Source: Iamia majanohamensis
GTDB lineage: Bacteria > Actinomycetota > Acidimicrobiia > Acidimicrobiales > Iamiaceae
NCBI RefSeq assembly: GCF_028532485.1
Contig: NZ_CP116942.1
Location: 3,844,001 to 3,908,000, forward strand
Length of the DNA stretch: 64,000 nt
Direction: 5' to 3'
Part shown: piece by piece, positions 1 to 64,000 of the stretch
Layout of the letters: every line of letters starts with the position of its first letter
How positions within the stretch are numbered: position 1 is the stretch's first letter
Made by a program: the position numbers and the translations under genes
Notes under the pieces: model-generated
What the model was told of the DNA's origin: nothing
The model's input: the letters and a program-made list of their open reading frames with translations, nothing else
The model's database searches: none

Positions 1-235
1 ACTCGGTGCCGCCGGAGGTGAACACCACCTCGCCGGGCCGGCACCCGACGAGGGTGGCCACCGCGTCGCGGGCGTCGTCGACGGCCCGGCGGGCGTGGCG
101 GGCGGCCGCGTGGGCCCCGGAGGGGTTGCCGTGGTGCAGGCCGAGGAACGGCAGCATGGCCTCGACGGCCTCGGGCCGCACCGGCGTGCTGGCCGCGTGG
201 TCGAGGTAGGCGACGGGGAGGGGGTCGACGGCCAC
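1..235 (-). CDS. Cysteine desulfurase (NifS/IscS-like), N-terminal part only
   Basis: The window edge cuts this gene; only the first 78 codons are visible, translated leftward from a GTG at 235. The start reads MAVDPLPVAYLDHAASTPVR, followed by a GNPSGAH stretch and, at the edge, a TSGGTE motif. This is the N-terminus of class V aminotransferases of the cysteine desulfurase type, PLP enzymes that take sulfur from L-cysteine for Fe-S clusters or tRNA thiolation. The PLP lysine and catalytic cysteine lie outside the window. A TACGGT box six bases upstream supports this GTG as a leaderless start. Which sulfur pathway it serves cannot be told. Confidence 0.85.
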   Translation of the reverse strand, partial: MAVDPLPVAYLDHAASTPVRPEAVEAMLPFLGLHHGNPSGAHAAARHARRAVDDARDAVATLVGCRPGEVVFTSGGTE

Positions 236-241
236 CGATCC

Positions 242-247
242 ACCGTA
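242..247 (-). promoter_or_regulatory. -10 box, leaderless promoter of the desulfurase gene
   Basis: TACGGT on the minus strand, six bases before the GTG at 235. No convincing -35 is visible. Confidence 0.5.
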
Positions 248-359
248 CCGACCACCCGGTCCCGCATCCCCGGCGGACGGCGACCGCGGTGCGGATCCAC
301 CGACCACAGGCGCGCCTCCACACCGTCGGTCGGCGGCCGGGCCGTCGCCGGGCGCGACC

Positions 360-1112
360 TCAGGCGTGGCGGTAGGTGGAGACGTGGTGGGCGGCGGACT
401 CGTCGAAGGGGGTGCCGGACCAGTCGGCGTGGCGCTCGGCCGGGGCGAGGCCGGCGTCGGCGGCGAGGGCGTCGAGGGCGGCGGGCCGCAGGTAGCGCAC
501 GTGGGTGGGGCGGAAGCGCACCCCGTCGGGGCGGATGTCGACGAAGGAGCTCCACGACTCGCCGGCCGCGGAGTCGTGGCGGTCGACGAACAGCAGGACG
601 CCGTCGGCGTGGATGCGGCGGACCTCGACCGAGGAGGTGGGTCCGTCCTCGTCGGAGGGCACGAAGGCCTCCACCACGAGGAGGCCGTCGGGCGCCAGCA
701 CGCGGGCCACCTCGGCCAGGCACGACCGCTGAGCCGCCTCGGTGGTCAGGTTGAACAGCGTGTTGCGGGCCACCAGGACGACGTCGAAGGGGCCGTCGGG
801 CAGCGGCCCGGCCATGTCGCCGGTGACGACCTCCACCGCGCCCGCCCCCTCCTTGGCGGCCAGGCGGTCGAGCATGGCGGTCGACGCGTCGAGCCCGGTG
901 ACCGCCACGCCGGCGGCGGCGAGGGGCAGGGCCAGGCGCCCGGTGCCGACGCCCAGCTCCAGGAGGGCGGGGGGCCGCTCGCCCCCGGCGGACGCGGCGG
1001 CCAGGGCGCGCACCCGCTCGACCGCGGCCGCGGTGGCCGCGGGGTCGTCGTACCACTCGTCGTAGACGTCGGCGAAGCGGTCGCCGTAGGTGGCGGCGTC
1101 GTAGCGCTCCAT
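360..1112 (-). CDS. SAM-dependent methyltransferase (class I)
   Basis: A 250-residue cytosolic class I methyltransferase. After a short N-terminal helix (MERYDAATYGDRFADVYDEW) comes the SAM-binding motif I LLELGVGTGRLALPLA, then motif II VTGLDAS with the acidic residue that binds the ribose, then a GDM acidic loop and the FDVVLV motif IV strand. This is the Methyltransf_25/11 layout. The substrate is unknown. The ATG at 1112 was chosen because a GGGAGG ribosome-binding site lies just upstream; the frame stays open further upstream but crosses a repeat region. The gene is monocistronic and diverges from the SRPBCC gene. Confidence 0.8.
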   Translation of the reverse strand: MERYDAATYGDRFADVYDEWYDDPAATAAAVERVRALAAASAGGERPPALLELGVGTGRLALPLAAAGVAVTGLDASTAMLDRLAAKEGAGAVEVVTGDMAGPLPDGPFDVVLVARNTLFNLTTEAAQRSCLAEVARVLAPDGLLVVEAFVPSDEDGPTSSVEVRRIHADGVLLFVDRHDSAAGESWSSFVDIRPDGVRFRPTHVRYLRPAALDALAADAGLAPAERHADWSGTPFDESAAHHVSTYRHA

Positions 1113-1187
1113 GGCCAGAGCCTCCCACCCCGCCGCGCCGCACCGCACCCCGAGCCCCCCGCGCTGACCCACGGCAGCACCCGCCGT

Positions 1188-1227
1188 GGTCCGCCCTGAC
1201 GGTGCCGGAGCACCAGGCTCCCGGACC
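1188..1227 (+). repeat. 40-bp palindromic repeat, family A, copy 1
   Basis: Starts GGTCCGCC, has a GGTGCCGGAGCACC core and ends CCCGGACC, so both outer arms and core can pair. A near-identical 40-bp unit follows 62 bp later, and two more lie near 42 kb. Confidence 0.7.
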
Positions 1228-1249
1228 GGGGCGCACAGGCACCCGCTCC

Positions 1250-1289
1250 GGTCCGCCCCTGCGGTGCCCGAGCACCGGGGATCCGCACC
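1250..1289 (+). repeat. 40-bp palindromic repeat, family A, copy 2
   Basis: Same layout as copy 1 (GGTCCGCC ends, GGTGCCCGAGCACC core). A further GGTCCGCC half-unit follows at 1290. Confidence 0.7.
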
Positions 1290-1356
1290 GGTCCGCCAGG
1301 GGAGCGACCGGGCTCCGACCCGTGGCGGGGCCCGGGGGCGGGCCAGACTGCGGGCC

Positions 1357-1800
1357 ATGGGCAAGGTCAAGGTCAGCACCACCATCGATGCCCCGCCCCG
1401 CCGGGTGTGGGCCGAGGTGCGCCAGCTGGGCCGCCACGTCGACTGGATGGACGACGCGGTGGCGATCCGCTTCACCTCCGACCGCACCGAGGGGGTCGGC
1501 ACCACCTTCGAGTGCGACACCAAGGTCGGGCCCGCCCGCCTCACCGACCTCATGGAGGTCACCGAGTGGAAGGAGGGCAAGGCCATCGGCGTCCGCCACG
1601 TGGGCGTGGTGACCGGGACGGGTCGCTTCACCCTCCGCCGGGCCCGGGGCGGGCGCACCCGCTTCACGTGGGAGGAGCGCCTGACCTACCCGCTCTGGAT
1701 GGGCGGGCGCCTCGGCGGGGTGGTCGGCGACCGCATCATGGGCCACATCTGGCGCGGGAACCTGGAGTCCCTGCGGGAGCTGGTCGAGCAGGGACGCTGA
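1357..1800 (+). CDS. SRPBCC-family protein (polyketide cyclase/START-like)
   Basis: A 147-residue protein that opens MGKVKVSTTIDAPPRRVWAE, the typical first strand and helix of SRPBCC/START-like lipid- or ligand-binding proteins. Its length fits a single domain with a hydrophobic pocket. The ligand is unknown; actinobacterial members include aromatase/cyclase-like and coenzyme Q-binding-like proteins. The ATG at 1357 has a CAGACT element seven bases upstream, a relaxed form of the leaderless -10 seen elsewhere in this window. It is a single gene, converging on the rhomboid gene. Confidence 0.75.
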   Translation: MGKVKVSTTIDAPPRRVWAEVRQLGRHVDWMDDAVAIRFTSDRTEGVGTTFECDTKVGPARLTDLMEVTEWKEGKAIGVRHVGVVTGTGRFTLRRARGGRTRFTWEERLTYPLWMGGRLGGVVGDRIMGHIWRGNLESLRELVEQGR

Positions 1801-1807
1801 CGTCCCG

Positions 1808-1824
1808 CCGCCCCCGGAGGGCGG
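1808..1824. terminator. Hairpin between convergent genes
   Basis: CCGCCC and GGGCGG arms around a 5-nt loop between two convergent stop codons; no U-tract. Possibly a bidirectional terminator. Confidence 0.35.
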
Positions 1825-1827
1825 GGC

Positions 1828-2682
1828 TCAGGCCGGGAAGCCGTAGCGGCCCGCCATCAGGGCGTAGGCGACCACGGCGAAGACCACGCCCAGGGCGAGG
1901 GTGAGGCCGGCGGCGAACAGGTCGCCCCGCCGGCCCATGCGCCGGGCCCCCTCGGTGAGGACGAACGCGGCGGCCACGCCCCCGAGGAGGCCGCCGATGT
2001 GGCCGCCGATCGAGATGCCCGGGACGGCGAAGGTGATGAGCAGGTTGATCACCAGGACGGTGACCAGCCCGGACTGGCGGAGGTCGATGTGGCGCTCCCT
2101 GGCCACCAGGAGGGCGCCGCCCATGAGGCCGAAGATGGCGCCCGAGGCGCCGACGGTGAGCGACAGGGGGTCGATGAGCACCACGCCCAGCGAGCCGGCG
2201 AAGAGGGCGCAGAGGTAGAGGGCGACGAACCGGACCCGACCCAGGGTGGGCTCCATGAACCTGCCCAGCACCCACAGGACCCACATGTTGAAGCCGAGGT
2301 GGAGCAGGCCGCCGTGGAGGAAGCCGCTGGTGACGAGGCGGTAGGGCTCCTCGGGCACGAGCGGCCCGAACAGCCCGCCGTCGGTGATGAGCGAGGTGGT
2401 GGTGCCCCGCACCGCGCTGGCGCCCCCGAGGACGAGGCCGAGCACGAACACGGCGACGTTGAGCCCGATCAGCACCTGGGTGGCCAGCGGCTGGGTCACC
2501 AGGGCGGCGGGGCCCCGGTAGACCTTCTGGGCCCCGCCCTTGGCGCACTCCGGGCAGTGGAAGCCGACCGAGGCCTGGTGCATGCACGCCGGGCAGATGG
2601 GCCGGTCGCAGCGCTGGCAGGTGATCCCGGCCACCCGGTCGGGGTGCAGGTAGCAGGTGCGGACGTCGGCCGGCGCGGTCAC
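1828..2682 (-). CDS. Rhomboid family intramembrane serine protease with N-terminal zinc finger
   Basis: A 284-residue membrane protein. Residues 10-46 form a B-box-like zinc-binding module with cysteines at 10, 22, 25, 30, 33, 43 and 46. About six membrane segments follow, with the rhomboid hallmarks HGGLLHLGFNMW (123-134), the catalytic serine in GASGAIFG (Ser180) and the catalytic histidine in GGHIGGLLGG (His228). Family members cleave membrane-anchored substrates inside the bilayer. The zinc-finger plus rhomboid layout is common in actinobacteria. The start is a GTG at 2682, with a TAGGAT box about ten bases upstream. The substrate is unknown. Confidence 0.9.
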   Translation of the reverse strand: MTAPADVRTCYLHPDRVAGITCQRCDRPICPACMHQASVGFHCPECAKGGAQKVYRGPAALVTQPLATQVLIGLNVAVFVLGLVLGGASAVRGTTTSLITDGGLFGPLVPEEPYRLVTSGFLHGGLLHLGFNMWVLWVLGRFMEPTLGRVRFVALYLCALFAGSLGVVLIDPLSLTVGASGAIFGLMGGALLVARERHIDLRQSGLVTVLVINLLITFAVPGISIGGHIGGLLGGVAAAFVLTEGARRMGRRGDLFAAGLTLALGVVFAVVAYALMAGRYGFPA

Positions 2683-2737
2683 AGTGCGCCCGATCCTACC
2701 GGTGCTCCCCGTCGTCCCAGGGGGCGGGAGCCCGGTG

Positions 2738-3520
2738 TCACCGCCCGGTGAAGGTGGCCTTCCCGGGGCCGTGCTCGCGGAACGACTGGACCCCGATGCG
2801 GGCGTCGTCGGTGGCGAACACCTGGGCGAAGAGCTCCTGCTCGAGGTCGACGCCGGCGGCCAGGCCCACGTCGAGGCCCCGGTCGACGGCCCGCTTGGCC
2901 AGGCCCTGGGCCACCACCGCGCCGGCGGCCAGCTCCGCGGCCCAGGCGACGGCGGCGGCCTGCACCTCCGCGGCGGGCACCACCCGGTCGACGAGGCCGA
3001 TCCGGAGGGCCTCGTCGGCCTCGACGGTGCGACCCGAGAGGATCATGTCCTTGGCCCGGGCGGGCCCGACCAGCCGGGCCAGGCGCTGGGTGCCGCCGCC
3101 GCCGGGGATGATGCCGAGGGCGATCTCGGGCTGGCCCAGCCGGGCCCGGTCCGAGGCCATGCGGAGGTCGCAGGCCAGGGCCAGCTCGCAGCCCCCACCG
3201 AGGGCCACGCCGCTGACGGCGGCGATCACGACCCGGGGGATGTCGGCCACCGCCCCCAGGGCGCGGGTGAACGCGGCCCCGACGGTGCGGGCCTCGTCGG
3301 GCCCGTCGAACTCGGAGATGTCGGCCCCGGCCGCGAAGATCCGGTCGCCACCGGTGACCACGACCGCCCCGGGCGGGTCGTCGGTCAGGGCCTGGGCCGC
3401 GCCCTCCACCTGGCGCAGCACCTCGGTCGACAGGGCGTTGACCTTGCCGTTCTCGATGCGCATGACGGCCACGCCGTCGTCGCGACGGGTGGTGGCCACC
3501 AGCGGGGAGGGTTCGTCCAT
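2738..3520 (-). CDS. Enoyl-CoA hydratase/isomerase family protein
   Basis: A 260-residue crotonase-fold protein that likely hydrates 2-enoyl-CoA in beta-oxidation or a related acyl-CoA pathway. The CoA/oxyanion-hole motifs FAAGADISEF and VALGGGCELALACD are present. Both glutamates used by hydratases are kept: Glu112 in GGGCE and Glu132 in GQPEIALGIIPG. That favours true hydratase activity over isomerase or dehalogenase variants. The ATG at 3520 lies seven bases downstream of a TAGGTT -10 box, so the mRNA is probably leaderless. Substrate chain length cannot be judged. Confidence 0.88.
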   Translation of the reverse strand: MDEPSPLVATTRRDDGVAVMRIENGKVNALSTEVLRQVEGAAQALTDDPPGAVVVTGGDRIFAAGADISEFDGPDEARTVGAAFTRALGAVADIPRVVIAAVSGVALGGGCELALACDLRMASDRARLGQPEIALGIIPGGGGTQRLARLVGPARAKDMILSGRTVEADEALRIGLVDRVVPAAEVQAAAVAWAAELAAGAVVAQGLAKRAVDRGLDVGLAAGVDLEQELFAQVFATDDARIGVQSFREHGPGKATFTGR

Positions 3521-3527
3521 GGGGGCG

Positions 3528-3533
3528 AACCTA
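3528..3533 (-). promoter_or_regulatory. -10 box, leaderless promoter of the enoyl-CoA hydratase
   Basis: TAGGTT, seven bases before the ATG at 3520. Confidence 0.55.
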
Positions 3534-3566
3534 GGTCGTGGCGGGTGGGGCGCCGCCAGTCACCCG

Positions 3567-3821
3567 TCAGAGGCTGACAGCGGTCTCGGTGTCGAGGCCG
3601 ACGGCCTCCACGGCGGTGACGCCGGGGACGCGGTCCTTGAGGATGCGCTCGACGCCCGCCTTGAGGGTGACCGTGGACGCCGGGCAGCTCACGCAGGCGC
3701 CGGTGAGCTCCACCTCGACCACGCCGGTGCCCTCGTCGAAGCCGCGCAGGAAGATGTCGCCGCCGTCGGCCTGGATGGCCGGGCGGATCGCCTGGATGGT
3801 GGTGGCCAGCTTGTCGTGCAC
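3567..3821 (-). CDS. NifU-like C-terminal domain protein (Fe-S scaffold)
   Basis: An 84-residue stand-alone Nfu domain. It contains [14 protein letters not shown] and the cluster-binding CVSC motif in [10 protein letters not shown], which assembles or transfers a 4Fe-4S cluster. The GTG at 3821 gives the usual Nfu length. The frame stays open to an ATG at 3941, but that extension looks non-coding and covers a strong hairpin. The protein may act with a cysteine desulfurase such as the one at the left edge, though they are not in one operon. Confidence 0.82.
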
Positions 3822-3865
3822 GGGGTCGCTTCCGGGCCGGGGTTCGAAGGGGGCGGTGGACCAGT

Positions 3866-3936
3866 CTCCCCGACGGGGAGGGGTGCCCACCACCCGGCAC
3901 CAGGGGGAACAGCCGCACAGGGGGTCGTGTTCCCCC
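3866..3936. promoter_or_regulatory. Two strong hairpins between divergent genes
   Basis: CTCCCCG/CGGGGAG at 3866-3880 with a 1-nt loop, and GGGGGAACA/TGTTCCCCC at 3903-3936 with a 16-nt loop. Both lie between the Nfu gene and the membrane gene at 4007. They could be operators or transcript structures. Confidence 0.4.
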
Positions 3937-3994
3937 GGCACGGGTGCCCGAGGTCACCCGCCGTGCCGACCCGTGGCCCACGGCGGTGCGTCCC

Positions 3995-4000
3995 TACGAT
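3995..4000 (+). promoter_or_regulatory. -10 box, leaderless promoter of the membrane protein pair
   Basis: TACGAT, six bases before the GTG at 4007. Confidence 0.55.
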
Positions 4001-4006
4001 CGACCC

Positions 4007-5356
4007 GTGCCCCTCGTCGTCCTCGCCCACGGATCGCCCGGCCTGGCCGGCGACGGCGTGCCCGGGCCGGCGCTCTACGTGGGCGCGGTGGTGGCCGCGC
4101 TCCTCGGGGTGGTGGCCCTGCGCGCCCGGGGGGCGGCACCGCTCGGGGGCCCGGCCGTGGCCCCGCTGTCCCTCGACGGCGCCGAGGCGGGCCCCTGGCC
4201 CGGTGACGCCCTCCCCTCGCCGGCCCGGGTCGCCGGCCAGGCCGTCGGGCTCGCGGCGTTGGGCCTGACCCTCGCCATCGCCTGGCTGGGCTCCGACCTG
4301 CTGGGGCTCAACCCGGTGCCGCTCGCGCTGCGGCTCGTGTGGTGGACCGTGCCCCTGCTCGCCCTCCTGCTGGGCGACTGGTGGCGGGTGGTGGACCCCT
4401 ACGACGCCCTCGCCGGCCTGGTCGACAGGGTGCGGGGCCGGGCCCGACCCGGGCCCCAGGGCCTCGACGTCGACGACGAGGCCGGCGACTGGTGGGTCCC
4501 CGCCCTGCTCCTGGCCAGCTTCGCCTGGATGGCGACGTGCTGGATCGAGGGCCTCCGCCCCCGCAACCTGGCCCTCTGGCTCACCCTCGTGACCGTGGTC
4601 CTCCTCGTGGGGACGGTCGTCGGCGGGCGACGCTGGGTCCGGCGCTGCTCCCCCCTCGCCGTGCTCTGCGGCACCATCGCCGCGGCCTCGCCCGTGGCCT
4701 GGTCAGGTGGGCGGGTGGGCCTCCGCTCCCCGCTGCGCGGCCTGGCCGCCCGGGCCGGCGGCCGGCGCTCGCTCGCCGCCCTGAGCGTGGTGCTCGGCGC
4801 CACCTTCTGGGAGTCCGTGTCGGGCACCCAGTGGTGGTCGGACCTCTCCGGGGGCAGCGGCGACCAGGCCCTCATCTGGTCCACCCTGGGCCTGGCCTGG
4901 TGCACGCTCCTGGTGGCCGGGGCGTGGGTGCTGGTCGGTCGGGCCACCGAGCAGGTGGCGGCCCGGGCCGGCGGGCCGGAGCCGGAGGAGCCGCTCGGGC
5001 CGGACATGGCCGCCGTCCTCGGCCCCCTCGCGGCCGTCGGGGTGTTCGCCCACCAGCTCTCCACCTGGCTCATCGACGTGCAGGACCTCGTCGTGCTGGG
5101 CCTCGACCCCTTCAGCCAGGGGTGGGGCCTGGTCGACACGAGCACGTGGAGGGCCGACGAGGCGCTCCTCTCCCCCGGGGTCACGTCGTGGGTGGCGCTG
5201 GCCCTGGTCGCCGGGGCCCTCGGCCTCGGGCTGGTGGCCTCGTGGGACCGCGTGGCGTCGCGCTGCGGGGCGGCGGTGCTGCAGGCGGGCTGGGTCCTCG
5301 GGGCGTGGACGGCAGGGGTGGGGGCGCTGGCCCTCTGGCTCCTGCTGGGCGCATGA
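4007..5356 (+). CDS. Multi-pass membrane protein of unknown function
   Basis: A 449-residue integral membrane protein with roughly ten hydrophobic segments spread over its length. It begins VPLVVLAHGSPG and has Trp-rich loops such as WWRVVDPYDAL and FWESVSGTQWW. I do not recognise a catalytic motif. It loosely resembles actinobacterial proteins annotated as fenitrothion-hydrolase-like, but I cannot confirm this. The GTG at 4007 has a TACGAT box six bases upstream. Its stop overlaps the next start as ATGA, so the small downstream protein is translationally coupled and may be a partner. Confidence 0.7.
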   Translation: MPLVVLAHGSPGLAGDGVPGPALYVGAVVAALLGVVALRARGAAPLGGPAVAPLSLDGAEAGPWPGDALPSPARVAGQAVGLAALGLTLAIAWLGSDLLGLNPVPLALRLVWWTVPLLALLLGDWWRVVDPYDALAGLVDRVRGRARPGPQGLDVDDEAGDWWVPALLLASFAWMATCWIEGLRPRNLALWLTLVTVVLLVGTVVGGRRWVRRCSPLAVLCGTIAAASPVAWSGGRVGLRSPLRGLAARAGGRRSLAALSVVLGATFWESVSGTQWWSDLSGGSGDQALIWSTLGLAWCTLLVAGAWVLVGRATEQVAARAGGPEPEEPLGPDMAAVLGPLAAVGVFAHQLSTWLIDVQDLVVLGLDPFSQGWGLVDTSTWRADEALLSPGVTSWVALALVAGALGLGLVASWDRVASRCGAAVLQAGWVLGAWTAGVGALALWLLLGA

Positions 5357-5562
5357 GCGGGGGCGCGCTGGTCCTCGCCCACCAGGGCGGGTGGGACGAG
5401 GTCCTCCTCGTGCTCACCCCCGTCACCCTCTTCGCCGGCCTGCTGTACCTGGCCAACCGGCGGGCGAACACGGCGGTGCGGGGCCGCAGCACCGAGGTCG
5501 GGTCCGCGCCCCCCGGCCCCGACGACGACGACGAGGCCGCGCCCGGCGCCCCTCCCGGCTGA
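5353..5562 (+). CDS. Small single-pass membrane protein coupled to the upstream gene
   Basis: A 69-residue protein. Residues 16-34 (EVLLVLTPVTLFAGLLYLA) form one membrane segment; the tail is rich in Asp, Ala and Pro. The ATG overlaps the upstream stop (ATGA). Coupling and size suggest an accessory subunit of the 449-residue membrane protein. No family is recognised. Confidence 0.65.
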   Translation: MSGGALVLAHQGGWDEVLLVLTPVTLFAGLLYLANRRANTAVRGRSTEVGSAPPGPDDDDEAAPGAPPG

Positions 5563-5633
5563 GCACAGCAGACCCGGCCGACGCCGCCGGGGGCGAGGAC
5601 CCCGACGGGTACCAGCCCTCGGCCTGACGCCCC

Positions 5634-5648
5634 CCGCCCGGTGGGCGG
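5634..5648. terminator. GC hairpin between convergent genes
   Basis: CCGCCC/GGGCGG arms with a 3-nt loop just before the murA stop; no U-tract. Confidence 0.3.
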
Positions 5649-5656
5649 CGGGTGGC

Positions 5657-6904
5657 CTACTCGGCCCGGACGTCGGCGCCGACCGCGGTGAGCTTCTCCA
5701 CGAAGCGGTCGTAGCCCCGGGCCACGTGCTCGGCGTCGGAGACGACCGTCTCGCCGTCGGCGCCGAGGGCTGCCACCACCAGGGCGGCGCCGGCCCGGAT
5801 GTCATGGGCCTTCACCGGCGCCCCCGAGAGCCGGGGCACCCCCCGGATGAGGGCGTAGTGGTGCTCGACGCGGATGTCGGCACCCATGCGGGTCAGCTCG
5901 TCCACGTAGCGGAAGCGCCCGCCGAAGATGTTCTCGGTGGCGATGGCGGCGCCGTCGGCCACCGACAGGGCGGCCACCACGAGGGGCATGTAGTCGGTGG
6001 CCACCCCCGGGTAGGGGAGGCTGTTGATGTCGACGGCCTGCAGCCGGGCCGGGGCCGAGGCCCAGACGCCGTCGGGGTGGGCCGAGGTGCGCAGGCCCAT
6101 GTCGCCCAGCTTCTGCATGAGCATGTCCATGTGCTCGGGGCGGGCGTCCTCGAGGATCAGCTCACCGCCCGCCACGGCCAGGGCGGTGAGGAACGTGGCC
6201 GCCTCCAGGCGGTCGGGGATCACCTCGTGGTCGACCGGGTGCAGCTCGCCCACGCCCTCGACGGTGACGGTGCTGCTGCCGGCGCCCAGCACGCTGGCCC
6301 CCATCCGGTTGAGGAAGGCGGCCAGGTCGGCCAGCTCGGGCTCCTTGGCCGCGTTCTCGATGACCGTCGTCCCCTCGGCCAGGACCGCGGCCATGAGGGC
6401 GTTCTCGGTGGCGCCGACGCTCGGGAACTCGAGGACGATGCGCGTCCCCCTGAGGCCGTCGGTGCGGGCCTCGATGTAGCCGTGCTCGGTGTGGAGCTCG
6501 ACGCCGAGCCGCCGGAGGGCGTCGAGGTGCCAGTCGACCGGGCGCTGGCCGAAGTCGTCGCCGCCGGGCATCGACACCTTGGCCCGGCCCAGGCGGGCGA
6601 CGAGCGGCCCGAGCACGACGATGGACGCCCGCATGGCCTCCACCAGCTCGTAGGGGGCCTCGGGGACGGTGTCGGCCGGGGTGTCGATGGTGAGCACGCT
6701 GTCCGCGTAGGAGACCTCCGAGCCCATGGCCCGGAGGAGGTCGGACATCAGGCGGACGTCGGTGATGTCGGGCACGTTGCGGATGGTGAAGCGGCCCTCG
6801 CACAGCAGCGTGGCCGCCATCAGCTTGAGCACCGAGTTCTTGGCCCCCGAGATGGGCACCCGGCCCTCGAGGGGGCCTGCGCCCCGCACCACGATGCGTT
6901 CCAC
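5657..6904 (-). CDS. murA: UDP-N-acetylglucosamine 1-carboxyvinyltransferase (MurA)
   Basis: A 415-residue EPSP-synthase-fold enzyme that transfers enolpyruvate from PEP to UDP-GlcNAc, the first committed step of peptidoglycan synthesis. It has the N-terminal GAKNS motif, PDITDVRLM, the ATENALMAAVLAEG region and the closing GRFRYVDELTRMGADI. The mobile-loop cysteine (Cys115 in E. coli, PGGC) is Asp116 here, in MPGGDDFGQRPVD. This matches mycobacterial MurA and predicts intrinsic fosfomycin resistance. The GTG at 6904 has a CATGCT element six bases upstream. MurA close to the atp region is a familiar actinobacterial arrangement. Confidence 0.95.
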   Translation of the reverse strand: MERIVVRGAGPLEGRVPISGAKNSVLKLMAATLLCEGRFTIRNVPDITDVRLMSDLLRAMGSEVSYADSVLTIDTPADTVPEAPYELVEAMRASIVVLGPLVARLGRAKVSMPGGDDFGQRPVDWHLDALRRLGVELHTEHGYIEARTDGLRGTRIVLEFPSVGATENALMAAVLAEGTTVIENAAKEPELADLAAFLNRMGASVLGAGSSTVTVEGVGELHPVDHEVIPDRLEAATFLTALAVAGGELILEDARPEHMDMLMQKLGDMGLRTSAHPDGVWASAPARLQAVDINSLPYPGVATDYMPLVVAALSVADGAAIATENIFGGRFRYVDELTRMGADIRVEHHYALIRGVPRLSGAPVKAHDIRAGAALVVAALGADGETVVSDAEHVARGYDRFVEKLTAVGADVRAE

Positions 6905-6982
6905 GGGGCCAGCATGCCAGGCCCCCCGGGCCGGCCCGCCCGCCGCCGGGTGATGGCCGGGGCCCGGGCCCCGTGGGCGATC

Positions 6983-8638
6983 ATGCGGGCCGTGCCCCGC
7001 GTCCACCAGACCGTCGTCGTCGACGTTGCGACGGCGGAGGACATGCTGGGGCCCCGCACCGACCTGCTCGACGAGCGGCCCTGGGCCCCCGGTGACGACG
7101 ACGGGTGGGACCGGGACGACCCCGACCTCGGGTGGGGCGACGGCTGGGAGCGCACCGCCACCTTCGCCCTGGCCCGGGGGCCCATGTCCTCCTACCGGCG
7201 CGACGTGGCGGCCCGACCCGCACCCGACGGGCGGGTCGAGGTGGACGAGGTGACCCGGTTCCGCTCCGCCCTCGGGTTCTGGGGGGCGTGGGTGGCCCTG
7301 CCGGTGGCCCGGGCCCTGCGTCGCACCACGGGCCGGACCCGGCCCCGGAGCCCGTTCTGGGCCCCGCCCGACGCCCTCGACGCCCGGTCCGGCACCGTGC
7401 TCGGCCTCCTGCTCACCCTCGCCCTGGTGGCCGGCTACCTGGGCACGGTGATGACCCAGACCATCACGTTCGCGGCGGACGAGTTCGGGCGGGGCACCAC
7501 CGCCCAGGGCGGCGCCCTCGCCGCGGTGCGGATCGGCACGCTGGGCAGCCTCGTGCTGGTCGCCCTGGCCGACCGCCGGGGACGGCGCCGGCTGCTGCTG
7601 GGCTCGCTGGTGGCCGCGATCCTCGCCACCGTGGCCGGGGCCTTCGCCCCCAGCCTCGAGGTGCTGGGCGTCACCCAGACCCTCGCCCGGGGCTTCACCA
7701 CCGCGGTGACCCTGCTGCTCGCCATCGTGGCCGCCGAGGAGATGCCCAAGGGGACCCGGGCCTACGCCATCAGCGTGATGACGATGACCGGCGCCCTCGG
7801 GGCCGGCATGGCCATCTGGGCGCTGCCCCTGGCCGACGTGGGCGACGGGGGGTGGCGCATCCTCTACCTGCTCCCCGTCCTCGGCCTGCCCGTCGTGGCC
7901 CGCGTCCGCCGGACCCTGCCCGAGAGCCTCCGCTTCGTGCGGCCCCACCGCTCGGCCACGGTGCTCCGGGGCCACGCCGGCCGCCTGGCCGCCATCGGCG
8001 GGGCCATGTTCTGCGCCTCCGCCTTCGGCGCCCCGAGCAGCCAGCTGCTCAACGACTTCCTCCGCGACGAGCGGGGCTTCTCCGCGGCCCGCATCTCGCT
8101 GTTCACCATCCTCACCAGCACCCCCGCCGGGCTCGCGCTCGTCGCAGGGGGACGGCTGGCCGACACGCGCGGTCGCCGCCACGTGGTCGCGGTGGGGGTG
8201 GCCGGCGGGGCGCTCCTCGCCTCGTGGGGCTTCACCGCCCACGGCTGGCCCCTCTGGGCCGCCAACCTCGGCGGCACCATGCTCGGCGCCCTGGCCGTGC
8301 CCGCCCTCGGCGCCTACGGACCCGAGCTGTTCCCCACCGCGGCCCGGGGCAAGGCCAACGGCATCCTGCAGCTCCTGTCGGTGGCCGGCAGCGCCCTCGG
8401 GCTGGTGGTCGCAGGCGTGGCCAAGGACCGCTGGGGCCAGCTGTCCGACGGCATCTTCCTGCTGCTCCCGCTCGGGCTGCTGGTGGCGGTGCTCGCCCTC
8501 ACCGTCTTCCCCGAGACCGCGCGGCGCGAGCTGGAGGACATCAACCCCGAGGACGACGTGGTGGTCGGTCCCGACGGCGTCCCGACGCCGGCCCCACCGC
8601 GCCCGCCCGCCGGGTCCCCACCCCCCGGCCTCCCCTAG
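6983..8638 (+). CDS. MFS transporter with N-terminal cytosolic extension
   Basis: About 551 residues. Residues 1-130 are soluble and acidic (for example RPWAPGDDDGWDRDD), with no recognised domain. A 12-segment major facilitator core follows, with the cytoplasmic loop motif DRRGRRRLLLG after TM2 and its second-half copy DTRGRRHVV. The tail is Pro-rich. The substrate is unknown; the sugar-porter/metabolite-proton class seems likely. The start is uncertain: ATGs at 6953 and 6983 and a GTG at 6992 are all in frame without a clear ribosome-binding site. Its TAG stop is part of the next gene's -10 box. Confidence 0.75.
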   Translation: MRAVPRVHQTVVVDVATAEDMLGPRTDLLDERPWAPGDDDGWDRDDPDLGWGDGWERTATFALARGPMSSYRRDVAARPAPDGRVEVDEVTRFRSALGFWGAWVALPVARALRRTTGRTRPRSPFWAPPDALDARSGTVLGLLLTLALVAGYLGTVMTQTITFAADEFGRGTTAQGGALAAVRIGTLGSLVLVALADRRGRRRLLLGSLVAAILATVAGAFAPSLEVLGVTQTLARGFTTAVTLLLAIVAAEEMPKGTRAYAISVMTMTGALGAGMAIWALPLADVGDGGWRILYLLPVLGLPVVARVRRTLPESLRFVRPHRSATVLRGHAGRLAAIGGAMFCASAFGAPSSQLLNDFLRDERGFSAARISLFTILTSTPAGLALVAGGRLADTRGRRHVVAVGVAGGALLASWGFTAHGWPLWAANLGGTMLGALAVPALGAYGPELFPTAARGKANGILQLLSVAGSALGLVVAGVAKDRWGQLSDGIFLLLPLGLLVAVLALTVFPETARRELEDINPEDDVVVGPDGVPTPAPPRPPAGSPPPGLP

Positions 8639-8641
8639 CAT
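8636..8641 (+). promoter_or_regulatory. -10 box overlapping the MFS stop codon
   Basis: TAGCAT, seven bases before the GTG at 8649; its first three bases are the MFS stop codon. Confidence 0.5.
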
Positions 8642-8648
8642 CCGGCCC

Positions 8649-9533
8649 GTGCGACGGCCCGAGCCGACGAGGAAGAACCTCCTGATCGCGGGCGGCGGCC
8701 TGTGCGCCGTCCTGCTCCTGGTGATCACCGCCTTCTCCTGCACGCGGACCGAGCCGGAGCTGGGCCCGGCCGCCTTCGTGCCCACCACCACCACGCTCGC
8801 CCCCACCAGCACCGCACCCACCACCGCGGCCCCCGACACCACCGCCGCCCCCTCGGGCCCCGAGACGACGACCGAGCCGCCGCCCTCCACCGAGGCCGAG
8901 GTCGCGCCCGCCGGCCTGCAGCCCCTGCCGGCCCGCACCAGCGAGGTGGCCACAGCCAGGGAGGGGGTCGACGAGGTCGCGCTGCACGACGACGCCACCG
9001 GCCCCTCCACCGGCGCCCTCGACGCCACGGGCGACTACGGCCAGCGCCAGGTGTTCCTGGTGGTGGGCCGGGAGGGCGACCGCCTCCACGTGCTGCTCCC
9101 CACCCGGCCCAACGGGTCCAAGGCCTGGATCGACGCCGACGACGTCGACGTCACGACCCACGACTACCAGATCCAGGTGTCGATCTCGGGCTTCGAGCTG
9201 ATGGCCCAGAAGGGCACCGAGGTCGTCGTCGACACCCCGATCGGCGTGGGCACCCAGGACACCCCCACCGTCGGCGGCGAGTTCTACACCTGGGTCCTCC
9301 TCGACCCCACCAACGCCGGGTACGGGTCCTACGCCTACGGGCTGTCGGGGTTCTCCACCCTCGAGCAGTTCGCCGGCGGCGACGGGCGCATGGGCGTGCA
9401 CGGCACCGAGGACGCCTCGTCCATTGGCCGCAACGTGAGCCACGGCTGCATCCGCGTGCCCGACGACGTCGTGGTCCGCATGGTCGAGGAGGTCGGCCTC
9501 CCGCTCGGGGTGCCGGTCACCGTCTACGCCTAG
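8649..9533 (+). CDS. L,D-transpeptidase (YkuD family), membrane-anchored
   Basis: A 294-residue exported enzyme expected to form 3-3 peptidoglycan cross-links or attach proteins to the wall. Residues 10-30 are a hydrophobic export segment ending in ITAFSC, possibly a lipobox. A long Thr/Pro-rich wall-spanning linker follows (about 35-85). The C-terminal YkuD domain has the MGVHGTED segment and the catalytic SHGCIR motif with Cys267 near the end. The transport genes nearby give no functional hint. The leaderless GTG is supported by TAGCAT seven bases upstream. Confidence 0.9.
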   Translation: MRRPEPTRKNLLIAGGGLCAVLLLVITAFSCTRTEPELGPAAFVPTTTTLAPTSTAPTTAAPDTTAAPSGPETTTEPPPSTEAEVAPAGLQPLPARTSEVATAREGVDEVALHDDATGPSTGALDATGDYGQRQVFLVVGREGDRLHVLLPTRPNGSKAWIDADDVDVTTHDYQIQVSISGFELMAQKGTEVVVDTPIGVGTQDTPTVGGEFYTWVLLDPTNAGYGSYAYGLSGFSTLEQFAGGDGRMGVHGTEDASSIGRNVSHGCIRVPDDVVVRMVEEVGLPLGVPVTVYA

Positions 9534-9542
9534 GCGTCCTCG

Positions 9543-9560
9543 CCGGGCCGGCGGGCCCGG
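9543..9560. terminator. Hairpin between convergent genes
   Basis: CCGGGCC/GGCCCGG arms with a 4-nt loop, between the transpeptidase and nitroreductase stops. Confidence 0.35.
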
Positions 9561-9977
9561 TCAGGTCGGCTCCAGCACCACCACCGGGATGGTCCGGTCG
9601 GTCTTGGCCTCGTAGTCGGCGAACCCCGGGGCGGCCGCCTTCTGGGCCTCCCAGATGCGCTCTCGCTCGTCGCCCTCGGCGACCCGGGCCCGCACGGTCC
9701 GCACGTCGGTGCCGACCTCGACCTCGACCTCGGGCGTGGCCACCAGGTTGTGGAACCAGGCCGGGTGGTGGTCGGCCCCGGCGGCCGAGGCGAAGATCGC
9801 CACCCGCTCGCCGTCGAGGGGCTGGTACACGAGGGGGTTCACCCGGGGCTGGCCGCTCCTGGCCCCGACGGTGTGGACGAGGATCATCGGCGCGCCCTCG
9901 AAGGGACCGCCGACCCGCCCCTCGTTGGCCCGGAACTCCTCGATGATCCGGGCGTTGAAGTCGTCGATGTCGGCCAC
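9561..9977 (-). CDS. Deazaflavin (F420)-dependent nitroreductase family protein
   Basis: A 138-residue split-barrel protein of the Ddn/Rv3547 family. Diagnostic parts are LVHTVGARSGQPRVNPLVY, the WFHNLVATPEVEVEVG segment and the C-terminal IPVVVLEPT. Family members bind reduced coenzyme F420 and reduce quinones or nitro compounds, usually at the inner membrane face. A paralogue lies at 43361. The GTG start has an AGGAG site upstream. The gene is monocistronic and its substrate is unknown. Confidence 0.85.
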   Translation of the reverse strand: MADIDDFNARIIEEFRANEGRVGGPFEGAPMILVHTVGARSGQPRVNPLVYQPLDGERVAIFASAAGADHHPAWFHNLVATPEVEVEVGTDVRTVRARVAEGDERERIWEAQKAAAPGFADYEAKTDRTIPVVVLEPT

Positions 9978-10043
9978 GCTGCTGCTCCTGGGTCGGTGGG
10001 GCGACCAGTGTGCCCCGGACGACGGGACCGTTGCCCCCGTGGG

Positions 10044-10610
10044 TCAGCCCAGGGTGGGCAGCCAGTCGGCGACCGCGGCGGCCACCTCGGCCTCCCGCCC
10101 CTTGGGGTCGTGGCCGGCCCCGTCGAGCCAGACGTGGGTCACCGGGCCCGGGATGAGGGCGGTGGCCTCCTCCAGCTCGGCCGGGGTGCCGAAGGGGTCC
10201 CGGGTGCCGCCGACGAACAGGCAGGGCAGGTCGAGCGCCGGGAGGTGCTCCGTGCGGAGCCGCTCCGGCTTCCCCGGCGGGTGCAGCGGGTAGCTGAGCA
10301 GCACCAGCCCGGCCGCCGGGAGCCCCTCGGCCACCGCCATGGAGCACATCCGCCCGCCCATGGACCGGCCGCCGAGCACGATCGCGCCCGGGTCGACGCC
10401 CTGGTCGGCCGCCAACCGGCCCGCCTCCTCGACCACGCAGGCGATGAGCTTGGGGGCCCGGTCCGGCGCCTTGCGGCCCTCGCGCCGGTAGGGGAAGTCG
10501 ACCCGGGCCACCGGCAGCGGGGCCACCGCGGCCTCGACCGCCAGCAGGGCCGGGCTCTCCCGGCTCCCTCCCGCGCCCGGGGTGAGCAGCAGGGCCCCGG
10601 CGTCGGTCAC
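10044..10610 (-). CDS. Alpha/beta-hydrolase family protein (KANL3/Tex30-like)
   Basis: A 188-residue compact alpha/beta hydrolase. The nucleophile elbow is GGRSMGGRM with serine as nucleophile. The acid lies in VGGTRDPFGTP and the histidine in LDGAGHDPKG. This small, cap-less layout matches the Tex30/KANL3 dienelactone-hydrolase-like group. The substrate is unknown. The GTG overlaps the stop of the upstream J-domain gene as GTGA, so the two are translationally coupled. Confidence 0.75.
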   Translation of the reverse strand: MTDAGALLLTPGAGGSRESPALLAVEAAVAPLPVARVDFPYRREGRKAPDRAPKLIACVVEEAGRLAADQGVDPGAIVLGGRSMGGRMCSMAVAEGLPAAGLVLLSYPLHPPGKPERLRTEHLPALDLPCLFVGGTRDPFGTPAELEEATALIPGPVTHVWLDGAGHDPKGREAEVAAAVADWLPTLG

Positions 10611-11308
10611 GTGACCAGGAGGATCCGCCGGGCCTCGGTGAGCTCGGCGATGCGCTCGGCGGCGGCGGTCTGGCCGCCGCCGTGGTCGGGGTGGGCCACC
10701 CGCAGGAGGTCGCGGAAGCGGCGCTGGACGTCCTTGCGGTCCGGCGACGGGCCCACCAGGCCCAGGACGCCGAGGGCCCACGCCTCGGGGTCGGCGTAGC
10801 GGCCCACGGCGGTGACCGCGGCCCCGGTGCCGCCGATGTGCTCGAGGAGGTGGTCGTCGACCGCGCCCCGCCAGAGCAGGCCGCGACGGATGACCCGCAT
10901 GACCGGGCCCCTGCTCTCGATCGGGAGGCGGCCGGCGGCGTAGATGGCCGCCAGCACCTGGGGGCCGGGCGAGGTGCCGGCCGCGTCGTCGAGGTCCAGC
11001 TGCATGCGCTCGCCGTCGCCGAGGAGCCGGTGCTGGCGTCGGTTGAGCCCGACGTGGTCGGTCTGGAACCGGTGGCGGAGCCGGGGCTGGGGGATGCGCA
11101 GGCCCTGCTCGACCTGGTGGCTCAGGCGCTCGAGGTCGGGGCGGAGGTCGACGTCGACCTCGGTGACGAAGGCGGCGGCCACCGCCCCGAGGAGCAGCCC
11201 GCCGAAGCCCGGGGCCGGGCTGACGGGCAGGACGCAGGAGCCGAGCGCCAGGCGCCGGGTCGGCGCGATGGGGCGGGACTGGAACACCTCCAGCTCGGCC
11301 AGGACCAT
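10607..11308 (-). CDS. J-domain-containing protein of unknown role
   Basis: A 233-residue protein. The C-terminal 60 residues form a DnaJ-like J domain with the invariant HPD in DLLRVAHPDHGGG, so it probably stimulates an Hsp70 ATPase. The N-terminal 160 residues have no recognised domain and include a glycine-rich hydrophobic stretch (GFGGLLLGAVAAAFV). No Gly/Phe or zinc-finger regions are present, so it is not a classic DnaJ. The ATG at 11308 has TACGGT six bases upstream, and its stop overlaps the hydrolase start. Confidence 0.65.
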   Translation of the reverse strand: MVLAELEVFQSRPIAPTRRLALGSCVLPVSPAPGFGGLLLGAVAAAFVTEVDVDLRPDLERLSHQVEQGLRIPQPRLRHRFQTDHVGLNRRQHRLLGDGERMQLDLDDAAGTSPGPQVLAAIYAAGRLPIESRGPVMRVIRRGLLWRGAVDDHLLEHIGGTGAAVTAVGRYADPEAWALGVLGLVGPSPDRKDVQRRFRDLLRVAHPDHGGGQTAAAERIAELTEARRILLVT

Positions 11309-11314
11309 CAGGTC

Positions 11315-11320
11315 ACCGTA
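11315..11320 (-). promoter_or_regulatory. -10 box, leaderless promoter of the J-domain gene
   Basis: TACGGT, six bases before the ATG at 11308. Confidence 0.5.
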
Positions 11321-11358
11321 CCGGCCGCCGGGGACGTCCCCGCCACCGGCGGCGGGGC

Positions 11359-12345
11359 TCAGACGAGCGGCCGGAGCAGGGTCCGCAGGGCGGTGGCGGC
11401 CTCCTCGATCTCCTCGTCGCCGGCATCGGCGTCGCCCAGCCGCTCGCGGAGGACGGCGGCGGCGGCGTTGATCGCCTCCCACCCGGACTCGTCGAAGCCG
11501 AACGGCACCGGCATCGAGGCGGCCGCCTGGGCGGCGTCGTCGAAGCGGACGGTGGCGGCCTTGTCCGAGGCGTCGTGGAGCAGCCGGTCGGAGGTCACGA
11601 ACAGCTCCGACAGCACCTCCTGGGCGTCGGGGCCGTCGAGCTCGTCCTCGTCGGGCTGCTCGTCCTCCCAGGCCGAGGTCACCTGCTCGACCAGGGCGTC
11701 GACCCGCTCCTCGTCGTCGACGCCGACGGTGATCTCCTGGTAGCCGCGGAGGTGGGCGACCCGGTCGTCGATGAGGGCCTCGACGAAGCGGTCCTCGAGG
11801 CCCTCGGGCCAGTCGCGGACGTCGTAGACGACGGGATCGACGTCGGGGGGCAGGTCGAGGGCGATGCGGTCGTCGATCTCGTCGATGAGGTCGTCGACGA
11901 CGTCCGCGTCGCGGGCCCCGACGACGAGGGTGCCGGCCTGCCAGACCCGGCGCACGCCCTCGCCCTCGAGCATCTCGTCGAGCAGCTTGCGCTCCCGCGC
12001 CCCCCAGTCCGACAGCTCGAAGTCGACCTCGCGGAACCCCCGGCGCCCCTCGCCGCCGTCGTCGTCCGCCCCGTCGCCGGTCGTGGCCGCGACGTCGTCG
12101 TCCGCCCCGTCATCGGTCGTGGCCGCGTCCTCGTCGTCCTCGTCGTCGCCGGCCGGCACCTCGGCCTCCCCACCGGCCGTCGCCGGGGCGACCCCGTCGT
12201 CACCGTCGTGACGGCGGTCGGCGCTCGGGGCCTCCCCCTCGTCGTCCTCGCTCGCGCCCGCCACGGGGACGTCCTCGCCGTCGACGTCCCCGTCGTCGGG
12301 TCCCTCGCCGTCGTCGCCCCGGCCGAGCAGCCGTCGCAGCCTCAC
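11359..12345 (-). CDS. Acidic hypothetical protein
   Basis: A 328-residue, strongly acidic protein. Residues 1-100 are low-complexity Asp/Glu/Ala. The rest looks folded, with two alternating patterns, WQAGTLVVGARDADVVDDLI and VRDWPEGLEDRFVEALIDD, that resemble paired small alpha/beta units. I do not recognise the family. The GTG at 12345 was chosen because a 15-codon leader ORF ends across it (GTGA). Its function cannot be inferred; the neighbouring helicase is transcribed toward it with about 110 bp between. Confidence 0.6.
   Translation of the reverse strand: MRLRRLLGRGDDGEGPDDGDVDGEDVPVAGASEDDEGEAPSADRRHDGDDGVAPATAGGEAEVPAGDDEDDEDAATTDDGADDDVAATTGDGADDDGGEGRRGFREVDFELSDWGARERKLLDEMLEGEGVRRVWQAGTLVVGARDADVVDDLIDEIDDRIALDLPPDVDPVVYDVRDWPEGLEDRFVEALIDDRVAHLRGYQEITVGVDDEERVDALVEQVTSAWEDEQPDEDELDGPDAQEVLSELFVTSDRLLHDASDKAATVRFDDAAQAAASMPVPFGFDESGWEAINAAAAVLRERLGDADAGDEEIEEAATALRTLLRPLV
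12061..12132. repeat. Two tandem 36-bp units inside the acidic protein
   Basis: Units at 12061-12096 and 12097-12132 differ at few positions and encode a repeated AATT-x-DGADDD stretch. Confidence 0.6.
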
Positions 12346-12389
12346 CGGGACGACCGGGGGCGCGGGGGCGGGGCGGCGCTGACGGGCAT
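12342..12389 (-). CDS. Proline-rich 15-codon leader ORF
   Basis: Reads MPVSAAPPPRPRSSR. Its ATG lies six bases downstream of GATACT, and its TGA overlaps the GTG of the acidic protein gene. The layout suggests a leaderless leader peptide that feeds ribosomes into the main gene. It has the same 48-nt length as the leader at 33306. Confidence 0.4.
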   Translation of the reverse strand: MPVSAAPPPRPRSSR

Positions 12390-12395
12390 CGGGCC

Positions 12396-12401
12396 AGTAT
12401 C
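12396..12401 (-). promoter_or_regulatory. -10 box before the 15-codon leader ORF
   Basis: GATACT, six bases before the ATG at 12389. Confidence 0.45.
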
Positions 12402-12457
12402 GCAGGCGTCCCGGCCCCACCCGGCCCGGTCCCGGTCCGCCGGGGGCGGCGGGCGCC

Positions 12458-15157
12458 TCAGGCGTCGTCGGCCGGGGCGCCGGGGGTGCCGTCGCCCTCG
12501 GCCACCAGGGCCAGGATGTCGGCGCCGTAGCGCTCCAGCTTGGCCGGGCCGATGCCCGGGACCCGGGCCAGGTCGGCGGTGCTCGCCGGGGCCCGTCGGG
12601 CCAGGGCGTCGAGGGTGGCGTCGGAGAAGACCACGTAGGCCGGCACGCCGTCGGCCCGGCTCCGCTCCCGGCGCCAGGTGCGGAGGGCCTCGGCGCGGGT
12701 GGCGGCCACGCCGTCGAGCGGTTCCCCCGGCGCGGCCCGCCCGCCCTCCCTGCGCTCCCGCCGGGCGGGCCCGTCGGGCGTCGCCGCCCCGGTGCGCCGC
12801 ACCCGCTCGGGCCGCACCGGCGCCTCGCCGGTGAGCTCGCCGAGGAAGGGCGAGGGTCGGCTGGCGTCGCCGAGGACCACGACCCGGTCGCGCGCCCGGG
12901 TGACGGCGACGTGCAGGACGCGCCGCTCCTCCTCCTCGTCGGCGGCGAGCCGGTGGGGCAGCAGCCCGGCCGTGGTCCCCGCCACCACGACCCGCGGCCA
13001 CTCCCGACCCTTGACCCGGTGGACCGTGGACAGGGTGACCGCCGGACCGGCCGTCCGACCGCCGCCCAGGGCGCGGCGCAGCCAGGCGTCGAAGCCCTCG
13101 AGCACGGGGTGCAGGTCGGCCACCTGGATCAGGGCCTCGATGTCGTCGAGCTGGCTCGAGCCCTCGCCCCCCTTCGACCGGTCGAGGCCGGCCATGGCCT
13201 CGCCCAGGCCGATGTCGTCGCGCACCACCTCGAGGGCGGAGCGGGTGGTCCCGCCCCCGGCTGCGGCGACCGTCTCGAGGTCGGCGGCCAGCTGGGCGAC
13301 CTTGTCGGCCACCTTGGGGTCGTCGAGGCGCTCGCCGACGTCGGCCACGTCGGCCACGCTCATCCGCCGCCGGAACCACTTGGTGATCCAGCGGGGCAGG
13401 CCGCGCGACGGCCGTCGGTAGACCTCGGCCAGGTCGGCGGGGTCGATGGCGCCCGGGTCATCCGCGATGCGCAGGTAGGCGAGGGCGGCCCGGGCGCCGG
13501 TGCGGTCGAGCAGCTCGGGGCCCACCGTGGACCGCACCGGGACCTCCGCCTCGACCAGGGCCACGTGGGGGGCGAGCAGCAGGGCGTGGACCCGGGTGAG
13601 CACGGCCACGTCGTCGGGGTCGACCCCCTCGTCGAGCCAGCCCCGGACCACCTCGACCAGGGCCTCGGAGCCGGCCGACGCCTCGTGGGCCACGATGCGG
13701 ACGGCGTCGGCGTCCTGGGCCGCGTCGGGCCGGGCCCGGATCACCTTGGCCACCCGGCGCCGGTTGTAGCCGAGCAGGGTGGCCGCGGTGGTGACGACGG
13801 GGGCGGCGCTGCGGTGGTTCACCTCGAGGGCGTGGGTGGCGCCGCCGGGGAACCAGGTGGCGAAGTCGATGAGGAAGCGGGGGTCGGCCCCGGCGTGGCC
13901 GTAGATCACCTGGTCGTCGTCGCCGACGCCGAAGACGTCGAGGGGCGGCCCGGCGACCAGGCGCACGAGCAGCACGTGGGCCGGGGTCAGGTCCTGGAGC
14001 TCGTCGACCAGGAGGTGGCGGTGCCGGGCCTGGACCCGGCGGCGCAGCTCGCCGTCGCGGAGCAGGGCCTCGATGGCGGCGGTGACCTGCTCGTCGAAGT
14101 CGACCACCCCCCGGCGCTCGAGGAGGTCGCGGTAGGGCCCGACCACCTCGGCGAAGCCGGGCACGTCGCCCCGGTCGGACTCGACCCGGGCGGGGTCGCG
14201 CAGCCCGAGCCGGACCTCGGTGAGGGCCTCCAGGTACGGGGCCACGGGGTCGGTGTTGGCCCGACGCTGGCGGCGGGGCAGCAGGTCGTCGAGGAGCCGC
14301 CGGACCTCGCGCTCGTCGGCCACGGGCGGGGCGCTGCCCCGGGCCTGGCCGAGGATGGAGTAGGCCAGGCCGTTCAGGGTCTGGACCCGGGCCCCGATGC
14401 CCTCGGTGCGCTCGACCATCTCGTCGCGCGCCTTGACGTTGTAGGCCACGGCCAGGACCGACCCGGGCTCCCAGCGCCGGTCGACCAGGAGGTGGCGCAG
14501 CCGCTCGGTGAGGACGCGGGTCTTGCCGGAGCCGGCCGGGGCGACGATGCGGGCCGGACCCCGCTGGTGGGCCACCGCCTCCCGCTGGTCGTCGGCCAGG
14601 TCGGCGGTGACCGGCACCGGCTCGGGAGCCACCGCCAGGCGCCCCGCCTCGACCGACTCGCGGTGGACGAGGCCGAGGCCCTCCAGGTCGGCGCGGGCCA
14701 GGGGCTCCCGGGGGCCGCCGTCGACCCAGAGGGCCGTGCCGTCGGCCAGGGCCAGGTCGCCGGGACCCTCCGGCGTCGGCGCCGCCCCCTCCCCCAGCCG
14801 GGCCGCCTTGACCGCCCACCACCAGACGGGCTCGTCGCCGCGGGCGTCCCAGGTGTTGGCCCAGACGAGGAAGTGGAGGCGGTCGAGGGGGAGGTCGAGG
14901 TCGACGCCGAGCTCCCACGGCGCACCGTCGATCGACGCCGGGGCCCGGAAGCGGGCGGGGTCGACGGCCAGCTCGACGACCACCGGGTCGCGCTCGGCCC
15001 ACGCCGCGTGGAGGGCGGCGACGGCGGCGGCGGGATCGGCCAGGGCGGCCTCGTCGACCACCACCCGGGGAGCGTCGGCCCAGGCCGGCGGGGCCGGCTG
15101 CCCGACCCCCACCACGACCGAGCGACCGAGGGGGCCCGGCCGGGCGTCGACGGTCAC
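12458..15157 (-). CDS. UvrD/Rep-type superfamily 1 DNA helicase with HRDC domain
   Basis: An 899-residue ATP-dependent 3'-5' helicase. About 180 N-terminal residues are an uncharacterised extension. Helicase motifs follow in order: Walker A APAGSGKTRVL, motif II VDELQDLTPAH, motif III GVGDDDQVIYGHAGA, motif IV NHRSAAP, motif V TVHRVKGREWPRV and motif VI HVAVTRARDRV. The last 80 residues form an HRDC domain (ADLARVPGIGPAKLERYG). This matches the actinobacterial UvrD2-like class with C-terminal HRDC, used in repair or replication restart. The start overlaps the exopolyphosphatase stop as GTGA. Confidence 0.88.
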   Translation of the reverse strand: MTVDARPGPLGRSVVVGVGQPAPPAWADAPRVVVDEAALADPAAAVAALHAAWAERDPVVVELAVDPARFRAPASIDGAPWELGVDLDLPLDRLHFLVWANTWDARGDEPVWWWAVKAARLGEGAAPTPEGPGDLALADGTALWVDGGPREPLARADLEGLGLVHRESVEAGRLAVAPEPVPVTADLADDQREAVAHQRGPARIVAPAGSGKTRVLTERLRHLLVDRRWEPGSVLAVAYNVKARDEMVERTEGIGARVQTLNGLAYSILGQARGSAPPVADEREVRRLLDDLLPRRQRRANTDPVAPYLEALTEVRLGLRDPARVESDRGDVPGFAEVVGPYRDLLERRGVVDFDEQVTAAIEALLRDGELRRRVQARHRHLLVDELQDLTPAHVLLVRLVAGPPLDVFGVGDDDQVIYGHAGADPRFLIDFATWFPGGATHALEVNHRSAAPVVTTAATLLGYNRRRVAKVIRARPDAAQDADAVRIVAHEASAGSEALVEVVRGWLDEGVDPDDVAVLTRVHALLLAPHVALVEAEVPVRSTVGPELLDRTGARAALAYLRIADDPGAIDPADLAEVYRRPSRGLPRWITKWFRRRMSVADVADVGERLDDPKVADKVAQLAADLETVAAAGGGTTRSALEVVRDDIGLGEAMAGLDRSKGGEGSSQLDDIEALIQVADLHPVLEGFDAWLRRALGGGRTAGPAVTLSTVHRVKGREWPRVVVAGTTAGLLPHRLAADEEEERRVLHVAVTRARDRVVVLGDASRPSPFLGELTGEAPVRPERVRRTGAATPDGPARRERREGGRAAPGEPLDGVAATRAEALRTWRRERSRADGVPAYVVFSDATLDALARRAPASTADLARVPGIGPAKLERYGADILALVAEGDGTPGAPADDA

Positions 15158-16716
15158 GGGACCGGCGCAGCGTCGACGGCCACGACCTCGACCGCGGTGT
15201 CGAGGACCTCGGCCAGCAGGCCGGATCGCTCCTCGGCGGTGAACAGCTCCAGCTCGGCGGCCTCCCCGGGCGCCGGGGTGACCTCGATCCGCAGGGCACC
15301 CTTGCCCGGCCGGGCCCGCACTGCCGCCACCCGGCGGCTGTGGGTGCGGTCGAGGCCGATGGCGACCCGCAGGATGGCGGCCAGGGCCCGGACCACCTGC
15401 TGCTCGGCCGGGTCGAGGCGGGCGAACTCCGGGTGCCGGGGCTTGGGGGCGCTCTTGCGGTGGTAGCGGGCCACCAGGGCGATGCGCTCGATCTCCGCGT
15501 CGGTGAAGCCCACCAACCGGTCGCTGTGGCGGATCACGTAGTACGAGTGCTTGTGGTGGCCGTCGTGGCTGACGGCCAGGCCCACGTTGGCCAGCAGGGC
15601 GGCGGCCTCGAGGTGGTCGCGGCAGTCCCGGTCGAGGCCCAGGCCGGGGGCGAGGTCGTCGAACAGCTGGAGGGCCAGGGACGCCACCCACTCCGAGTGG
15701 GCCAGGTCGGTGTCGTTGGCCTCGGCCAGGTGGCGCACGCTGCGGCGGCCCACGTCGGTGACGTGGTGGGCCGAGCCGCCGCGCAGGCGCTGCAGGGTGT
15801 CGAGCAGCACCCCCTCCCGCAGGGCGGCCTCGCTCACCGTGATCTCGGTGACGCCCAGGTGCTCGACGACCCCCTCGAGGATCAGCGCGCCGGCGGTGAT
15901 GATGTCGACCCGCTTGGGGTCGAGGCCCTCGACGTCGTCGAGCGTGCCCTTGCGCGCCGCCCGGGCCAGGTCGCCGGCCACCGCCACCACCTCCTCGGCC
16001 GTGGCCGTCACCCCGTTCCAGGTGCGGAGGGGCTCGTCGTCGCCGGCCGCCCGGCGAGCCAGGCGCACGACCTGCTCGATGGTGCCCGAGGACCCGACGG
16101 CCACCTCGAAGCCGTGGCGCCGGACGGCCCGCTCGAAGGGCACGAGGGTGCCCCGGACGTGGGTGCGACAGGCCTGCAGCTCCGACTTCGACGGGGTCCC
16201 GTCGGCGAAGAAGCGGCTGGTGAGGCGGACCGCGCCCAGCTTGAGCGACCGGGCGGCCAGGGTCTCGCCCCGCTGCCCGAGGACCAGCTCGGTGCTGCCG
16301 CCGCCGATGTCGCAGACGAGGATCCGCTCGTCGAAGACGGGGAGGGCCGACAGCACGCCCAGGTGGATGAGGCGGGCCTCCTCCACCCCGGCGATGACCT
16401 CCACCTCGACCCCCGCCTCGGCCCGGGCCCGGTCGAGGAAGGTGTCGTGGTCCTCGGCCTCCCGCACCGCCGAGGTGGCCACGCAGCGCACCTCGGCCCC
16501 GTGGGCGTCGGCCAGGCCCCGGAAGCGACGCAGCACGGCGACGCCACGGTCGACGGCCTCGGGCGACAGGTGCTTCATGTCGCCGGCGCCCTCGCCCAGG
16601 CGGACCTGCTCCTTCTCCCGGGTGACGACGTCGAGGCGGTCGTCGGCGTCGGCGCGGGCCACCACGAGGTGGAACGAGTTCGTCCCGACGTCGATGGCGG
16701 CCAGCGCGTCAGCCAT
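15154..16716 (-). CDS. Ppx/GppA exopolyphosphatase family protein
   Basis: A 520-residue member of the ASKHA superfamily. The N-terminal phosphate-binding loop is AAIDVGTNSFHLVV, the second is VCDIGGGSTELVLG. The C-terminal half is an HD-like helical domain (LLANVGLAVSHDGHHKHS). It should hydrolyse polyphosphate or pppGpp and link to the stringent response. A TAGGTT box eight bases upstream makes the ATG at 16716 a leaderless start. It is co-transcribed and translationally coupled with the helicase. Confidence 0.9.
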   Translation of the reverse strand: MADALAAIDVGTNSFHLVVARADADDRLDVVTREKEQVRLGEGAGDMKHLSPEAVDRGVAVLRRFRGLADAHGAEVRCVATSAVREAEDHDTFLDRARAEAGVEVEVIAGVEEARLIHLGVLSALPVFDERILVCDIGGGSTELVLGQRGETLAARSLKLGAVRLTSRFFADGTPSKSELQACRTHVRGTLVPFERAVRRHGFEVAVGSSGTIEQVVRLARRAAGDDEPLRTWNGVTATAEEVVAVAGDLARAARKGTLDDVEGLDPKRVDIITAGALILEGVVEHLGVTEITVSEAALREGVLLDTLQRLRGGSAHHVTDVGRRSVRHLAEANDTDLAHSEWVASLALQLFDDLAPGLGLDRDCRDHLEAAALLANVGLAVSHDGHHKHSYYVIRHSDRLVGFTDAEIERIALVARYHRKSAPKPRHPEFARLDPAEQQVVRALAAILRVAIGLDRTHSRRVAAVRARPGKGALRIEVTPAPGEAAELELFTAEERSGLLAEVLDTAVEVVAVDAAPVP

Positions 16717-16724
16717 GGGGGGCG

Positions 16725-16730
16725 AACCTA
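16725..16730 (-). promoter_or_regulatory. -10 box, leaderless promoter of ppx-helicase
   Basis: TAGGTT, eight bases before the ATG at 16716. Confidence 0.55.
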
Positions 16731-16785
16731 CCGGCCCCCTGCGACACCGCGTCCCGCCCGGCCTCGTGCCGTCGTCTCACCACCG

Positions 16786-16831
16786 TTCTGAGTGCCACAC
16801 GTGCCCTGGAGGGCATGCCCCGCACTCAGAA
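16786..16831 (+). repeat. 46-bp palindromic repeat, family B, variant copy 1
   Basis: Outer arms TTCTGAGTGC/GCACTCAGAA enclose a GCCCTGGAGGGC core. Length and architecture match copies 2 and 3, but the arm sequence has changed in a base-paired way. The 16717-17050 gap holds three such units and no gene. Confidence 0.7.
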
Positions 16832-16924
16832 GCCTTCAGCCGTCCCGGCTGCTCCGGCCAGCAGCAGCGCCCGGCAACGCCCCCTCTCAGCGATCAGGCC
16901 CGATCGCGAGGGACCGCCCAGCCG

Positions 16925-16970
16925 TTCTGGTCTGCAGATGCGCCCTGCAGGGCCCGATCCCAGACCAGAA
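16925..16970 (+). repeat. 46-bp palindromic repeat, family B, copy 2
   Basis: Arms TTCTGGTCTG/CAGACCAGAA around a GCCCTGCAGGGC core. Confidence 0.75.
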
Positions 16971-16995
16971 GCGACGCCGCCGACGCCACCCTCCG

Positions 16996-17041
16996 TTCTG
17001 GTCTGCAGATGCGCCCCGCAGGGCCCGATCTCAGACCAGAC
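16996..17041 (+). repeat. 46-bp palindromic repeat, family B, copy 3
   Basis: Differs from copy 2 at three positions; starts 71 bp after it and ends just before the stop of the next gene. Confidence 0.75.
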
Positions 17042-17050
17042 CGGGGACCC

Positions 17051-17866
17051 TCAGTCGGTGACGACCTGGTACTCCTCGACGGGCAGGTCGAGGGACCCCT
17101 CGGTCGGGACGGGCAGCTCGGGCAGGTCCCCGCCCTGGCCGGCGAGCGACCAGGTCGTGCGCCAGAACGCCTGCACCGTCACGGTCACGCCGCCGGCGTC
17201 GGTGTAGACGTGGCTGATCTCGCCGGGACCGCCGGGCCAGGGCACGCCCTGGGACTCGGTCTCGGTCGTCGCCCCGTCACCCCAGGTGACGACGTAGCGG
17301 GGCGTCATCACGAACGTCGCGGGCCCGATCGGGGTCCCGATGGTCTGGCGGGCCGGGACCTCTCCGCCGATCTCCAGGTAGGCCCGCAGCCCGGTGACGG
17401 CCCGACCCGGCTCCACCTGGAGCGGGGTCGGCGGGGGCGGCCGGACCGTCCGCTCCCACAGGATCTGGGCCAGCTCGGCCGGGTCGATGGTGTCCTCGAT
17501 GCGGCAGTTGCCCCAGAGGACGCCGTTCTCGCCCTGCTGGGCCTGCTGGTCGACGGCCTCCTGGTAGCTGGTGCCCTCGCCCTCGGGGACGGTGCGGATG
17601 CCCCAGCAGCCCTCCTCGTAGCCGGGCGCCGCATCGACACCCTCGCCGGCGTCGTCGAAGTAGTACTCGAAGTCGATCGGCAACGGCGGGCCGTCGCTGG
17701 ACGCGGTCCCCGTCTGGCCGGGGGTGACGGCACCGGGGCTGGTGCCCCCGCAGCCGACGAGGGCTCCGCCGTCGTCGTTCTCGCAGGCGAGCGCCGGAGC
17801 GCCCGTCGCCAGCCCGAACAGGGTGGCGAGCAGGGCCAGGAAGGCGGTGAGAGCGACCTTCCTCAC
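17051..17866 (-). CDS. Secreted protein with PKD-like region
   Basis: A 271-residue exported protein. Residues 1-27 ([20 protein letters not shown], then TGAPALA) form a Sec signal peptide. The C-terminal part, YVVTWGDGATTETES followed by SHVYTDAGGVTVTVQAFW, resembles PKD-type beta-sandwich repeats of surface proteins. No catalytic motif is seen. The GTG overlaps the stop of the upstream lipoprotein gene (GTGA), so the two are made together. The function is unknown. Confidence 0.65.
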   Translation of the reverse strand: MRKVALTAFLALLATLFGLATGAPALACENDDGGALVGCGGTSPGAVTPGQTGTASSDGPPLPIDFEYYFDDAGEGVDAAPGYEEGCWGIRTVPEGEGTSYQEAVDQQAQQGENGVLWGNCRIEDTIDPAELAQILWERTVRPPPPTPLQVEPGRAVTGLRAYLEIGGEVPARQTIGTPIGPATFVMTPRYVVTWGDGATTETESQGVPWPGGPGEISHVYTDAGGVTVTVQAFWRTTWSLAGQGGDLPELPVPTEGSLDLPVEEYQVVTD

Positions 17867-18576
17867 GAGCAGGCCGCCTCGTCGAGCGGGGTCCCATCGG
17901 TGCTGAACCGGAGGAAGTCGATGCGCCACCCGGGTGAGGGCGCGCCCTCAGGCGCCGGGACGATGCGGAAGTAGTGCGGCTCTCCCAGCTGCACCGGGGT
18001 GACCGTCACCTGGTCGAGGCCGGAGACCTGCACCGTCCCCGACGCACACGTGGCCGTGGCCTCGGTGAGGTCGACGGCCTCGGCGCCCAGGGCCGGGGGG
18101 GACGGGTTGAGCGCAGCCGCGCCACCGATCTGGCGGAGCCCTGAGATCTCCCCCTCGGCCGCTGCGGAGGTGAAGGCGGCCGAGAGCACCTGGAGCGAGC
18201 GCTCATCGATGGTCCCGGCGCCCCGGATCGAGATGAGAGCCGACCGGTAGCCGTTGAGCAGGGCCTGGAGCTGGGCACCGGCCTCGTCGACGGTGAGCAC
18301 GTCGGCGTCGTCGCCTGCCACCGTGGTCGGCGTGGCCTCGTCGGCCTCAGTCGTGGCGGGGGCGTCGTCGTCGGCAGGGGCGGTCGTGGTGGCGCCTCCG
18401 CCCGCGGCGGTCGTGGTCGAGCCCTCCGCGCCGGCGGGGGCGGTGGTCGTGGGGGTGCTGGTCTCGTCGCCGCCGTCGCCGCAGGCGGCGCCGGCGAGGA
18501 CGAGGCCGGCGACCACGAGGGCGGCGGCGACGCGGCGCGCCGAGGGCCGCCGCACGTGCGAGGGGGAAGTGCGCAT
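17863..18576 (-). CDS. Predicted lipoprotein, unknown function
   Basis: A 237-residue protein. Residues 15-34 form an export segment ending in the lipobox LAGAAC, followed by a Thr/Ala-rich low-complexity linker of about 60 residues. The folded C-terminal part ([20 protein letters not shown] onward) is not recognised. The DNA of the linker is repetitive. It is coupled to the downstream secreted protein through GTGA, which suggests a shared role at the cell surface. Confidence 0.65.
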
Positions 18577-18660
18577 GCTCCACCGGGGGTACCCCACGAC
18601 CCACCCGGCGACACCCCGCGGCAGGGGGTGACGGGTCCCCGGGCCTGCGAGGCCGCCCAC

Positions 18661-18666
18661 TACTGT
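18661..18666 (+). promoter_or_regulatory. -10 box, leaderless promoter of glpX
   Basis: TACTGT, eight bases before the ATG at 18675. Confidence 0.55.
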
Positions 18667-18674
18667 CGGCGCCC

Positions 18675-19670
18675 ATGACCCCGGAGAAGCAGGTCCCCGA
18701 CCGCAACCTGGCCATGGAGCTGGTGCGCGTCACCGAAGCCGCGGCCATGGCCGCCTCGCGGTGGATGGGTCGGGGGGACAAGATCGGCGCCGACGGCGCC
18801 GCCGTCGACGCCATGCGGGTCGTGCTCGACACCGTCGCCATGGACGGCATCGTCGTCATCGGCGAGGGCGAGAAGGACGAGGCGCCCATGCTCTACAACG
18901 GCGAGCGCATCGGCGACGGCAGCCCGCCCGAGACCGACATCGCGGTCGACCCGGTCGAGGGCACCACCCTCACCGCCCTGGGTCGGGGCAACGCCATCTC
19001 CGTCATCGCCGTCTCCGAGCGGGGCACGATGTTCAACCCGGGCCCGTGCGTGTACATGGAGAAGATCGCCGTGGGGCCCGACGCCGCCGGCGTGGTCGAC
19101 GTCACCGCCCCGGTGGCCGAGAACCTCCGGGCCGTGGCCAAGGCCAAGGCCGAGAACGTCCGCGACGTCACCGCCGTGGTGCTCGACCGGCCCCGCCACG
19201 AGGACCTCATCGCCCAGATCCGGGAGGCCGGGGCGCGCATCCGGCTCATCCAGGACGGCGACGTCATCGGCGCCGTCTCCACCGCCGTCCCGGGCGCCGG
19301 GGCCGACATCCTGTTCGGCATCGGCGGGACCCCCGAGGGGGTGCTCGCCGCCGCCGCCATGCGGTGCATGGGCGGCGAGATCCACGGTCGCCTCTGGCCC
19401 CGCGACGACGACGAGCGGGCGGCCGCCATCGACGCCGGCTACGACCTCGACCGCATCCTGCAGACCGACGACCTCGTGTCCGGCGACAACTGCTTCTTCG
19501 CCGCCACCGGCATCACCGACGGGGAGGTGCTCAAGGGCGTCCACTACGACGCGCAGGGCGCCACCACCCAGTCCATGGTGATGCGCTCCAAGTCCGGGAC
19601 CGTCCGCATGATCGACGCCCGGCACAAGGTGCAGAAGCTCCAGGAGTTCAGCTCCGTCGACTACGGCTGA
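18675..19670 (+). CDS. glpX: Class II fructose-1,6-bisphosphatase (GlpX)
   Basis: A 331-residue metal-dependent phosphatase that makes fructose 6-phosphate in gluconeogenesis. It shows the family pattern: [18 protein letters not shown], the metal and substrate site [27 protein letters not shown], and [20 protein letters not shown]. Length is normal. Actinobacteria commonly rely on this class as their only FBPase. The ATG at 18675 follows a TACTGT box. The next gene lies 56 bp downstream on the same strand. Confidence 0.95.
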
Positions 19671-19726
19671 CCGCCGCCGTCGCCCACCGTCCGCCCCCCT
19701 CGCGCGTGCCCACCCCGGAGGCCCCG

Positions 19727-20074
19727 ATGTCCGACACCGTGCTCTGGCACAACGCCCGCTGCTCCAAGTCCCGCCAGGCCAAGGCCCTGCTCGAGGAGGA
19801 GGGGGTCGACCTGGAGGTCCGGGAGTACCTGAAGGAGCCGCCGACCCGGGCCGAGCTCGAGGCCCTGGTCGACGCGCTCGGCCTCGACGAGGTGCGCCAG
19901 GTGGTCCGCACCGGTGAGGACGCCTACGCCCAGCTGGGCCTGGCCGAGGCCGACGACGACGAGCTCCTCGACGCCATGGTCGACAACCCGATCCTGCTCG
20001 AGCGGCCGATCCTCGTCCGCGGCGACCGCGCCGTCGTCGGTCGGCCCCCGGAGGACGTCCGCCGGCTGCTCTGA
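19727..20074 (+). CDS. ArsC/Spx-family thioredoxin-like protein (arsenate reductase-like)
   Basis: A 115-residue thioredoxin-fold protein. The active-site region is WHNARCSKSRQAK, with the single redox cysteine of glutaredoxin-linked ArsC. Downstream are REYLKEPPTRAEL and NPILLERPILV, which carry arginines that contact the anion in ArsC. It may reduce arsenate, but many homologues (YffB type) have unknown substrates and no ars genes are nearby. It follows glpX on the same strand. Confidence 0.8.
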   Translation: MSDTVLWHNARCSKSRQAKALLEEEGVDLEVREYLKEPPTRAELEALVDALGLDEVRQVVRTGEDAYAQLGLAEADDDELLDAMVDNPILLERPILVRGDRAVVGRPPEDVRRLL

Positions 20075-20242
20075 GGGCCGGGGAACCCAGGGGCGGTCGG
20101 CGCCCGACGGACGGGAGCCCGACCCATCGCCGGCGTCCCGGGCGCTCCCTCTGGCGAGGGCGGCCCGGGGTCGGTGCGCCTCGTGACGGCACCGCCGGGA
20201 CGCCTGCTCCTGGCGCCGGTGGCCCGTGCGCCCACCCACGCG

Positions 20243-20280
20243 TCGAACCCGCCGGCGGGGGGGAGGGCCGGCGGGTTCGA
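20243..20280. terminator. Large perfect hairpin (14-bp arms)
   Basis: TCGAACCCGCCGGC at 20243-20256 pairs perfectly with 20267-20280 around a 10-nt G-rich loop. It lies between the ArsC-like gene and the atpC stop. The rest of 20075-20457 holds no gene I can support; a short A-rich patch (GAAAAACC) lies near 20397. Confidence 0.5.
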
Positions 20281-20457
20281 GGCGGGTGGTTGCCCTCGAC
20301 CACGTGGGGGGCGACCGGACGGGGGGGTGACCGGTGCCCGTGATCGGGACCGCCCCCTCATGCCCCCCGGCGTCAGCGCCCAAACCTCGCGGCGCAGAAA
20401 AACCTCCTACGTCGACCTGACGCCCTCGGCGCCGGGTCGAGCGTGGGTCGGGAGGGC

Positions 20458-20859
20458 CTAGTCGGTGCCCTCGGCGCCGGCGGCGCGGAGGCGGGTCTCG
20501 GCCTTGGCCAGGGCCAGGCGGACCTCCTCGTGGTCGTGCTCGTCGAGCAGCGACCGGGCCTCCTCCTTGGCCGCCTGGGCCCGGGCCACGTCGATGGCGG
20601 TGGCCAGCTCGGCCTGGTCCGACAGGAGCGAGACGCGGTCCTCGCTGACCTCCACGAACCCGCCGTGGACGGCGACGCGGACGACCTCGTCGCCCTCCTG
20701 GAGGATCTCGGTCACGCCCACGCCGAGCTGCCCCATGAACGGGGCGTGCCCGGACAGGAAGGCGATGTCGCCGTCGCCCTCGACGCGGGTGATGACCCGC
20801 TCGGCGTCACCGGACCACAGCACCCTCTCGGGCGACACGACCTGGACCTGCATCGGCAC
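20458..20859 (-). CDS. atpC: ATP synthase F1 subunit epsilon
   Basis: A 133-residue central-stalk subunit that inhibits ATPase and couples rotation. It has the N-terminal beta-sandwich (MQVQVVSPERVLWSG, FLSGHAPFMGQLGVGV) and a C-terminal helical hairpin rich in Ala/Glu/Arg. The GTG at 20859 fits the AGGGGAG site better than the ATG two codons later. It is the last gene of the atp operon, two bases after the atpD stop. Confidence 0.93.
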   Translation of the reverse strand: MPMQVQVVSPERVLWSGDAERVITRVEGDGDIAFLSGHAPFMGQLGVGVTEILQEGDEVVRVAVHGGFVEVSEDRVSLLSDQAELATAIDVARAQAAKEEARSLLDEHDHEEVRLALAKAETRLRAAGAEGTD

Positions 20860-20861
20860 GA

Positions 20862-25006
<4,145 letters not shown>

Positions 25007-25065
25007 GGGCTCGCTTCCTGGGTCTCTGCGGGTCGGCGGGGTGCCGGGTGCGGGTGGGGGGAGCC

Positions 25066-25593
25066 TCAGAGAGCAGCGCGGAGCTGCTCGAGGCGGCGAC
25101 GGACGGAGCCGTCGATGACGGTGTCGCCGATCTGGGCGACGAGGCCGCCCTGGACGGTGGGGTCGACGATGACCTTCACCTCGACGTTCTTGCCGGTGGC
25201 GGTGCCGAGGGCGGCGGCCAGGCGGCTGGTCTGCTCGTCGGAGAGGGCGATGGCCGACCGGACCTCGGCCACGGCCGCCTCGCGAGAGGCGGCGCGCAGG
25301 CCGACGAGGGCGTCGACGATGGCCGGGAGGTCGCGCGCCCTGTCGTTGCCGACCACCAGACCCACCAGGTTCACGGTGGTCGGCTGGGCCTGACCGCCCA
25401 GCAGGTCGACGACGACCTGCTGGCGGCGGGCGGGCTCCATGTGAGGGTCGGCCAGGGTCTCCATCAGCTCGTCGTTGCCCTCGAGGACCCGGGCGACGCG
25501 GAAGAGCTCGTCCTCCACCTCGTCCAGGGTGTCCTCGACGGCGATGACCGCCTGGAGCGCCTTGGCGTAGGCCTCGATCCGGGCGTCGTCCAT
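25066..25593 (-). CDS. atpH: ATP synthase F1 subunit delta
   Basis: A 175-residue stator subunit linking F1 to the b stalk. It has the N-terminal helical domain ([20 protein letters not shown]) and the C-terminal signature [20 protein letters not shown]. In actinobacteria such as Mycobacterium, delta is fused to a second b-like part; here it is a normal stand-alone delta. Start and stop share a base with atpF (TGATG). Confidence 0.93.
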
Positions 25594-26294
25594 CAGCGCT
25601 CGGCCCCCACCTGGTCGATGTAGGAGTCGATGAGGGCGCGGTTGGTGGCGTCGTCGAGGTTGGCCTCGATGACGCGCTCGGCGGCGCCGAGGGCGAGGGC
25701 GGTGACCTCGCCGCGGAGGTCGGCCAGGGCCTGGGCCTTGGCCTGCTCGGCCTCGGCCGCGGCGCGCTGGCGCATCTCCGCGATCTCGGCGTCGATGCCG
25801 GCGATCCGCTCGCTGCGGACCGACTCCGCGTCCTGGCGGGCCTCCTCGAGGATGCGGGCCGACTCCTGCCGGGCGTCGGCCAGCTGGGCGTTGTAGCCGG
25901 CCAGCACCTGGTCGGCCTCGGTCCGCTGGGCCTCGGCCGCGGCCAGGTCGCCCCGGATCTTCTCGGTCCGCTGGTTCATCGTGGTCTTGATGGCCGGGTA
26001 GCCCTTCCAGGCCAGGAGGCCGAAGACCACGAGGAAGCCGAAGGCGCCCCAGATGATCTCGTTCGTCTCGGGGAGGATCGGGCTCGGTGCCTGGCGGCAC
26101 GCCTCGATCCCCTCCTCGACGGCGGTGTCGAGCTCCTCACCCTCGAGGCCCTCCTCGATGGGGTCCTCGACGGCGTGGATGAAGCACTCGCCCTCGCTCT
26201 CCACCGCCCCCGCCGGGGAGGCGGTGACGAAGAGGGCGCCGAGGACGAGGAGCAGCGCCGAGGCTGCCAGTCCTGTGCGTCGCGTGGTGGACAT
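25593..26294 (-). CDS. atpF: ATP synthase Fo subunit b with signal-peptide-like N-terminus
   Basis: A 233-residue peripheral-stalk subunit. From residue 79 it is canonical: a membrane anchor ([17 protein letters not shown]), then a long Ala/Glu/Arg-rich coiled coil. Residues 1-30 look like a cleavable signal peptide ending in SPAGA, and residues 31-78 form an acidic outside segment with cysteines 37 and 66. Most b subunits lack this part. The ATG at 26294 was chosen because GAGGAGG lies seven bases upstream; the GTG at 26309 would place that site inside the gene. Confidence 0.92.
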
Positions 26295-26305
26295 GGTGGG
26301 CCTCC

Positions 26306-27356
<1,051 letters not shown>

Positions 27357-27821
27357 TTAGCGGTGCTCCTTCAGGGGGGCGGGCTTGAGGCCGGGGAAGG
27401 CCAGCGAGGCGGACACGAGGCGGGACTCCCACGCGAGGAGGCCGAGGTGGCCGACCACGAGGGTCAGGCCGAGGGGGACCGGGGCCACCCAGGGCTGGTC
27501 GGCGACCAGCAGCACCACGGCGGCGATGATCGCCAGCCGGATGAGGAAGCCGAACAGGGCCACACCGGCGACGAGGCCGTAGCTGATGCGGGCGGCCCAC
27601 GCCTGGAGGGCGGCGGCGGCGGCGAAGTTGGCCAGGACCAGGCCGAGGGCCAGGGCGGTGGAGGCCAGGCCGGCCCACCCCCACCCGATGGCCCCGACGG
27701 CGAGGACGACGGGGGCGACGAGGAGGCCGTGGCGCACGAGGTCGCGGATGATCTCGGGCTCCGGGGCGGGCCCGGTGTCGCGCGAGGTGAGCGCGGTGGC
27801 GGTGGCGGGGCCGGCGGTCAC
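27357..27821 (-). CDS. AtpI-like small membrane protein of the atp operon
   Basis: A 154-residue protein with four hydrophobic segments. Position (second gene of the operon, just before atpB) and the ATP-synthase-I-like layout suggest the assembly factor AtpI, which helps c-ring formation and magnesium uptake. Sequence similarity in this family is weak. The GTG overlaps the upstream stop as GTGA. Confidence 0.7.
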   Translation of the reverse strand: MTAGPATATALTSRDTGPAPEPEIIRDLVRHGLLVAPVVLAVGAIGWGWAGLASTALALGLVLANFAAAAALQAWAARISYGLVAGVALFGFLIRLAIIAAVVLLVADQPWVAPVPLGLTLVVGHLGLLAWESRLVSASLAFPGLKPAPLKEHR

Positions 27822-28123
27822 GAGCGGGCCTCCCGCTGCGGGCCCGAGGGCCGGACCTGGCGGGGCCGGGTGGCGGCGTCGCCGTCGTAGGCCGACATCT
27901 GCTTGTCGTAGCCGAGCTTGATCTTCACCGCGGTGCCGACCACCCCGACGGTGGCCACGCCGATGGTGAACCAGGGGCTGGTGCCGGCGACGCGGTCGAT
28001 GAGCCAGCCCACCAGCCCGAAGACGACGGGGGTCAGCGCGAGGTCGATCCCTCGGCCGAGGGCGTCGCTGAAGCCTCGGTTGAGGTCTTGTCTGGCTCGG
28101 AGGTCGAACAAGAGAGGGGACAC
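27818..28123 (-). CDS. AtpZ/AtpI-type protein, first gene of the atp operon
   Basis: A 101-residue protein with two membrane helices (IDLALTPVVFGLVGWLID and FTIGVATVGVVGTAVKI) separated by a short SPW loop. This is the AtpZ/'putative F0F1-ATPase subunit' pattern, linked to Ca/Mg transport or ATP synthase assembly. The GTG at 28123 follows a leader of about 45 nt from the operon promoter. Confidence 0.75.
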   Translation of the reverse strand: MSPLLFDLRARQDLNRGFSDALGRGIDLALTPVVFGLVGWLIDRVAGTSPWFTIGVATVGVVGTAVKIKLGYDKQMSAYDGDAATRPRQVRPSGPQREARS

Positions 28124-28174
28124 CCTGGGAGGTCGTGCGCCGCCCGGGCAGGGGACGCTTGTGAACCGATGCGC

Positions 28175-28203
28175 AAACTAGGCGCGGCCCCGGCGGTCCG
28201 CAA
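28175..28203 (-). promoter_or_regulatory. Promoter of the ATP synthase operon
   Basis: TTGCGG (-35), exactly 17 bp, then TAGTTT (-10). It is the clearest two-box promoter in the window and, unlike most others here, leaves a leader of about 45 nt before the first gene. Confidence 0.6.
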
Positions 28204-28268
28204 ATCTCGCACGTCTCCCGGCACCGTGCCACCGGCGGTGGCGCCCACCGCCGGGCCGCGCCGCTCGG

Positions 28269-28274
28269 TACCCT
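28269..28274 (+). promoter_or_regulatory. -10 box, leaderless promoter of the zinc-ribbon gene
   Basis: TACCCT, seven bases before the ATG at 28282. Confidence 0.5.
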
Positions 28275-28281
28275 CCCGCCC

Positions 28282-28632
28282 ATGAGGTGCCCCGTGTGTG
28301 ACGTCGACCTGTCGATCTCCTCGCGCGAGGGGGTGGAGATCGACTTCTGCCCGCAGTGCCGCGGGGTGTGGCTCGACCGCGGCGAGCTGGACAAGATCCT
28401 CGACCGGGTGGCGATCACCGCGCCGGCGGCGGCTCCCACCCCGGCACCGGCACCGCCTCGCCACGACGACCGCCCGCGGTACGACGACCGCCCGCGGTAC
28501 GACGACCGCCCGCGGTACGACGACCGACCCCGCTACGACGATCGCCCGCGGTACGACGACCGGCGGGGGTACGACGACCGCAAACGCCACAAGCGTCGGT
28601 CGTTCCTCGACGACCTCTTCGACTTCGACTAG
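28282..28632 (+). CDS. TFIIB-type zinc-ribbon protein with RYDDRP repeats
   Basis: A 116-residue protein. Residues 1-45 are a zf-TFIIB domain with cysteines in MRCPVCDVD and DFCPQCRGVWLDRGEL. Residues 60-100 are a charged tandem repeat of RYDDRP units, followed by KRHKRRSFLDDLFDFD. The domain probably binds zinc; partners are unknown. The repeated arginine/tyrosine/aspartate tail suggests a flexible or phase-separating segment. Its stop overlaps the convergent gene's stop in CTAG. Confidence 0.8.
   Translation: MRCPVCDVDLSISSREGVEIDFCPQCRGVWLDRGELDKILDRVAITAPAAAPTPAPAPPRHDDRPRYDDRPRYDDRPRYDDRPRYDDRPRYDDRRGYDDRKRHKRRSFLDDLFDFD
28471..28578. repeat. Six tandem 18-bp units coding for RYDDRP
   Basis: Units start at 28471, 28489, 28507, 28525, 28543 and 28561. 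Four are identical; the fourth and sixth have diverged. Confidence 0.9.
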
Positions 28633-29216
28633 GCGGCGCCGCCCGGTCCCGACAGCTCGTCGAGGCCGGCCTGCAGGGCGGCCAGCTCGTCGGCCACCGC
28701 ACCGACGTCGGCCTCGACCGCGCCCAGGTCGGTGCCCGGGCCGACCGACAGCTCGGCGGCCCGGGCCACCGCCGCCTCCAGCCGGGCCTCGAGCACCTCC
28801 AGGCGGCCGTCGACGTCGTCGCGGGCGTTGAGCACCCGCTGGACCGACTCGAAGCGCTGCCGGTGGACCTCGACGAGGTCCGGGTCGGCGTCGCGCCGCC
28901 GGGCGTCCTTGTAGGCCGCCGTGGCCCGCTCGACGTCGAGGGTCCCCGCGACGGCGTCCAGGCGGGCCGCCCGGCGGGCCGTCTCGTGCACGGCCAGCAC
29001 CCCGGCGTCGACGTGGTGGCCCAGGGCCGCCATGCGGTCCCGGACGGGCCCCGGGGGGCGGTCGGCGACGAGGGCGCGGTAGCGGTGGGCGCAGGACAGG
29101 GCCCGGTCGACCACCGGGAGCAGGCGGGCCGGCACCGCGCCGCGGTCGACGGCGGACAGCGGGTCGGGTGGGGCGGGGGGCGGGTCCGGTGCCCGGTCCC
29201 GACGGAAGAGGCCCAT
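28629..29216 (-). CDS. Predicted coiled-coil protein, unknown function
   Basis: A 195-residue soluble protein. The C-terminal half (LEVLEARLEAAVARAAELSV onward) is Ala/Glu/Leu/Val-rich with heptad-like spacing, so probably helical or coiled coil. The N-terminal part has a Pro-rich stretch. No family is recognised. The ATG at 29216 has TAGGGT seven bases upstream. It is convergent with the zinc-ribbon gene, the two stops sharing a CTAG. Confidence 0.6.
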   Translation of the reverse strand: MGLFRRDRAPDPPPAPPDPLSAVDRGAVPARLLPVVDRALSCAHRYRALVADRPPGPVRDRMAALGHHVDAGVLAVHETARRAARLDAVAGTLDVERATAAYKDARRRDADPDLVEVHRQRFESVQRVLNARDDVDGRLEVLEARLEAAVARAAELSVGPGTDLGAVEADVGAVADELAALQAGLDELSGPGGAA

Positions 29217-29223
29217 GGCCCCG

Positions 29224-29229
29224 ACCCTA
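29224..29229 (-). promoter_or_regulatory. -10 box, leaderless promoter of the coiled-coil gene
   Basis: TAGGGT, seven bases before the ATG at 29216. Confidence 0.5.
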
Positions 29230-29255
29230 CGAGCCCGCCCCCGCCCCCGGTCCGG

Positions 29256-30758
29256 TCAGGGGGAGAAGGTGCCCTCTGCGTCGCGGTGGCCGGCCACCCC
29301 GACGGGCTCGTCGGTGGTGATCAGGGCCATGACCTCGGGGTCGGTGCTGGTGCACCAGGTGCGGTGCCGGTCAGGGGTCCGGGTGGCGAGGAAGGCCCGC
29401 TCGGGCTCGCCGTCGCGGTCGTGCATCACCGTGGCCCCCTCGACGCGCACGGCCCCCACCCAGTCGGGGGCCACCTCGACCTGGCCCACGTCGTCCACCT
29501 CGGCCTGGCAGTCGCGGTGGACGAACCGGCCCCGCGGCGGCGGGGTGGTGGAGTACACGCCGAAGGCGTGCTTGGTCAGGTAGCCGCCGTTCCCGGTGAC
29601 GAGGCCCATGCTGCCGGCGTCGTCGCGCAGCACCCGGAGCATGGTGGCGATGGAGTGCGAGACGTAGTCGTTCCAGGGCCCGCCGGCGAAGGTGAGCCCG
29701 CCGGTGACGGTGAGGGGCCGGTCGAGGCCCAGGCCCAGCTCGGTGGCGGCCACCTGCACGGCGGAGGGGAAGCAGGAGTAGAGGTCGACGTGGGCCAGGT
29801 CGTCGACGCCGATGCCGGCCAGCTCGAGGGCCTTGGCCCCGGCGATGCCGATGGCCGGCGAGCGGTGGAGCGACACCCGGTTCGACACCCACCAGGTGTC
29901 GTGGGCGTCGGTGCCGGTCCAGGGGAAGACCCAGCGGTCCTCGGGGATGCCCAGGTCCCGGGCCCGCTCGACCGAGCACAGCAGGAAGGCGGCCGACTGC
30001 TCCACCCCGCTGTTGGAGTTCATGAGCTTGGGGTAGGGGTGGCCGATCATCCGGTTCTCGGGGCCGACGGTGCGGATCTCCTCCGCGGTGCGGGCCTCCC
30101 GCACCCAGGCGTCGGGGTTGGCGGCGGCCACCGCGCTGAACCCCGCCCACAGCTCGGACACCACCTCCTGGTGCTCGGCCTGGGTGCGTCCCGCCGCGGC
30201 CCGGATCGCGCTCTCGAAGATCGGGTAGTGGGTGACGGGCATGAAGAGGCCGAGGGCGATCTCGTCCGGCGAGGCCAGCGACGTCTCGTCGCCGAGGAGC
30301 TCGGTCGGGGCCGCGTCGTCGGGCTGGGTCGTCCAGTCCAGGGCCCGGTCGTCGCGGCGGGCCGCGGAGCGGGTGCGCCAGGCCTCGGCCCCGCCGACGA
30401 GCACGAGGTCGGCCCGCCCCGCCCCGATGTCGGCCGCGGCCCGGTTGACCAGGCTCTGGGGGAAGTTGCCGCCGTCGGTGGTGGCCCAGCGGCGGGCGGG
30501 GTCGGCCCCGACGGCCGCAGCCACCAGGGCGGCGGGGTCCGGGTACCGCCACGACATCACCTTGATCACGCCCAGGGTGTCGATCCCGGCCAGGAGGGCG
30601 CCGGGGTCCGACGCCCCGGTGTCCGCGGCCGCCCGGCGGGCCGCCTCGGCCAGCATGTCGACCGGCTCCATCGGCTCCTCGCCCTGGTCGACCCGGACGT
30701 TCAGCTGCCCGGCCCCGACGAGGACGGGCTGGCGCGGGTCGAGCGGGGTGGCGGGCAT
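29256..30758 (-). CDS. Thiolase-superfamily protein lacking the nucleophilic cysteine
   Basis: A 500-residue protein of the acetyl-CoA acetyltransferase/SCP-x-like group (QPVLVGAGQLNVR start, NRAAADIGAGRADLVLVGG, NSNSGVEQSAA, VDLYSCFPSAVQVAATELG, GNGGYLTKHAFGVYSTTPP). Where thiolases carry the acyl-accepting cysteine, this protein reads DGGNFPQSLVNRAA; there is no cysteine in the first 260 residues. It may be a non-condensing CoA-binding homologue or use another residue. The ATG has an AGGT site upstream. It diverges from the phosphatase gene. Confidence 0.75.
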   Translation of the reverse strand: MPATPLDPRQPVLVGAGQLNVRVDQGEEPMEPVDMLAEAARRAAADTGASDPGALLAGIDTLGVIKVMSWRYPDPAALVAAAVGADPARRWATTDGGNFPQSLVNRAAADIGAGRADLVLVGGAEAWRTRSAARRDDRALDWTTQPDDAAPTELLGDETSLASPDEIALGLFMPVTHYPIFESAIRAAAGRTQAEHQEVVSELWAGFSAVAAANPDAWVREARTAEEIRTVGPENRMIGHPYPKLMNSNSGVEQSAAFLLCSVERARDLGIPEDRWVFPWTGTDAHDTWWVSNRVSLHRSPAIGIAGAKALELAGIGVDDLAHVDLYSCFPSAVQVAATELGLGLDRPLTVTGGLTFAGGPWNDYVSHSIATMLRVLRDDAGSMGLVTGNGGYLTKHAFGVYSTTPPPRGRFVHRDCQAEVDDVGQVEVAPDWVGAVRVEGATVMHDRDGEPERAFLATRTPDRHRTWCTSTDPEVMALITTDEPVGVAGHRDAEGTFSP

Positions 30759-30836
30759 GCGGGACCTCGGGGCGGGCGCGGGTCGACCGGTCGGTCAAGG
30801 ACGGCCGATCACGGTAGGGGGGGTCCCCGGCGTCGC

Positions 30837-30842
30837 TACAAT
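30837..30842 (+). promoter_or_regulatory. -10 box before the phosphatase gene
   Basis: TACAAT, exactly six bases before ATC at 30849, the spacing seen for leaderless starts elsewhere in the window. Confidence 0.55.
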
Positions 30843-30848
30843 CCGCCC

Positions 30849-31430
30849 ATCGACGTCCTCGTGATCTGCACCGGGAACCAGTGCCGCTCGCCCATGGCCG
30901 AGGCCCTCCTCCGGGACCGGATGGCGCGCCTCGGCGTCGAGGGGCGCGTGGCGTCGGCCGGCCTGGTGAGCGAGGGCGTGGTGGCCTCCGAGGGCAGCGT
31001 GCGGGCCATGGCCAAGCGGGGCCTCGACCTGTCGGCCCACCGCAGCACCCGGCTGGCCGAGGACGCCATCGCCACCGCCGACCTGGTGCTCGGCATGACC
31101 CGGGAGCACGTGCGCGAGGCCGTCGTGCTCGTCCCCGACGCCTTCGAGCGCGCCTTCACGCTGCGCGAGCTGGTCCGCCGGGCCGAGGCCACCGGGCCGC
31201 GTCGGGTCGACCCCGACGGCGGCGAGGAGGAGCTGGACGCGTGGCTCCGGCGGGTGGGCGCCGGGCGCCAGGCCGTCGACCTCATGGGCGACTCCGAGGC
31301 CGACGCGGTCGCCGACCCCATGGGCCGCTCCCGGCGGGTGTACGAGCGCACCGCGACCGAGATCGAGGACCTGGTCGACCGCCTCCTCGCCCTCGCCCAC
31401 CCCGCCCCCGCCGCGGCATGCTCGACCTGA
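30849..31430 (+). CDS. Low-molecular-weight protein tyrosine phosphatase family protein
   Basis: About 193 residues. The P-loop [15 protein letters not shown] has the CX5R catalytic motif, but the C-terminal DP pair is less clear; LVLGMTREH is also typical. It should dephosphorylate protein tyrosine or arginine. Homology requires the first strand DVLVIC, but no ATG, GTG or TTG lies before it; the only codon at the expected place is ATC at 30849. The GTG at 30861 would remove half of strand one. It is followed by rpiB with a one-base overlap (TGATG). Confidence 0.8.
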
Positions 31431-31957
31431 TGCGCATCGCGATCGGGTCCGACCACGCCGGCTACGCCCTGAAGGGCCACCTGCTGCCCTTCCTCACCGC
31501 CCTGGGCCACGACGTCCACGACGCCGGCACCGACGGCGAGGCGTCGGTGGACTACCCGGCGTACTGCGCCGCGGTGGCCCGTGCCGTCGCCACCGGCGCG
31601 GTCGAGCGCGGCATCGTCATCGGCGGCTCCGGGCAGGGCGAGCAGCTGGCCGCCAACGCCGTCCGGGGCGTGCGCGCCGCGCTGGGCAACGACCTCTACA
31701 CGGCCCGCATGAGCCGCCAGCACAACGACGCCAACGTCCTCTCCCTCGGCGGCCGCATCGTGGGCACCGGGCTGGCCGAGGAGATCGTCACCCTGTGGCT
31801 GGGCACCGCCTTCGAGGGCGACCGCCACGTGCGCCGGGTCGAGCAGCTGGCCGAGATCGCCTCGCTCGCGGGCGACCCCGCGGCCCAAGATGCCCTCCTG
31901 GACCGCCTCGCCCCCGGCGCCCTCGCCCGCGCCCGGGGCCCCGCCGAGCCCACCTGA
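31430..31957 (+). CDS. rpiB: Ribose-5-phosphate isomerase B
   Basis: A 175-residue RpiB/LacA-family enzyme interconverting ribose 5-phosphate and ribulose 5-phosphate. The N-terminal [12 protein letters not shown], the active-site [20 protein letters not shown] and [15 protein letters not shown] are all present. The catalytic cysteine of E. coli RpiB is replaced by serine in GGSGQGE, as in mycobacterial enzymes that use a glutamate. The ATG shares a base with the upstream stop; another ATG lies four codons upstream. Confidence 0.92.
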
Positions 31958-31971
31958 CCCGAGGAGACCCC

Positions 31972-33225
<1,254 letters not shown>

Positions 33226-33253
33226 CGGCCGCCTCGTCGGGCCGGGCCCGGGG

Positions 33254-33283
33254 CCCGGACCGCATGCCCCGACCGGGTCCGGG
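33254..33283. terminator. Hairpin after glyA
   Basis: CCCGGACC/GGTCCGGG arms with a 14-nt loop, between the glyA stop and the next -10 box. Confidence 0.4.
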
Positions 33284-33291
33284 TCCAGCGG

Positions 33292-33297
33292 TAGCGT
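33292..33297 (+). promoter_or_regulatory. -10 box before the second leader ORF
   Basis: TAGCGT, eight bases before the ATG at 33306. Confidence 0.5.
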
Positions 33298-33305
33298 CGG
33301 TCGGG

Positions 33306-33353
33306 ATGCCGGCCCCGCCGCCCGCGCCCGGTCCGGGAGCCACCCGGTGCTGA
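33306..33353 (+). CDS. Proline-rich 15-codon leader ORF
   Basis: Reads MPAPPPAPGPGATRC and ends across the GTG start of the WecA-like gene (7-nt overlap). Promoter spacing, length (48 nt) and proline content match the leader at 12342. Probably a leaderless leader peptide. Confidence 0.4.
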   Translation: MPAPPPAPGPGATRC

Positions 33354-34465
33354 CGCCCTCCACCGCTGCCTACGCCACCGTGTTCGCGGTCGCGTTCGGC
33401 GTCACGCTCGTGCTCACCCCGGTGGCCGGCTGGCTGGCCCGCCGCCTCGGGGCCCTGGCCCAGCCCGACGAGCGACGGGTGCACAAGGTCCCGACCCCGT
33501 ACTTCGGCGGCCTGGCCATGCTCCTCGGGTTCGGCGTGGCCCTCCTGGTCGCCTCCCGGATGGACGCCTTCGGGGCCGTGTTCTCCGCCCCCCGGGCGTG
33601 CATCGGCGTGGGCCTGGGCGCCGCCATCGCCTGCGCCGTGGGCACCGTCGACGACGTCCGGCCGGTGTCGCCCCCGGCCAAGATGTCGGGCCTGGTGCTG
33701 GCCGGCTGCGCCCTGTACCTCTTCGGCGCGTCGATGGTCATCCTGCCCCTCCCCTTCGGGGACAGCGACGTCCTCCTCGGCCCCGACATGGCCCCCCTCG
33801 TCACCGTGATCTGGGTGCTGGTCATGGCCAACGCCACCAACTTCATCGACGGCCTCGACGGCCTGGCCGCGGGCATCGTCGCCATCGCCGCCGGCGCCTT
33901 CTTCCTCTACGGCTACCGGGTCGCCGGCGTCGACGTGATCCGGCCCGACAACCCCAGCCCGCTCCTCGCCGTGATCGTGGTGGGCATCTGCATCGGGTTC
34001 CTGCCGTACAACTTCCACCCGGCGCGCATCTTCATGGGCGACGGCGGGGCCCTGATGCTCGGGGTGCTGATGGCGGGCTCGACGATGCTGGTGGGCGGCC
34101 AGAGCCCGAACCAGTTCAGCGGCCGGGTGTTCTTCTTCTACCTGCCCCTCATCCCCATCGTGATCATGGGCGTGCCGATCCTCGACACCCTGTGGGCGAT
34201 CATCCGCCGGGCGCGGAAGGGCACCAGCCCGGCCCACGCCGACAAGGACCACCTCCACCACCGCCTCATGCGCCTGGGCCACGGCCAGCGCCGCACCGTG
34301 CTCATCCTGTGGGCGTGGACCGGCCTGCTGTCGGCGTTCGTCCTCTTCCCCGTCTACACCCGCAAGCTCGACGCCTTCGTGCCCATCGGCCTCGCCGCCC
34401 TCGGGCTCATCCTCTACATCTACCTGCACCCGGGCGTCCGCCGCACCCGCGACGTCGAGGGCTGA
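33347..34465 (+). CDS. WecA/TagO-type undecaprenyl-phosphate sugar-1-phosphate transferase
   Basis: A 372-residue protein with about 11 membrane segments, of the MraY/WecA family (GT4). Cytoplasmic motifs are QPDERRVHKVPTPYFGG, the metal-binding GTVDDVRPVSP, NATNFIDGLDGLAAG, HPARIFMGDGG and the HLHHRLMRLGHGQR loop typical of WecA rather than MraY. It should start a lipid-linked glycan by moving GlcNAc-1-phosphate to the polyprenyl carrier. The mycobacterial gene at the same place (rfe) precedes atpI. The GTG is coupled to the leader ORF. Confidence 0.9.
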   Translation: MLTPSTAAYATVFAVAFGVTLVLTPVAGWLARRLGALAQPDERRVHKVPTPYFGGLAMLLGFGVALLVASRMDAFGAVFSAPRACIGVGLGAAIACAVGTVDDVRPVSPPAKMSGLVLAGCALYLFGASMVILPLPFGDSDVLLGPDMAPLVTVIWVLVMANATNFIDGLDGLAAGIVAIAAGAFFLYGYRVAGVDVIRPDNPSPLLAVIVVGICIGFLPYNFHPARIFMGDGGALMLGVLMAGSTMLVGGQSPNQFSGRVFFFYLPLIPIVIMGVPILDTLWAIIRRARKGTSPAHADKDHLHHRLMRLGHGQRRTVLILWAWTGLLSAFVLFPVYTRKLDAFVPIGLAALGLILYIYLHPGVRRTRDVEG

Positions 34466-34486
34466 GCCCTGCCCGGGCGGGGCTCA
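34463..34486. terminator. Palindrome spanning both convergent stop codons
   Basis: TGAGCCCTGCCC/GGGCGGGGCTCA: 12-bp arms with a single G-T, with no separate loop. It begins with the TGA of the WecA-like gene and ends with the stop of the opposite gene. Likely a bidirectional terminator. Confidence 0.5.
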
Positions 34487-34663
34487 GTCGGCGGCCTGGT
34501 CCCGGCCCTCGGTGGCCACCGACACCACCACCGCCCCGAACACGATGAGCGAGGTGGCGAGGGTGTGGATCACATCCGTGCGCCCACCCACGTCGAGCGA
34601 CCCGATGACGATGAGCACGGCCCCGGCGACCATGAAGGCCACCCCCACCCGGGTGCCGCTCAT
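34484..34663 (-). CDS. Small two-helix membrane protein, unknown function
   Basis: A 59-residue protein with two membrane helices (VGVAFMVAGAVLIVIGSLDV and LATSLIVFGAVVVSVA). The ATG at 34663 has a GGGAGGG site; an upstream in-frame ATG at 34738 gives a Pro-rich extension that looks non-coding. No family is recognised. Confidence 0.55.
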   Translation of the reverse strand: MSGTRVGVAFMVAGAVLIVIGSLDVGGRTDVIHTLATSLIVFGAVVVSVATEGRDQAAD

Positions 34664-34850
34664 CCCGCCCTCCCGGTCCGGTGGAGCGGGGTGGTGGGCG
34701 ACGGGGGGAGCGGCACGGGCCCATCGCAGCACGCCCACCGCCCCCGCACAAGCACGCCCCCCCCCAGCACCTTGGCGCCGACCTCCCCGTGAGCCGACCT
34801 TGCTCGACCGGCGCGCAGGGAGTGAGAGGGCCGGCTCTGCCGCTGGGGGT

Positions 34851-34867
34851 CCGGGGGTCTCCCCCGG
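34851..34867. other. Strong hairpin in a gene-free stretch
   Basis: CCGGGGG/CCCCCGG with a 3-nt loop. The 34664-35029 stretch contains no gene I can support. It also holds a GTGCTCG/CGAGCAC inverted repeat near 34888-34921 and could hold a structured RNA. Confidence 0.35.
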
Positions 34868-35029
34868 GAGAGGGCGAAGCCGTCGAGCGTGCTCGTCGGC
34901 GGAGCCGCCATGGTGCGAGCACCGGAGAGGGCGGTGTCGGCGGCAGCCGACGCACCCAGGGCGGCGGGCGGGGTCGGAGGACGTGAGCCCGACCAGATCG
35001 AGCGAGGAGCCTGCTCCGAGCTCGAAGCC

Positions 35030-35650
35030 TCAGGGCTCGGCGGCGGCGGCCTCGACCTGGGCGAGGGTGAGGGCGCCCTCGCGGCGGAGGACGAGGGCGG
35101 CGCCGGTGGCGTCGACCACGGTGGAGGCGACGCCGTCGAGGGTGCCGCCGTCGGCCACCACGGCGACGGGGCCGGTCAGAGAGGCGGCCGCCTCGGCCGC
35201 GGTGGGCGGGGTGGGCTGGCCGTGGGCGTTGGCGCTGGTGGTGGCGATGGGCCCGACCAGGGCGGCCACGGCCCGGACGAGCGGGTGGCCCGGGCAGCGC
35301 ACGCCGATGGTGCGGGGGTCGCCGCCCAGGTCCCAGGAGGCGGCGCCGCCGCCGCGGCCGACCACGAGCGTCAGCGCCCCGGGCCAGTGGACCGCCGCGA
35401 TCCGGTCGAGGGCGTCGGTCCAGGGCGAGGCGATGGCCCGGGCCGCGTCGACGTCGGCCACGAGGACGGCCAGGGGCACCTCCGGCCGGCGTCCCTTGAG
35501 GGCGAAGATGCGGCCGGTGGCGCCGGGCACCGACGGCAGGGCGGCGAGGCCGTAGACGGTGTCGGTGGGCAGGACCACGGCCTCCCCGGCCCGCAGCGCC
35601 GTCGCCAGCCGGGCCACCAGGTCGGGGTCCGGCTCCGCGTCGTCGGTCAT
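35030..35650 (-). CDS. Threonylcarbamoyl-AMP synthase (Sua5/YciO/YrdC family)
   Basis: A 206-residue YrdC-domain enzyme making threonylcarbamoyl-AMP for t6A37 of ANN-decoding tRNAs. Motifs include LPTDTVYGLAALPS, IFALKGRRPEVPLAVL, PGALTLVVGR, TIGVRCPGHP and TTSANAHGQPTPPTA. It lacks the C-terminal Sua5 domain and so is TsaC-sized. It overlaps prmC by ATGA, completing the prfA-prmC-tsaC unit. Confidence 0.92.
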   Translation of the reverse strand: MTDDAEPDPDLVARLATALRAGEAVVLPTDTVYGLAALPSVPGATGRIFALKGRRPEVPLAVLVADVDAARAIASPWTDALDRIAAVHWPGALTLVVGRGGGAASWDLGGDPRTIGVRCPGHPLVRAVAALVGPIATTSANAHGQPTPPTAAEAAASLTGPVAVVADGGTLDGVASTVVDATGAALVLRREGALTLAQVEAAAAEP

Positions 35651-36657
35651 CGGGGTGCCCGGGCCACCAGGGCCCGGTCCCGGCCGAGCAGGTCGGGGCG
35701 GACCTCGACGTCGACCAGGCCGGCGGCCTCGGCCTGCGCCCGCACGGCCTCGCCCTGGGACTCGCCGATCTCGACCACCAGGGCCCCACCCGGCGCCAGC
35801 CAGGTGGCGGCCTCGGCCACGATCACCTCGATGGCCTCCAGCCCGGTGGGTCCGGGCACCAGGGCGGCGGCCGGCTCCCACCCCCCGACCTCGTGGGGGA
35901 GCTCGTCGGAGGCGGCCACGTAGGGCGGGTTGGAGGCGACCACCGCCACCCGCCCGGCCAGGTCCGGCGGCAGGGGCGCGTACCAGGAGCCCTCGTGCAG
36001 GGTCACCGACGAGCCCGCCATCCCCAGGCCGGCCAGGTTGGCCCGGGCCACGGCGACGGCGCCGGGCTCGACGTCGACGGCGTGGACCTCGGTGGCCGGT
36101 CGCTCGGCCGCCACCGCCAGGCCGATCGCCCCCGACCCGCAGCCGAGGTCGACCACGACGGGAGCCCCGCCGTCGTCGGCCACGTGGCGGTCGAGCTCGG
36201 CCAGGACGTGGTCGACCACGCCCTCGGTCTCGGAGCGGGGGATCAGCACCCGGTCGTCGACCATGAGGTCGAGGGTGCGGAACCCCCAGCGGCCGAGCAC
36301 GTACTGGAGGGGCTCGCCCGCCCGCCGGCGCTCCACCATGCGGTCGAGGGCGGCGACGCCGCCGACGGTGGCGGGCTCGTCGAGGTGGGCGTGCAGCTCG
36401 GCGCCCTCGCGCCCCGACGCCTCCTCGACGATCCGCCGGGCCTCCACGTCGGCCGAGGCGATGCCCACCTCGACCAGGGCGTCGGCCGCCTCGGCCATGA
36501 GGGCCCGCCAGGCGACGGTGCCGTCGCCCAGGCCGACGTCGGTGCGCGTCGGGCCCACGTCCTCGGGCGGGGGCTCGGCGGCCGAGAGGTCCTCGGGGAG
36601 GGGCTCGGGGACCTCGGGCTCGGGGGTGTCGGGCTCGGGGGTGTCGGCCATGCTCAC
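35647..36657 (-). CDS. prmC: Release factor glutamine methyltransferase
   Basis: A 336-residue SAM enzyme that methylates the GGQ glutamine of release factors. It has VLIPRSETEGVVD, the SAM motif VVDLGCGSGAIGLAVA and the catalytic SNPPYVAASDELPHEV. A Pro/Glu-rich N-terminal extension of about 45 residues precedes the domain. The GTG overlaps the prfA stop as GTGA, with an ATG two codons later as alternative. The substrate, RF1, is the gene directly upstream. Confidence 0.93.
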   Translation of the reverse strand: MSMADTPEPDTPEPEVPEPLPEDLSAAEPPPEDVGPTRTDVGLGDGTVAWRALMAEAADALVEVGIASADVEARRIVEEASGREGAELHAHLDEPATVGGVAALDRMVERRRAGEPLQYVLGRWGFRTLDLMVDDRVLIPRSETEGVVDHVLAELDRHVADDGGAPVVVDLGCGSGAIGLAVAAERPATEVHAVDVEPGAVAVARANLAGLGMAGSSVTLHEGSWYAPLPPDLAGRVAVVASNPPYVAASDELPHEVGGWEPAAALVPGPTGLEAIEVIVAEAATWLAPGGALVVEIGESQGEAVRAQAEAAGLVDVEVRPDLLGRDRALVARAPR

Positions 36658-37715
36658 GCCTCGGTGAGGCGGGCGGCCTGGTCGGCCGCGACCAGGGCGT
36701 CGCTCAGCTCGTCGAGGTCGCCGGCGAGCACCTGCTCGAGGCGGTGGAGGGTGAGGCCCAGGCGGTGGTCGGTCACCCGGTTCTCCTTCACGTTGTAGGT
36801 GCGGATCTTCTCGCTGCGGCTGCCCCCGCCCACCTGGCTGCGGCGGGCCTCAGACGCCTCGGCGTCGACCCGCTCCTGCTCCGCCTTCAGCAGCCGGCTG
36901 CGCAGCACGCGCAGCGCTCGCTCCTTGTTCTGGAGCTGGCTCTTCTCGTCCTGCATGGAGACCACCAGCCCGGTGGGCAGGTGGGTGATGCGGACCGCGG
37001 AGTCGGTGGTGTTCACCGACTGCCCGCCGGGCCCCGACGAGCGGTACACGTCGACCTGGAGGTCGTTGGGGTCGATGGTGACGTCGACCTCGTCGGCCTC
37101 GGGCAGGACGGTGACGGTGGCGATGGAGGTGTGGACCCGGCCCTTGGCCTCGGTGGCGGGCACCCGCTGCACCCGGTGGGGACCGCCCTCGTGCTTCATG
37201 CGCGACCACACGCCGTCGCCCTTCACCTGGAAGGTCACCTGGTCGTAGCCGCCCATGTCCGACGGCTCGGCGCCCAGGACCTCCAGGCCCCAGCCCCGGC
37301 GGGACGCCCACGCCTGGTACATGGAGAACAGGTCGCGGGCGAAGAGGTTGCCCTCCTCGCCCCCCTCGGCGCCCCGGATCTCGACGATCACGTTGCGGTC
37401 GTCGTTGGGGTCGCGGGGCAGCAGCAGGAGGCGGATCTCGTCGGTGAGGGCCTCGATGGCGGCCTCGGCGTCGTCGATCTCGGCCCGCAGCAGGGCCCGG
37501 TCGTCGCCGTCGGCCTCGGCGTACATCTCCCGCGCCGTGGCCAGGTCGGAGGTCCGGTCAGCCAGGGCCCGGGAGCGCGACACGATGGCCTCCAGCTCCT
37601 TGTGGCGCCGCCCGAGCTCGGCCGAGCGGGCCTGGTCGCCGTAGACGTCGGGGTCGGACAGCTGGGCCTCGACGTCGACCAGCTCCCGGGCGAGGTCCTC
37701 GAGGCGATCCAGCAT
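36654..37715 (-). CDS. prfA: Peptide chain release factor 1
   Basis: A 353-residue RF1 that terminates at UAA and UAG. The GGQ loop is in SSGPGGQSVNTTDSAVRITH, and RGAEGGEEGNLFARDL is typical. The ATG at 37715 was preferred to the GTG at 37724, because a TACCGT -10 box ends seven bases before the ATG and overlaps the GTG. It is coupled to prmC. Confidence 0.96.
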   Translation of the reverse strand: MLDRLEDLARELVDVEAQLSDPDVYGDQARSAELGRRHKELEAIVSRSRALADRTSDLATAREMYAEADGDDRALLRAEIDDAEAAIEALTDEIRLLLLPRDPNDDRNVIVEIRGAEGGEEGNLFARDLFSMYQAWASRRGWGLEVLGAEPSDMGGYDQVTFQVKGDGVWSRMKHEGGPHRVQRVPATEAKGRVHTSIATVTVLPEADEVDVTIDPNDLQVDVYRSSGPGGQSVNTTDSAVRITHLPTGLVVSMQDEKSQLQNKERALRVLRSRLLKAEQERVDAEASEARRSQVGGGSRSEKIRTYNVKENRVTDHRLGLTLHRLEQVLAGDLDELSDALVAADQAARLTEA

Positions 37716-37722
37716 CCGGGCC

Positions 37723-37728
37723 ACGGTA
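37723..37728 (-). promoter_or_regulatory. -10 box, leaderless promoter of prfA-prmC-tsaC
   Basis: TACCGT, seven bases before the ATG at 37715. Confidence 0.5.
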
Positions 37729-37766
37729 GCGGCGCGCCCTCGGGCCCCGGCAGGCCGCCGCGCCCC

Positions 37767-38213
37767 TCAGCCCGGGCCCGGCGGCGTCCCCTCGTCGTCG
37801 GGGGCGTCGTCGCCGGGGCCGTCGTCGCCGCCGAGGCCGAGCTCGTCGCGGATCGCGGCGAGGCGCGCGTCGGTGGCCCGCTGGCGCACGTCCGCGTCGA
37901 AGGCGTCGAGGCTCGGGGCCTCGCCGTCGGGGGCTGCGTCCCGGCCGTCGGGGCCGGCGGGTCCGGGGCGCGGCGTGGCGCCCCCGCTCGGCGAGCCGGA
38001 CGGGGCCCCGCCGGCGGCGCGGCTGCGGGCCTCGATGCGGGCCTTGGCCTCGTCGAGGGTCGGGGCCCGGTCCGAGCCGGCCAGCCACGGCTCCTGGTCG
38101 GCCCGGGCGGCCAGCTCGGCCTCGCGGCGGTCGAGCTCGGCGTCGCCCCGGGCGACGGTGTCGTCGACCTTGGCCTTGGCGTAGGCCAGCCACCGCTTCC
38201 ACTGGAGGGCCAT
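37767..38213 (-). CDS. Hypothetical protein upstream of prfA
   Basis: A 148-residue protein. The first 45 residues form a charged helix ([20 protein letters not shown], then an Ala/Glu/Arg stretch), the middle is low-complexity Gly/Pro/Ala, and the end is a short helix plus an acidic tail. No family is recognised. A GAGGAGG site precedes the ATG. It lies 50 bp before prfA. Confidence 0.55.
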
Positions 38214-38320
38214 CAGACCGACCTCCTCACGTGCCGTGCGACCACCACCCCATCATCGCGGCCGGGAGCCGGCGTCGCCGCCCCGGCTGGCCCCGCCCGG
38301 TGCCGGGCGGCGATCCTGGC

Positions 38321-38668
38321 GTGGTGGCTGACACCTCGTCCTCGACCGTCCCGATGCCCTCGGTGGCCCGGCCCCTCCGCATCGCCGCCCTGGCCGAGGG
38401 CGTGTCCTACCTCGTGCTCCTCTGCGCGGTGGTGGCCAAGTACGGCTTCGACGCCGGGGGCGAGGGCGGGGTGCCGATCATCGGCCCGATCCACGGCATC
38501 ATCGTCATCGTCTACGCCGCCCTGGTCCTCATGGGGCGCGACGAGCAGGGCTGGGACGGCCCCCGCACCCTCCTGGCCCTGGCTCTCTCGGCCGTGCCCG
38601 CCGGCGGGTTCTACGTGGAGCAGCGCATGATCACGGTGCCGCCCCGCCGCCGCCCCTCCCCCACCTGA
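38321..38668 (+). CDS. DUF3817 family membrane protein
   Basis: A 115-residue protein with three membrane segments. The pattern RIAALAEGVSYLVLLCAVVA, then IIGPIHGIIVIVYAALVLM and a third helix, matches DUF3817 (integral membrane proteins of unknown function). Start GTG 38321 or 38324. No operon partner. A family-B repeat begins 20 bp after the stop. Confidence 0.75.
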   Translation: MVADTSSSTVPMPSVARPLRIAALAEGVSYLVLLCAVVAKYGFDAGGEGGVPIIGPIHGIIVIVYAALVLMGRDEQGWDGPRTLLALALSAVPAGGFYVEQRMITVPPRRRPSPT

Positions 38669-38687
38669 CGACACCGGGAGCCGCCGC

Positions 38688-38732
38688 TCCTGGTCTGAGA
38701 TCGGGCCCTGGCGGGCGCACCTCCGGACCAGG
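38688..38732 (-). repeat. Palindromic repeat, family B, copy 4
   Basis: In reverse orientation it reads CCTGGTCCGG, then a GCGCCCGCCAGGGC core and TCTCAGACCAGGA, matching copies 2 and 3 in sequence and layout. It sits between the convergent genes at 38668 and 38749. Confidence 0.65.
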
Positions 38733-38748
38733 CGCGCACGGCCCGGGG

Positions 38749-39687
38749 TCAGGCCGAGGCGGACCAGGGGATGCGCCAGTCCCCGTCGACGGGCCGGACC
38801 TCGGCCGGGGGGTCGAGCACGGCGGCCAGGTCGGCGGTGAGCCCCAGGGCGTCGCGGGCCGGCACGGCCAGGACCAGCCGGGCGCCGGGGGCGTGGGCGG
38901 CCCGGTCGTCGGCCGCGGAGGGGACGAGGTCGAGGTCGACGCCGACCGAGCACGTGACCACGAGGGGGGCGCCGTCGAGGTCGGTGCCCACCGCGGTGGC
39001 CACCCCCACGTCCTTGAGGTTGGTGCGGCCCACGACCGACGGCACGGGGTGCAGCTCGGCTGCGTCGACCAGGGCGGGCTCGGCCACCAGCGAGGCCCGC
39101 AGCCAGCGCTCGGGGACCAGCTGGTTGATCGGGTGGGGCGGGGCGCCGGGACGTCGCTCGGCCCGGACGATGTCGACCACCCGCGCCACCCGGGCCGCGT
39201 CGGTGGCCTCGGCGTGGGCCATGGCCGTGAGCTCGCGGTCGGCCTTGCCCACCCCGACGTCGAGCACGGGGCCGTCGGGGCCGTGGGTGATGCGGGCCAC
39301 CTCGAGGCCGAGCAGCTCGCCCAGGGCCATGCCGTCCTCGTCGACCACGGTCAGCCCGGCGTCGACCAGCAGGGCGCGCAGCTCCGGCGCCGACGGCGCC
39401 GGCAGGGGCACCGGTGCAGGGGCGGCGGTGGCGGGGGCCAGGGACGCGCCGTCGACGACCCACACCGTGGGCGCGGGCGCGCACAGCGCGGCGCGCCGGG
39501 CCACCAGCCCCGACGCCTCGGGCTCGTCGACCACGACGTGGAGGTCGCGGACGCCGGCCCGCCGGGCCCAGGCCAGGGCCGCGCCCAGGCGGGGGGCGGC
39601 GTCGCCGGCGAGGAGGACCCAGCCGACGTCGCCGTCGAGGCGCGCCGCGCCGCCGGGGAAGGCGGACGGGGACGACGACGCCCCCAC
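38749..39687 (-). CDS. Hypothetical protein downstream of rpmE
   Basis: About 312 residues from the GTG at 39687. It looks folded (VGWVLLAGDAAPRLGAALAW, VRDLHVVVDEPEASGLVAR, RWLRASLVAEPALVDAAELH) with alternating hydrophobic strands, but I recognise no family. The open frame with coding character continues to the rpmE stop at 39755, where no ATG or GTG is found, so the true start may be unusual. It is probably co-transcribed with rpmE. Confidence 0.5.
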   Translation of the reverse strand: MGASSSPSAFPGGAARLDGDVGWVLLAGDAAPRLGAALAWARRAGVRDLHVVVDEPEASGLVARRAALCAPAPTVWVVDGASLAPATAAPAPVPLPAPSAPELRALLVDAGLTVVDEDGMALGELLGLEVARITHGPDGPVLDVGVGKADRELTAMAHAEATDAARVARVVDIVRAERRPGAPPHPINQLVPERWLRASLVAEPALVDAAELHPVPSVVGRTNLKDVGVATAVGTDLDGAPLVVTCSVGVDLDLVPSAADDRAAHAPGARLVLAVPARDALGLTADLAAVLDPPAEVRPVDGDWRIPWSASA

Positions 39688-39754
39688 CCGGTCACGGGTG
39701 AGGGCGGTCAGCTTGGCCGCCTGCAGGGAGGCGGCGCGGGCTGGGTCGACGGGA

Positions 39755-39982
39755 CTACTTCTCGGCGGTGCCGCTCTTGCCCTTGCGGGCGCCGTAGCGA
39801 CGCTCGAAGCGGTCGATGCGGCCACCGGTGTCCACCAGCTTCTGCTTGCCGGTGTAGAAGGGGTGGCACTCGTTGCAGAGCTCGCTGGTCAGCGCATCCG
39901 CGGTCGAGCGGGTGGTGAAGGTGCTCCCGCACGAGCAGGTGACCGTGGTCTCGGTGTACTCGGGGTGGATGTCGGTCTTCAT
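39755..39982 (-). CDS. rpmE: 50S ribosomal protein L31 (zinc-binding form)
   Basis: A 75-residue bL31. The N-terminus [20 protein letters not shown] and the [15 protein letters not shown] motif keep the cysteines of the zinc-containing C+ form. It follows rho, as in other actinobacteria, with about 100 bp between them. Confidence 0.96.
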
Positions 39983-40079
39983 GGTGGCTCCAGTCTCGCC
40001 GTGTTCGGCGCCTCGGCCCAACCCGGGCCTCTGATCTGTCCAACACCGGCGCATTCCCGAGGGGGCGCGCCGGCCGGGG

Positions 40080-41828
40080 TCAGGCCCCGCTGCTGGCCTT
40101 GCCCACCTCGGCCAGGAACTCGTCGTTGGTCTTGAACGTCTTCATGCGGTCGAGCAGCAGCTCGAGCGATGCCGCCTCGCTGGCCCCCTCGCCGTCCTTG
40201 AGGGCGCCGAGGACCCGGCGCAGCTTGGTGACCTGCGCCACCTGCTTGCGCTCGAAGAGCAGCTCCTCGTGGCGGGTCGAGCTGGCGTCGACGTCGATGG
40301 CGGGGAAGATGCGGCGCTCGGCCAGGTGGCGGCTGAGGCGCAGCTCCATGTTCCCGGTGCCCTTGAACTCCTCGAAGATGTGCTCGTCCATCTTCGAGCC
40401 CGTCTCCACCAGGGCGGTGGCCAGGATGGTGAGCGAGCCGCCCTCCTCGGCGTTGCGGGCGGCCCCGAAGAACCGCTTGGGCGGGTAGAGGGCGGCGGCG
40501 TCGATGCCGCCGGACATGATCCGCCCGCTGGGCGGGGTGGCCAGGTTGTGGGCCCGGGCCAGGCGGGTGATGCCGTCGAGGATGATCACGACGTCCTTGC
40601 CGTCCTCCACCATGCGCTTGGCCCGCTCGATGACCAGCTCGGAGACGGCGATGTGCTCCTCGCTGGGGCGGTCGAAGGTCGACGCCGCCACCTCGCCGTT
40701 GATGAGCCACCGCTTCATGTCGGTGACCTCCTCGGGGCGCTCGTCGACGAGGAGGACGATGAGGTCGACCTCGGGGTCGTTCAGCTCGATGGCCCGGGCG
40801 ATCTGCTTCATGATCGTGGTCTTGCCCGCCTTCGGGGGCGACACGATGAGGCCGCGCTGGCCCTTCCCCACCGGGGCCAGGAGGTCGATGATCCGGGTGG
40901 TCATGGTGGCCGAGGCGCCCTCGGTCTCCAGCTTCAGCCGCTCGTCGGGGAACAGCGGGGTGAGGTCGGCGAACCGACGGCGGTCGCGCGACGCATCGGG
41001 CGGGCCCCCGTTGACGGCGTCGATCTGGAGCAGGGCCGGGTTCTTCTCGTTGCGCGAGGCGGGTCGGCTCTTGCCCTTGACCCGGTCGCCCTTGCGCAGG
41101 CCGAGCTGGCGCACCTGCTTGACCGACACGTAGACGTCGTCGCTCGAGGGCAGGTAGCCGTGGAGGCGCAGGAAGCCGTAGCCGTCGTCGCGCAGGTCGA
41201 GCAGGCCCTCGACGTCGATGGGGTCGCCCTCGAAGCCGTCCTGCTGCTGGTCGCCCCGGCCCCGGCCCCGACGGCGGCGGCGGCGGTTGCCGTCCTCGTC
41301 GCCCTGGTTCCGGTCGCCGCCCTGCTTCTGGTTCGGGTCCTGGTCGCGCCCCCCGTCGCCCTGGTCGGACCCCTCGCCCTGGCCCCGGCCGCCGTCGTCG
41401 GCGCCGTCGCGGTCGTCGCGGCCCTGGTCACCCCCGGACCGGTGCCCCTTGGCCTGGTCGCCCCCGGACCGGTCGCCCTTGGGCTGACCGCCCCCGGAGC
41501 GGTCGCCACCACGGCCCTGGTCGCCCCCGGACCGGCCGCCGCCGCCCTGGTCGCCCTGGGACCGGTCGTCGCCACCCTTGTCGTCGGGGGCACGTCCGTC
41601 GTCGCCGGAGGCCGCAGCCTCGCCGGTGGCGTCGGCGTCCGTCGGGCCGTCGGACCCGCCGCCGGCCTCGTCGCCGTCGGCGCCGGACACGCCGGCCAGC
41701 TCGAGGATCAGGTCGATGATCGTGGCCTTCTTGGCCCGTGCCGGCGGCTTCTTGCCGAGCGACTCGGCGATCTGGCTGAGCTCGTCGCGCTCCTTGCCCT
41801 CGAGGAGGGACCGTTCGAAGCCACTCAT
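40080..41828 (-). CDS. rho: Transcription termination factor Rho with large N-terminal insertion
   Basis: A 582-residue hexameric RNA helicase. Residues 1-47 are the Rho_N helical domain. Residues 48-190 are a low-complexity insertion of Gly, Asp, Gln and Arg, ending in an Arg-rich run. The RNA-binding cold-shock fold follows ([20 protein letters not shown]), then Walker [10 protein letters not shown] and [12 protein letters not shown]. Actinobacterial Rho insertions bind RNA and broaden termination. A TATGCT box lies about 140 bp upstream. Confidence 0.96.
41431..41553. repeat. Four tandem ~30-bp units in the rho insertion
   Basis: Units start at 41431, 41461, 41491 and 41524 (CCCCCGGACCGG start), encoding repeated RSGGDQ-like peptides. 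Confidence 0.75.
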
Positions 41829-41927
41829 GGGTGGGTTGCCTCACTGTCGGGGAGCCGGGGGCTCCGGGTGTCCGTCGCGCCGCGGCGGGGAGCCGGGGCC
41901 GGTCGGGAGGGTCCGTCCCCCGCAGGG

Positions 41928-41944
41928 CCGGCGGTGACCGCCGG
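41928..41944. promoter_or_regulatory. 17-bp palindrome in the rho leader
   Basis: CCGGCGGT-G-ACCGCCGG, flanked by GGTCC/GGACC arms. It lies between the rho start and its likely -10 and could be an autoregulatory structure. Confidence 0.4.
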
Positions 41945-41966
41945 GCAACCCCGCAGGGACCGCCCC

Positions 41967-41972
41967 AGCATA
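41967..41972 (-). promoter_or_regulatory. Possible -10 box of rho
   Basis: TATGCT with no clear -35. It would give an rho leader of about 130 nt. Confidence 0.35.
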
Positions 41973-42000
41973 GCGACGCAGGCCGGGCCCTCCCCGAACC

Positions 42001-42040
42001 GGTCCGGATCCGTGGCGCTCCCCCACCGCCCGGGCGGACC
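42001..42040 (-). repeat. 40-bp palindromic repeat, family A, copy 3
   Basis: Reverse-strand match to the units near 1.2 kb. Together with copy 4 it fills most of the apgM-rho gap. Confidence 0.7.
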
Positions 42041-42061
42041 AGCACCCGACCCACCCGATCC

Positions 42062-42101
42062 GGTCCGGACCCCCGGTGCTCCCCCACCGCGGCGGCGGAC
42101 C
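42062..42101 (-). repeat. 40-bp palindromic repeat, family A, copy 4
   Basis: Starts 61 bp after copy 3, almost the same spacing as copies 1 and 2. Confidence 0.7.
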
Positions 42102-42143
42102 AGGTCGTGGGGCCGGGGCGGGTGGCACCGCGCCCCGTCGGGG

Positions 42144-43307
42144 TCAGGGGGTGGCGCCGACCAGGGTGGGGAGGAGCTGGTGGCCGGGGACGACGGGGAG
42201 GTCGGCCACGCCGGGCTCGGTGTAGGTGCCGCCGGGGCCGTCGACGGCCGAGTCGACCAACAGGTAGGGCACCGGGTCGGCCGTGTGGGTCTTGGTCCGC
42301 AGCGGCGTGCCGTGGTCGGGCAGGAGCAGGAGGCGCCATGGACCCATGGCGTCGAGGCCCTCGACCAGGTCGGCCAGGATGCGCCGGTCCCAGGCCTCGA
42401 GGGCCTTGACCTTCTCCTCCACGTCGCCGGCGTGGCCGGCCTCGTCGGTGGCCTCCACGTGGATGACGAAGAGGTCGGCCCCGGCCTCCAGGCCGGCGAG
42501 GGCGGCGTCGCGCTTGGCCTCGTAGTCGGTGTCGTACCAGCCGGTGGCGCCGGGGACCTCGACCACGTCCATGTCGGTGAGCACGCCGAGGCCGCGCACC
42601 AGGTCGACGGCGGTGACCATGCCGGCCTCGACGCCGTGGGTGGAGGCGAACGACGGCAGCTGCGGCTGCGGGCCCTGCCCCCACAGCCACACCTGGGTGG
42701 CGTCCAGGTCGGAGGCCCCGACGATGCGCCGGCTGGCCTCCATCAGCTCCCGCAGGCGGGGGGCGGCCGGCCCGGTGGGCCACACCGCGGGCTTGTCGGA
42801 GAGGTCGTGGGGCGGCACGCAGTCGGCGGCGGCCAGCTCGTCGGGCGCGACCACGATGTGGCGGTACTGGACACCGGGGTGGAAGGCGATGCCGTCGCCA
42901 CCCAGCTCGGCGTCGAGGGCCCGGATCACCTCGGCCGCGGCCTCGGTGGAGGGGTGCCCGCCGGCGAAGTCGGCCATCGCCCCGTCGGGCGAGCCGTCGT
43001 CGGCCAGGGTGACGAGGTTGCAGCGGTAGGCGACCTGGTCGGTGCGCAGGCGCAGCCCCAGGGCGGCGGCCTCGATCGGGGCCCGGCCGGTGTGGTGCAC
43101 CCCCGGGTCGTAGCCGAGGATGCTCATGTTGCCGACGTCGCTGCCGGGCGGCATGCCCTCGGGGATCACCGCGGCCCGCCCCACCCGGCCCCGGGCCGCC
43201 AGCGCGTCGAGCACCGGGGTGGAGGCGGCCTCCAGCGGCGTCCGGCCGCCGAGGGCCTCCACCGGCTCGTCGGCACAGCCATCAGGGACGCAGACCACGT
43301 GCTTCAC
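42144..43307 (-). CDS. Phosphoglycerate mutase-superfamily protein (aPGM or proposed homoserine kinase)
   Basis: A 387-residue alkaline-phosphatase-fold protein of the archaeal iPGM type. It has MKHVVCVPDGCADEPVEALG, PEGMPPGSDVGNMSILGYDP, TGRAPIEAAALG, FVIHVEATDEAGHAGD and LLLLPDHGTPLRTKTH. The SDVGNMSILGYDP and GRAPIEAA variants resemble the proposed homoserine kinase branch more than true aPGM. It lies directly upstream of rho, where mycobacteria have thrB. It could be a glycolytic mutase or the threonine-pathway kinase. GTG start with a relaxed -10 (CAGGCT) six bases upstream. Confidence 0.8.
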   Translation of the reverse strand: MKHVVCVPDGCADEPVEALGGRTPLEAASTPVLDALAARGRVGRAAVIPEGMPPGSDVGNMSILGYDPGVHHTGRAPIEAAALGLRLRTDQVAYRCNLVTLADDGSPDGAMADFAGGHPSTEAAAEVIRALDAELGGDGIAFHPGVQYRHIVVAPDELAAADCVPPHDLSDKPAVWPTGPAAPRLRELMEASRRIVGASDLDATQVWLWGQGPQPQLPSFASTHGVEAGMVTAVDLVRGLGVLTDMDVVEVPGATGWYDTDYEAKRDAALAGLEAGADLFVIHVEATDEAGHAGDVEEKVKALEAWDRRILADLVEGLDAMGPWRLLLLPDHGTPLRTKTHTADPVPYLLVDSAVDGPGGTYTEPGVADLPVVPGHQLLPTLVGATP

Positions 43308-43348
43308 CGGTCCAGCCTGGCACGGCGGTGCCGGCCCACCCCAGGTCG

Positions 43349-43354
43349 TAGGGT
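43349..43354 (+). promoter_or_regulatory. -10 box, leaderless promoter of the second nitroreductase
   Basis: TAGGGT, six bases before the ATG at 43361. Confidence 0.55.
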
Positions 43355-43360
43355 CCGCGC

Positions 43361-43792
43361 ATGCCGAGCGACCTCGCCATGAAGGCCATGAACGCCGTGC
43401 ACCGGGGGATCCTGGCCGTGTCGTTCGGGAAGGTGGGCTGGAAGGCGGGGTCGATGCCGGTCCTCGAGCTGACCACCACCGGCCGGCGCAGCGGCCAGCC
43501 CCGCAAGGTGATGCTCACCTCGCCGGTCCAGGAGGGCGACGCCCTGGTGGTCGTGGCGTCGCGGGGCGGCGACGACGCCCACCCGGCGTGGTTCGTCAAC
43601 CTGCGCGCCGACCCCGACGTGCGGGTGGCCCTCGGGGGCGAGGCCCCCCGTCCGTACCGGGCCGAGGTGGCCGACGCCGAGGAGCGGGCCCGGCTGTGGC
43701 CCCTCATCACCGCCGACCACCGGAACTACGCGGGCTACCAGCGCAAGACCGACCGGGAGATCCCGGTGGTGGTCCTGCGCCCGACCGCCTGA
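43361..43792 (+). CDS. Deazaflavin (F420)-dependent nitroreductase family protein
   Basis: A 143-residue Ddn-like split barrel, paralogous to the gene at 9561. It has LELTTTGRRSGQPRKVML, DDAHPAWFVNLRADPDVRVA and the ending IPVVVLRPTA. The N-terminal 25 residues form a hydrophobic helix (MKAMNAVHRGILAV) as in membrane-associated Ddn. Probably F420-dependent; the substrate is unknown. Single gene. Confidence 0.85.
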   Translation: MPSDLAMKAMNAVHRGILAVSFGKVGWKAGSMPVLELTTTGRRSGQPRKVMLTSPVQEGDALVVVASRGGDDAHPAWFVNLRADPDVRVALGGEAPRPYRAEVADAEERARLWPLITADHRNYAGYQRKTDREIPVVVLRPTA

Positions 43793-43832
43793 CCACCCGG
43801 CGACCCGCACGCCGGCGCCGGCCACCCCCGGC

Positions 43833-45674
43833 TCAGGCGGTGCGGGTGCCGCCGACCCAGGAGCGGTGGAGGGCGGCGTAGGTGCCGCCCGCGGCGACCA
43901 GCTCGTCGTGGGTGCCGGTCTCGACCAGGTGGCCCCGGTCGAAGACCAGGACCAGGTCGGCCCGCTCGGCGGTGGAGAGCCGGTGGGCGACGGTCACCGT
44001 CGTGCGCCCTGCGGCCAGGCGGGTGAGGGCCACGGCCAGGGCCATCTCGGTCTCGGGGTCGACCGCCGAGGTGGCCTCGTCGAGGACGAGCAGCCCGGGG
44101 TCCGACACCTGGGCCCGGACCAGGGCGACCAGCTGGCGCTCGCCGACCGACAGCGACCCGCCCCGCTCCCCCGCGTCGGTGTCGAGGCCCCGGGGCAGGC
44201 GGTCGACCCACCAGCGCAGGCCGAGGGTGTCGACCGCGCCCTCGATGTCGGCGTCGGTGGCGGCCGGGTGGCCGAGGCGGATGTTCTCCCGGACGGTGGT
44301 GGCGAACAGGAACCCGTCCTGGGGCACCATGCGCACCCGCACCAGCCGGCTCCGGGGGGCCACGTCCCGGAGGTCGACCCCGGCCACCTCGATGCGTCCG
44401 GCGACGGGGTCGGCCAGGCGGGCGAGCAGGCTGGCGAAGGTGGTCTTGCCCGACCCCGTCTCGCCGACCACGGCCACCGAGGTGCCCGCAGGGATGTCGA
44501 CGGAGATGCCCGACAGCACCGTGGGCCCGGTCCGGTAGGCGAACTCGACGTCGCGCACCGCCACCGCGAGGGGGCCCTCGGGCAGCACCTCGCCGTCGGT
44601 CGGCTCGACCACCGCGACCGGGATGTCGAGGGTGGCCAGCACCTTGCGGGAGCCGGCGGCGGCCTGCTGGGTCTGGTCGAGCACCTCGCCCAGCTCGGCC
44701 ACCGGCTGCACGAGGAGGGTCACCAGGAACACGACGGCCACCATCTCGCCCGCGTCGAGGCCCCAGGACGGCCCCTGCCACACGCCCACGGCGGCGACGC
44801 AGGCGATGGCCAGGGCCCCGATGACGTCGCCCAGCGGGAACATGAGGGCGAAGAGCCGGGCGGCGCGGACCTCGGAGCGGTACTGGCGGTCGACCGAGCG
44901 GTGCAGCCGGGCCCGGCTGCGCTCCTCCAGCCCGTAGGCCCGGATCATCGGGGCGCCGCCGATGGTCTCGGAGAACTCGCCGAGGGTGTCGCCCACCCGG
45001 GTGCGGACCTCGTCCCAGATGCGCAGCTGGCGGTGCTGGAGGATGCGCAGGGCGACGGTGAGGGGCACGAAGACCAGGACCGTGAGCAGGGCCAGGCGCC
45101 AGCTGTAGAACAGCATCACGACGAGGATCCCGACGATCGTCGACAGCGACGTGATCCACACCACGGCCCCCCACTGCCAGAAGCGGGCGAGGGTCTCCAC
45201 GTCGCTCGTCACCCGGGACACGAGCACGCCCCGGCGCGACTCGGTGTGGTCGGCGGCGGCCAGGCGGTGGACGTGGGCGAAGGCCCGCACCCGGAGGCCG
45301 GCCAACCCGGCCTCGGCGGCCCGGGTGAGGCGGGCCAGGGCGACCCGGCCCACGACCCACGAGGCGAGCACCACCACCACGCCGACGACGGTCGCGGCGG
45401 CGACGAAGCCGGGCCGGTAGCCGTCGGGGCCGAGGATCCCCCGGTCGAGGACCTGCTGCACGAGGATGGGCACGACCACCCGCCCGGCCGAGGTGGCGAG
45501 GGCCAGGCCGATCGAGAGGCCCGCCCCCACGCGCATCTCGGGCATGGAGCGGACGACCCGCCGGAAGGCGGACACGGCCCCGCCCTCCTGCGACGCGGCC
45601 ACGTCGATGGGGTCGGGGGTCTCGTCCTCGTGGACCTCGTCGGGTCCGGTCTCGACCGGCAGGGGCGAGCTCAC
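43833..45674 (-). CDS. ABC exporter half-transporter, subunit with consensus Walker B
   Basis: A 613-residue type IV ABC exporter half: six membrane helices, then an ATPase domain. Walker A is GETGSGKTT, Walker B ends in LLVLDEATSA with the catalytic glutamate, and the H-loop is VAHRLST. The signature is altered (LSVGERQ instead of LSGGQ). Together with the upstream gene it forms a heterodimer with one active and one degenerate site. GTGA overlap. The substrate is unknown (drugs, lipids or peptides). Confidence 0.9.
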   Translation of the reverse strand: MSSPLPVETGPDEVHEDETPDPIDVAASQEGGAVSAFRRVVRSMPEMRVGAGLSIGLALATSAGRVVVPILVQQVLDRGILGPDGYRPGFVAAATVVGVVVVLASWVVGRVALARLTRAAEAGLAGLRVRAFAHVHRLAAADHTESRRGVLVSRVTSDVETLARFWQWGAVVWITSLSTIVGILVVMLFYSWRLALLTVLVFVPLTVALRILQHRQLRIWDEVRTRVGDTLGEFSETIGGAPMIRAYGLEERSRARLHRSVDRQYRSEVRAARLFALMFPLGDVIGALAIACVAAVGVWQGPSWGLDAGEMVAVVFLVTLLVQPVAELGEVLDQTQQAAAGSRKVLATLDIPVAVVEPTDGEVLPEGPLAVAVRDVEFAYRTGPTVLSGISVDIPAGTSVAVVGETGSGKTTFASLLARLADPVAGRIEVAGVDLRDVAPRSRLVRVRMVPQDGFLFATTVRENIRLGHPAATDADIEGAVDTLGLRWWVDRLPRGLDTDAGERGGSLSVGERQLVALVRAQVSDPGLLVLDEATSAVDPETEMALAVALTRLAAGRTTVTVAHRLSTAERADLVLVFDRGHLVETGTHDELVAAGGTYAALHRSWVGGTRTA

Positions 45675-47527
45675 ATGCCCTCCCCCTCGTACACCTCGAC
45701 CAGGGCGGCGTAGGCCGGCACGGTGGCCAGCAGCTGGTCGTGGGGGCCGACCGCGGCCACCCGGCCGCCGTCGAGGAACACGACCCGGTCGGCGAGGCGG
45801 ATGGTGGACACCCGGTGGGCGACCACGACGGTGGTGGTGTCGAGGGCCCGGCCCAGGCCACCGAGGATCTCCGCCTCCACCACCGGGTCGATGGCGCTGG
45901 TCGCGTCGTCGAGGACGAGCAGGCGGGGCCGGCGCACGAGGGCCCGGGCCAGGGCCAGGCGCTGGCGCTGCCCGCCCGAGAGGGTCACGCCCCGCTCACC
46001 GAGCACCGAGCCCAGCCCCTCGGGGAGGGCGGTGACGAAGCCGTCGGCCCGGGCCAGGGCCAGGGCCCGGGCCACCTCGTCGTCGCCGACCTCGTCGCGG
46101 CCCAGGCCGGCCCGGACGTTGGCCTCGACGGTGTCGGCGAAGAGGAACGTCTCCTGGAACACGAAGCCCACCGACGAGGGGAGCTGGTCGGGGGCCAGGT
46201 CGCGCACGTCGACGCCCCCGAGCGCGACCGCGCCGCCGGTGGGCTCGAGCAGCCCGGCCAGGCAGAGGCAGAGGGAGGTCTTGCCGCCGGCCGTGGCGCC
46301 GGTGAGGGCCACCACCTCGCCCGGGCGGATCGACAGGGACACGTCCTCGAGCACGGGCGCCTCGGGGTCGTGGGCGAAGGACAGGTCCCGGGCCTCCACA
46401 CCGAGCGGACCGGCCGGCAGGGTGGCCGTGCCCCGGGCCGGGTGGCGCTCGTCGTCGTCGACCTCGAGCACCCCGTCGAGGCGGTCGGCGGCCACCACCG
46501 ACGGGGGCATCGACTGCAGGAGGTAGCCCATCACCCGCATGGGGGTGGCCAGCACCGCGAACAGGGCCAGGGCCTCGACGATGCCGCCCTCGGTGAGGTC
46601 GCCCGTCGACAGTCGCCACGCGCCGAGGCCGAGGACGATCACCGAGCCCAGGTTGGGCAGGGCGTTCAGCCCCGGCTCGAACCAGGCCCGCAGCTCGCCG
46701 ACCCGGACCCGCTCCTGGCGCAGGGCGTCGGTGGCCCGGGCGAAGCGGGCCTCCTCGTGGTCGCCCAGGCCCAGCACCTTCACGACCAGGGCGCCGTCGA
46801 AGCTCTCGTGGGCCACCGCGGCCATGTCGCCGTAGCGGGCCTGGCCCCGGGCCGCAGGGGCCTCGACCCGCGCCGTGTAGGCCCGGTTCATCACCAGCAG
46901 GGCCGGGAACACCGTGATGGCGACGAGGGCGATCACCCAGTCGACGGCCACCAGGCGGGCGAAGGCCACCGCCCCGATCACGAAGGCGCTCATGGAGAAC
47001 GGCGCCGGGTTGATGAACTCGATGGCCTTCACCGCGTCGTCGTCGGCGTGGGCCATGAGCTCGCCCGCCGGGCGGCGGGTGTGGAACCGCAGCGGGGCGG
47101 CGAGGTAGCGCTCGGCCAGGCGGCCCCGCCAGGTCGCCCCCATGCGGAACGTCGTCACCGCGCAGAAGAAGCGGCGGGCGATCACGCCCATGGCGCGGGC
47201 CAGGGCCACCACCACGACCGCTCCTGTCACCAGCAGGACCGTGCCCGCCTCCACGTCGCCGAAGGTCCCCGGCCCCCGGTCGTCGGCCAGCCCGGGGACC
47301 ACCAGCTCGTCGGTGACCCGCCCCAGCACCACGGTGGAGGCCACCGTCATCACCGCGAAGACCGTCGCCCCCACGACCGAGACCGCGAAGGGCACCGGGT
47401 GCTCCCGCACCGAGCGCCACAGCAGGGCCATCCCCCGGCGCAGGACGGTGTCGTCGTCGACCGCGGGGACGTCGGGGGCGACGGGCTCGGCCCGATCGTC
47501 GGGGGCGGGGTGGTCGACGACGGTCAT
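45671..47527 (-). CDS. ABC exporter half-transporter, subunit with degenerate Walker B
   Basis: A 618-residue half-transporter. Walker A is GATAGGKTS, the signature is canonical (LSGGQRQR), and the Walker B ends LLVLDDATSA, with Asp in place of the catalytic Glu. The H-loop is VAHRVST. About 35 N-terminal residues are disordered. The ATG at 47527 follows a GATGCT element by six bases. Its stop overlaps the partner's start. Confidence 0.9.
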   Translation of the reverse strand: MTVVDHPAPDDRAEPVAPDVPAVDDDTVLRRGMALLWRSVREHPVPFAVSVVGATVFAVMTVASTVVLGRVTDELVVPGLADDRGPGTFGDVEAGTVLLVTGAVVVVALARAMGVIARRFFCAVTTFRMGATWRGRLAERYLAAPLRFHTRRPAGELMAHADDDAVKAIEFINPAPFSMSAFVIGAVAFARLVAVDWVIALVAITVFPALLVMNRAYTARVEAPAARGQARYGDMAAVAHESFDGALVVKVLGLGDHEEARFARATDALRQERVRVGELRAWFEPGLNALPNLGSVIVLGLGAWRLSTGDLTEGGIVEALALFAVLATPMRVMGYLLQSMPPSVVAADRLDGVLEVDDDERHPARGTATLPAGPLGVEARDLSFAHDPEAPVLEDVSLSIRPGEVVALTGATAGGKTSLCLCLAGLLEPTGGAVALGGVDVRDLAPDQLPSSVGFVFQETFLFADTVEANVRAGLGRDEVGDDEVARALALARADGFVTALPEGLGSVLGERGVTLSGGQRQRLALARALVRRPRLLVLDDATSAIDPVVEAEILGGLGRALDTTTVVVAHRVSTIRLADRVVFLDGGRVAAVGPHDQLLATVPAYAALVEVYEGEGM

Positions 47528-47590
47528 GGCCCGAGCATCCAACCCGGTCGGGACCCCCGTCCCCAACCCCGTTGCGCGGGCCGAGCCCGA

Positions 47591-49222
47591 CTAGGCGACG
47601 ACGAAGCGGTGGCGGAGGGCGGGCGAGGTGGTGGGGAAGTCCCGGCGGGCGTGGGCGCCCCGGCTCTCCTCCCGGGCGGTGGCGGCGCGGACGAGGGCCC
47701 GGGCCACCTCGGCCAGGTTGGCCACCTCGTAGGCCGCCACCGGCACCGCCGGGCCGTCGGTCGCGCCCGTCGTCGCCACCGCGGCGGCGGCACCGTCGGC
47801 CACCACGCCGGCCTCGGCCAGCGTGGCCGCGTCGCGCACCACCCCGGCACCGGTGCTCATGGCCCGCTGGAGCCCCTCCCGCACCCGGGCCCAGGCCTCC
47901 GGGTCCGACGGGGTCGGTCCCGGACCGGGGGCCGGTGGCGTGGGCCGGGCGAGGAGGTGCCCCCCGATGGTGCCGGGGCCGACGGGACCGCCGTCGCGGT
48001 CGCCGCCGAGCACGGCGCGCATGGCGCCGGTGGCGCCCGCGCCGACCTGGCCCCGCTCGATGGCCTCCACCGCCCGGGGGCCGAACACCATGCCCTCCAG
48101 CAGCGAGTTGGAGGCCAGCCGGTTGGCCCCGTGCACGCCCGTGCACGACGCCTCGCCCGCGGCCCACAGGCCGGGCAGCGAGGTGGCGCCGTCGAGGTCG
48201 GTGACCATGCCGCCGCAGGTGTAGTGGGCGGCCGGGGCCACGGGCAGGAGGTCGACCGACGGGTCGAGGCCGGCCACCCGGAGGGCGGCGTCGATGGTCG
48301 GGAAGCGGGCGCCGAAGTCCTCCAGCTCGCGGGCGTCGAGGAACACGTGGTCGATGCCCTGGGCCACCATGACCTCGAGCTCGGCCCGGCTCACCACGTC
48401 GCGAGGCTGGAGCTCGTCCACGAAGCGCTCGCCCCGGCCGTCGCGGAGGCGGGCCCCGTGGCCGCGGAGGGCCTCGGACAGGAGGGGCCGGGGCATGGCC
48501 TCGTGGTGGAGGGCGGTGGGGTGGAACTGGATGAACTCGACGTCGGCCACCGCGACGCCGGCGCGCAGGGCCATGGCGATGCCGTCGCCCGTGGCCTCGA
48601 CGGGGTTGGTGGTGACGGCGAACAGCTGCCCGGCGCCGCCGGTGGTGACGAGCACGTTGGCCGCCCGGATGACCACCGGCGTGCCGTCGGGCGCGAGGGC
48701 GGTGACGCCCCGGCACCGTCCGCCCTCGACCACCAGGTCGACGGCGAAGTGGTGCTCGTGGAGCGCGGTGGCCGCCCGCTGGACGGCGACCACGAGGGCC
48801 CGCTCGACCTCGGCGCCGGTGGCCGCCCCGCCGGCGTGGACCACGCGGGGCTGGCTGTGGCCGCCCTCGCGGGCCAGCTGCAGGGTGCCGTCGGGGTCGC
48901 GGTCGAACGCCGCCCCCAGGGCGATGAGCTCCAGCACCCGGTCGGGGCCCTCGTCGACCAGCACCCGGACCGCCTCGGTGTCGCACAGCCCCGCCCCGCA
49001 GGCGAGGGTGTCGGCCAGGTGGAGGTCGGTCGAGTCGGGGTCGTCGCGCAGCACCGCGGCCACCCCGCCCTGGGCCCAGCGGGTGGTGGCCTGGGGCAGC
49101 TCGCCCTTGGTGAGCACGCCGACGCGCATCCCGTGGTCGGCGGCCCGGACCGCAGCCGAGAGCCCGGCCACGCCGCTGCCCAGCACGAGCAGGTCGAGGT
49201 CCCCGGGGGGCGGCGCGGTCAC
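47591..49222 (-). CDS. nadB: L-aspartate oxidase
   Basis: A 543-residue FAD enzyme oxidising L-aspartate to iminoaspartate, the first step of NAD synthesis. It has the FAD motif LLVLGSGVAGLSAAVRAADH, the conserved TRWAQGGVAAVL, REGGHSQPRVVHAGG and HGANRLASNSLLEG. A C-terminal helical domain is present. nadA and nadC, the usual partners, are not in the window. It starts with GTG (CAGACT seven bases upstream) and follows panD, which also consumes aspartate. Confidence 0.93.
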   Translation of the reverse strand: MTAPPPGDLDLLVLGSGVAGLSAAVRAADHGMRVGVLTKGELPQATTRWAQGGVAAVLRDDPDSTDLHLADTLACGAGLCDTEAVRVLVDEGPDRVLELIALGAAFDRDPDGTLQLAREGGHSQPRVVHAGGAATGAEVERALVVAVQRAATALHEHHFAVDLVVEGGRCRGVTALAPDGTPVVIRAANVLVTTGGAGQLFAVTTNPVEATGDGIAMALRAGVAVADVEFIQFHPTALHHEAMPRPLLSEALRGHGARLRDGRGERFVDELQPRDVVSRAELEVMVAQGIDHVFLDARELEDFGARFPTIDAALRVAGLDPSVDLLPVAPAAHYTCGGMVTDLDGATSLPGLWAAGEASCTGVHGANRLASNSLLEGMVFGPRAVEAIERGQVGAGATGAMRAVLGGDRDGGPVGPGTIGGHLLARPTPPAPGPGPTPSDPEAWARVREGLQRAMSTGAGVVRDAATLAEAGVVADGAAAAVATTGATDGPAVPVAAYEVANLAEVARALVRAATAREESRGAHARRDFPTTSPALRHRFVVA

Positions 49223-49268
49223 GGGCGGCAGTCTGGCCCCGGACGGACCGGGGCGGCGGGTCCGGCGC

Positions 49269-49697
49269 TCAGACGACGGGGGCCGGGACCTCGACGTAGC
49301 GGCGGGGCGCCGGGTGGTCGAGGCCGGCGAGGACCCGGGCCGTCTCCTCGTCGACGAGGCCGTTGTCGGTGTCGACGTGGACGATGCGGGGCTCGTAGCC
49401 CTCGAGCTCGGCGTCCTCGTAGTCGCCGTAGCTGATGATGATCACCTTGTCGCCCGGGGAGACCAGGCGGGCGGCGGCGCCGTTGAGGCAGACCGACCGC
49501 GAGCCCCGCTCGCCCTCGATGACGTAGGTCTCGAGGCGGGCGCCGTTGTCGATGTCGACCACCGCGACCTGCTCGAACTCGACCAGGTCGGCCGCGTCCA
49601 TGAGGTCGCGGTCGACGGTGACGGACCCGACGTAGTGGAGGTCGGCGTCGGTCACCGTGGCCCGGTGGATCTTTGACTTCATCATGCGTCGGCGCAT
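49269..49697 (-). CDS. panD: Aspartate 1-decarboxylase proenzyme
   Basis: A 142-residue pyruvoyl enzyme making beta-alanine for pantothenate. The self-cleavage pair is Gly24-Ser25 in [22 protein letters not shown] and [14 protein letters not shown] are typical. AAGGAG lies seven bases before the ATG at 49697; internal ATGs at 49685 and 49682 are alternatives. The C-terminal tail is about ten residues longer than in E. coli. Confidence 0.94.
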
Positions 49698-49803
49698 GGT
49701 GGCTCTCCTTGGTGGTGGACGCCGGCCGGGCCGGTCGCCCCCGGGGGGACACTGCGACCCCATCCTCACCCGCGGGGGCCCGCGACCACAACCCGGGCGG
49801 CGG

Positions 49804-50658
49804 TCAGGCCGGGACGACGACGCCGAGGTTGTCGAGCAGCCGGGGGACCCCCAGGCGGGCCGCGACCAGCAGCCGCACCTCGCCGGCGAGGACGTCGGCC
49901 TCGGCCAGGGTGGCGGCGTCGACCGCAGCGGCGTAGTCGAGCTCGGCCAGGGGCTCGGCCGCCACCACCTCGGCCATGGCGGCCTCCACCCGACGACGGT
50001 CCCGCTCACCCGCGCCCACCAGGGCGGCGCCGGCCTCGAGGGCCCGGCGCAGCACCGGGGCCGCGGCCCGCTCCTCGGGGCCCAGGTAGACGTTGCGGCT
50101 GGAGAGGGCCAGGCCGTCGGGCTCGCGCACGGTGGGGCAGGCCTCGACGGTGGCGGGCAGCGAGAGGTCGTCGACGAGGCGCTGGACCACGCACACCTGC
50201 TGCCAGTCCTTGGCCCCGAAGTAGGTGGTGCAGGGCCCGACGATCGCCAGCAGCTTGGTGACCACGGTGGCGACCCCGGCGAAGTGGGTGGGGCGGGCCG
50301 CGCCCTCGAAGCGGTCGGTGATGCCGGCCACGCTGACCGTCGTCAGCACCGGGCGGTGCGGGTAGACCTCCTCGACCGTGGGGACGAAGAGCAGGTCGAC
50401 CCCGGCGGCCTCGGAGAGGGCGGTGTCGCGGTCGAGGTCCCGGGGGTAGGAGGACAGGTCCTCCCCGGCCCCGAACTGGAGCGGGTTGACGAAGACGCTG
50501 GCCACCACCAGGTCGGTGGCGGCCCGGGCCGCGGCCATCAGCGACGTGTGGCCCTCGTGCAGGTAGCCCATGGTGGGCACGAAGCCCACCCGGTGGCCCT
50601 GGCGACGGGCGGCGTCGGTCGCGTCCCGCACCTCGGCCACGGTGGTGACCGTCCTCAT
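49804..50658 (-). CDS. panC: Pantothenate synthetase
   Basis: A 284-residue adenylate-forming ligase joining pantoate and beta-alanine. It has [46 protein letters not shown] and the KMSKS-like [11 protein letters not shown]. The ATG overlaps the upstream DUF2520 stop as ATGA. It lies 106 bp before panD. Confidence 0.95.
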
Positions 50659-51389
50659 CCCGCCGGCCCCGGACGGCGGCCGGCGAGGCGCGCCGCGGCC
50701 TCGGCCAAGGCGTCGTAGGCCGGGCGCTCCTCGGGGGCGAGGGCGGCCCGGTGCCGGGCCAGGGTGGCCTCGTCGCCTCGGGACGCGGGCCCGGTGAGGG
50801 CGGCGGCCGGACCCAGGCGGGCCACGTCGTCGAGGCTGGCGGCGGCCAGGCCCAGGTAGGCCTCGAGGTCGAGGCCCACCGGGGCGGCCACCCGCTCGAC
50901 CTGGCCCATCAGGGCCACCAGGTGGTTGGCCGCCATGCAGGCGGCGGCGTGGTAGGCGGCGCGCTGCGCGTCGGGCACCTCCACCGGACGACCCCCCAGG
51001 GCGGTGGCCACCTCGTGGGCGAGGGGGTCGCCGGCCACGGCCATCACCGCCCCCCGGAGGCGCTCGGCACCCCGCTCCGGGTCGGGCAGGGGGACGAGGG
51101 GGTGCACCGACGCCCGCCGCGGGTGGGGGGCGAGGGCGTCGAGGGTGAGGGAGCCGGCCAGGTGGGCCACCACGGTGGTGGGCACGGGCCGCACCGCGGC
51201 AGCGACCTCGGCCACCGCGCCGTCCGGGGTGGCCACGACGAGGAGGTCGACGTCGGCCGCGGCGTCGGTCGGGTCGTCGCTGCGGCCGACGAGGCCGGCC
51301 ACCTCCCACCCGGCGGCGGCCAGGCCCGCCGCCACCGAGCGACCGGCCCGGCCGGGACCGACCAGGCGGACGCGCCGCGACGTGCCCAC
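50655..51389 (-). CDS. Rossmann-fold DUF2520 protein (NADP-binding-like)
   Basis: A 244-residue protein. The N-terminal NAD(P)-binding domain has VRLVGPGRAGRSVAAGLAAA and LLVVATPDGAV, and the C-terminal helical DUF2520 domain contains AAYHAAACMAANHLVALM. It is regularly linked to panC in actinobacteria; a ketopantoate-reductase-like role has been considered but is unproven. GTG start one base after the upstream stop. Confidence 0.85.
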   Translation of the reverse strand: MGTSRRVRLVGPGRAGRSVAAGLAAAGWEVAGLVGRSDDPTDAAADVDLLVVATPDGAVAEVAAAVRPVPTTVVAHLAGSLTLDALAPHPRRASVHPLVPLPDPERGAERLRGAVMAVAGDPLAHEVATALGGRPVEVPDAQRAAYHAAACMAANHLVALMGQVERVAAPVGLDLEAYLGLAAASLDDVARLGPAAALTGPASRGDEATLARHRAALAPEERPAYDALAEAAARLAGRRPGPAG

Positions 51390-51390
51390 C

Positions 51391-52794
51391 TCAGGCGCCC
51401 TCCACCGCAGGCTCCACCGCGGGGGCGGTCCGGCGACGTCGGGCGCGCCCCACCGCCTCGCCCAGCGCCACCAGGGCGACGGCGGCCAGGATGCAGAGGG
51501 CCACGTCGGCCCCGGCGCGGTAGCGGGTCAGTCCGAAGTTGATGGCGGAGGTGGCGGTGGCGGCCACGCACAGCGCCACCAGCGGGCTCACCGGCAGGCC
51601 CCGGCGCCACAGGACCACGAGGCCGGCGGCCGCGAGCGGCAGCACCGCGCCGTGCACCCACCAGGCGGCGGTGGCGGGGAGCTCCGGGCGGCCCTCGTTG
51701 ACGAAGTCGGCCTCGGCCATCTGGGCCGGCTGGTAGAGCCCCCACATCCGGCCGATGCGGGCGAGGACGACCACCGGCAGGCGGCCCTCGTTGCCCCGGA
51801 TGAACTGCGAGGCGTCGTCGGCGAGGACGCGGTCGACCTCCGACTCGTCCTGGTCGAGGGCGTCGGCGCGGGTGTCGACCACCACCAGGTGGGCGTAGCC
51901 CCACTTCGAGGCGAGGAGGTGCCCGTAGTAGGTCTCGGGCTGGTTGGTCAGGTACAGGCTCTGGCCTGCGGTGGAGGTCATGGCCACCGGCTCCTCGAAG
52001 CGGACCGAGTTGTGGTGCAGCCACGGGGCCACGACCAGGACCGAGACCGCACCGGCCGCCGCCACCAGGCCGAGCCGGTCCCGGCGCCGCAGCCCGACCA
52101 TGCCGATGGCGAGGGGCACGGCCACCATCACGCCCAGCAGCGCGCCCTCGGTGCGCGACAGGGCCGCCAGCCCGCAGGCCAGCCCGAGCAGGCACGCCGA
52201 GAGCAGGGTGCGCCGGCACCAGAACCAATAGCCCGTCCACACCACGAGGGCGGCGAGGGGCTGGTAGATCGCCTCGGACATGAGCACCACGTCGTTGACC
52301 CAGAGGGCGGGGTGGAGCGCGACCAGGCCCCCGGCGACCAGCCCGACCCACCGCCCGCCGAGGCGTCGGCCCACGTCGGCCACCAGCACGAGGGTGACCA
52401 GCCCGAGCAGGGCCGACGCCCGCCGGAGGCCGGTGAAGCCGTCGACCCCCGCCGCGCTCCAGGCCGCCAGGTAGGTGGAGAAGGCGGGCGGGTGGTGGGC
52501 GGCCTGCTCGTCGAAGAACGTGTAGCCGTCCCCGTCGGCGAGGGCCTGGGCCACGACGACGTACTCGGTGCTGTCGGTCTCGACCGAGAAGCACCCGTCG
52601 GAGGAGGCCTGGCCCTCCTCGCAGGTCGGCACCTCCTGGATCACGGCCATCCGCACGCCGAGGCCGAGCAGGGCGATGGCTGCGAGCGGCAGCCAGAAGG
52701 TCCGCAGCAGGGTCCGCCGCCGGGTCCGGCGGGGGGCGGGGGCGGGGTCGGTCGCCTCCGGGTCGGGGGCGACCGGCGCGACCGTGGCGGTCAC
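51391..52794 (-). CDS. Multi-pass membrane glycosyltransferase (GT-C/PMT-like)
   Basis: A 467-residue protein with about ten membrane segments. The first periplasmic loop contains TDSTEYVVVAQALADGDG, with acidic residues where GT-C enzymes hold the catalytic aspartate, followed by HHPPAFSTYL. It resembles GT39/GT83 polyprenyl-phosphate-sugar transferases that glycosylate envelope polymers. The GTG overlaps the upstream lectin-like gene as GTGA. Confidence 0.78.
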   Translation of the reverse strand: MTATVAPVAPDPEATDPAPAPRRTRRRTLLRTFWLPLAAIALLGLGVRMAVIQEVPTCEEGQASSDGCFSVETDSTEYVVVAQALADGDGYTFFDEQAAHHPPAFSTYLAAWSAAGVDGFTGLRRASALLGLVTLVLVADVGRRLGGRWVGLVAGGLVALHPALWVNDVVLMSEAIYQPLAALVVWTGYWFWCRRTLLSACLLGLACGLAALSRTEGALLGVMVAVPLAIGMVGLRRRDRLGLVAAAGAVSVLVVAPWLHHNSVRFEEPVAMTSTAGQSLYLTNQPETYYGHLLASKWGYAHLVVVDTRADALDQDESEVDRVLADDASQFIRGNEGRLPVVVLARIGRMWGLYQPAQMAEADFVNEGRPELPATAAWWVHGAVLPLAAAGLVVLWRRGLPVSPLVALCVAATATSAINFGLTRYRAGADVALCILAAVALVALGEAVGRARRRRTAPAVEPAVEGA

Positions 52795-53648
52795 ACCCGC
52801 TCGCGCGCGACGTCGTCGAAGCGGGACGAGCCGCCCTGCTCGTCGAGGGTGGCGATGAGGCCGACCTCGCCGCCGGAGCCGGCGCTGCTGATGTCGAAGG
52901 GGCCGCCCCGCAGCTGGCCGGCCACGATGACCGAGACCTGGCTGCCGTCGAGGACCAGCTCGACCCGCGAGCCCTCGGGCGCCCCGATGAGGCCCATCGT
53001 CTCGGAGGTCACGACCTCCCCGCCGGACACCACGTCGAGGCGCCAGGTCGCCTGGCCGGGGACGGGCCGGAGCGAGACGTAGTCGCCCGGGCCCCGGTAG
53101 CGGGCCACGATCCCGCCCTCGCCGGCGATGCCGTAGACGGTGGCCGCCACCCGTCCGTCGGTGACCTCGCCGGGGAGGATGGCGAACCCCGTGGCCCCCG
53201 GTGCGTCGGCCAGGTAGGCGGTGCCGTCGACGAGGCGCCAGTCGCCGATGGTGTCCCACGGGGCCTGGAGGGGGGCGGCGCCGATGGGGTCGCCGTCGGG
53301 GCGGGCGAAGTTGTCCACGGTGCCGCTGTCGCGCAGGGTGACGATGTCGGGCTGGCGGGATCCGACCAGCAGGACGACCAGGGCGACCACCAGCACGACG
53401 AGCAGGACGAGGAGCACGAGGAGGGGGCCGCCGAGCCGCAGCAGGAGGTCGCCCACCGGACCGTGGCCGGTGCGCTCCGGGCGGCGCGGGACCTCGACCG
53501 CGTCGGCGTCCCGCGCGGTGGCCTCCGCGGGGGCGGGGGCGTCACCGGGCGCGGCGGAGGGGTCGTCCTCGACGCCGACCGCACCCTCGGAGCCCGATCC
53601 GGGATCCCGCCGGTGCACGGCGCGGCGACCGTCCTCGGCGGCGTCCAT
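52791..53648 (-). CDS. Single-pass membrane protein with lectin-like ectodomain (1 of 3)
   Basis: A 285-residue protein. The disordered Pro/Ala/Asp-rich cytosolic segment (1-70) is followed by one strong membrane helix (74-96). The ectodomain (SGTVDNFARPDGDPIG through ISSAGSGGEVGLIATLDEQG and FDDVARERV) has the beta-sandwich pattern of LamG/3-keto-disaccharide-hydrolase-type domains. It shares this domain with the genes at 55962 and 57129 but lacks their helix-turn-helix-like start. It is coupled to a glycosyltransferase. Confidence 0.65.
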   Translation of the reverse strand: MDAAEDGRRAVHRRDPGSGSEGAVGVEDDPSAAPGDAPAPAEATARDADAVEVPRRPERTGHGPVGDLLLRLGGPLLVLLVLLVVLVVALVVLLVGSRQPDIVTLRDSGTVDNFARPDGDPIGAAPLQAPWDTIGDWRLVDGTAYLADAPGATGFAILPGEVTDGRVAATVYGIAGEGGIVARYRGPGDYVSLRPVPGQATWRLDVVSGGEVVTSETMGLIGAPEGSRVELVLDGSQVSVIVAGQLRGGPFDISSAGSGGEVGLIATLDEQGGSSRFDDVARERV

Positions 53649-53741
53649 GGGGATCGGACACTAGTCCCCACCCTGCGACGGACCGGTCGCGACCGCCCGT
53701 CGGAGGCCGTCCGCCGCGCCGGCGCCCGCAGGGGCCGATGG

Positions 53742-53747
53742 TAGCGT
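53742..53747 (+). promoter_or_regulatory. -10 box, leaderless promoter of the acyltransferase pair
   Basis: TAGCGT, eight bases before the GTG at 53756. Confidence 0.55.
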
Positions 53748-53755
53748 CGCCCGCC

Positions 53756-53974
53756 GTGGCTTCGACGTGGGTGAGGCGCGCCCGTCGCCTGGTGTCCGGC
53801 CCCGCCGGGGCCCGCCGTGCGGACGGTCCCTTCGCCAGCCTCGAGGCCCGCATCGTGCTCCTGCTGCTCGTCATCACCGCCCTGGCCGCCGTCCTCTGGA
53901 TCGGCGCCGAGCGCGGTCGCGACGACGGGCGGTCCGCGGGGCCCGCGGCAGCCGTCGTCGAGAGCGCCGGGTGA
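53756..53974 (+). CDS. Small single-pass membrane protein
   Basis: A 72-residue protein with a basic N-terminus and one membrane helix (IVLLLLVITALAAVLWIGA). It overlaps the acyltransferase gene as GTGA, so the two are coupled. No family is recognised; an accessory or assembly role for the acyltransferase is possible. Confidence 0.6.
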   Translation: MASTWVRRARRLVSGPAGARRADGPFASLEARIVLLLLVITALAAVLWIGAERGRDDGRSAGPAAAVVESAG

Positions 53975-55944
53975 CCGCCACCGCGACACCCGGTGCGGGG
54001 CGCGCCGGCCCGACGGGGACCTCCGGTGCGGTCCGGCTCCGGCGGCGGCCCGGGCCCGTCCACGAGCCCGCCCTCGACGGCCTGCGCGGCCTCGCGGTCG
54101 GGGCCGTGCTCCTCTTCCACGGGGGCTTCTCCTGGGCCCGGGGCGGCTACCTCGGCGTGTCGCTGTTCTTCACCCTGTCGGGCTTCCTCATCGCCCGACT
54201 GCTCCTGGCCGAGCACGACCGTCGGGGCCGGGTCGACCTGCGTCGCTTCTGGGTGCGGCGGGCCCGGCGCCTGTGGCCGGCGTCGCTCGCCACCCTCGCC
54301 TTCGTGATCGTCCTGGCCCGGCTGGCCTTCACCGGGGAGGAGGTGGCAGGGCTCCGGGGCGACCTCCTCGCCTCGTTGGCCCAGGTCGTCAACTGGCGCT
54401 TCATCCTCGAGGGACGCAGCTACGGCGACCTGTTCGCCTCGCCCTCGCTCGTCCAGCACTTCTGGTCGCTGGCCATCGAGGAGCAGATGTACCTGGTGGT
54501 GCCCCTGGTCCTGGTGGCCGCCCTGCGGCTCCGGCACCGGGCCGCGGTGGCCGTCGTCGTCGGCGGCCTCATGCTCACCTCCGTCCTGGCCACGGTCCTC
54601 GTGCAGGGCCCCACCGACGCCGACCGCATCTACTACGGCACCGACACCCGGGCCTTCGAGCTCCTCGCCGGCGTGATGCTCGCGGTGCTGGCCCGTGAGG
54701 CCCCCCGACTGGCCCGGCCCCGCGGCGTGCCGGTCCAGGTGGTCGGCGCCGTCGCCGCCGTCCTCTCGCTGGTGGCCTGGGCGACGGTCGCCCAGGACAC
54801 GCCGCTGCTCACCGAGGGCGGCCTGTGGCTCTACGCCCTGGTGTCGGTCGCCCTCATCCTCGGTTCCCGGGCCCCGGGCCCGCTCAACCGGGGCCTGTCC
54901 TGGCGCCCGCTGGAGGGCCTGGGCCGCATCAGCTACGGCGTGTACCTGATCCACTGGCCGATCTTCCTGTGGCTCTCGCCGGAGCGCCTGGGGGTCGGCG
55001 AGGTGGCCGCCTTCGTCATCGGGGTGGCGGTCACGATCAGCCTGGCCCTGCTGAGCCACCAGCTCCTCGAGCAGCCGGTGCGCGGCGGGCAGGCCCGCTG
55101 GCTCGGCACCGGGGCCCGGCCGTCGCTCGTCGCCGGTGCCGCCTTCGCGGTCGTGCTCGTGGCCATCCCGACCGTGGCCCCGCGGGGCTCGGTCGGCATC
55201 GACTTCGCCGCGGGGCAGGACACCATCGACGAGATCGCCGGCCAGGGCGGCACCGGAGGGCCGCGGGTGGCCTTCTACGGCGACAGCACCGCGCTCGCCG
55301 CCGCCCTCGGCATGGCCACCTGGTCGCGCGAGGGGGGCGAGGGCCAGATCACCTTCGAGGACGGCTGGACGGGCATCGGGTGCGGGCTCGTCACCAGCGG
55401 CAAGATCGAGTACATGGGGAAGGTCAACCCCATCCCGAGCCGCTGCGCCGACCGCGGGGCCGAGATCGCCGAGACGGTCGACGACATCGACCTGGCCATC
55501 CTCATGGCCGGTGCGTGGGAGGCCGCGGCCATCCAGCTGCCGGGCCGGGAGGAGTTCCAGACCATCGAGGACCCCGAGCTGCACGCCCGCTACGAGCAGG
55601 AGCTGGAGGGCCTCCACGACCTGCTCACCAGCGGCGGGGCCACCATGGCGTTCGTGCTCATCCCCGACCTCGAGGCCGGCGTCCGGGGCGGCCGCTCGCC
55701 GGCCGAGCCCTTCCCCGAGTCCGACCCCGAGCGGGTCGAGCTCTACAACGACATGGGTCGCCGCCTGGCCGAGGAGCACGACGACGTGGTGCTCATCGAC
55801 CTCCGGGGGTGGATGGCCGCCCAGGACGGCGGGATGCTCGACCGGGACCTCCGGGCCGACGGCATCCACCTCTCCACCGAGACCGCCACCACCGTGGCCG
55901 GGGCCTTCCTCGGCCCGGCCGCCATCGCCGCCGCCGAGCGGTAG
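53971..55944 (+). CDS. OafA-type membrane acyltransferase with C-terminal SGNH domain
   Basis: A 657-residue protein. Residues 30-400 are an acyltransferase-3 domain with ten or more helices, the catalytic histidine in ALDGLRGLAVGAVLLFHGG, FFTLSGFLIARLLLAEH and RRARRLWPA. The outer C-terminal domain is an SGNH hydrolase fold, with the serine in AFYGDSTALA and the DxxH in LRADGIHLS. Members O-acetylate surface polysaccharides. Its position between glycosyltransferase and lectin-like genes supports an envelope role. Confidence 0.88.
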   Translation: MTATATPGAGRAGPTGTSGAVRLRRRPGPVHEPALDGLRGLAVGAVLLFHGGFSWARGGYLGVSLFFTLSGFLIARLLLAEHDRRGRVDLRRFWVRRARRLWPASLATLAFVIVLARLAFTGEEVAGLRGDLLASLAQVVNWRFILEGRSYGDLFASPSLVQHFWSLAIEEQMYLVVPLVLVAALRLRHRAAVAVVVGGLMLTSVLATVLVQGPTDADRIYYGTDTRAFELLAGVMLAVLAREAPRLARPRGVPVQVVGAVAAVLSLVAWATVAQDTPLLTEGGLWLYALVSVALILGSRAPGPLNRGLSWRPLEGLGRISYGVYLIHWPIFLWLSPERLGVGEVAAFVIGVAVTISLALLSHQLLEQPVRGGQARWLGTGARPSLVAGAAFAVVLVAIPTVAPRGSVGIDFAAGQDTIDEIAGQGGTGGPRVAFYGDSTALAAALGMATWSREGGEGQITFEDGWTGIGCGLVTSGKIEYMGKVNPIPSRCADRGAEIAETVDDIDLAILMAGAWEAAAIQLPGREEFQTIEDPELHARYEQELEGLHDLLTSGGATMAFVLIPDLEAGVRGGRSPAEPFPESDPERVELYNDMGRRLAEEHDDVVLIDLRGWMAAQDGGMLDRDLRADGIHLSTETATTVAGAFLGPAAIAAAER

Positions 55945-55961
55945 CCCTGCGGGGTCCGACG

Positions 55962-57053
55962 CTAGCCGGGCACCAGGAGGCGGACGTCGTCGAAGATGGC
56001 GACCTCGTCGCCCCGGGCCATGGTGAGACCGACCCGCTGGCGCCCCTCCGCCGGGGGCAGCTGGTCGTAGGTCGCGGCCACGGCGCCGTCGAAGAGCAGC
56101 TCGACCTGGGTGCCGGTGAGGTTGATCCCGAGCGCGGGCATGCCGTCCTCGGTCACCGCCAGGCCGGCGTCGAACACCGTCCGGCGCTCACCGTCGGCCA
56201 CCTCGACCAGGCCGATGGTGCCGAACTCGGGGGCCGTGACCCAGGCCCAGTAGTTGTCCACGTCGGCGACCCGGAAGGCGATGCCGGAGCCGTTGGTCCG
56301 TCCCCGCAGCTCGACCTGCATGCGGACGTCGGCCGACCCCGGGTCGAAGGCGACCAGGTTGCCGGGCTCGGACTCCGCCCCCGCACCGGTCACCTGGCCC
56401 TCCTCGATGGCCCAGTCGCCGGCCAGGACCTCCCAGGGCCCCACGCCCGGGACCTCGCCCAGGTCGGGGCCGGGGCGCTCGAAGTCGTCGAGGACGACCC
56501 CCTCGCCGGCCAGGGCCGGGTCCAGCCCGTCGCCCCGTGCCGCCACGCGCGGGTCCTCGCCCAGGGTGGCCTCGGGCGCGGTGGTGGACGTCGGGTTGGT
56601 GCTCACCGCCACGACGTCGTCGCCGTCACCACCGTCGTCCCCGCCGTCGTCGCCGCCGAGGGCGAGCACGGCCGCGACGACCAGGGCGACCACGAGGACC
56701 CCGGCCGCCACCAGGACCGTGGGGTTGGCCCCCCGGAGCCGCGACCCGCCCTCGCGGGGCGGCGCGCCGGCGAAGGCGTCGTCGTCGGGCGGGACGAAGC
56801 GGGGCCCGCCGTCCGCCGCACGGGCGCGCGGCCCGGATCGATCCTCGACGGGCGGGGCGGGCGCCTCGGCGCCGTCCTCGGGCGGGTCGACCTCGTAGCC
56901 GAGGGCGTCGAGGTCGGCGACCAGCGTGGCCTCGTCGGCCGGTGAGCCCAGCTCGGCGAGGATCTCCCCCAGCTCGGCGAGGTCGATGTCGGGACGGCGC
57001 TCCAGCACCACCTCGATCGCCCGTCGACGGGCCTCCTGGTCGGACCGCTGCAT
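55962..57053 (-). CDS. HTH-like/TM/lectin-like membrane protein (2 of 3)
   Basis: A 363-residue single-pass protein. Residues 5-56 (ARRRAIEVVLERRPDIDL, then ELGEILAELG and DEATLVADLDALGYEV) match the spacing of the ArgR winged-helix domain, though the recognition helix is acidic. An acidic linker precedes the membrane helix (112-134). The ectodomain from 186 (VVLDDFERPG to VAIFDDVRLLVPG) is lectin-like. GGAGAGG lies before the ATG, with TAGCCT 27 bases upstream. Confidence 0.6.
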   Translation of the reverse strand: MQRSDQEARRRAIEVVLERRPDIDLAELGEILAELGSPADEATLVADLDALGYEVDPPEDGAEAPAPPVEDRSGPRARAADGGPRFVPPDDDAFAGAPPREGGSRLRGANPTVLVAAGVLVVALVVAAVLALGGDDGGDDGGDGDDVVAVSTNPTSTTAPEATLGEDPRVAARGDGLDPALAGEGVVLDDFERPGPDLGEVPGVGPWEVLAGDWAIEEGQVTGAGAESEPGNLVAFDPGSADVRMQVELRGRTNGSGIAFRVADVDNYWAWVTAPEFGTIGLVEVADGERRTVFDAGLAVTEDGMPALGINLTGTQVELLFDGAVAATYDQLPPAEGRQRVGLTMARGDEVAIFDDVRLLVPG

Positions 57054-57128
57054 CGCACCCTCTCCGTCGTGGTCGGCGGCGAGGCTACCGCCGGCCCCGC
57101 CCGGGGTCGCCCCTCGCCTGCCGGGGGG

Positions 57129-58139
57129 TCAGCCGTAGGTGACCTGCAGGTCGTCGAGCGCCGGGGGCTCGTCGGTGCCGAGGGCCGCCAGCCCGACCCC
57201 GACCCGGTCGGTGGGTCCGTCGTCCTCGACGGTGGCGACCACCTCGCCGTCGACCAGGAGCTCCAGCTCGGCGCCGCGCGCCCGGACGCCCAGGACGACC
57301 GGGCTGCCGACCGTCGCGTCGACCTCCTCGACCACCGTCTGCTGGGCGTCGGTCACCCGCACGAGGCGGGCGCCGGACCCCTCGGGCCCCAGCACCCAGG
57401 CCAGGTAGTTGCCGTCGTCGAGGAGGCGGAACGCCAGGCCCGCACCGGGGCTGGCGGTGGGCAGGGTGACCCTGGCGTCCAGGTCGGGCCCGGGGGCGGC
57501 GAAGAAGGTGACCGACTCGTCCTCGCCCGGAGGCCCGGAGCGGGCCACCCCCTCCGACGCCAGCCAGATCCCCCGCCCCGGCGACCACTCGGCCTCGCCG
57601 CCCGGGTCGGGCAGGGGTCCGTCGTCGTCGAAGGTGAGCGACACGTCGGGGGCGAGGTCCCCCAGGACGACCTCGCCGTCCGGCGTCGTCTCGAACGTGA
57701 TCACCTCGGGGCTGGTGGCCGTGCTGCGGGTCGCCTCGCCGTCGCCGCCGCCGCCGTCGTCGTCGCGCAGCAGCCCCACCACCGCGACCACCACGGCGGC
57801 CAGGGCCAGCAGGGCGGCCACGCCCCAGAGGACGGGCACCAGCCGTCCGCGGCCCGGGCGCCCCTCGTCCCCCGGCGCGCCCTCGGCGTCGGTGCCGTCC
57901 GCCCCGGCGACCTGGTCCTGGTCCTCCTCGACGACCTCGGACTCCTCGTCGACCTCGAACCCGAGGGCGTCGAGGTCCGCGAGCAGGACGTCCGGGGCGA
58001 CGTCGATGCCGAGGCGGCCCAGCACGTGGTGCAGCTCGTCGAGGGTGATGTCGGGTCGCCGGGTGACGGCCAGGTCGACGACGCGTCGCCGGGCCGCGAC
58101 GGGGTCCTGGTCCTCGTGGTCACCCTCCACGGGGCCCAT
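57129..58139 (-). CDS. HTH-like/TM/lectin-like membrane protein (3 of 3)
   Basis: A 336-residue paralogue of the protein at 55962. Residues 14-63 form the same ArgR-like helical unit (RRRVVDLAVTRRPDITLDEL, DVLLADLDALGFEV), then an acidic linker, a membrane helix (100-124) and a lectin-like ectodomain ending PPALDDLQVTYG. The ATG lies inside the end of folK (20-bp overlap), so it is transcribed with the folate genes. Function unknown. Confidence 0.6.
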   Translation of the reverse strand: MGPVEGDHEDQDPVAARRRVVDLAVTRRPDITLDELHHVLGRLGIDVAPDVLLADLDALGFEVDEESEVVEEDQDQVAGADGTDAEGAPGDEGRPGRGRLVPVLWGVAALLALAAVVVAVVGLLRDDDGGGGDGEATRSTATSPEVITFETTPDGEVVLGDLAPDVSLTFDDDGPLPDPGGEAEWSPGRGIWLASEGVARSGPPGEDESVTFFAAPGPDLDARVTLPTASPGAGLAFRLLDDGNYLAWVLGPEGSGARLVRVTDAQQTVVEEVDATVGSPVVLGVRARGAELELLVDGEVVATVEDDGPTDRVGVGLAALGTDEPPALDDLQVTYG

Positions 58140-58644
58140 CTTCCCCGCCCGGGGACAGGTCCGTCGAGCCCAGGGGACCGACCCGGTGGACGGGCTGGTC
58201 CGCGGGGGCCGGCGTGGCCGGTACCAGGTCGGGCGCCACCTCGGCCAGGGGGACCGTGACGAAGGCCCGGTCGTCCATGCGGGGGTGGGGCACGGTGAGC
58301 TCGGGGGTGGCGTGGCGCTCGCCGTCGATCCAGAGCACGTCGACGTCGAGGGTGCGGGGCCCCCACCGCTCGGTGCGCACCCGCCCGGCCTCGGCCTCCA
58401 GCTCCTGGCACCGGCCCAGCACCGCCGGCGCGGGGCGGTCGGTGGCCACCACCAGCACCAGGTTGAGGAAGGGTCCCTGCTCGGGACCGCCCACCGGGGC
58501 CGTCTCGTACACGTCGGACACGGCGACGACCTCGTCGCCCCACCCCGCCACCGCGGCCCGGAGGTGGGCCCGGCGGTCGCCCAGGTTGGACCCGACGCCG
58601 AGCACCACCCGGCGGACCGGCGGCCCCGCGGCGGCGTCGGTCAC
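58120..58644 (-). CDS. folK: 2-amino-4-hydroxy-6-hydroxymethyldihydropteridine pyrophosphokinase
   Basis: A 174-residue HPPK that transfers pyrophosphate from ATP in folate synthesis. It has VVLGVGSNLGDRRAHLRAAV, VYETAPVGGPEQGPFLNLVL and the signature RWGPRTLDVDVLWIDG with PHPRMDDRAFV. It overlaps folB as GTGA. Confidence 0.95.
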   Translation of the reverse strand: MTDAAAGPPVRRVVLGVGSNLGDRRAHLRAAVAGWGDEVVAVSDVYETAPVGGPEQGPFLNLVLVVATDRPAPAVLGRCQELEAEAGRVRTERWGPRTLDVDVLWIDGERHATPELTVPHPRMDDRAFVTVPLAEVAPDLVPATPAPADQPVHRVGPLGSTDLSPGGEDGPRGG

Positions 58645-59018
58645 CCGCGACGGCGGGTGATGCGCACCCCGGAGGTGGTCAGCACCTGGGCCACGGGCGG
58701 CCGGAGCTTGCGGACCGACACGGTCACCCCCACCACCCGGTCGTCGGAGAGGATCAGCTCGGCGATGCGCTCGGCCAGCCGCTCGAGGAGGCGGAACCGC
58801 TCGGTGGTGATGAGGCGCTCGACCAGCTCGCACACCGCGCCGTAGTCGACGGTGTCGTCGAGGTCGTCGGACGCCCCGGCCGGTCCCAGGTCGGCCTCGA
58901 TGTCGACGTCGACCTCGAGGGGCTGGGCCCGGTCCTGCTCCTCGGGCAGCGCCCCGCAGATGCCCGGGGCGGTGAGGCCCCGGAGCTCGATCAGGTCGGG
59001 CGCGTCGGGCTCAGCCAC
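58641..59018 (-). CDS. folB: Dihydroneopterin aldolase
   Basis: A 125-residue DHNA that makes 6-hydroxymethyl-dihydropterin. It has IELRGLTAPGICGALPEEQ, DDTVDYGAVCELVERLI and the C-terminal VTVSVRKLRPPV. Its GTG start lies inside the end of the upstream pseudophosphatase gene (8-bp overlap). Confidence 0.94.
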   Translation of the reverse strand: MAEPDAPDLIELRGLTAPGICGALPEEQDRAQPLEVDVDIEADLGPAGASDDLDDTVDYGAVCELVERLITTERFRLLERLAERIAELILSDDRVVGVTVSVRKLRPPVAQVLTTSGVRITRRRG

Positions 59019-59526
59019 GGGACCCGGGCACGGCGGGGGCGAGGGCGATGAGCTCGCGCCCCACCGGGCCGATCTGGCGGGCCAGCATGCGCTCCACCAG
59101 CATCGTGGCCTTGGGCGCCTCGGGGACCAGGCCCGACCAGATCACGTAGGCGGCCACCAGCCCGGCGATGCGGTCGCCGAGCTCCTCGCCGTGGAGCAGC
59201 ACCTTCTCGCCCTGGCCGAGGAGCTGGTCGACCTCGGGGAAGAGCTGGGCCATGAGCTCGGCCGCGTCCTCCTGGGACCGCATGGGGCGGTGCAGCCAGG
59301 CCACCTCCAGCTCGGTGTAGTTGTGCAGGTTGCTGTTCGCCGGGATGATCGAGATGACCTTGGTGAAGCCCTGCTCCCGGACCCAGATGATCTCCTCCTG
59401 GCGGCGCACCCTGCGGTGGTTGGCGCCGTAGCCGCCGGGCCGCTCCGACACCGCGAAGCGGTCGCGGATGACCCATGAGAAGTTGCGGGGGCGGATGCCC
59501 TGGGCCCACTTGCCCTTCATCCCCAT
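59011..59526 (-). CDS. Tyrosine/dual-specificity phosphatase-like protein lacking the catalytic cysteine
   Basis: A 171-residue protein. RNFSWVIRDRFAVSERPGGY and FTKVISIIPAN fit the start of small dual-specificity phosphatases. The P-loop position, residues 112-119, reads HGEELGDR followed by IAGLVAAYVIW: the CX5R arginine and flanks remain, but the nucleophilic cysteine is Gly113. It is therefore a probable pseudophosphatase that binds rather than cleaves phosphate. It lies between folP and folB, overlapping folB. ATG 59526 or 59520. Confidence 0.6.
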   Translation of the reverse strand: MGMKGKWAQGIRPRNFSWVIRDRFAVSERPGGYGANHRRVRRQEEIIWVREQGFTKVISIIPANSNLHNYTELEVAWLHRPMRSQEDAAELMAQLFPEVDQLLGQGEKVLLHGEELGDRIAGLVAAYVIWSGLVPEAPKATMLVERMLARQIGPVGRELIALAPAVPGSRG

Positions 59527-59688
59527 CGGGGTGGTTCCTCTCGTCTCCGGGCCTCGTCGGACCCCCGGGTGGGGTCAGGCGGCGGGCCGCCTCCGATCAT
59601 GCACCATCGCAGCCCGACGCGAGGAGTGCCCCTCGGGCCCGATCCTGGCAGATCCGACGGCCGCGCGAGGTCGTCCCTGGTCAGAGGC

Positions 59689-60483
59689 TCACAGGCGGAC
59701 CCCGGCGGCCCGGGCCGCGGCCACCGTCGCGGCGACGTCGTGGGCCCGGACCATGGCGGCACCGCTCCGGAAGGCCCACACCGCGGTCGCCACCGAGCCC
59801 TCGAGGCGGTCGTCGGTGCCCACCGGGGCGGCCACGCCGTCGGCCTCGGCCAGCAGGGCCCCCAGGAACCGCTTCCGGCTGGTGCCCACCAGCACGGGGT
59901 GGCCGGTGGCCACGAGCACGTCGAGGCGGGCCAGGAGGGCCAGGTTGTGGGCCGCGGTCTTCCCGAAGCCGATGCCGGGGTCGATCCACACCTCGCCGAC
60001 CCCGGCCCCGCGGGCCCGGTCGGCCCGCTCGACGAGGAAGGCGGCCACCTCGGCCACCACGTCGTCGTAGCGGGGGTCGCGCTGCATCGTCTTCGGCGCC
60101 CCGAGCATGTGCATCGCCACCCACCCCACGCCGTGGGCCGCGGCCACCTCGTGCAGCGAGGCCGACACGTCGTTGACCAGCGTGGCCCCCGCAGCCACGG
60201 CAGCCTCGGCCACGCCCGCCTTCCGGGTGTCGATCGACACCCGGACGTGGGGGGCGAGGGCCTCCACGACCGGGACCACCCGGGCCCGCTCCTCGTCCTC
60301 GGGCACCTCGTCGGCCCCCGGGCGGGTCGACTCGCCCCCGACGTCGACCACGTCGGCCCCCGCCGCGGCCAGGGCCCGGCCGTGGGCCACGGCCGCCTCG
60401 GGGTCGAGGTGGCGGCCGCCGTCGGAGAAGGAGTCGGGGGTGACGTTGACCACGCCCATCACGAGCCCCCGTCGCTGCGCCAC
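59689..60483 (-). CDS. folP: Dihydropteroate synthase
   Basis: A 264-residue TIM-barrel enzyme joining 6-hydroxymethyl-dihydropterin pyrophosphate with p-aminobenzoate, the sulfonamide target. It has MGVVNVTPDSFSDGG, VDVGGESTRPGA, VSIDTRKAGVAEAAV, LVNDVSA and VLVGTSRKRFLG. Length is normal. It starts with GTG six bases after a TAGGTT box, so the transcript is leaderless. Confidence 0.96.
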   Translation of the reverse strand: MAQRRGLVMGVVNVTPDSFSDGGRHLDPEAAVAHGRALAAAGADVVDVGGESTRPGADEVPEDEERARVVPVVEALAPHVRVSIDTRKAGVAEAAVAAGATLVNDVSASLHEVAAAHGVGWVAMHMLGAPKTMQRDPRYDDVVAEVAAFLVERADRARGAGVGEVWIDPGIGFGKTAAHNLALLARLDVLVATGHPVLVGTSRKRFLGALLAEADGVAAPVGTDDRLEGSVATAVWAFRSGAAMVRAHDVAATVAAARAAGVRL

Positions 60484-60489
60484 CGGGGC

Positions 60490-60495
60490 AACCTA
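60490..60495 (-). promoter_or_regulatory. -10 box, leaderless promoter of folP
   Basis: TAGGTT, six bases before the GTG at 60483. Confidence 0.55.
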
Positions 60496-60517
60496 GGTCG
60501 CCGCCCGCGACAGGGCG

Positions 60518-62287
60518 TCAGCCGTCGTGGTCCACCTCCCACAGCTCGGCGTAGGTGACCCCGCCGATCCGGAGCTCGTCCACGAGCGTGGCCCGGGCGG
60601 GGATCAGGCCGAGCGTCCGGTCGAAGATCGGGCGCTGGAGCTGGGACACGTCCCGCACGATGTAGTCGGGCTCCTGGCCCGCGAGCTGGGCCTCGGTCGA
60701 CAGCAGCCGGCCGCACGGGAAGGCGATGCGGTTGTCGTAGCGGGCGTAGACCACCACCTCGTCGCACCGGTCGCCCTCCCGCTCGGCCACCGTCTGGCCC
60801 ACCGCGGCCATCCCCTCGCGCCACCCGACGGGGATGCTCTCGAGCGCGCCCTGCTGGCCCCCGCCCAGCGGGCTGGCGTAGGCGGTGCGGTAGGGGCTGG
60901 CCGAGGCGTCGAGCAGGAGGGCCACCGCCAGGGCGGCCGCGCCGAGGGCCGGGACCAGGCGGTGCTCCCGGAGGTCGCGGGGCAGGCGACGCAGCCCCCC
61001 GTCGACGGCGACCCCCGCCAGGAGGGCGAGGAAGGGCCAGACCGGGAGGGCGTAGCGGTCGTAGACCTTGGTCGCACCGCCCACGACGAGCAGGTAGGGC
61101 ACGGGGGCGACCAGCAGGGCGGCCACCACCCGGCGCCGCACCGGTGCCCACGGCCGCACCAGGTGGACCACGGCGGCGACCACCGCGACGGCGCCGCCGA
61201 GCAGCAGCCACGGCGTCATGCGGTGCAGCACCACGGTGGGCAGGAAGGTCCACCCCGGCCCGACGACGACCTCGCCGTCGAAGAAGGTGGGGTAGGGCTG
61301 GTCGGCCAGGCGGGCCGAGTCCCGCATGTTGTCGAGCTGGGTGAGCGGCGAGGTCCAGAGGGCCGGCCACAGGACGACGACGGTGCCGACCGCACCCACC
61401 AGCCAGGTCGCGGCGAGGACCACGGGTCGGCCGACCGCCTCGGTGACGGGCGTGCTCCCCCGCCGCGCCCGCCCGAGCAGCACCAGGTCGATGACGGCGA
61501 CGACGACCAGGGCGGGGACCACCAGGGCCACCGCGTTGAGCTTCGTGAGCAGGGCCAGCCCGCCGGCCACCGCAGAGACGGCCGCCAGCCCGGGGTCGGG
61601 CCACGGGGGGCGCCGAGGCCGCGTCGGCGCCCACAGGGCGGCCATGGCGGCGACGATCGACACCGCCCCGAACATGGTGACCATGGCGTCGGTGTGGAGC
61701 ACGCCGGCGTGGCCCGCCACGAAGGGCTCGGCCCCGAGCAGGGCCCCGCCCACCAGGGCGGCGCGCCGGCCCACCAGGCGGGCGGCCAGCACCACGAGCA
61801 GGCCGAGCAGGGCGGCGCAGGTGACCGTGACCACCCCGCGGGCGGCCCGCAGGACCTGGGGTGACTCGACCGAGGGGCCGGTCACCGGAGCGGAGATCCC
61901 GACCGCGTCGCCCACGTGGGCCAGCCCTCGCCCCAGCCCGCCCGCGAGCATGGTGGTCACGCCGGGCATGGTGCTCACGTTGGCGTAGAGGCGGGCGTCG
62001 GCGGAGTCGAGGTCGCCGGACCGGACGGCCTCGACGAAGCGGTCGCTGCGGGCCAGCCAGATGGGCTCGTCGGCGGTGAGGGTGGTCGGGCCCGGGGCCC
62101 ACAGCCCGACCAGGGCCACGACCAGGGCGAGGACCCAGGGCGCCCACCAGCGACCCGAAGGGTCGAGCTCCGGCGCCGTCGACGGCGGGGGTCGTGGACG
62201 GATGGCCCGCCCGGGGCCGCCGGGAGCCGGTCCGTCGTCGGCCCCGGGTGGGGCGGCCGACTGGCGCGGGCGGATGAGCCGGCTCAT
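60518..62287 (-). CDS. PMT/ArnT-like membrane glycosyltransferase
   Basis: A 589-residue GT-C protein with 11-13 membrane helices. The first outer loop has TTLTADEPIWLARSDRF, with the DE pair typical of the catalytic acid in PMT/ArnT enzymes, and later LHTDAMVTMFG and LLTKLNAVALVVP. It probably transfers a sugar from a polyprenyl-phosphate donor to an envelope acceptor. The ATG lies six bases after TAGCAT. Confidence 0.82.
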   Translation of the reverse strand: MSRLIRPRQSAAPPGADDGPAPGGPGRAIRPRPPPSTAPELDPSGRWWAPWVLALVVALVGLWAPGPTTLTADEPIWLARSDRFVEAVRSGDLDSADARLYANVSTMPGVTTMLAGGLGRGLAHVGDAVGISAPVTGPSVESPQVLRAARGVVTVTCAALLGLLVVLAARLVGRRAALVGGALLGAEPFVAGHAGVLHTDAMVTMFGAVSIVAAMAALWAPTRPRRPPWPDPGLAAVSAVAGGLALLTKLNAVALVVPALVVVAVIDLVLLGRARRGSTPVTEAVGRPVVLAATWLVGAVGTVVVLWPALWTSPLTQLDNMRDSARLADQPYPTFFDGEVVVGPGWTFLPTVVLHRMTPWLLLGGAVAVVAAVVHLVRPWAPVRRRVVAALLVAPVPYLLVVGGATKVYDRYALPVWPFLALLAGVAVDGGLRRLPRDLREHRLVPALGAAALAVALLLDASASPYRTAYASPLGGGQQGALESIPVGWREGMAAVGQTVAEREGDRCDEVVVYARYDNRIAFPCGRLLSTEAQLAGQEPDYIVRDVSQLQRPIFDRTLGLIPARATLVDELRIGGVTYAELWEVDHDG

Positions 62288-62293
62288 CCCCGG

Positions 62294-62299
62294 ATGCTA
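62294..62299 (-). promoter_or_regulatory. -10 box, leaderless promoter of the GT gene
   Basis: TAGCAT, six bases before the ATG at 62287. Confidence 0.5.
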
Positions 62300-62313
62300 G
62301 GTGGCACGTGGTG

Positions 62314-64000
62314 TCAGGTCGGCTCGAACCGCACCACGAGCGACTTGGAGGTCGGGGTGCCGCTGACCTCGGCGGTGCTCTCGAGGGGCACCAGCACGTT
62401 CGCCTCGGGGAAGTAGGCCGCCGCCGTGCCCCGGGCCACCGGGTAGGCCACCAGCCGGAAGGCCGGGGCCCGGCGCTCGCCGTCGTCCCAGACCGACACC
62501 ACGTCGACCACGTCGCCGTCGGCCCGGCCCAGGTCGGACAGGTCGGCGGGGTGGACGAACACCACCCGGCGCCCCTGGTGGATGCCCCGGTAGCGGTCGT
62601 CGAGGCCGTAGATCGTGGTGTTGTACTGGTCGTGGCTGCGGAGGGTCTGCAGCAGCAGGTGCCCCTCGGGCACCGCCACCCACGTGAGGTCGTTCACCGT
62701 GAACCGAGCCCGCCCGGTCTCGGTGCGGAAGGTGCGGCTGTCGCGCGCCGGGTTGGGCAGGGTGAAGCCGTCGCCGACCCGGGCGTCGTAGTCCTCGAAG
62801 CCGGGCACCACGTGGCCGATGTGGTCGCGGATGCGGCCGTAGTCGGCCTGGAGCCCCTCCCAGTCGACGGCCGCCCGGTCGGCCACCAGGCGGCGCGCCA
62901 CCTGGCTGATGACCTCGACCTCGCTGGGCAGGTCGGGCGCCGGGGGCTCGAGGTGGCCCCGGGAGGCGTGGACCTCGCCCATGGAGTCCTCCACGCTCAC
63001 CTGCTGGAGGCCCCCGGCCTGGACGTCGAGGTCGGTGCGGCCCTTGCACGGCAGGATCACGCCCACCTCCCCGGGCACCGTGTGGGAGCGGTTGAGCTTG
63101 GTCGACACCTGGACGGTGAGCCGGCAGCCGGCGAGGGCGGCGGCGGTGGCCTCGGTGTCGGGGCCGGCGGCGACGATGTTGCCGCCCATGCCGACGAACG
63201 CCCGGGCCTCCCCCGCGGCCATGGCCCGGATGCTGGCCACGGTGTCGTGGCCGTGGTGGCGGGGCGGCGAGAACGAGAACTCCTCGGCGAGACGGTCGAG
63301 GAAGGCGTCGGGCATCTTCTCCCAGATGCCCATGGTGCGGTCGCCCTGCACGTTGCTGTGGCCCCGCACCGGGCAGGCCCCGGCGCCCTGGCGGCCGATG
63401 TTGCCCCGGAGCAGCAGGAAGTTGACCACCTCCCGGATGGTGGCCACCGAGTTGCGGTGCTGGGTGAGGCCCATGGCCCAGCACACGATGATGCGGTCGG
63501 CGGCGACGACCTCGTCGACGAGGCCGTCGATCTCGCCCGGGGTGAGCCCGGTGGCGGCGGCCACCTCGTCGGGGTCGAGGGCGGCCAGGTGGGCGGCGTA
63601 GTCCTCGAAGCCGTCGGTGTGGGTGGCGATGAAGTCGTGGTCGAGCACGGGCTCCGCCGCGGTCGCGCCCCCCGCGGCCTCGTCGGCGGCGAGCAGCCGA
63701 GCCCCCAGCGCCTGGAAGAGGGCCAGGTCGCCGTTGACCCGGATCTGCAGGAGCCGGTCGGCCAGGTCGGTGCCGGGGCCCACCACGCCCGACGGGCGCT
63801 GGGGGTTCTTGAACCGGCGGAGCCCGGCCTCGGGCAGCGGGTTCACGGCCACGATGCGCGCCCCGCCCTCCTTGGCCTTCTCGAGCGAGGTGAGCATCCG
63901 GGGGTGGTTCGTCCCCGGGTTCTGGCCCACGATGATGATGAGGTCGGTGTCCTCGACGTCGTCGAGCAGCACCGTGCCCTTGCCGACGCCGATGGTCTCG
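62314..64000 (-). CDS. Molybdopterin oxidoreductase (FdhF/YdeP family), N-terminus cut by window edge
   Basis: About 562 C-terminal residues are visible; the gene continues past 64000. It has the molybdopterin-domain parts IIIVGQNPGTNHPRMLTSLE, LLLRGNIGRQGAGACPVRGH followed by SNVQGDRTMGI, and the C-terminal dinucleotide-binding domain HDQYNTTIYGLDDRYRG. These match the YdeP/FdhF-like branch rather than Nar or Dms. The substrate is unknown (formate dehydrogenase-like or acid-resistance type). Confidence 0.85.
   Translation of the reverse strand, partial: ETIGVGKGTVLLDDVEDTDLIIIVGQNPGTNHPRMLTSLEKAKEGGARIVAVNPLPEAGLRRFKNPQRPSGVVGPGTDLADRLLQIRVNGDLALFQALGARLLAADEAAGGATAAEPVLDHDFIATHTDGFEDYAAHLAALDPDEVAAATGLTPGEIDGLVDEVVAADRIIVCWAMGLTQHRNSVATIREVVNFLLLRGNIGRQGAGACPVRGHSNVQGDRTMGIWEKMPDAFLDRLAEEFSFSPPRHHGHDTVASIRAMAAGEARAFVGMGGNIVAAGPDTEATAAALAGCRLTVQVSTKLNRSHTVPGEVGVILPCKGRTDLDVQAGGLQQVSVEDSMGEVHASRGHLEPPAPDLPSEVEVISQVARRLVADRAAVDWEGLQADYGRIRDHIGHVVPGFEDYDARVGDGFTLPNPARDSRTFRTETGRARFTVNDLTWVAVPEGHLLLQTLRSHDQYNTTIYGLDDRYRGIHQGRRVVFVHPADLSDLGRADGDVVDVVSVWDDGERRAPAFRLVAYPVARGTAAAYFPEANVLVPLESTAEVSGTPTSKSLVVRFEPT

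Follow-up and report, generated by a model that had tools for sequence, protein, structure and literature searches.

The window analysed here, a stretch of 64,000 nucleotides (G000:C1:3844001-3908000) from a genome of 4.58 Mb, has a G+C content of 0.70-0.79 in 2-kb steps and carries three related genes, P0001, P0002, and P0003, together with an acyltransferase gene, a glycosyltransferase gene, and genes of a folate-pantothenate operon:

55962..57053, minus strand: P0001, 363 residues, with an N-terminal unit (N-unit), a linker, a transmembrane helix, and a predicted CBM66-like ectodomain
56886..57035, minus strand: winged-helix-like N-unit of P0001 (residues 7-56)
56655..56717, minus strand: membrane helix of P0001 (residues 113-133)
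55968..56495, minus strand: ectodomain of P0001
57129..58139, minus strand: P0002, 336 residues, with the same architecture as P0001; shares 20 bases with the end of the folK ORF
57951..58094, minus strand: winged-helix-like N-unit of P0002 (residues 16-63)
57771..57833, minus strand: membrane helix of P0002 (residues 103-123)
57135..57644, minus strand: ectodomain of P0002
52791..53648, minus strand: P0003, 285 residues, with helix and ectodomain and without an N-unit; its stop codon and the GTG start codon of PMT_2 overlap (GTGA)
53971..55944, plus strand: AT3-SGNH acyltransferase with a putative start codon; Acyl_transf_3 at 1.1e-30 and SGNH at 8.3e-7 for 53992-55944
51391..52794, minus strand: GT-C glycosyltransferase overlapping P0003; PMT_2 at 9.3e-10
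58120..58833, minus strand: folK-containing ORF upstream of P0002; HPPK at 6.1e-36 over residues 77-201, the true start probably lying further in

The minus-strand order is folP, a gene for 171 residues, folB, folK, P0002, and P0001, with 75 bases between P0002 and P0001 and a third-codon GC of 0.96-0.97 in both of these ORFs. The AT3-SGNH gene is flanked by P0003, which is divergent, and by P0001, which is convergent and 17 bases away, so that P0001 and the AT3-SGNH gene, being on opposite strands, do not form one operon. Past the P0003/PMT_2 pair lie a DUF2520 gene and then panC and panD (folP, panC, and panD were named by eye). The conserved 171-residue protein between folP and folB (59011-59526, minus strand) matches a DSP-phosphatase at E 0.056, below the cut-off, and has HGEELGDR at the position of the phosphatase motif HCxxGxxR, a variant also present in loci of G016 and G012; from its sequence it looks like a pseudophosphatase.

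The earlier note had described P0001 and P0002 as adjacent minus-strand paralogues built from an N-unit, a linker, one membrane helix, and a lectin-like outer domain, and this anatomy is borne out by the ORFs, the structure models, and Foldseek; the reduction of the third relative, at 52791, to ectodomain and helix likewise stands. P0001 and P0002 each have a single hydrophobic helix, and the net charges of its 15-residue flanks (+2/-7 in P0001 and +1/-3 in P0002, with 0/0 in P0003) indicate an N-in topology for P0001 and P0002 only. The P0001 ectodomain model consists mostly of strands and is of moderate confidence (pLDDT about 52-84 between residues 231 and 340, below 50 before residue 231), and its best Foldseek match is CBM66 (E 1.6e-6, probability 1.00, TM to target 0.62), followed by galectins, GH43 accessory domains, thrombospondin-N, LG domains, SHBG, and neurexin. 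The ectodomain is thus probably a concanavalin-like beta sandwich of the CBM66 type, its modelled fold resembling CBM66 (PDB 4b1m, 4azz) and the galectin/LG folds. Unlike CBM66, proteins of the P0001 type are membrane-anchored, and a search of PDB sequences with the ectodomain returned no CBM66 row. None of P0001-P0003 has a Pfam match above cut-off, the top row for member 1 being 3keto-disac_hyd (E 0.0054, below cut-off), and the sole NCBIfam row falls far short of its cut-off. P0003 weakly resembles, at a sub-threshold E of 0.027 (best 0.0073), the N-terminal domain of SsfX3, in which a beta sandwich is attached to an SGNH-type acyltransferase. We identified neither a glycan-contacting nor a catalytic residue in the ectodomain.

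The genomic context of the ectodomain carries most of our interpretation. With a profile built from 15 ectodomains, matches at E <= 1e-5 came from 16 genomes out of the 296 searched in the class; of the 396 searched in the phylum, 14 had matches at 1e-6. Outside the class this added 11 new places, all of them weak, the best reaching 1.8e-13; nine of them lie in frames of at least 730 residues, and none has an AT3 gene within about 1.5 kb. We call a locus strong at E <= 1e-20, a line drawn after the data had been seen, and merged genes of the same neighbourhood, which left 23 loci; low-complexity matches to the linker and helix were kept out of the count. An AT3 gene adjoins or is fused to the ectodomain gene at 16 of these 23 loci (the window, G000 384 kb, G002 3958 kb, G002 3975 kb, G027, G184, G040, G209 549-552 kb, G198 C151, G198 C211, G367, G259, G369, G325, G284, and G268), and in 15 the two share a strand or are fused, the one opposite-strand case being the window. 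The seven loci without an adjoining AT3 are G000 405 kb, G015, G016, G064, G265, G226, and G041, the last judged from 1.5-kb flanks. At 3% per locus, the binomial value for at least 16 of 23 is 8.6e-20, which is not a true probability because the loci share ancestry. Among the weaker loci, counted without G184 C182 and G209 320 kb, AT3 adjoins one of ten (G209 886 kb) and is absent from the stretch examined in G209 328 kb, G000 719 kb, G255, G307, G350, G367 C247, G022, G026, and G162, giving 17 of 33 overall. The coupling extends to four-base overlaps between the ectodomain gene and the AT3 gene (G027, G184, G209, and G198) and to single ORFs that hold an AT3 and two ectodomains (842 residues in G284 and 839 in G325). 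One further G002 ORF (L019:7928-10396) contains two tandem AT3 domains and adjoins an ectodomain gene and another AT3, and a phage-tail-like protein of G162 (L028) carries a distant copy of the ectodomain.

The pairing is one-sided, in that AT3 genes number 2-23 per genome (18 genomes) and many have no ectodomain neighbour; G226 has 23 of them, and its sole ectodomain match lies in an 8-kb stretch that is free of AT3. Some members also stand beside other envelope enzymes, namely an AftD-type arabinofuranosyltransferase in G002 and G265 and a PMT_2 enzyme in the window (P0003) and at G000 719 kb, where the sixth ectodomain gene of G000 (L201:3278-4777, E 5.5e-18) is placed beside PMT_2 as P0003 is. 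It is with such neighbours in mind, and with the domain occurring in the phage-like G162 protein and in large ORFs outside the class, that one could regard these proteins as general surface lectins or scaffolds with a vestigial N-terminus, linked to AT3 only through shared envelope-polysaccharide loci. We consider this quite unlikely, since the AT3 fusions and gene overlaps exceed loose clustering and since invariant columns are most concentrated in the N-unit (15 within residues 1-52 of P0001 vs 26 in residues 181-356).

A tree of AT3 domains (40 rows, 21 from partner loci and 19 solo, one of the 20 solo stretches taken having given no row) is divided by a branch with support 98/97 into a side on which 18 of 20 rows are partners and a side on which 17 of 20 are solo. 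Partner rows stand on either side of this branch, which places the pairing on two AT3 lineages; the AT3-SGNH of the window and that of the 384-kb locus are both on the mostly solo side. The partner-rich side consists mostly of standalone AT3, a split by type that is partly due to sampling, as the solo rows came from the top matches listed and are mostly long frames of AT3-SGNH size. Four rows labelled as partners (L019_2, L019_3, L200_2, and L189_2) come from a second AT3 domain or an additional copy at the same locus, and L189_2 does not adjoin the ectodomain gene, so that the labels, like the sampling, restrict what can be read from the split.

The N-unit was characterized in two AlphaFold2 models. 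In that of P0001, for which the input was an alignment of the three window proteins, helices span residues 2-19, 25-34, and 41-50 with a pLDDT of about 90 over residues 11-50, and in the second, covering residues 1-70 of P0002, they span residues 13-27, 33-42, and 49-59 with a pLDDT of 81-90. The earlier note's view of this unit as a winged helix therefore survives in its helical part: the three-helix core of the fold is predicted in both proteins, but the beta wing is absent from both predictions, no strands following helix 3, and a possible wing remnant is seen, by eye, in G016. Comparison of the N-unit by VIA-align returns mainly helix-turn-helix domains (PadR, Z 8.1; sigma54, 7.9; also the FapR DNA-binding domain), including the AhrC N-domain (Z 7.4, rmsd 2.9, 58 aligned) and M. 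tuberculosis ArgR (6.8). The Foldseek E-values are 0.48 or worse, with unrelated folds such as Slx4 and troponin C also among the matches. By itself this fold match is weak, because VIA-align rates such Z values as common and because of the Foldseek values.

The relationship to ArgR rests more firmly on profiles. An ArgR profile made from 30 of the 40 ArgR matches in relatives aligns to residues 7-52 of P0001 without a gap through the recognition helix (17.5 bits), and scores 8.9, 3.8, and 0.6 bits against the other three N-units. In the profile-profile comparison (hhalign), N-unit and ArgR match with P 8.9e-6 and probability 64 over 65 columns, and the score of 30.7 compares with a mean of 4.0 and a maximum of 13.2 after column shuffling, so that none of the 198 shuffles scored (200 were made) reached it. 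The ArgR-like spacing noticed earlier thus holds up, and the sequence comparisons support the view that the N-unit is a winged-helix-like domain resembling that of ArgR beyond chance. Across 198 genomes of the order, with E-values calculated for each genome separately and only some of the candidates scored, the N-unit profile matched ArgR in G033 (E 2.8e-5) and in G040 (E 0.0046) and no further known ArgR place among the matches listed. A PDB sequence search with P0001 had no match up to E 1, and with the N-unit profile all rows were weak: designed proteins came first, and M. tuberculosis ArgR stood at E 0.4; PF01316, the N-domain of the arginine repressor, returned no row for any of the four N-units at a maximum E of 10, where the HMMER filters drop weak ones. 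The match in G102 was not interpretable.

Stronger matches in the order belong to a family of coiled-coil winged-helix proteins, in G110 (E 6.9e-7 and 1.6e-6) and also in G196, G141, and G171. This family, not ArgR, is the best profile relative of the N-unit (P 1.8e-7), a score that is biased because the family was found by the N-unit search. In its members at L136, L137, L138, L140, and L141 the winged helix is seemingly complete (RVxRGxY); the members from G141 and G171 are small and have a coiled coil, the others being two from G110 and one from G196, and one member has a weak HARE-HTH match (E 0.0073).

The likeness of the N-units to the ArgR/AhrC N-domain (PF01316) is hence one of helical core and gapless alignment, and what sets them apart is the missing SR pair, predicted wing, and Pfam match, with linker, helix, and ectodomain in place of the arginine-binding C-terminal domain, for which there is no Pfam match. 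Specifically, the SR of the ArgR SRD motif is present in 30 of 30 ArgR proteins of relatives and in none of the four N-units, which have V or L and then A or E. CadC and ToxR are membrane-bound one-component transcription factors, and P0001 and P0002 might by analogy hold a tethered winged helix on DNA while the ectodomain reads a glycan. The helical core, the VIA-align matches to AhrC, PadR, sigma54, and FapR, and the relation to a family with a complete winged helix would suit such a role, which is nevertheless distinctly improbable given the loss of SR in all four units, the unpredicted wing, a net charge of the unit between -9 and +1, and the Foldseek values. Pfam rows up to E 1 for P0001-P0003 include no Trans_reg_C, the OmpR-type winged helix. 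A sensor acting on DNA, as had been suggested for this locus, is not supported, and the ectodomain context speaks for glycan O-acylation rather than gene regulation. We dropped DNA binding as the leading reading on account of the SR pair and wing and not of helix acidity: the acidic recognition helix, held against DNA binding in the earlier note, says little, because the helix at this position in the 30 ArgR proteins of relatives is slightly acidic as well (mean net charge -1.8).

Among 24 genomes of the family and 198 of the order, the combination of N-unit, helix, and ectodomain occurs only in G000 (two copies), G015, and G016, all of one genus, so that relatives with this architecture do exist, narrowly, among the genomes searched. 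The P0002 orthologues of G015 and G016 lie, by eye, between folK and DUF2520-panC. In G014, of the same genus, folK runs in frame into a DUF2520-type protein; folK was recognised by motif at 15 of 30 loci, and a DUF2520-type ORF, recognised by eye, follows it directly in G013, G002, G005, G040, and G036. As folK and DUF2520 adjoin in G014 and these five others, the gene looks to have been inserted into the folate-pantothenate operon within the genus, and then, to judge from the sequences, duplicated in G000. The N-unit of P0001 groups with the P0002 type, and its ectodomain is nearest to the AT3-coupled gene of G000 (43% identity vs 36% to P0002); the tree groups the four N-unit bearers with support 58/40, and both a domain swap and a loss are compatible with this. 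The architecture is real, narrow, and new, and is built on a wider pairing of ectodomain and acyltransferase that has the better support.

Based on these data, we propose that P0001, P0002, and P0003 are members of one family, in which a single membrane helix carries a CBM66-like domain on the outside, and that in this class of bacteria the ectodomain would act on the extracytoplasmic side as a partner of the membrane enzymes that O-acylate glycans, mainly AT3, most likely by keeping the acceptor glycan close to the exit of the acyl channel. What the data show are the predicted folds and the adjacency, overlaps, and fusions of the genes; the outside position of the ectodomain, its binding of glycan, its contact with AT3, and its presentation of the acceptor are inferred from these. 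The N-unit of P0001 and P0002 would then be a protein-protein docking module through which the partner is linked to a cytosolic component and which does not bind DNA, a role suggested solely by the loss of the SR pair and wing. The helix-turn-helix of RodZ, which docks MreB, is a precedent for such a function. We give about an even chance to the reading in which these proteins, anchored in the membrane, bind glycan as partners of envelope O-acyltransferases and use the N-unit as a docking module. Since relatives of their ectodomain often adjoin or are fused with acyltransferases, P0001 and P0002 are probably helpers of these enzymes rather than DNA switches. P0001 is the likelier partner in acylation, as it adjoins the AT3-SGNH gene, and we give this role about an even chance; the chance is lower for P0002, with orthologues that lack an AT3 in their vicinity and a less certain role in the folate operon.

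The arrangement also invites comparison with RsgI, described in PMC12203970 as a glycan-reading ectodomain joined through one helix to a cytosolic regulator, and a glycan sensor with a cytosolic partner would accordingly not be the novelty that the earlier note had seen in it. In an RsgI-like mechanism, a ligand of the ectodomain would cause a conformational change or intramembrane cleavage that frees the N-unit from a cytosolic partner. The order of parts is that of RsgI in that account (PMC12203970), and the N-unit is conserved (44-50% identity across three genomes) though it is without DNA features. Pfam rows up to E 1 for P0001-P0003 include no RsgI-type N-domain. Our searches did not match the cytosolic domain of P0001 and P0002 to that of RsgI, no anti-sigma domain is among the Pfam rows, the neighbours that Pfam could name (FolK, FolB, DUF2520, AT3-SGNH, and PMT_2) include no sigma or sigI gene, and the ectodomain family resides at acyltransferase loci. 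We therefore regard sensing of this kind as unlikely.

The acyltransferase partner that we favour has its closest functional parallels in the SGNH domain of AT3-SGNH enzymes and in PatB of PatA-PatB, which are likewise extracytoplasmic acyltransferase partners, fused or separate; the ectodomain differs from these in being a CBM-like beta sandwich with no SGNH match. Two papers and a review do not settle whether standalone AT3 require a partner (PMC9558356, PMC7448272, PMC9833829). In the open-licence literature, preprints aside, we found no LamG- or CBM66-like AT3 partner and no ArgR-like membrane protein. The most specific form of our proposal, in which the CBM66-like single-helix protein is the non-SGNH, acceptor-presenting partner of a class of standalone AT3 enzymes and, in P0001 and P0002, a repurposed repressor-type winged helix couples it to a cytosolic protein, is tentative and on balance somewhat doubtful. 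If true, it would be a new transmembrane arrangement that couples an envelope machine to a cytosolic protein, the N-unit being a repressor fold that was transferred to a membrane protein and lost the residues that read DNA, and a beta-sandwich partner that is well defined and in some cases fused would make the question of AT3 partners testable. At the G064 locus (L197:1275-4664), where no AT3 adjoins, an MBOAT acyltransferase (PF03062, 3.9e-18) is encoded on the opposite strand at a distance of two ORFs. By eye, the intervening ORF resembles SGNH or AlgX proteins, although Pfam returned nothing up to 1e-4 for the scanned part.
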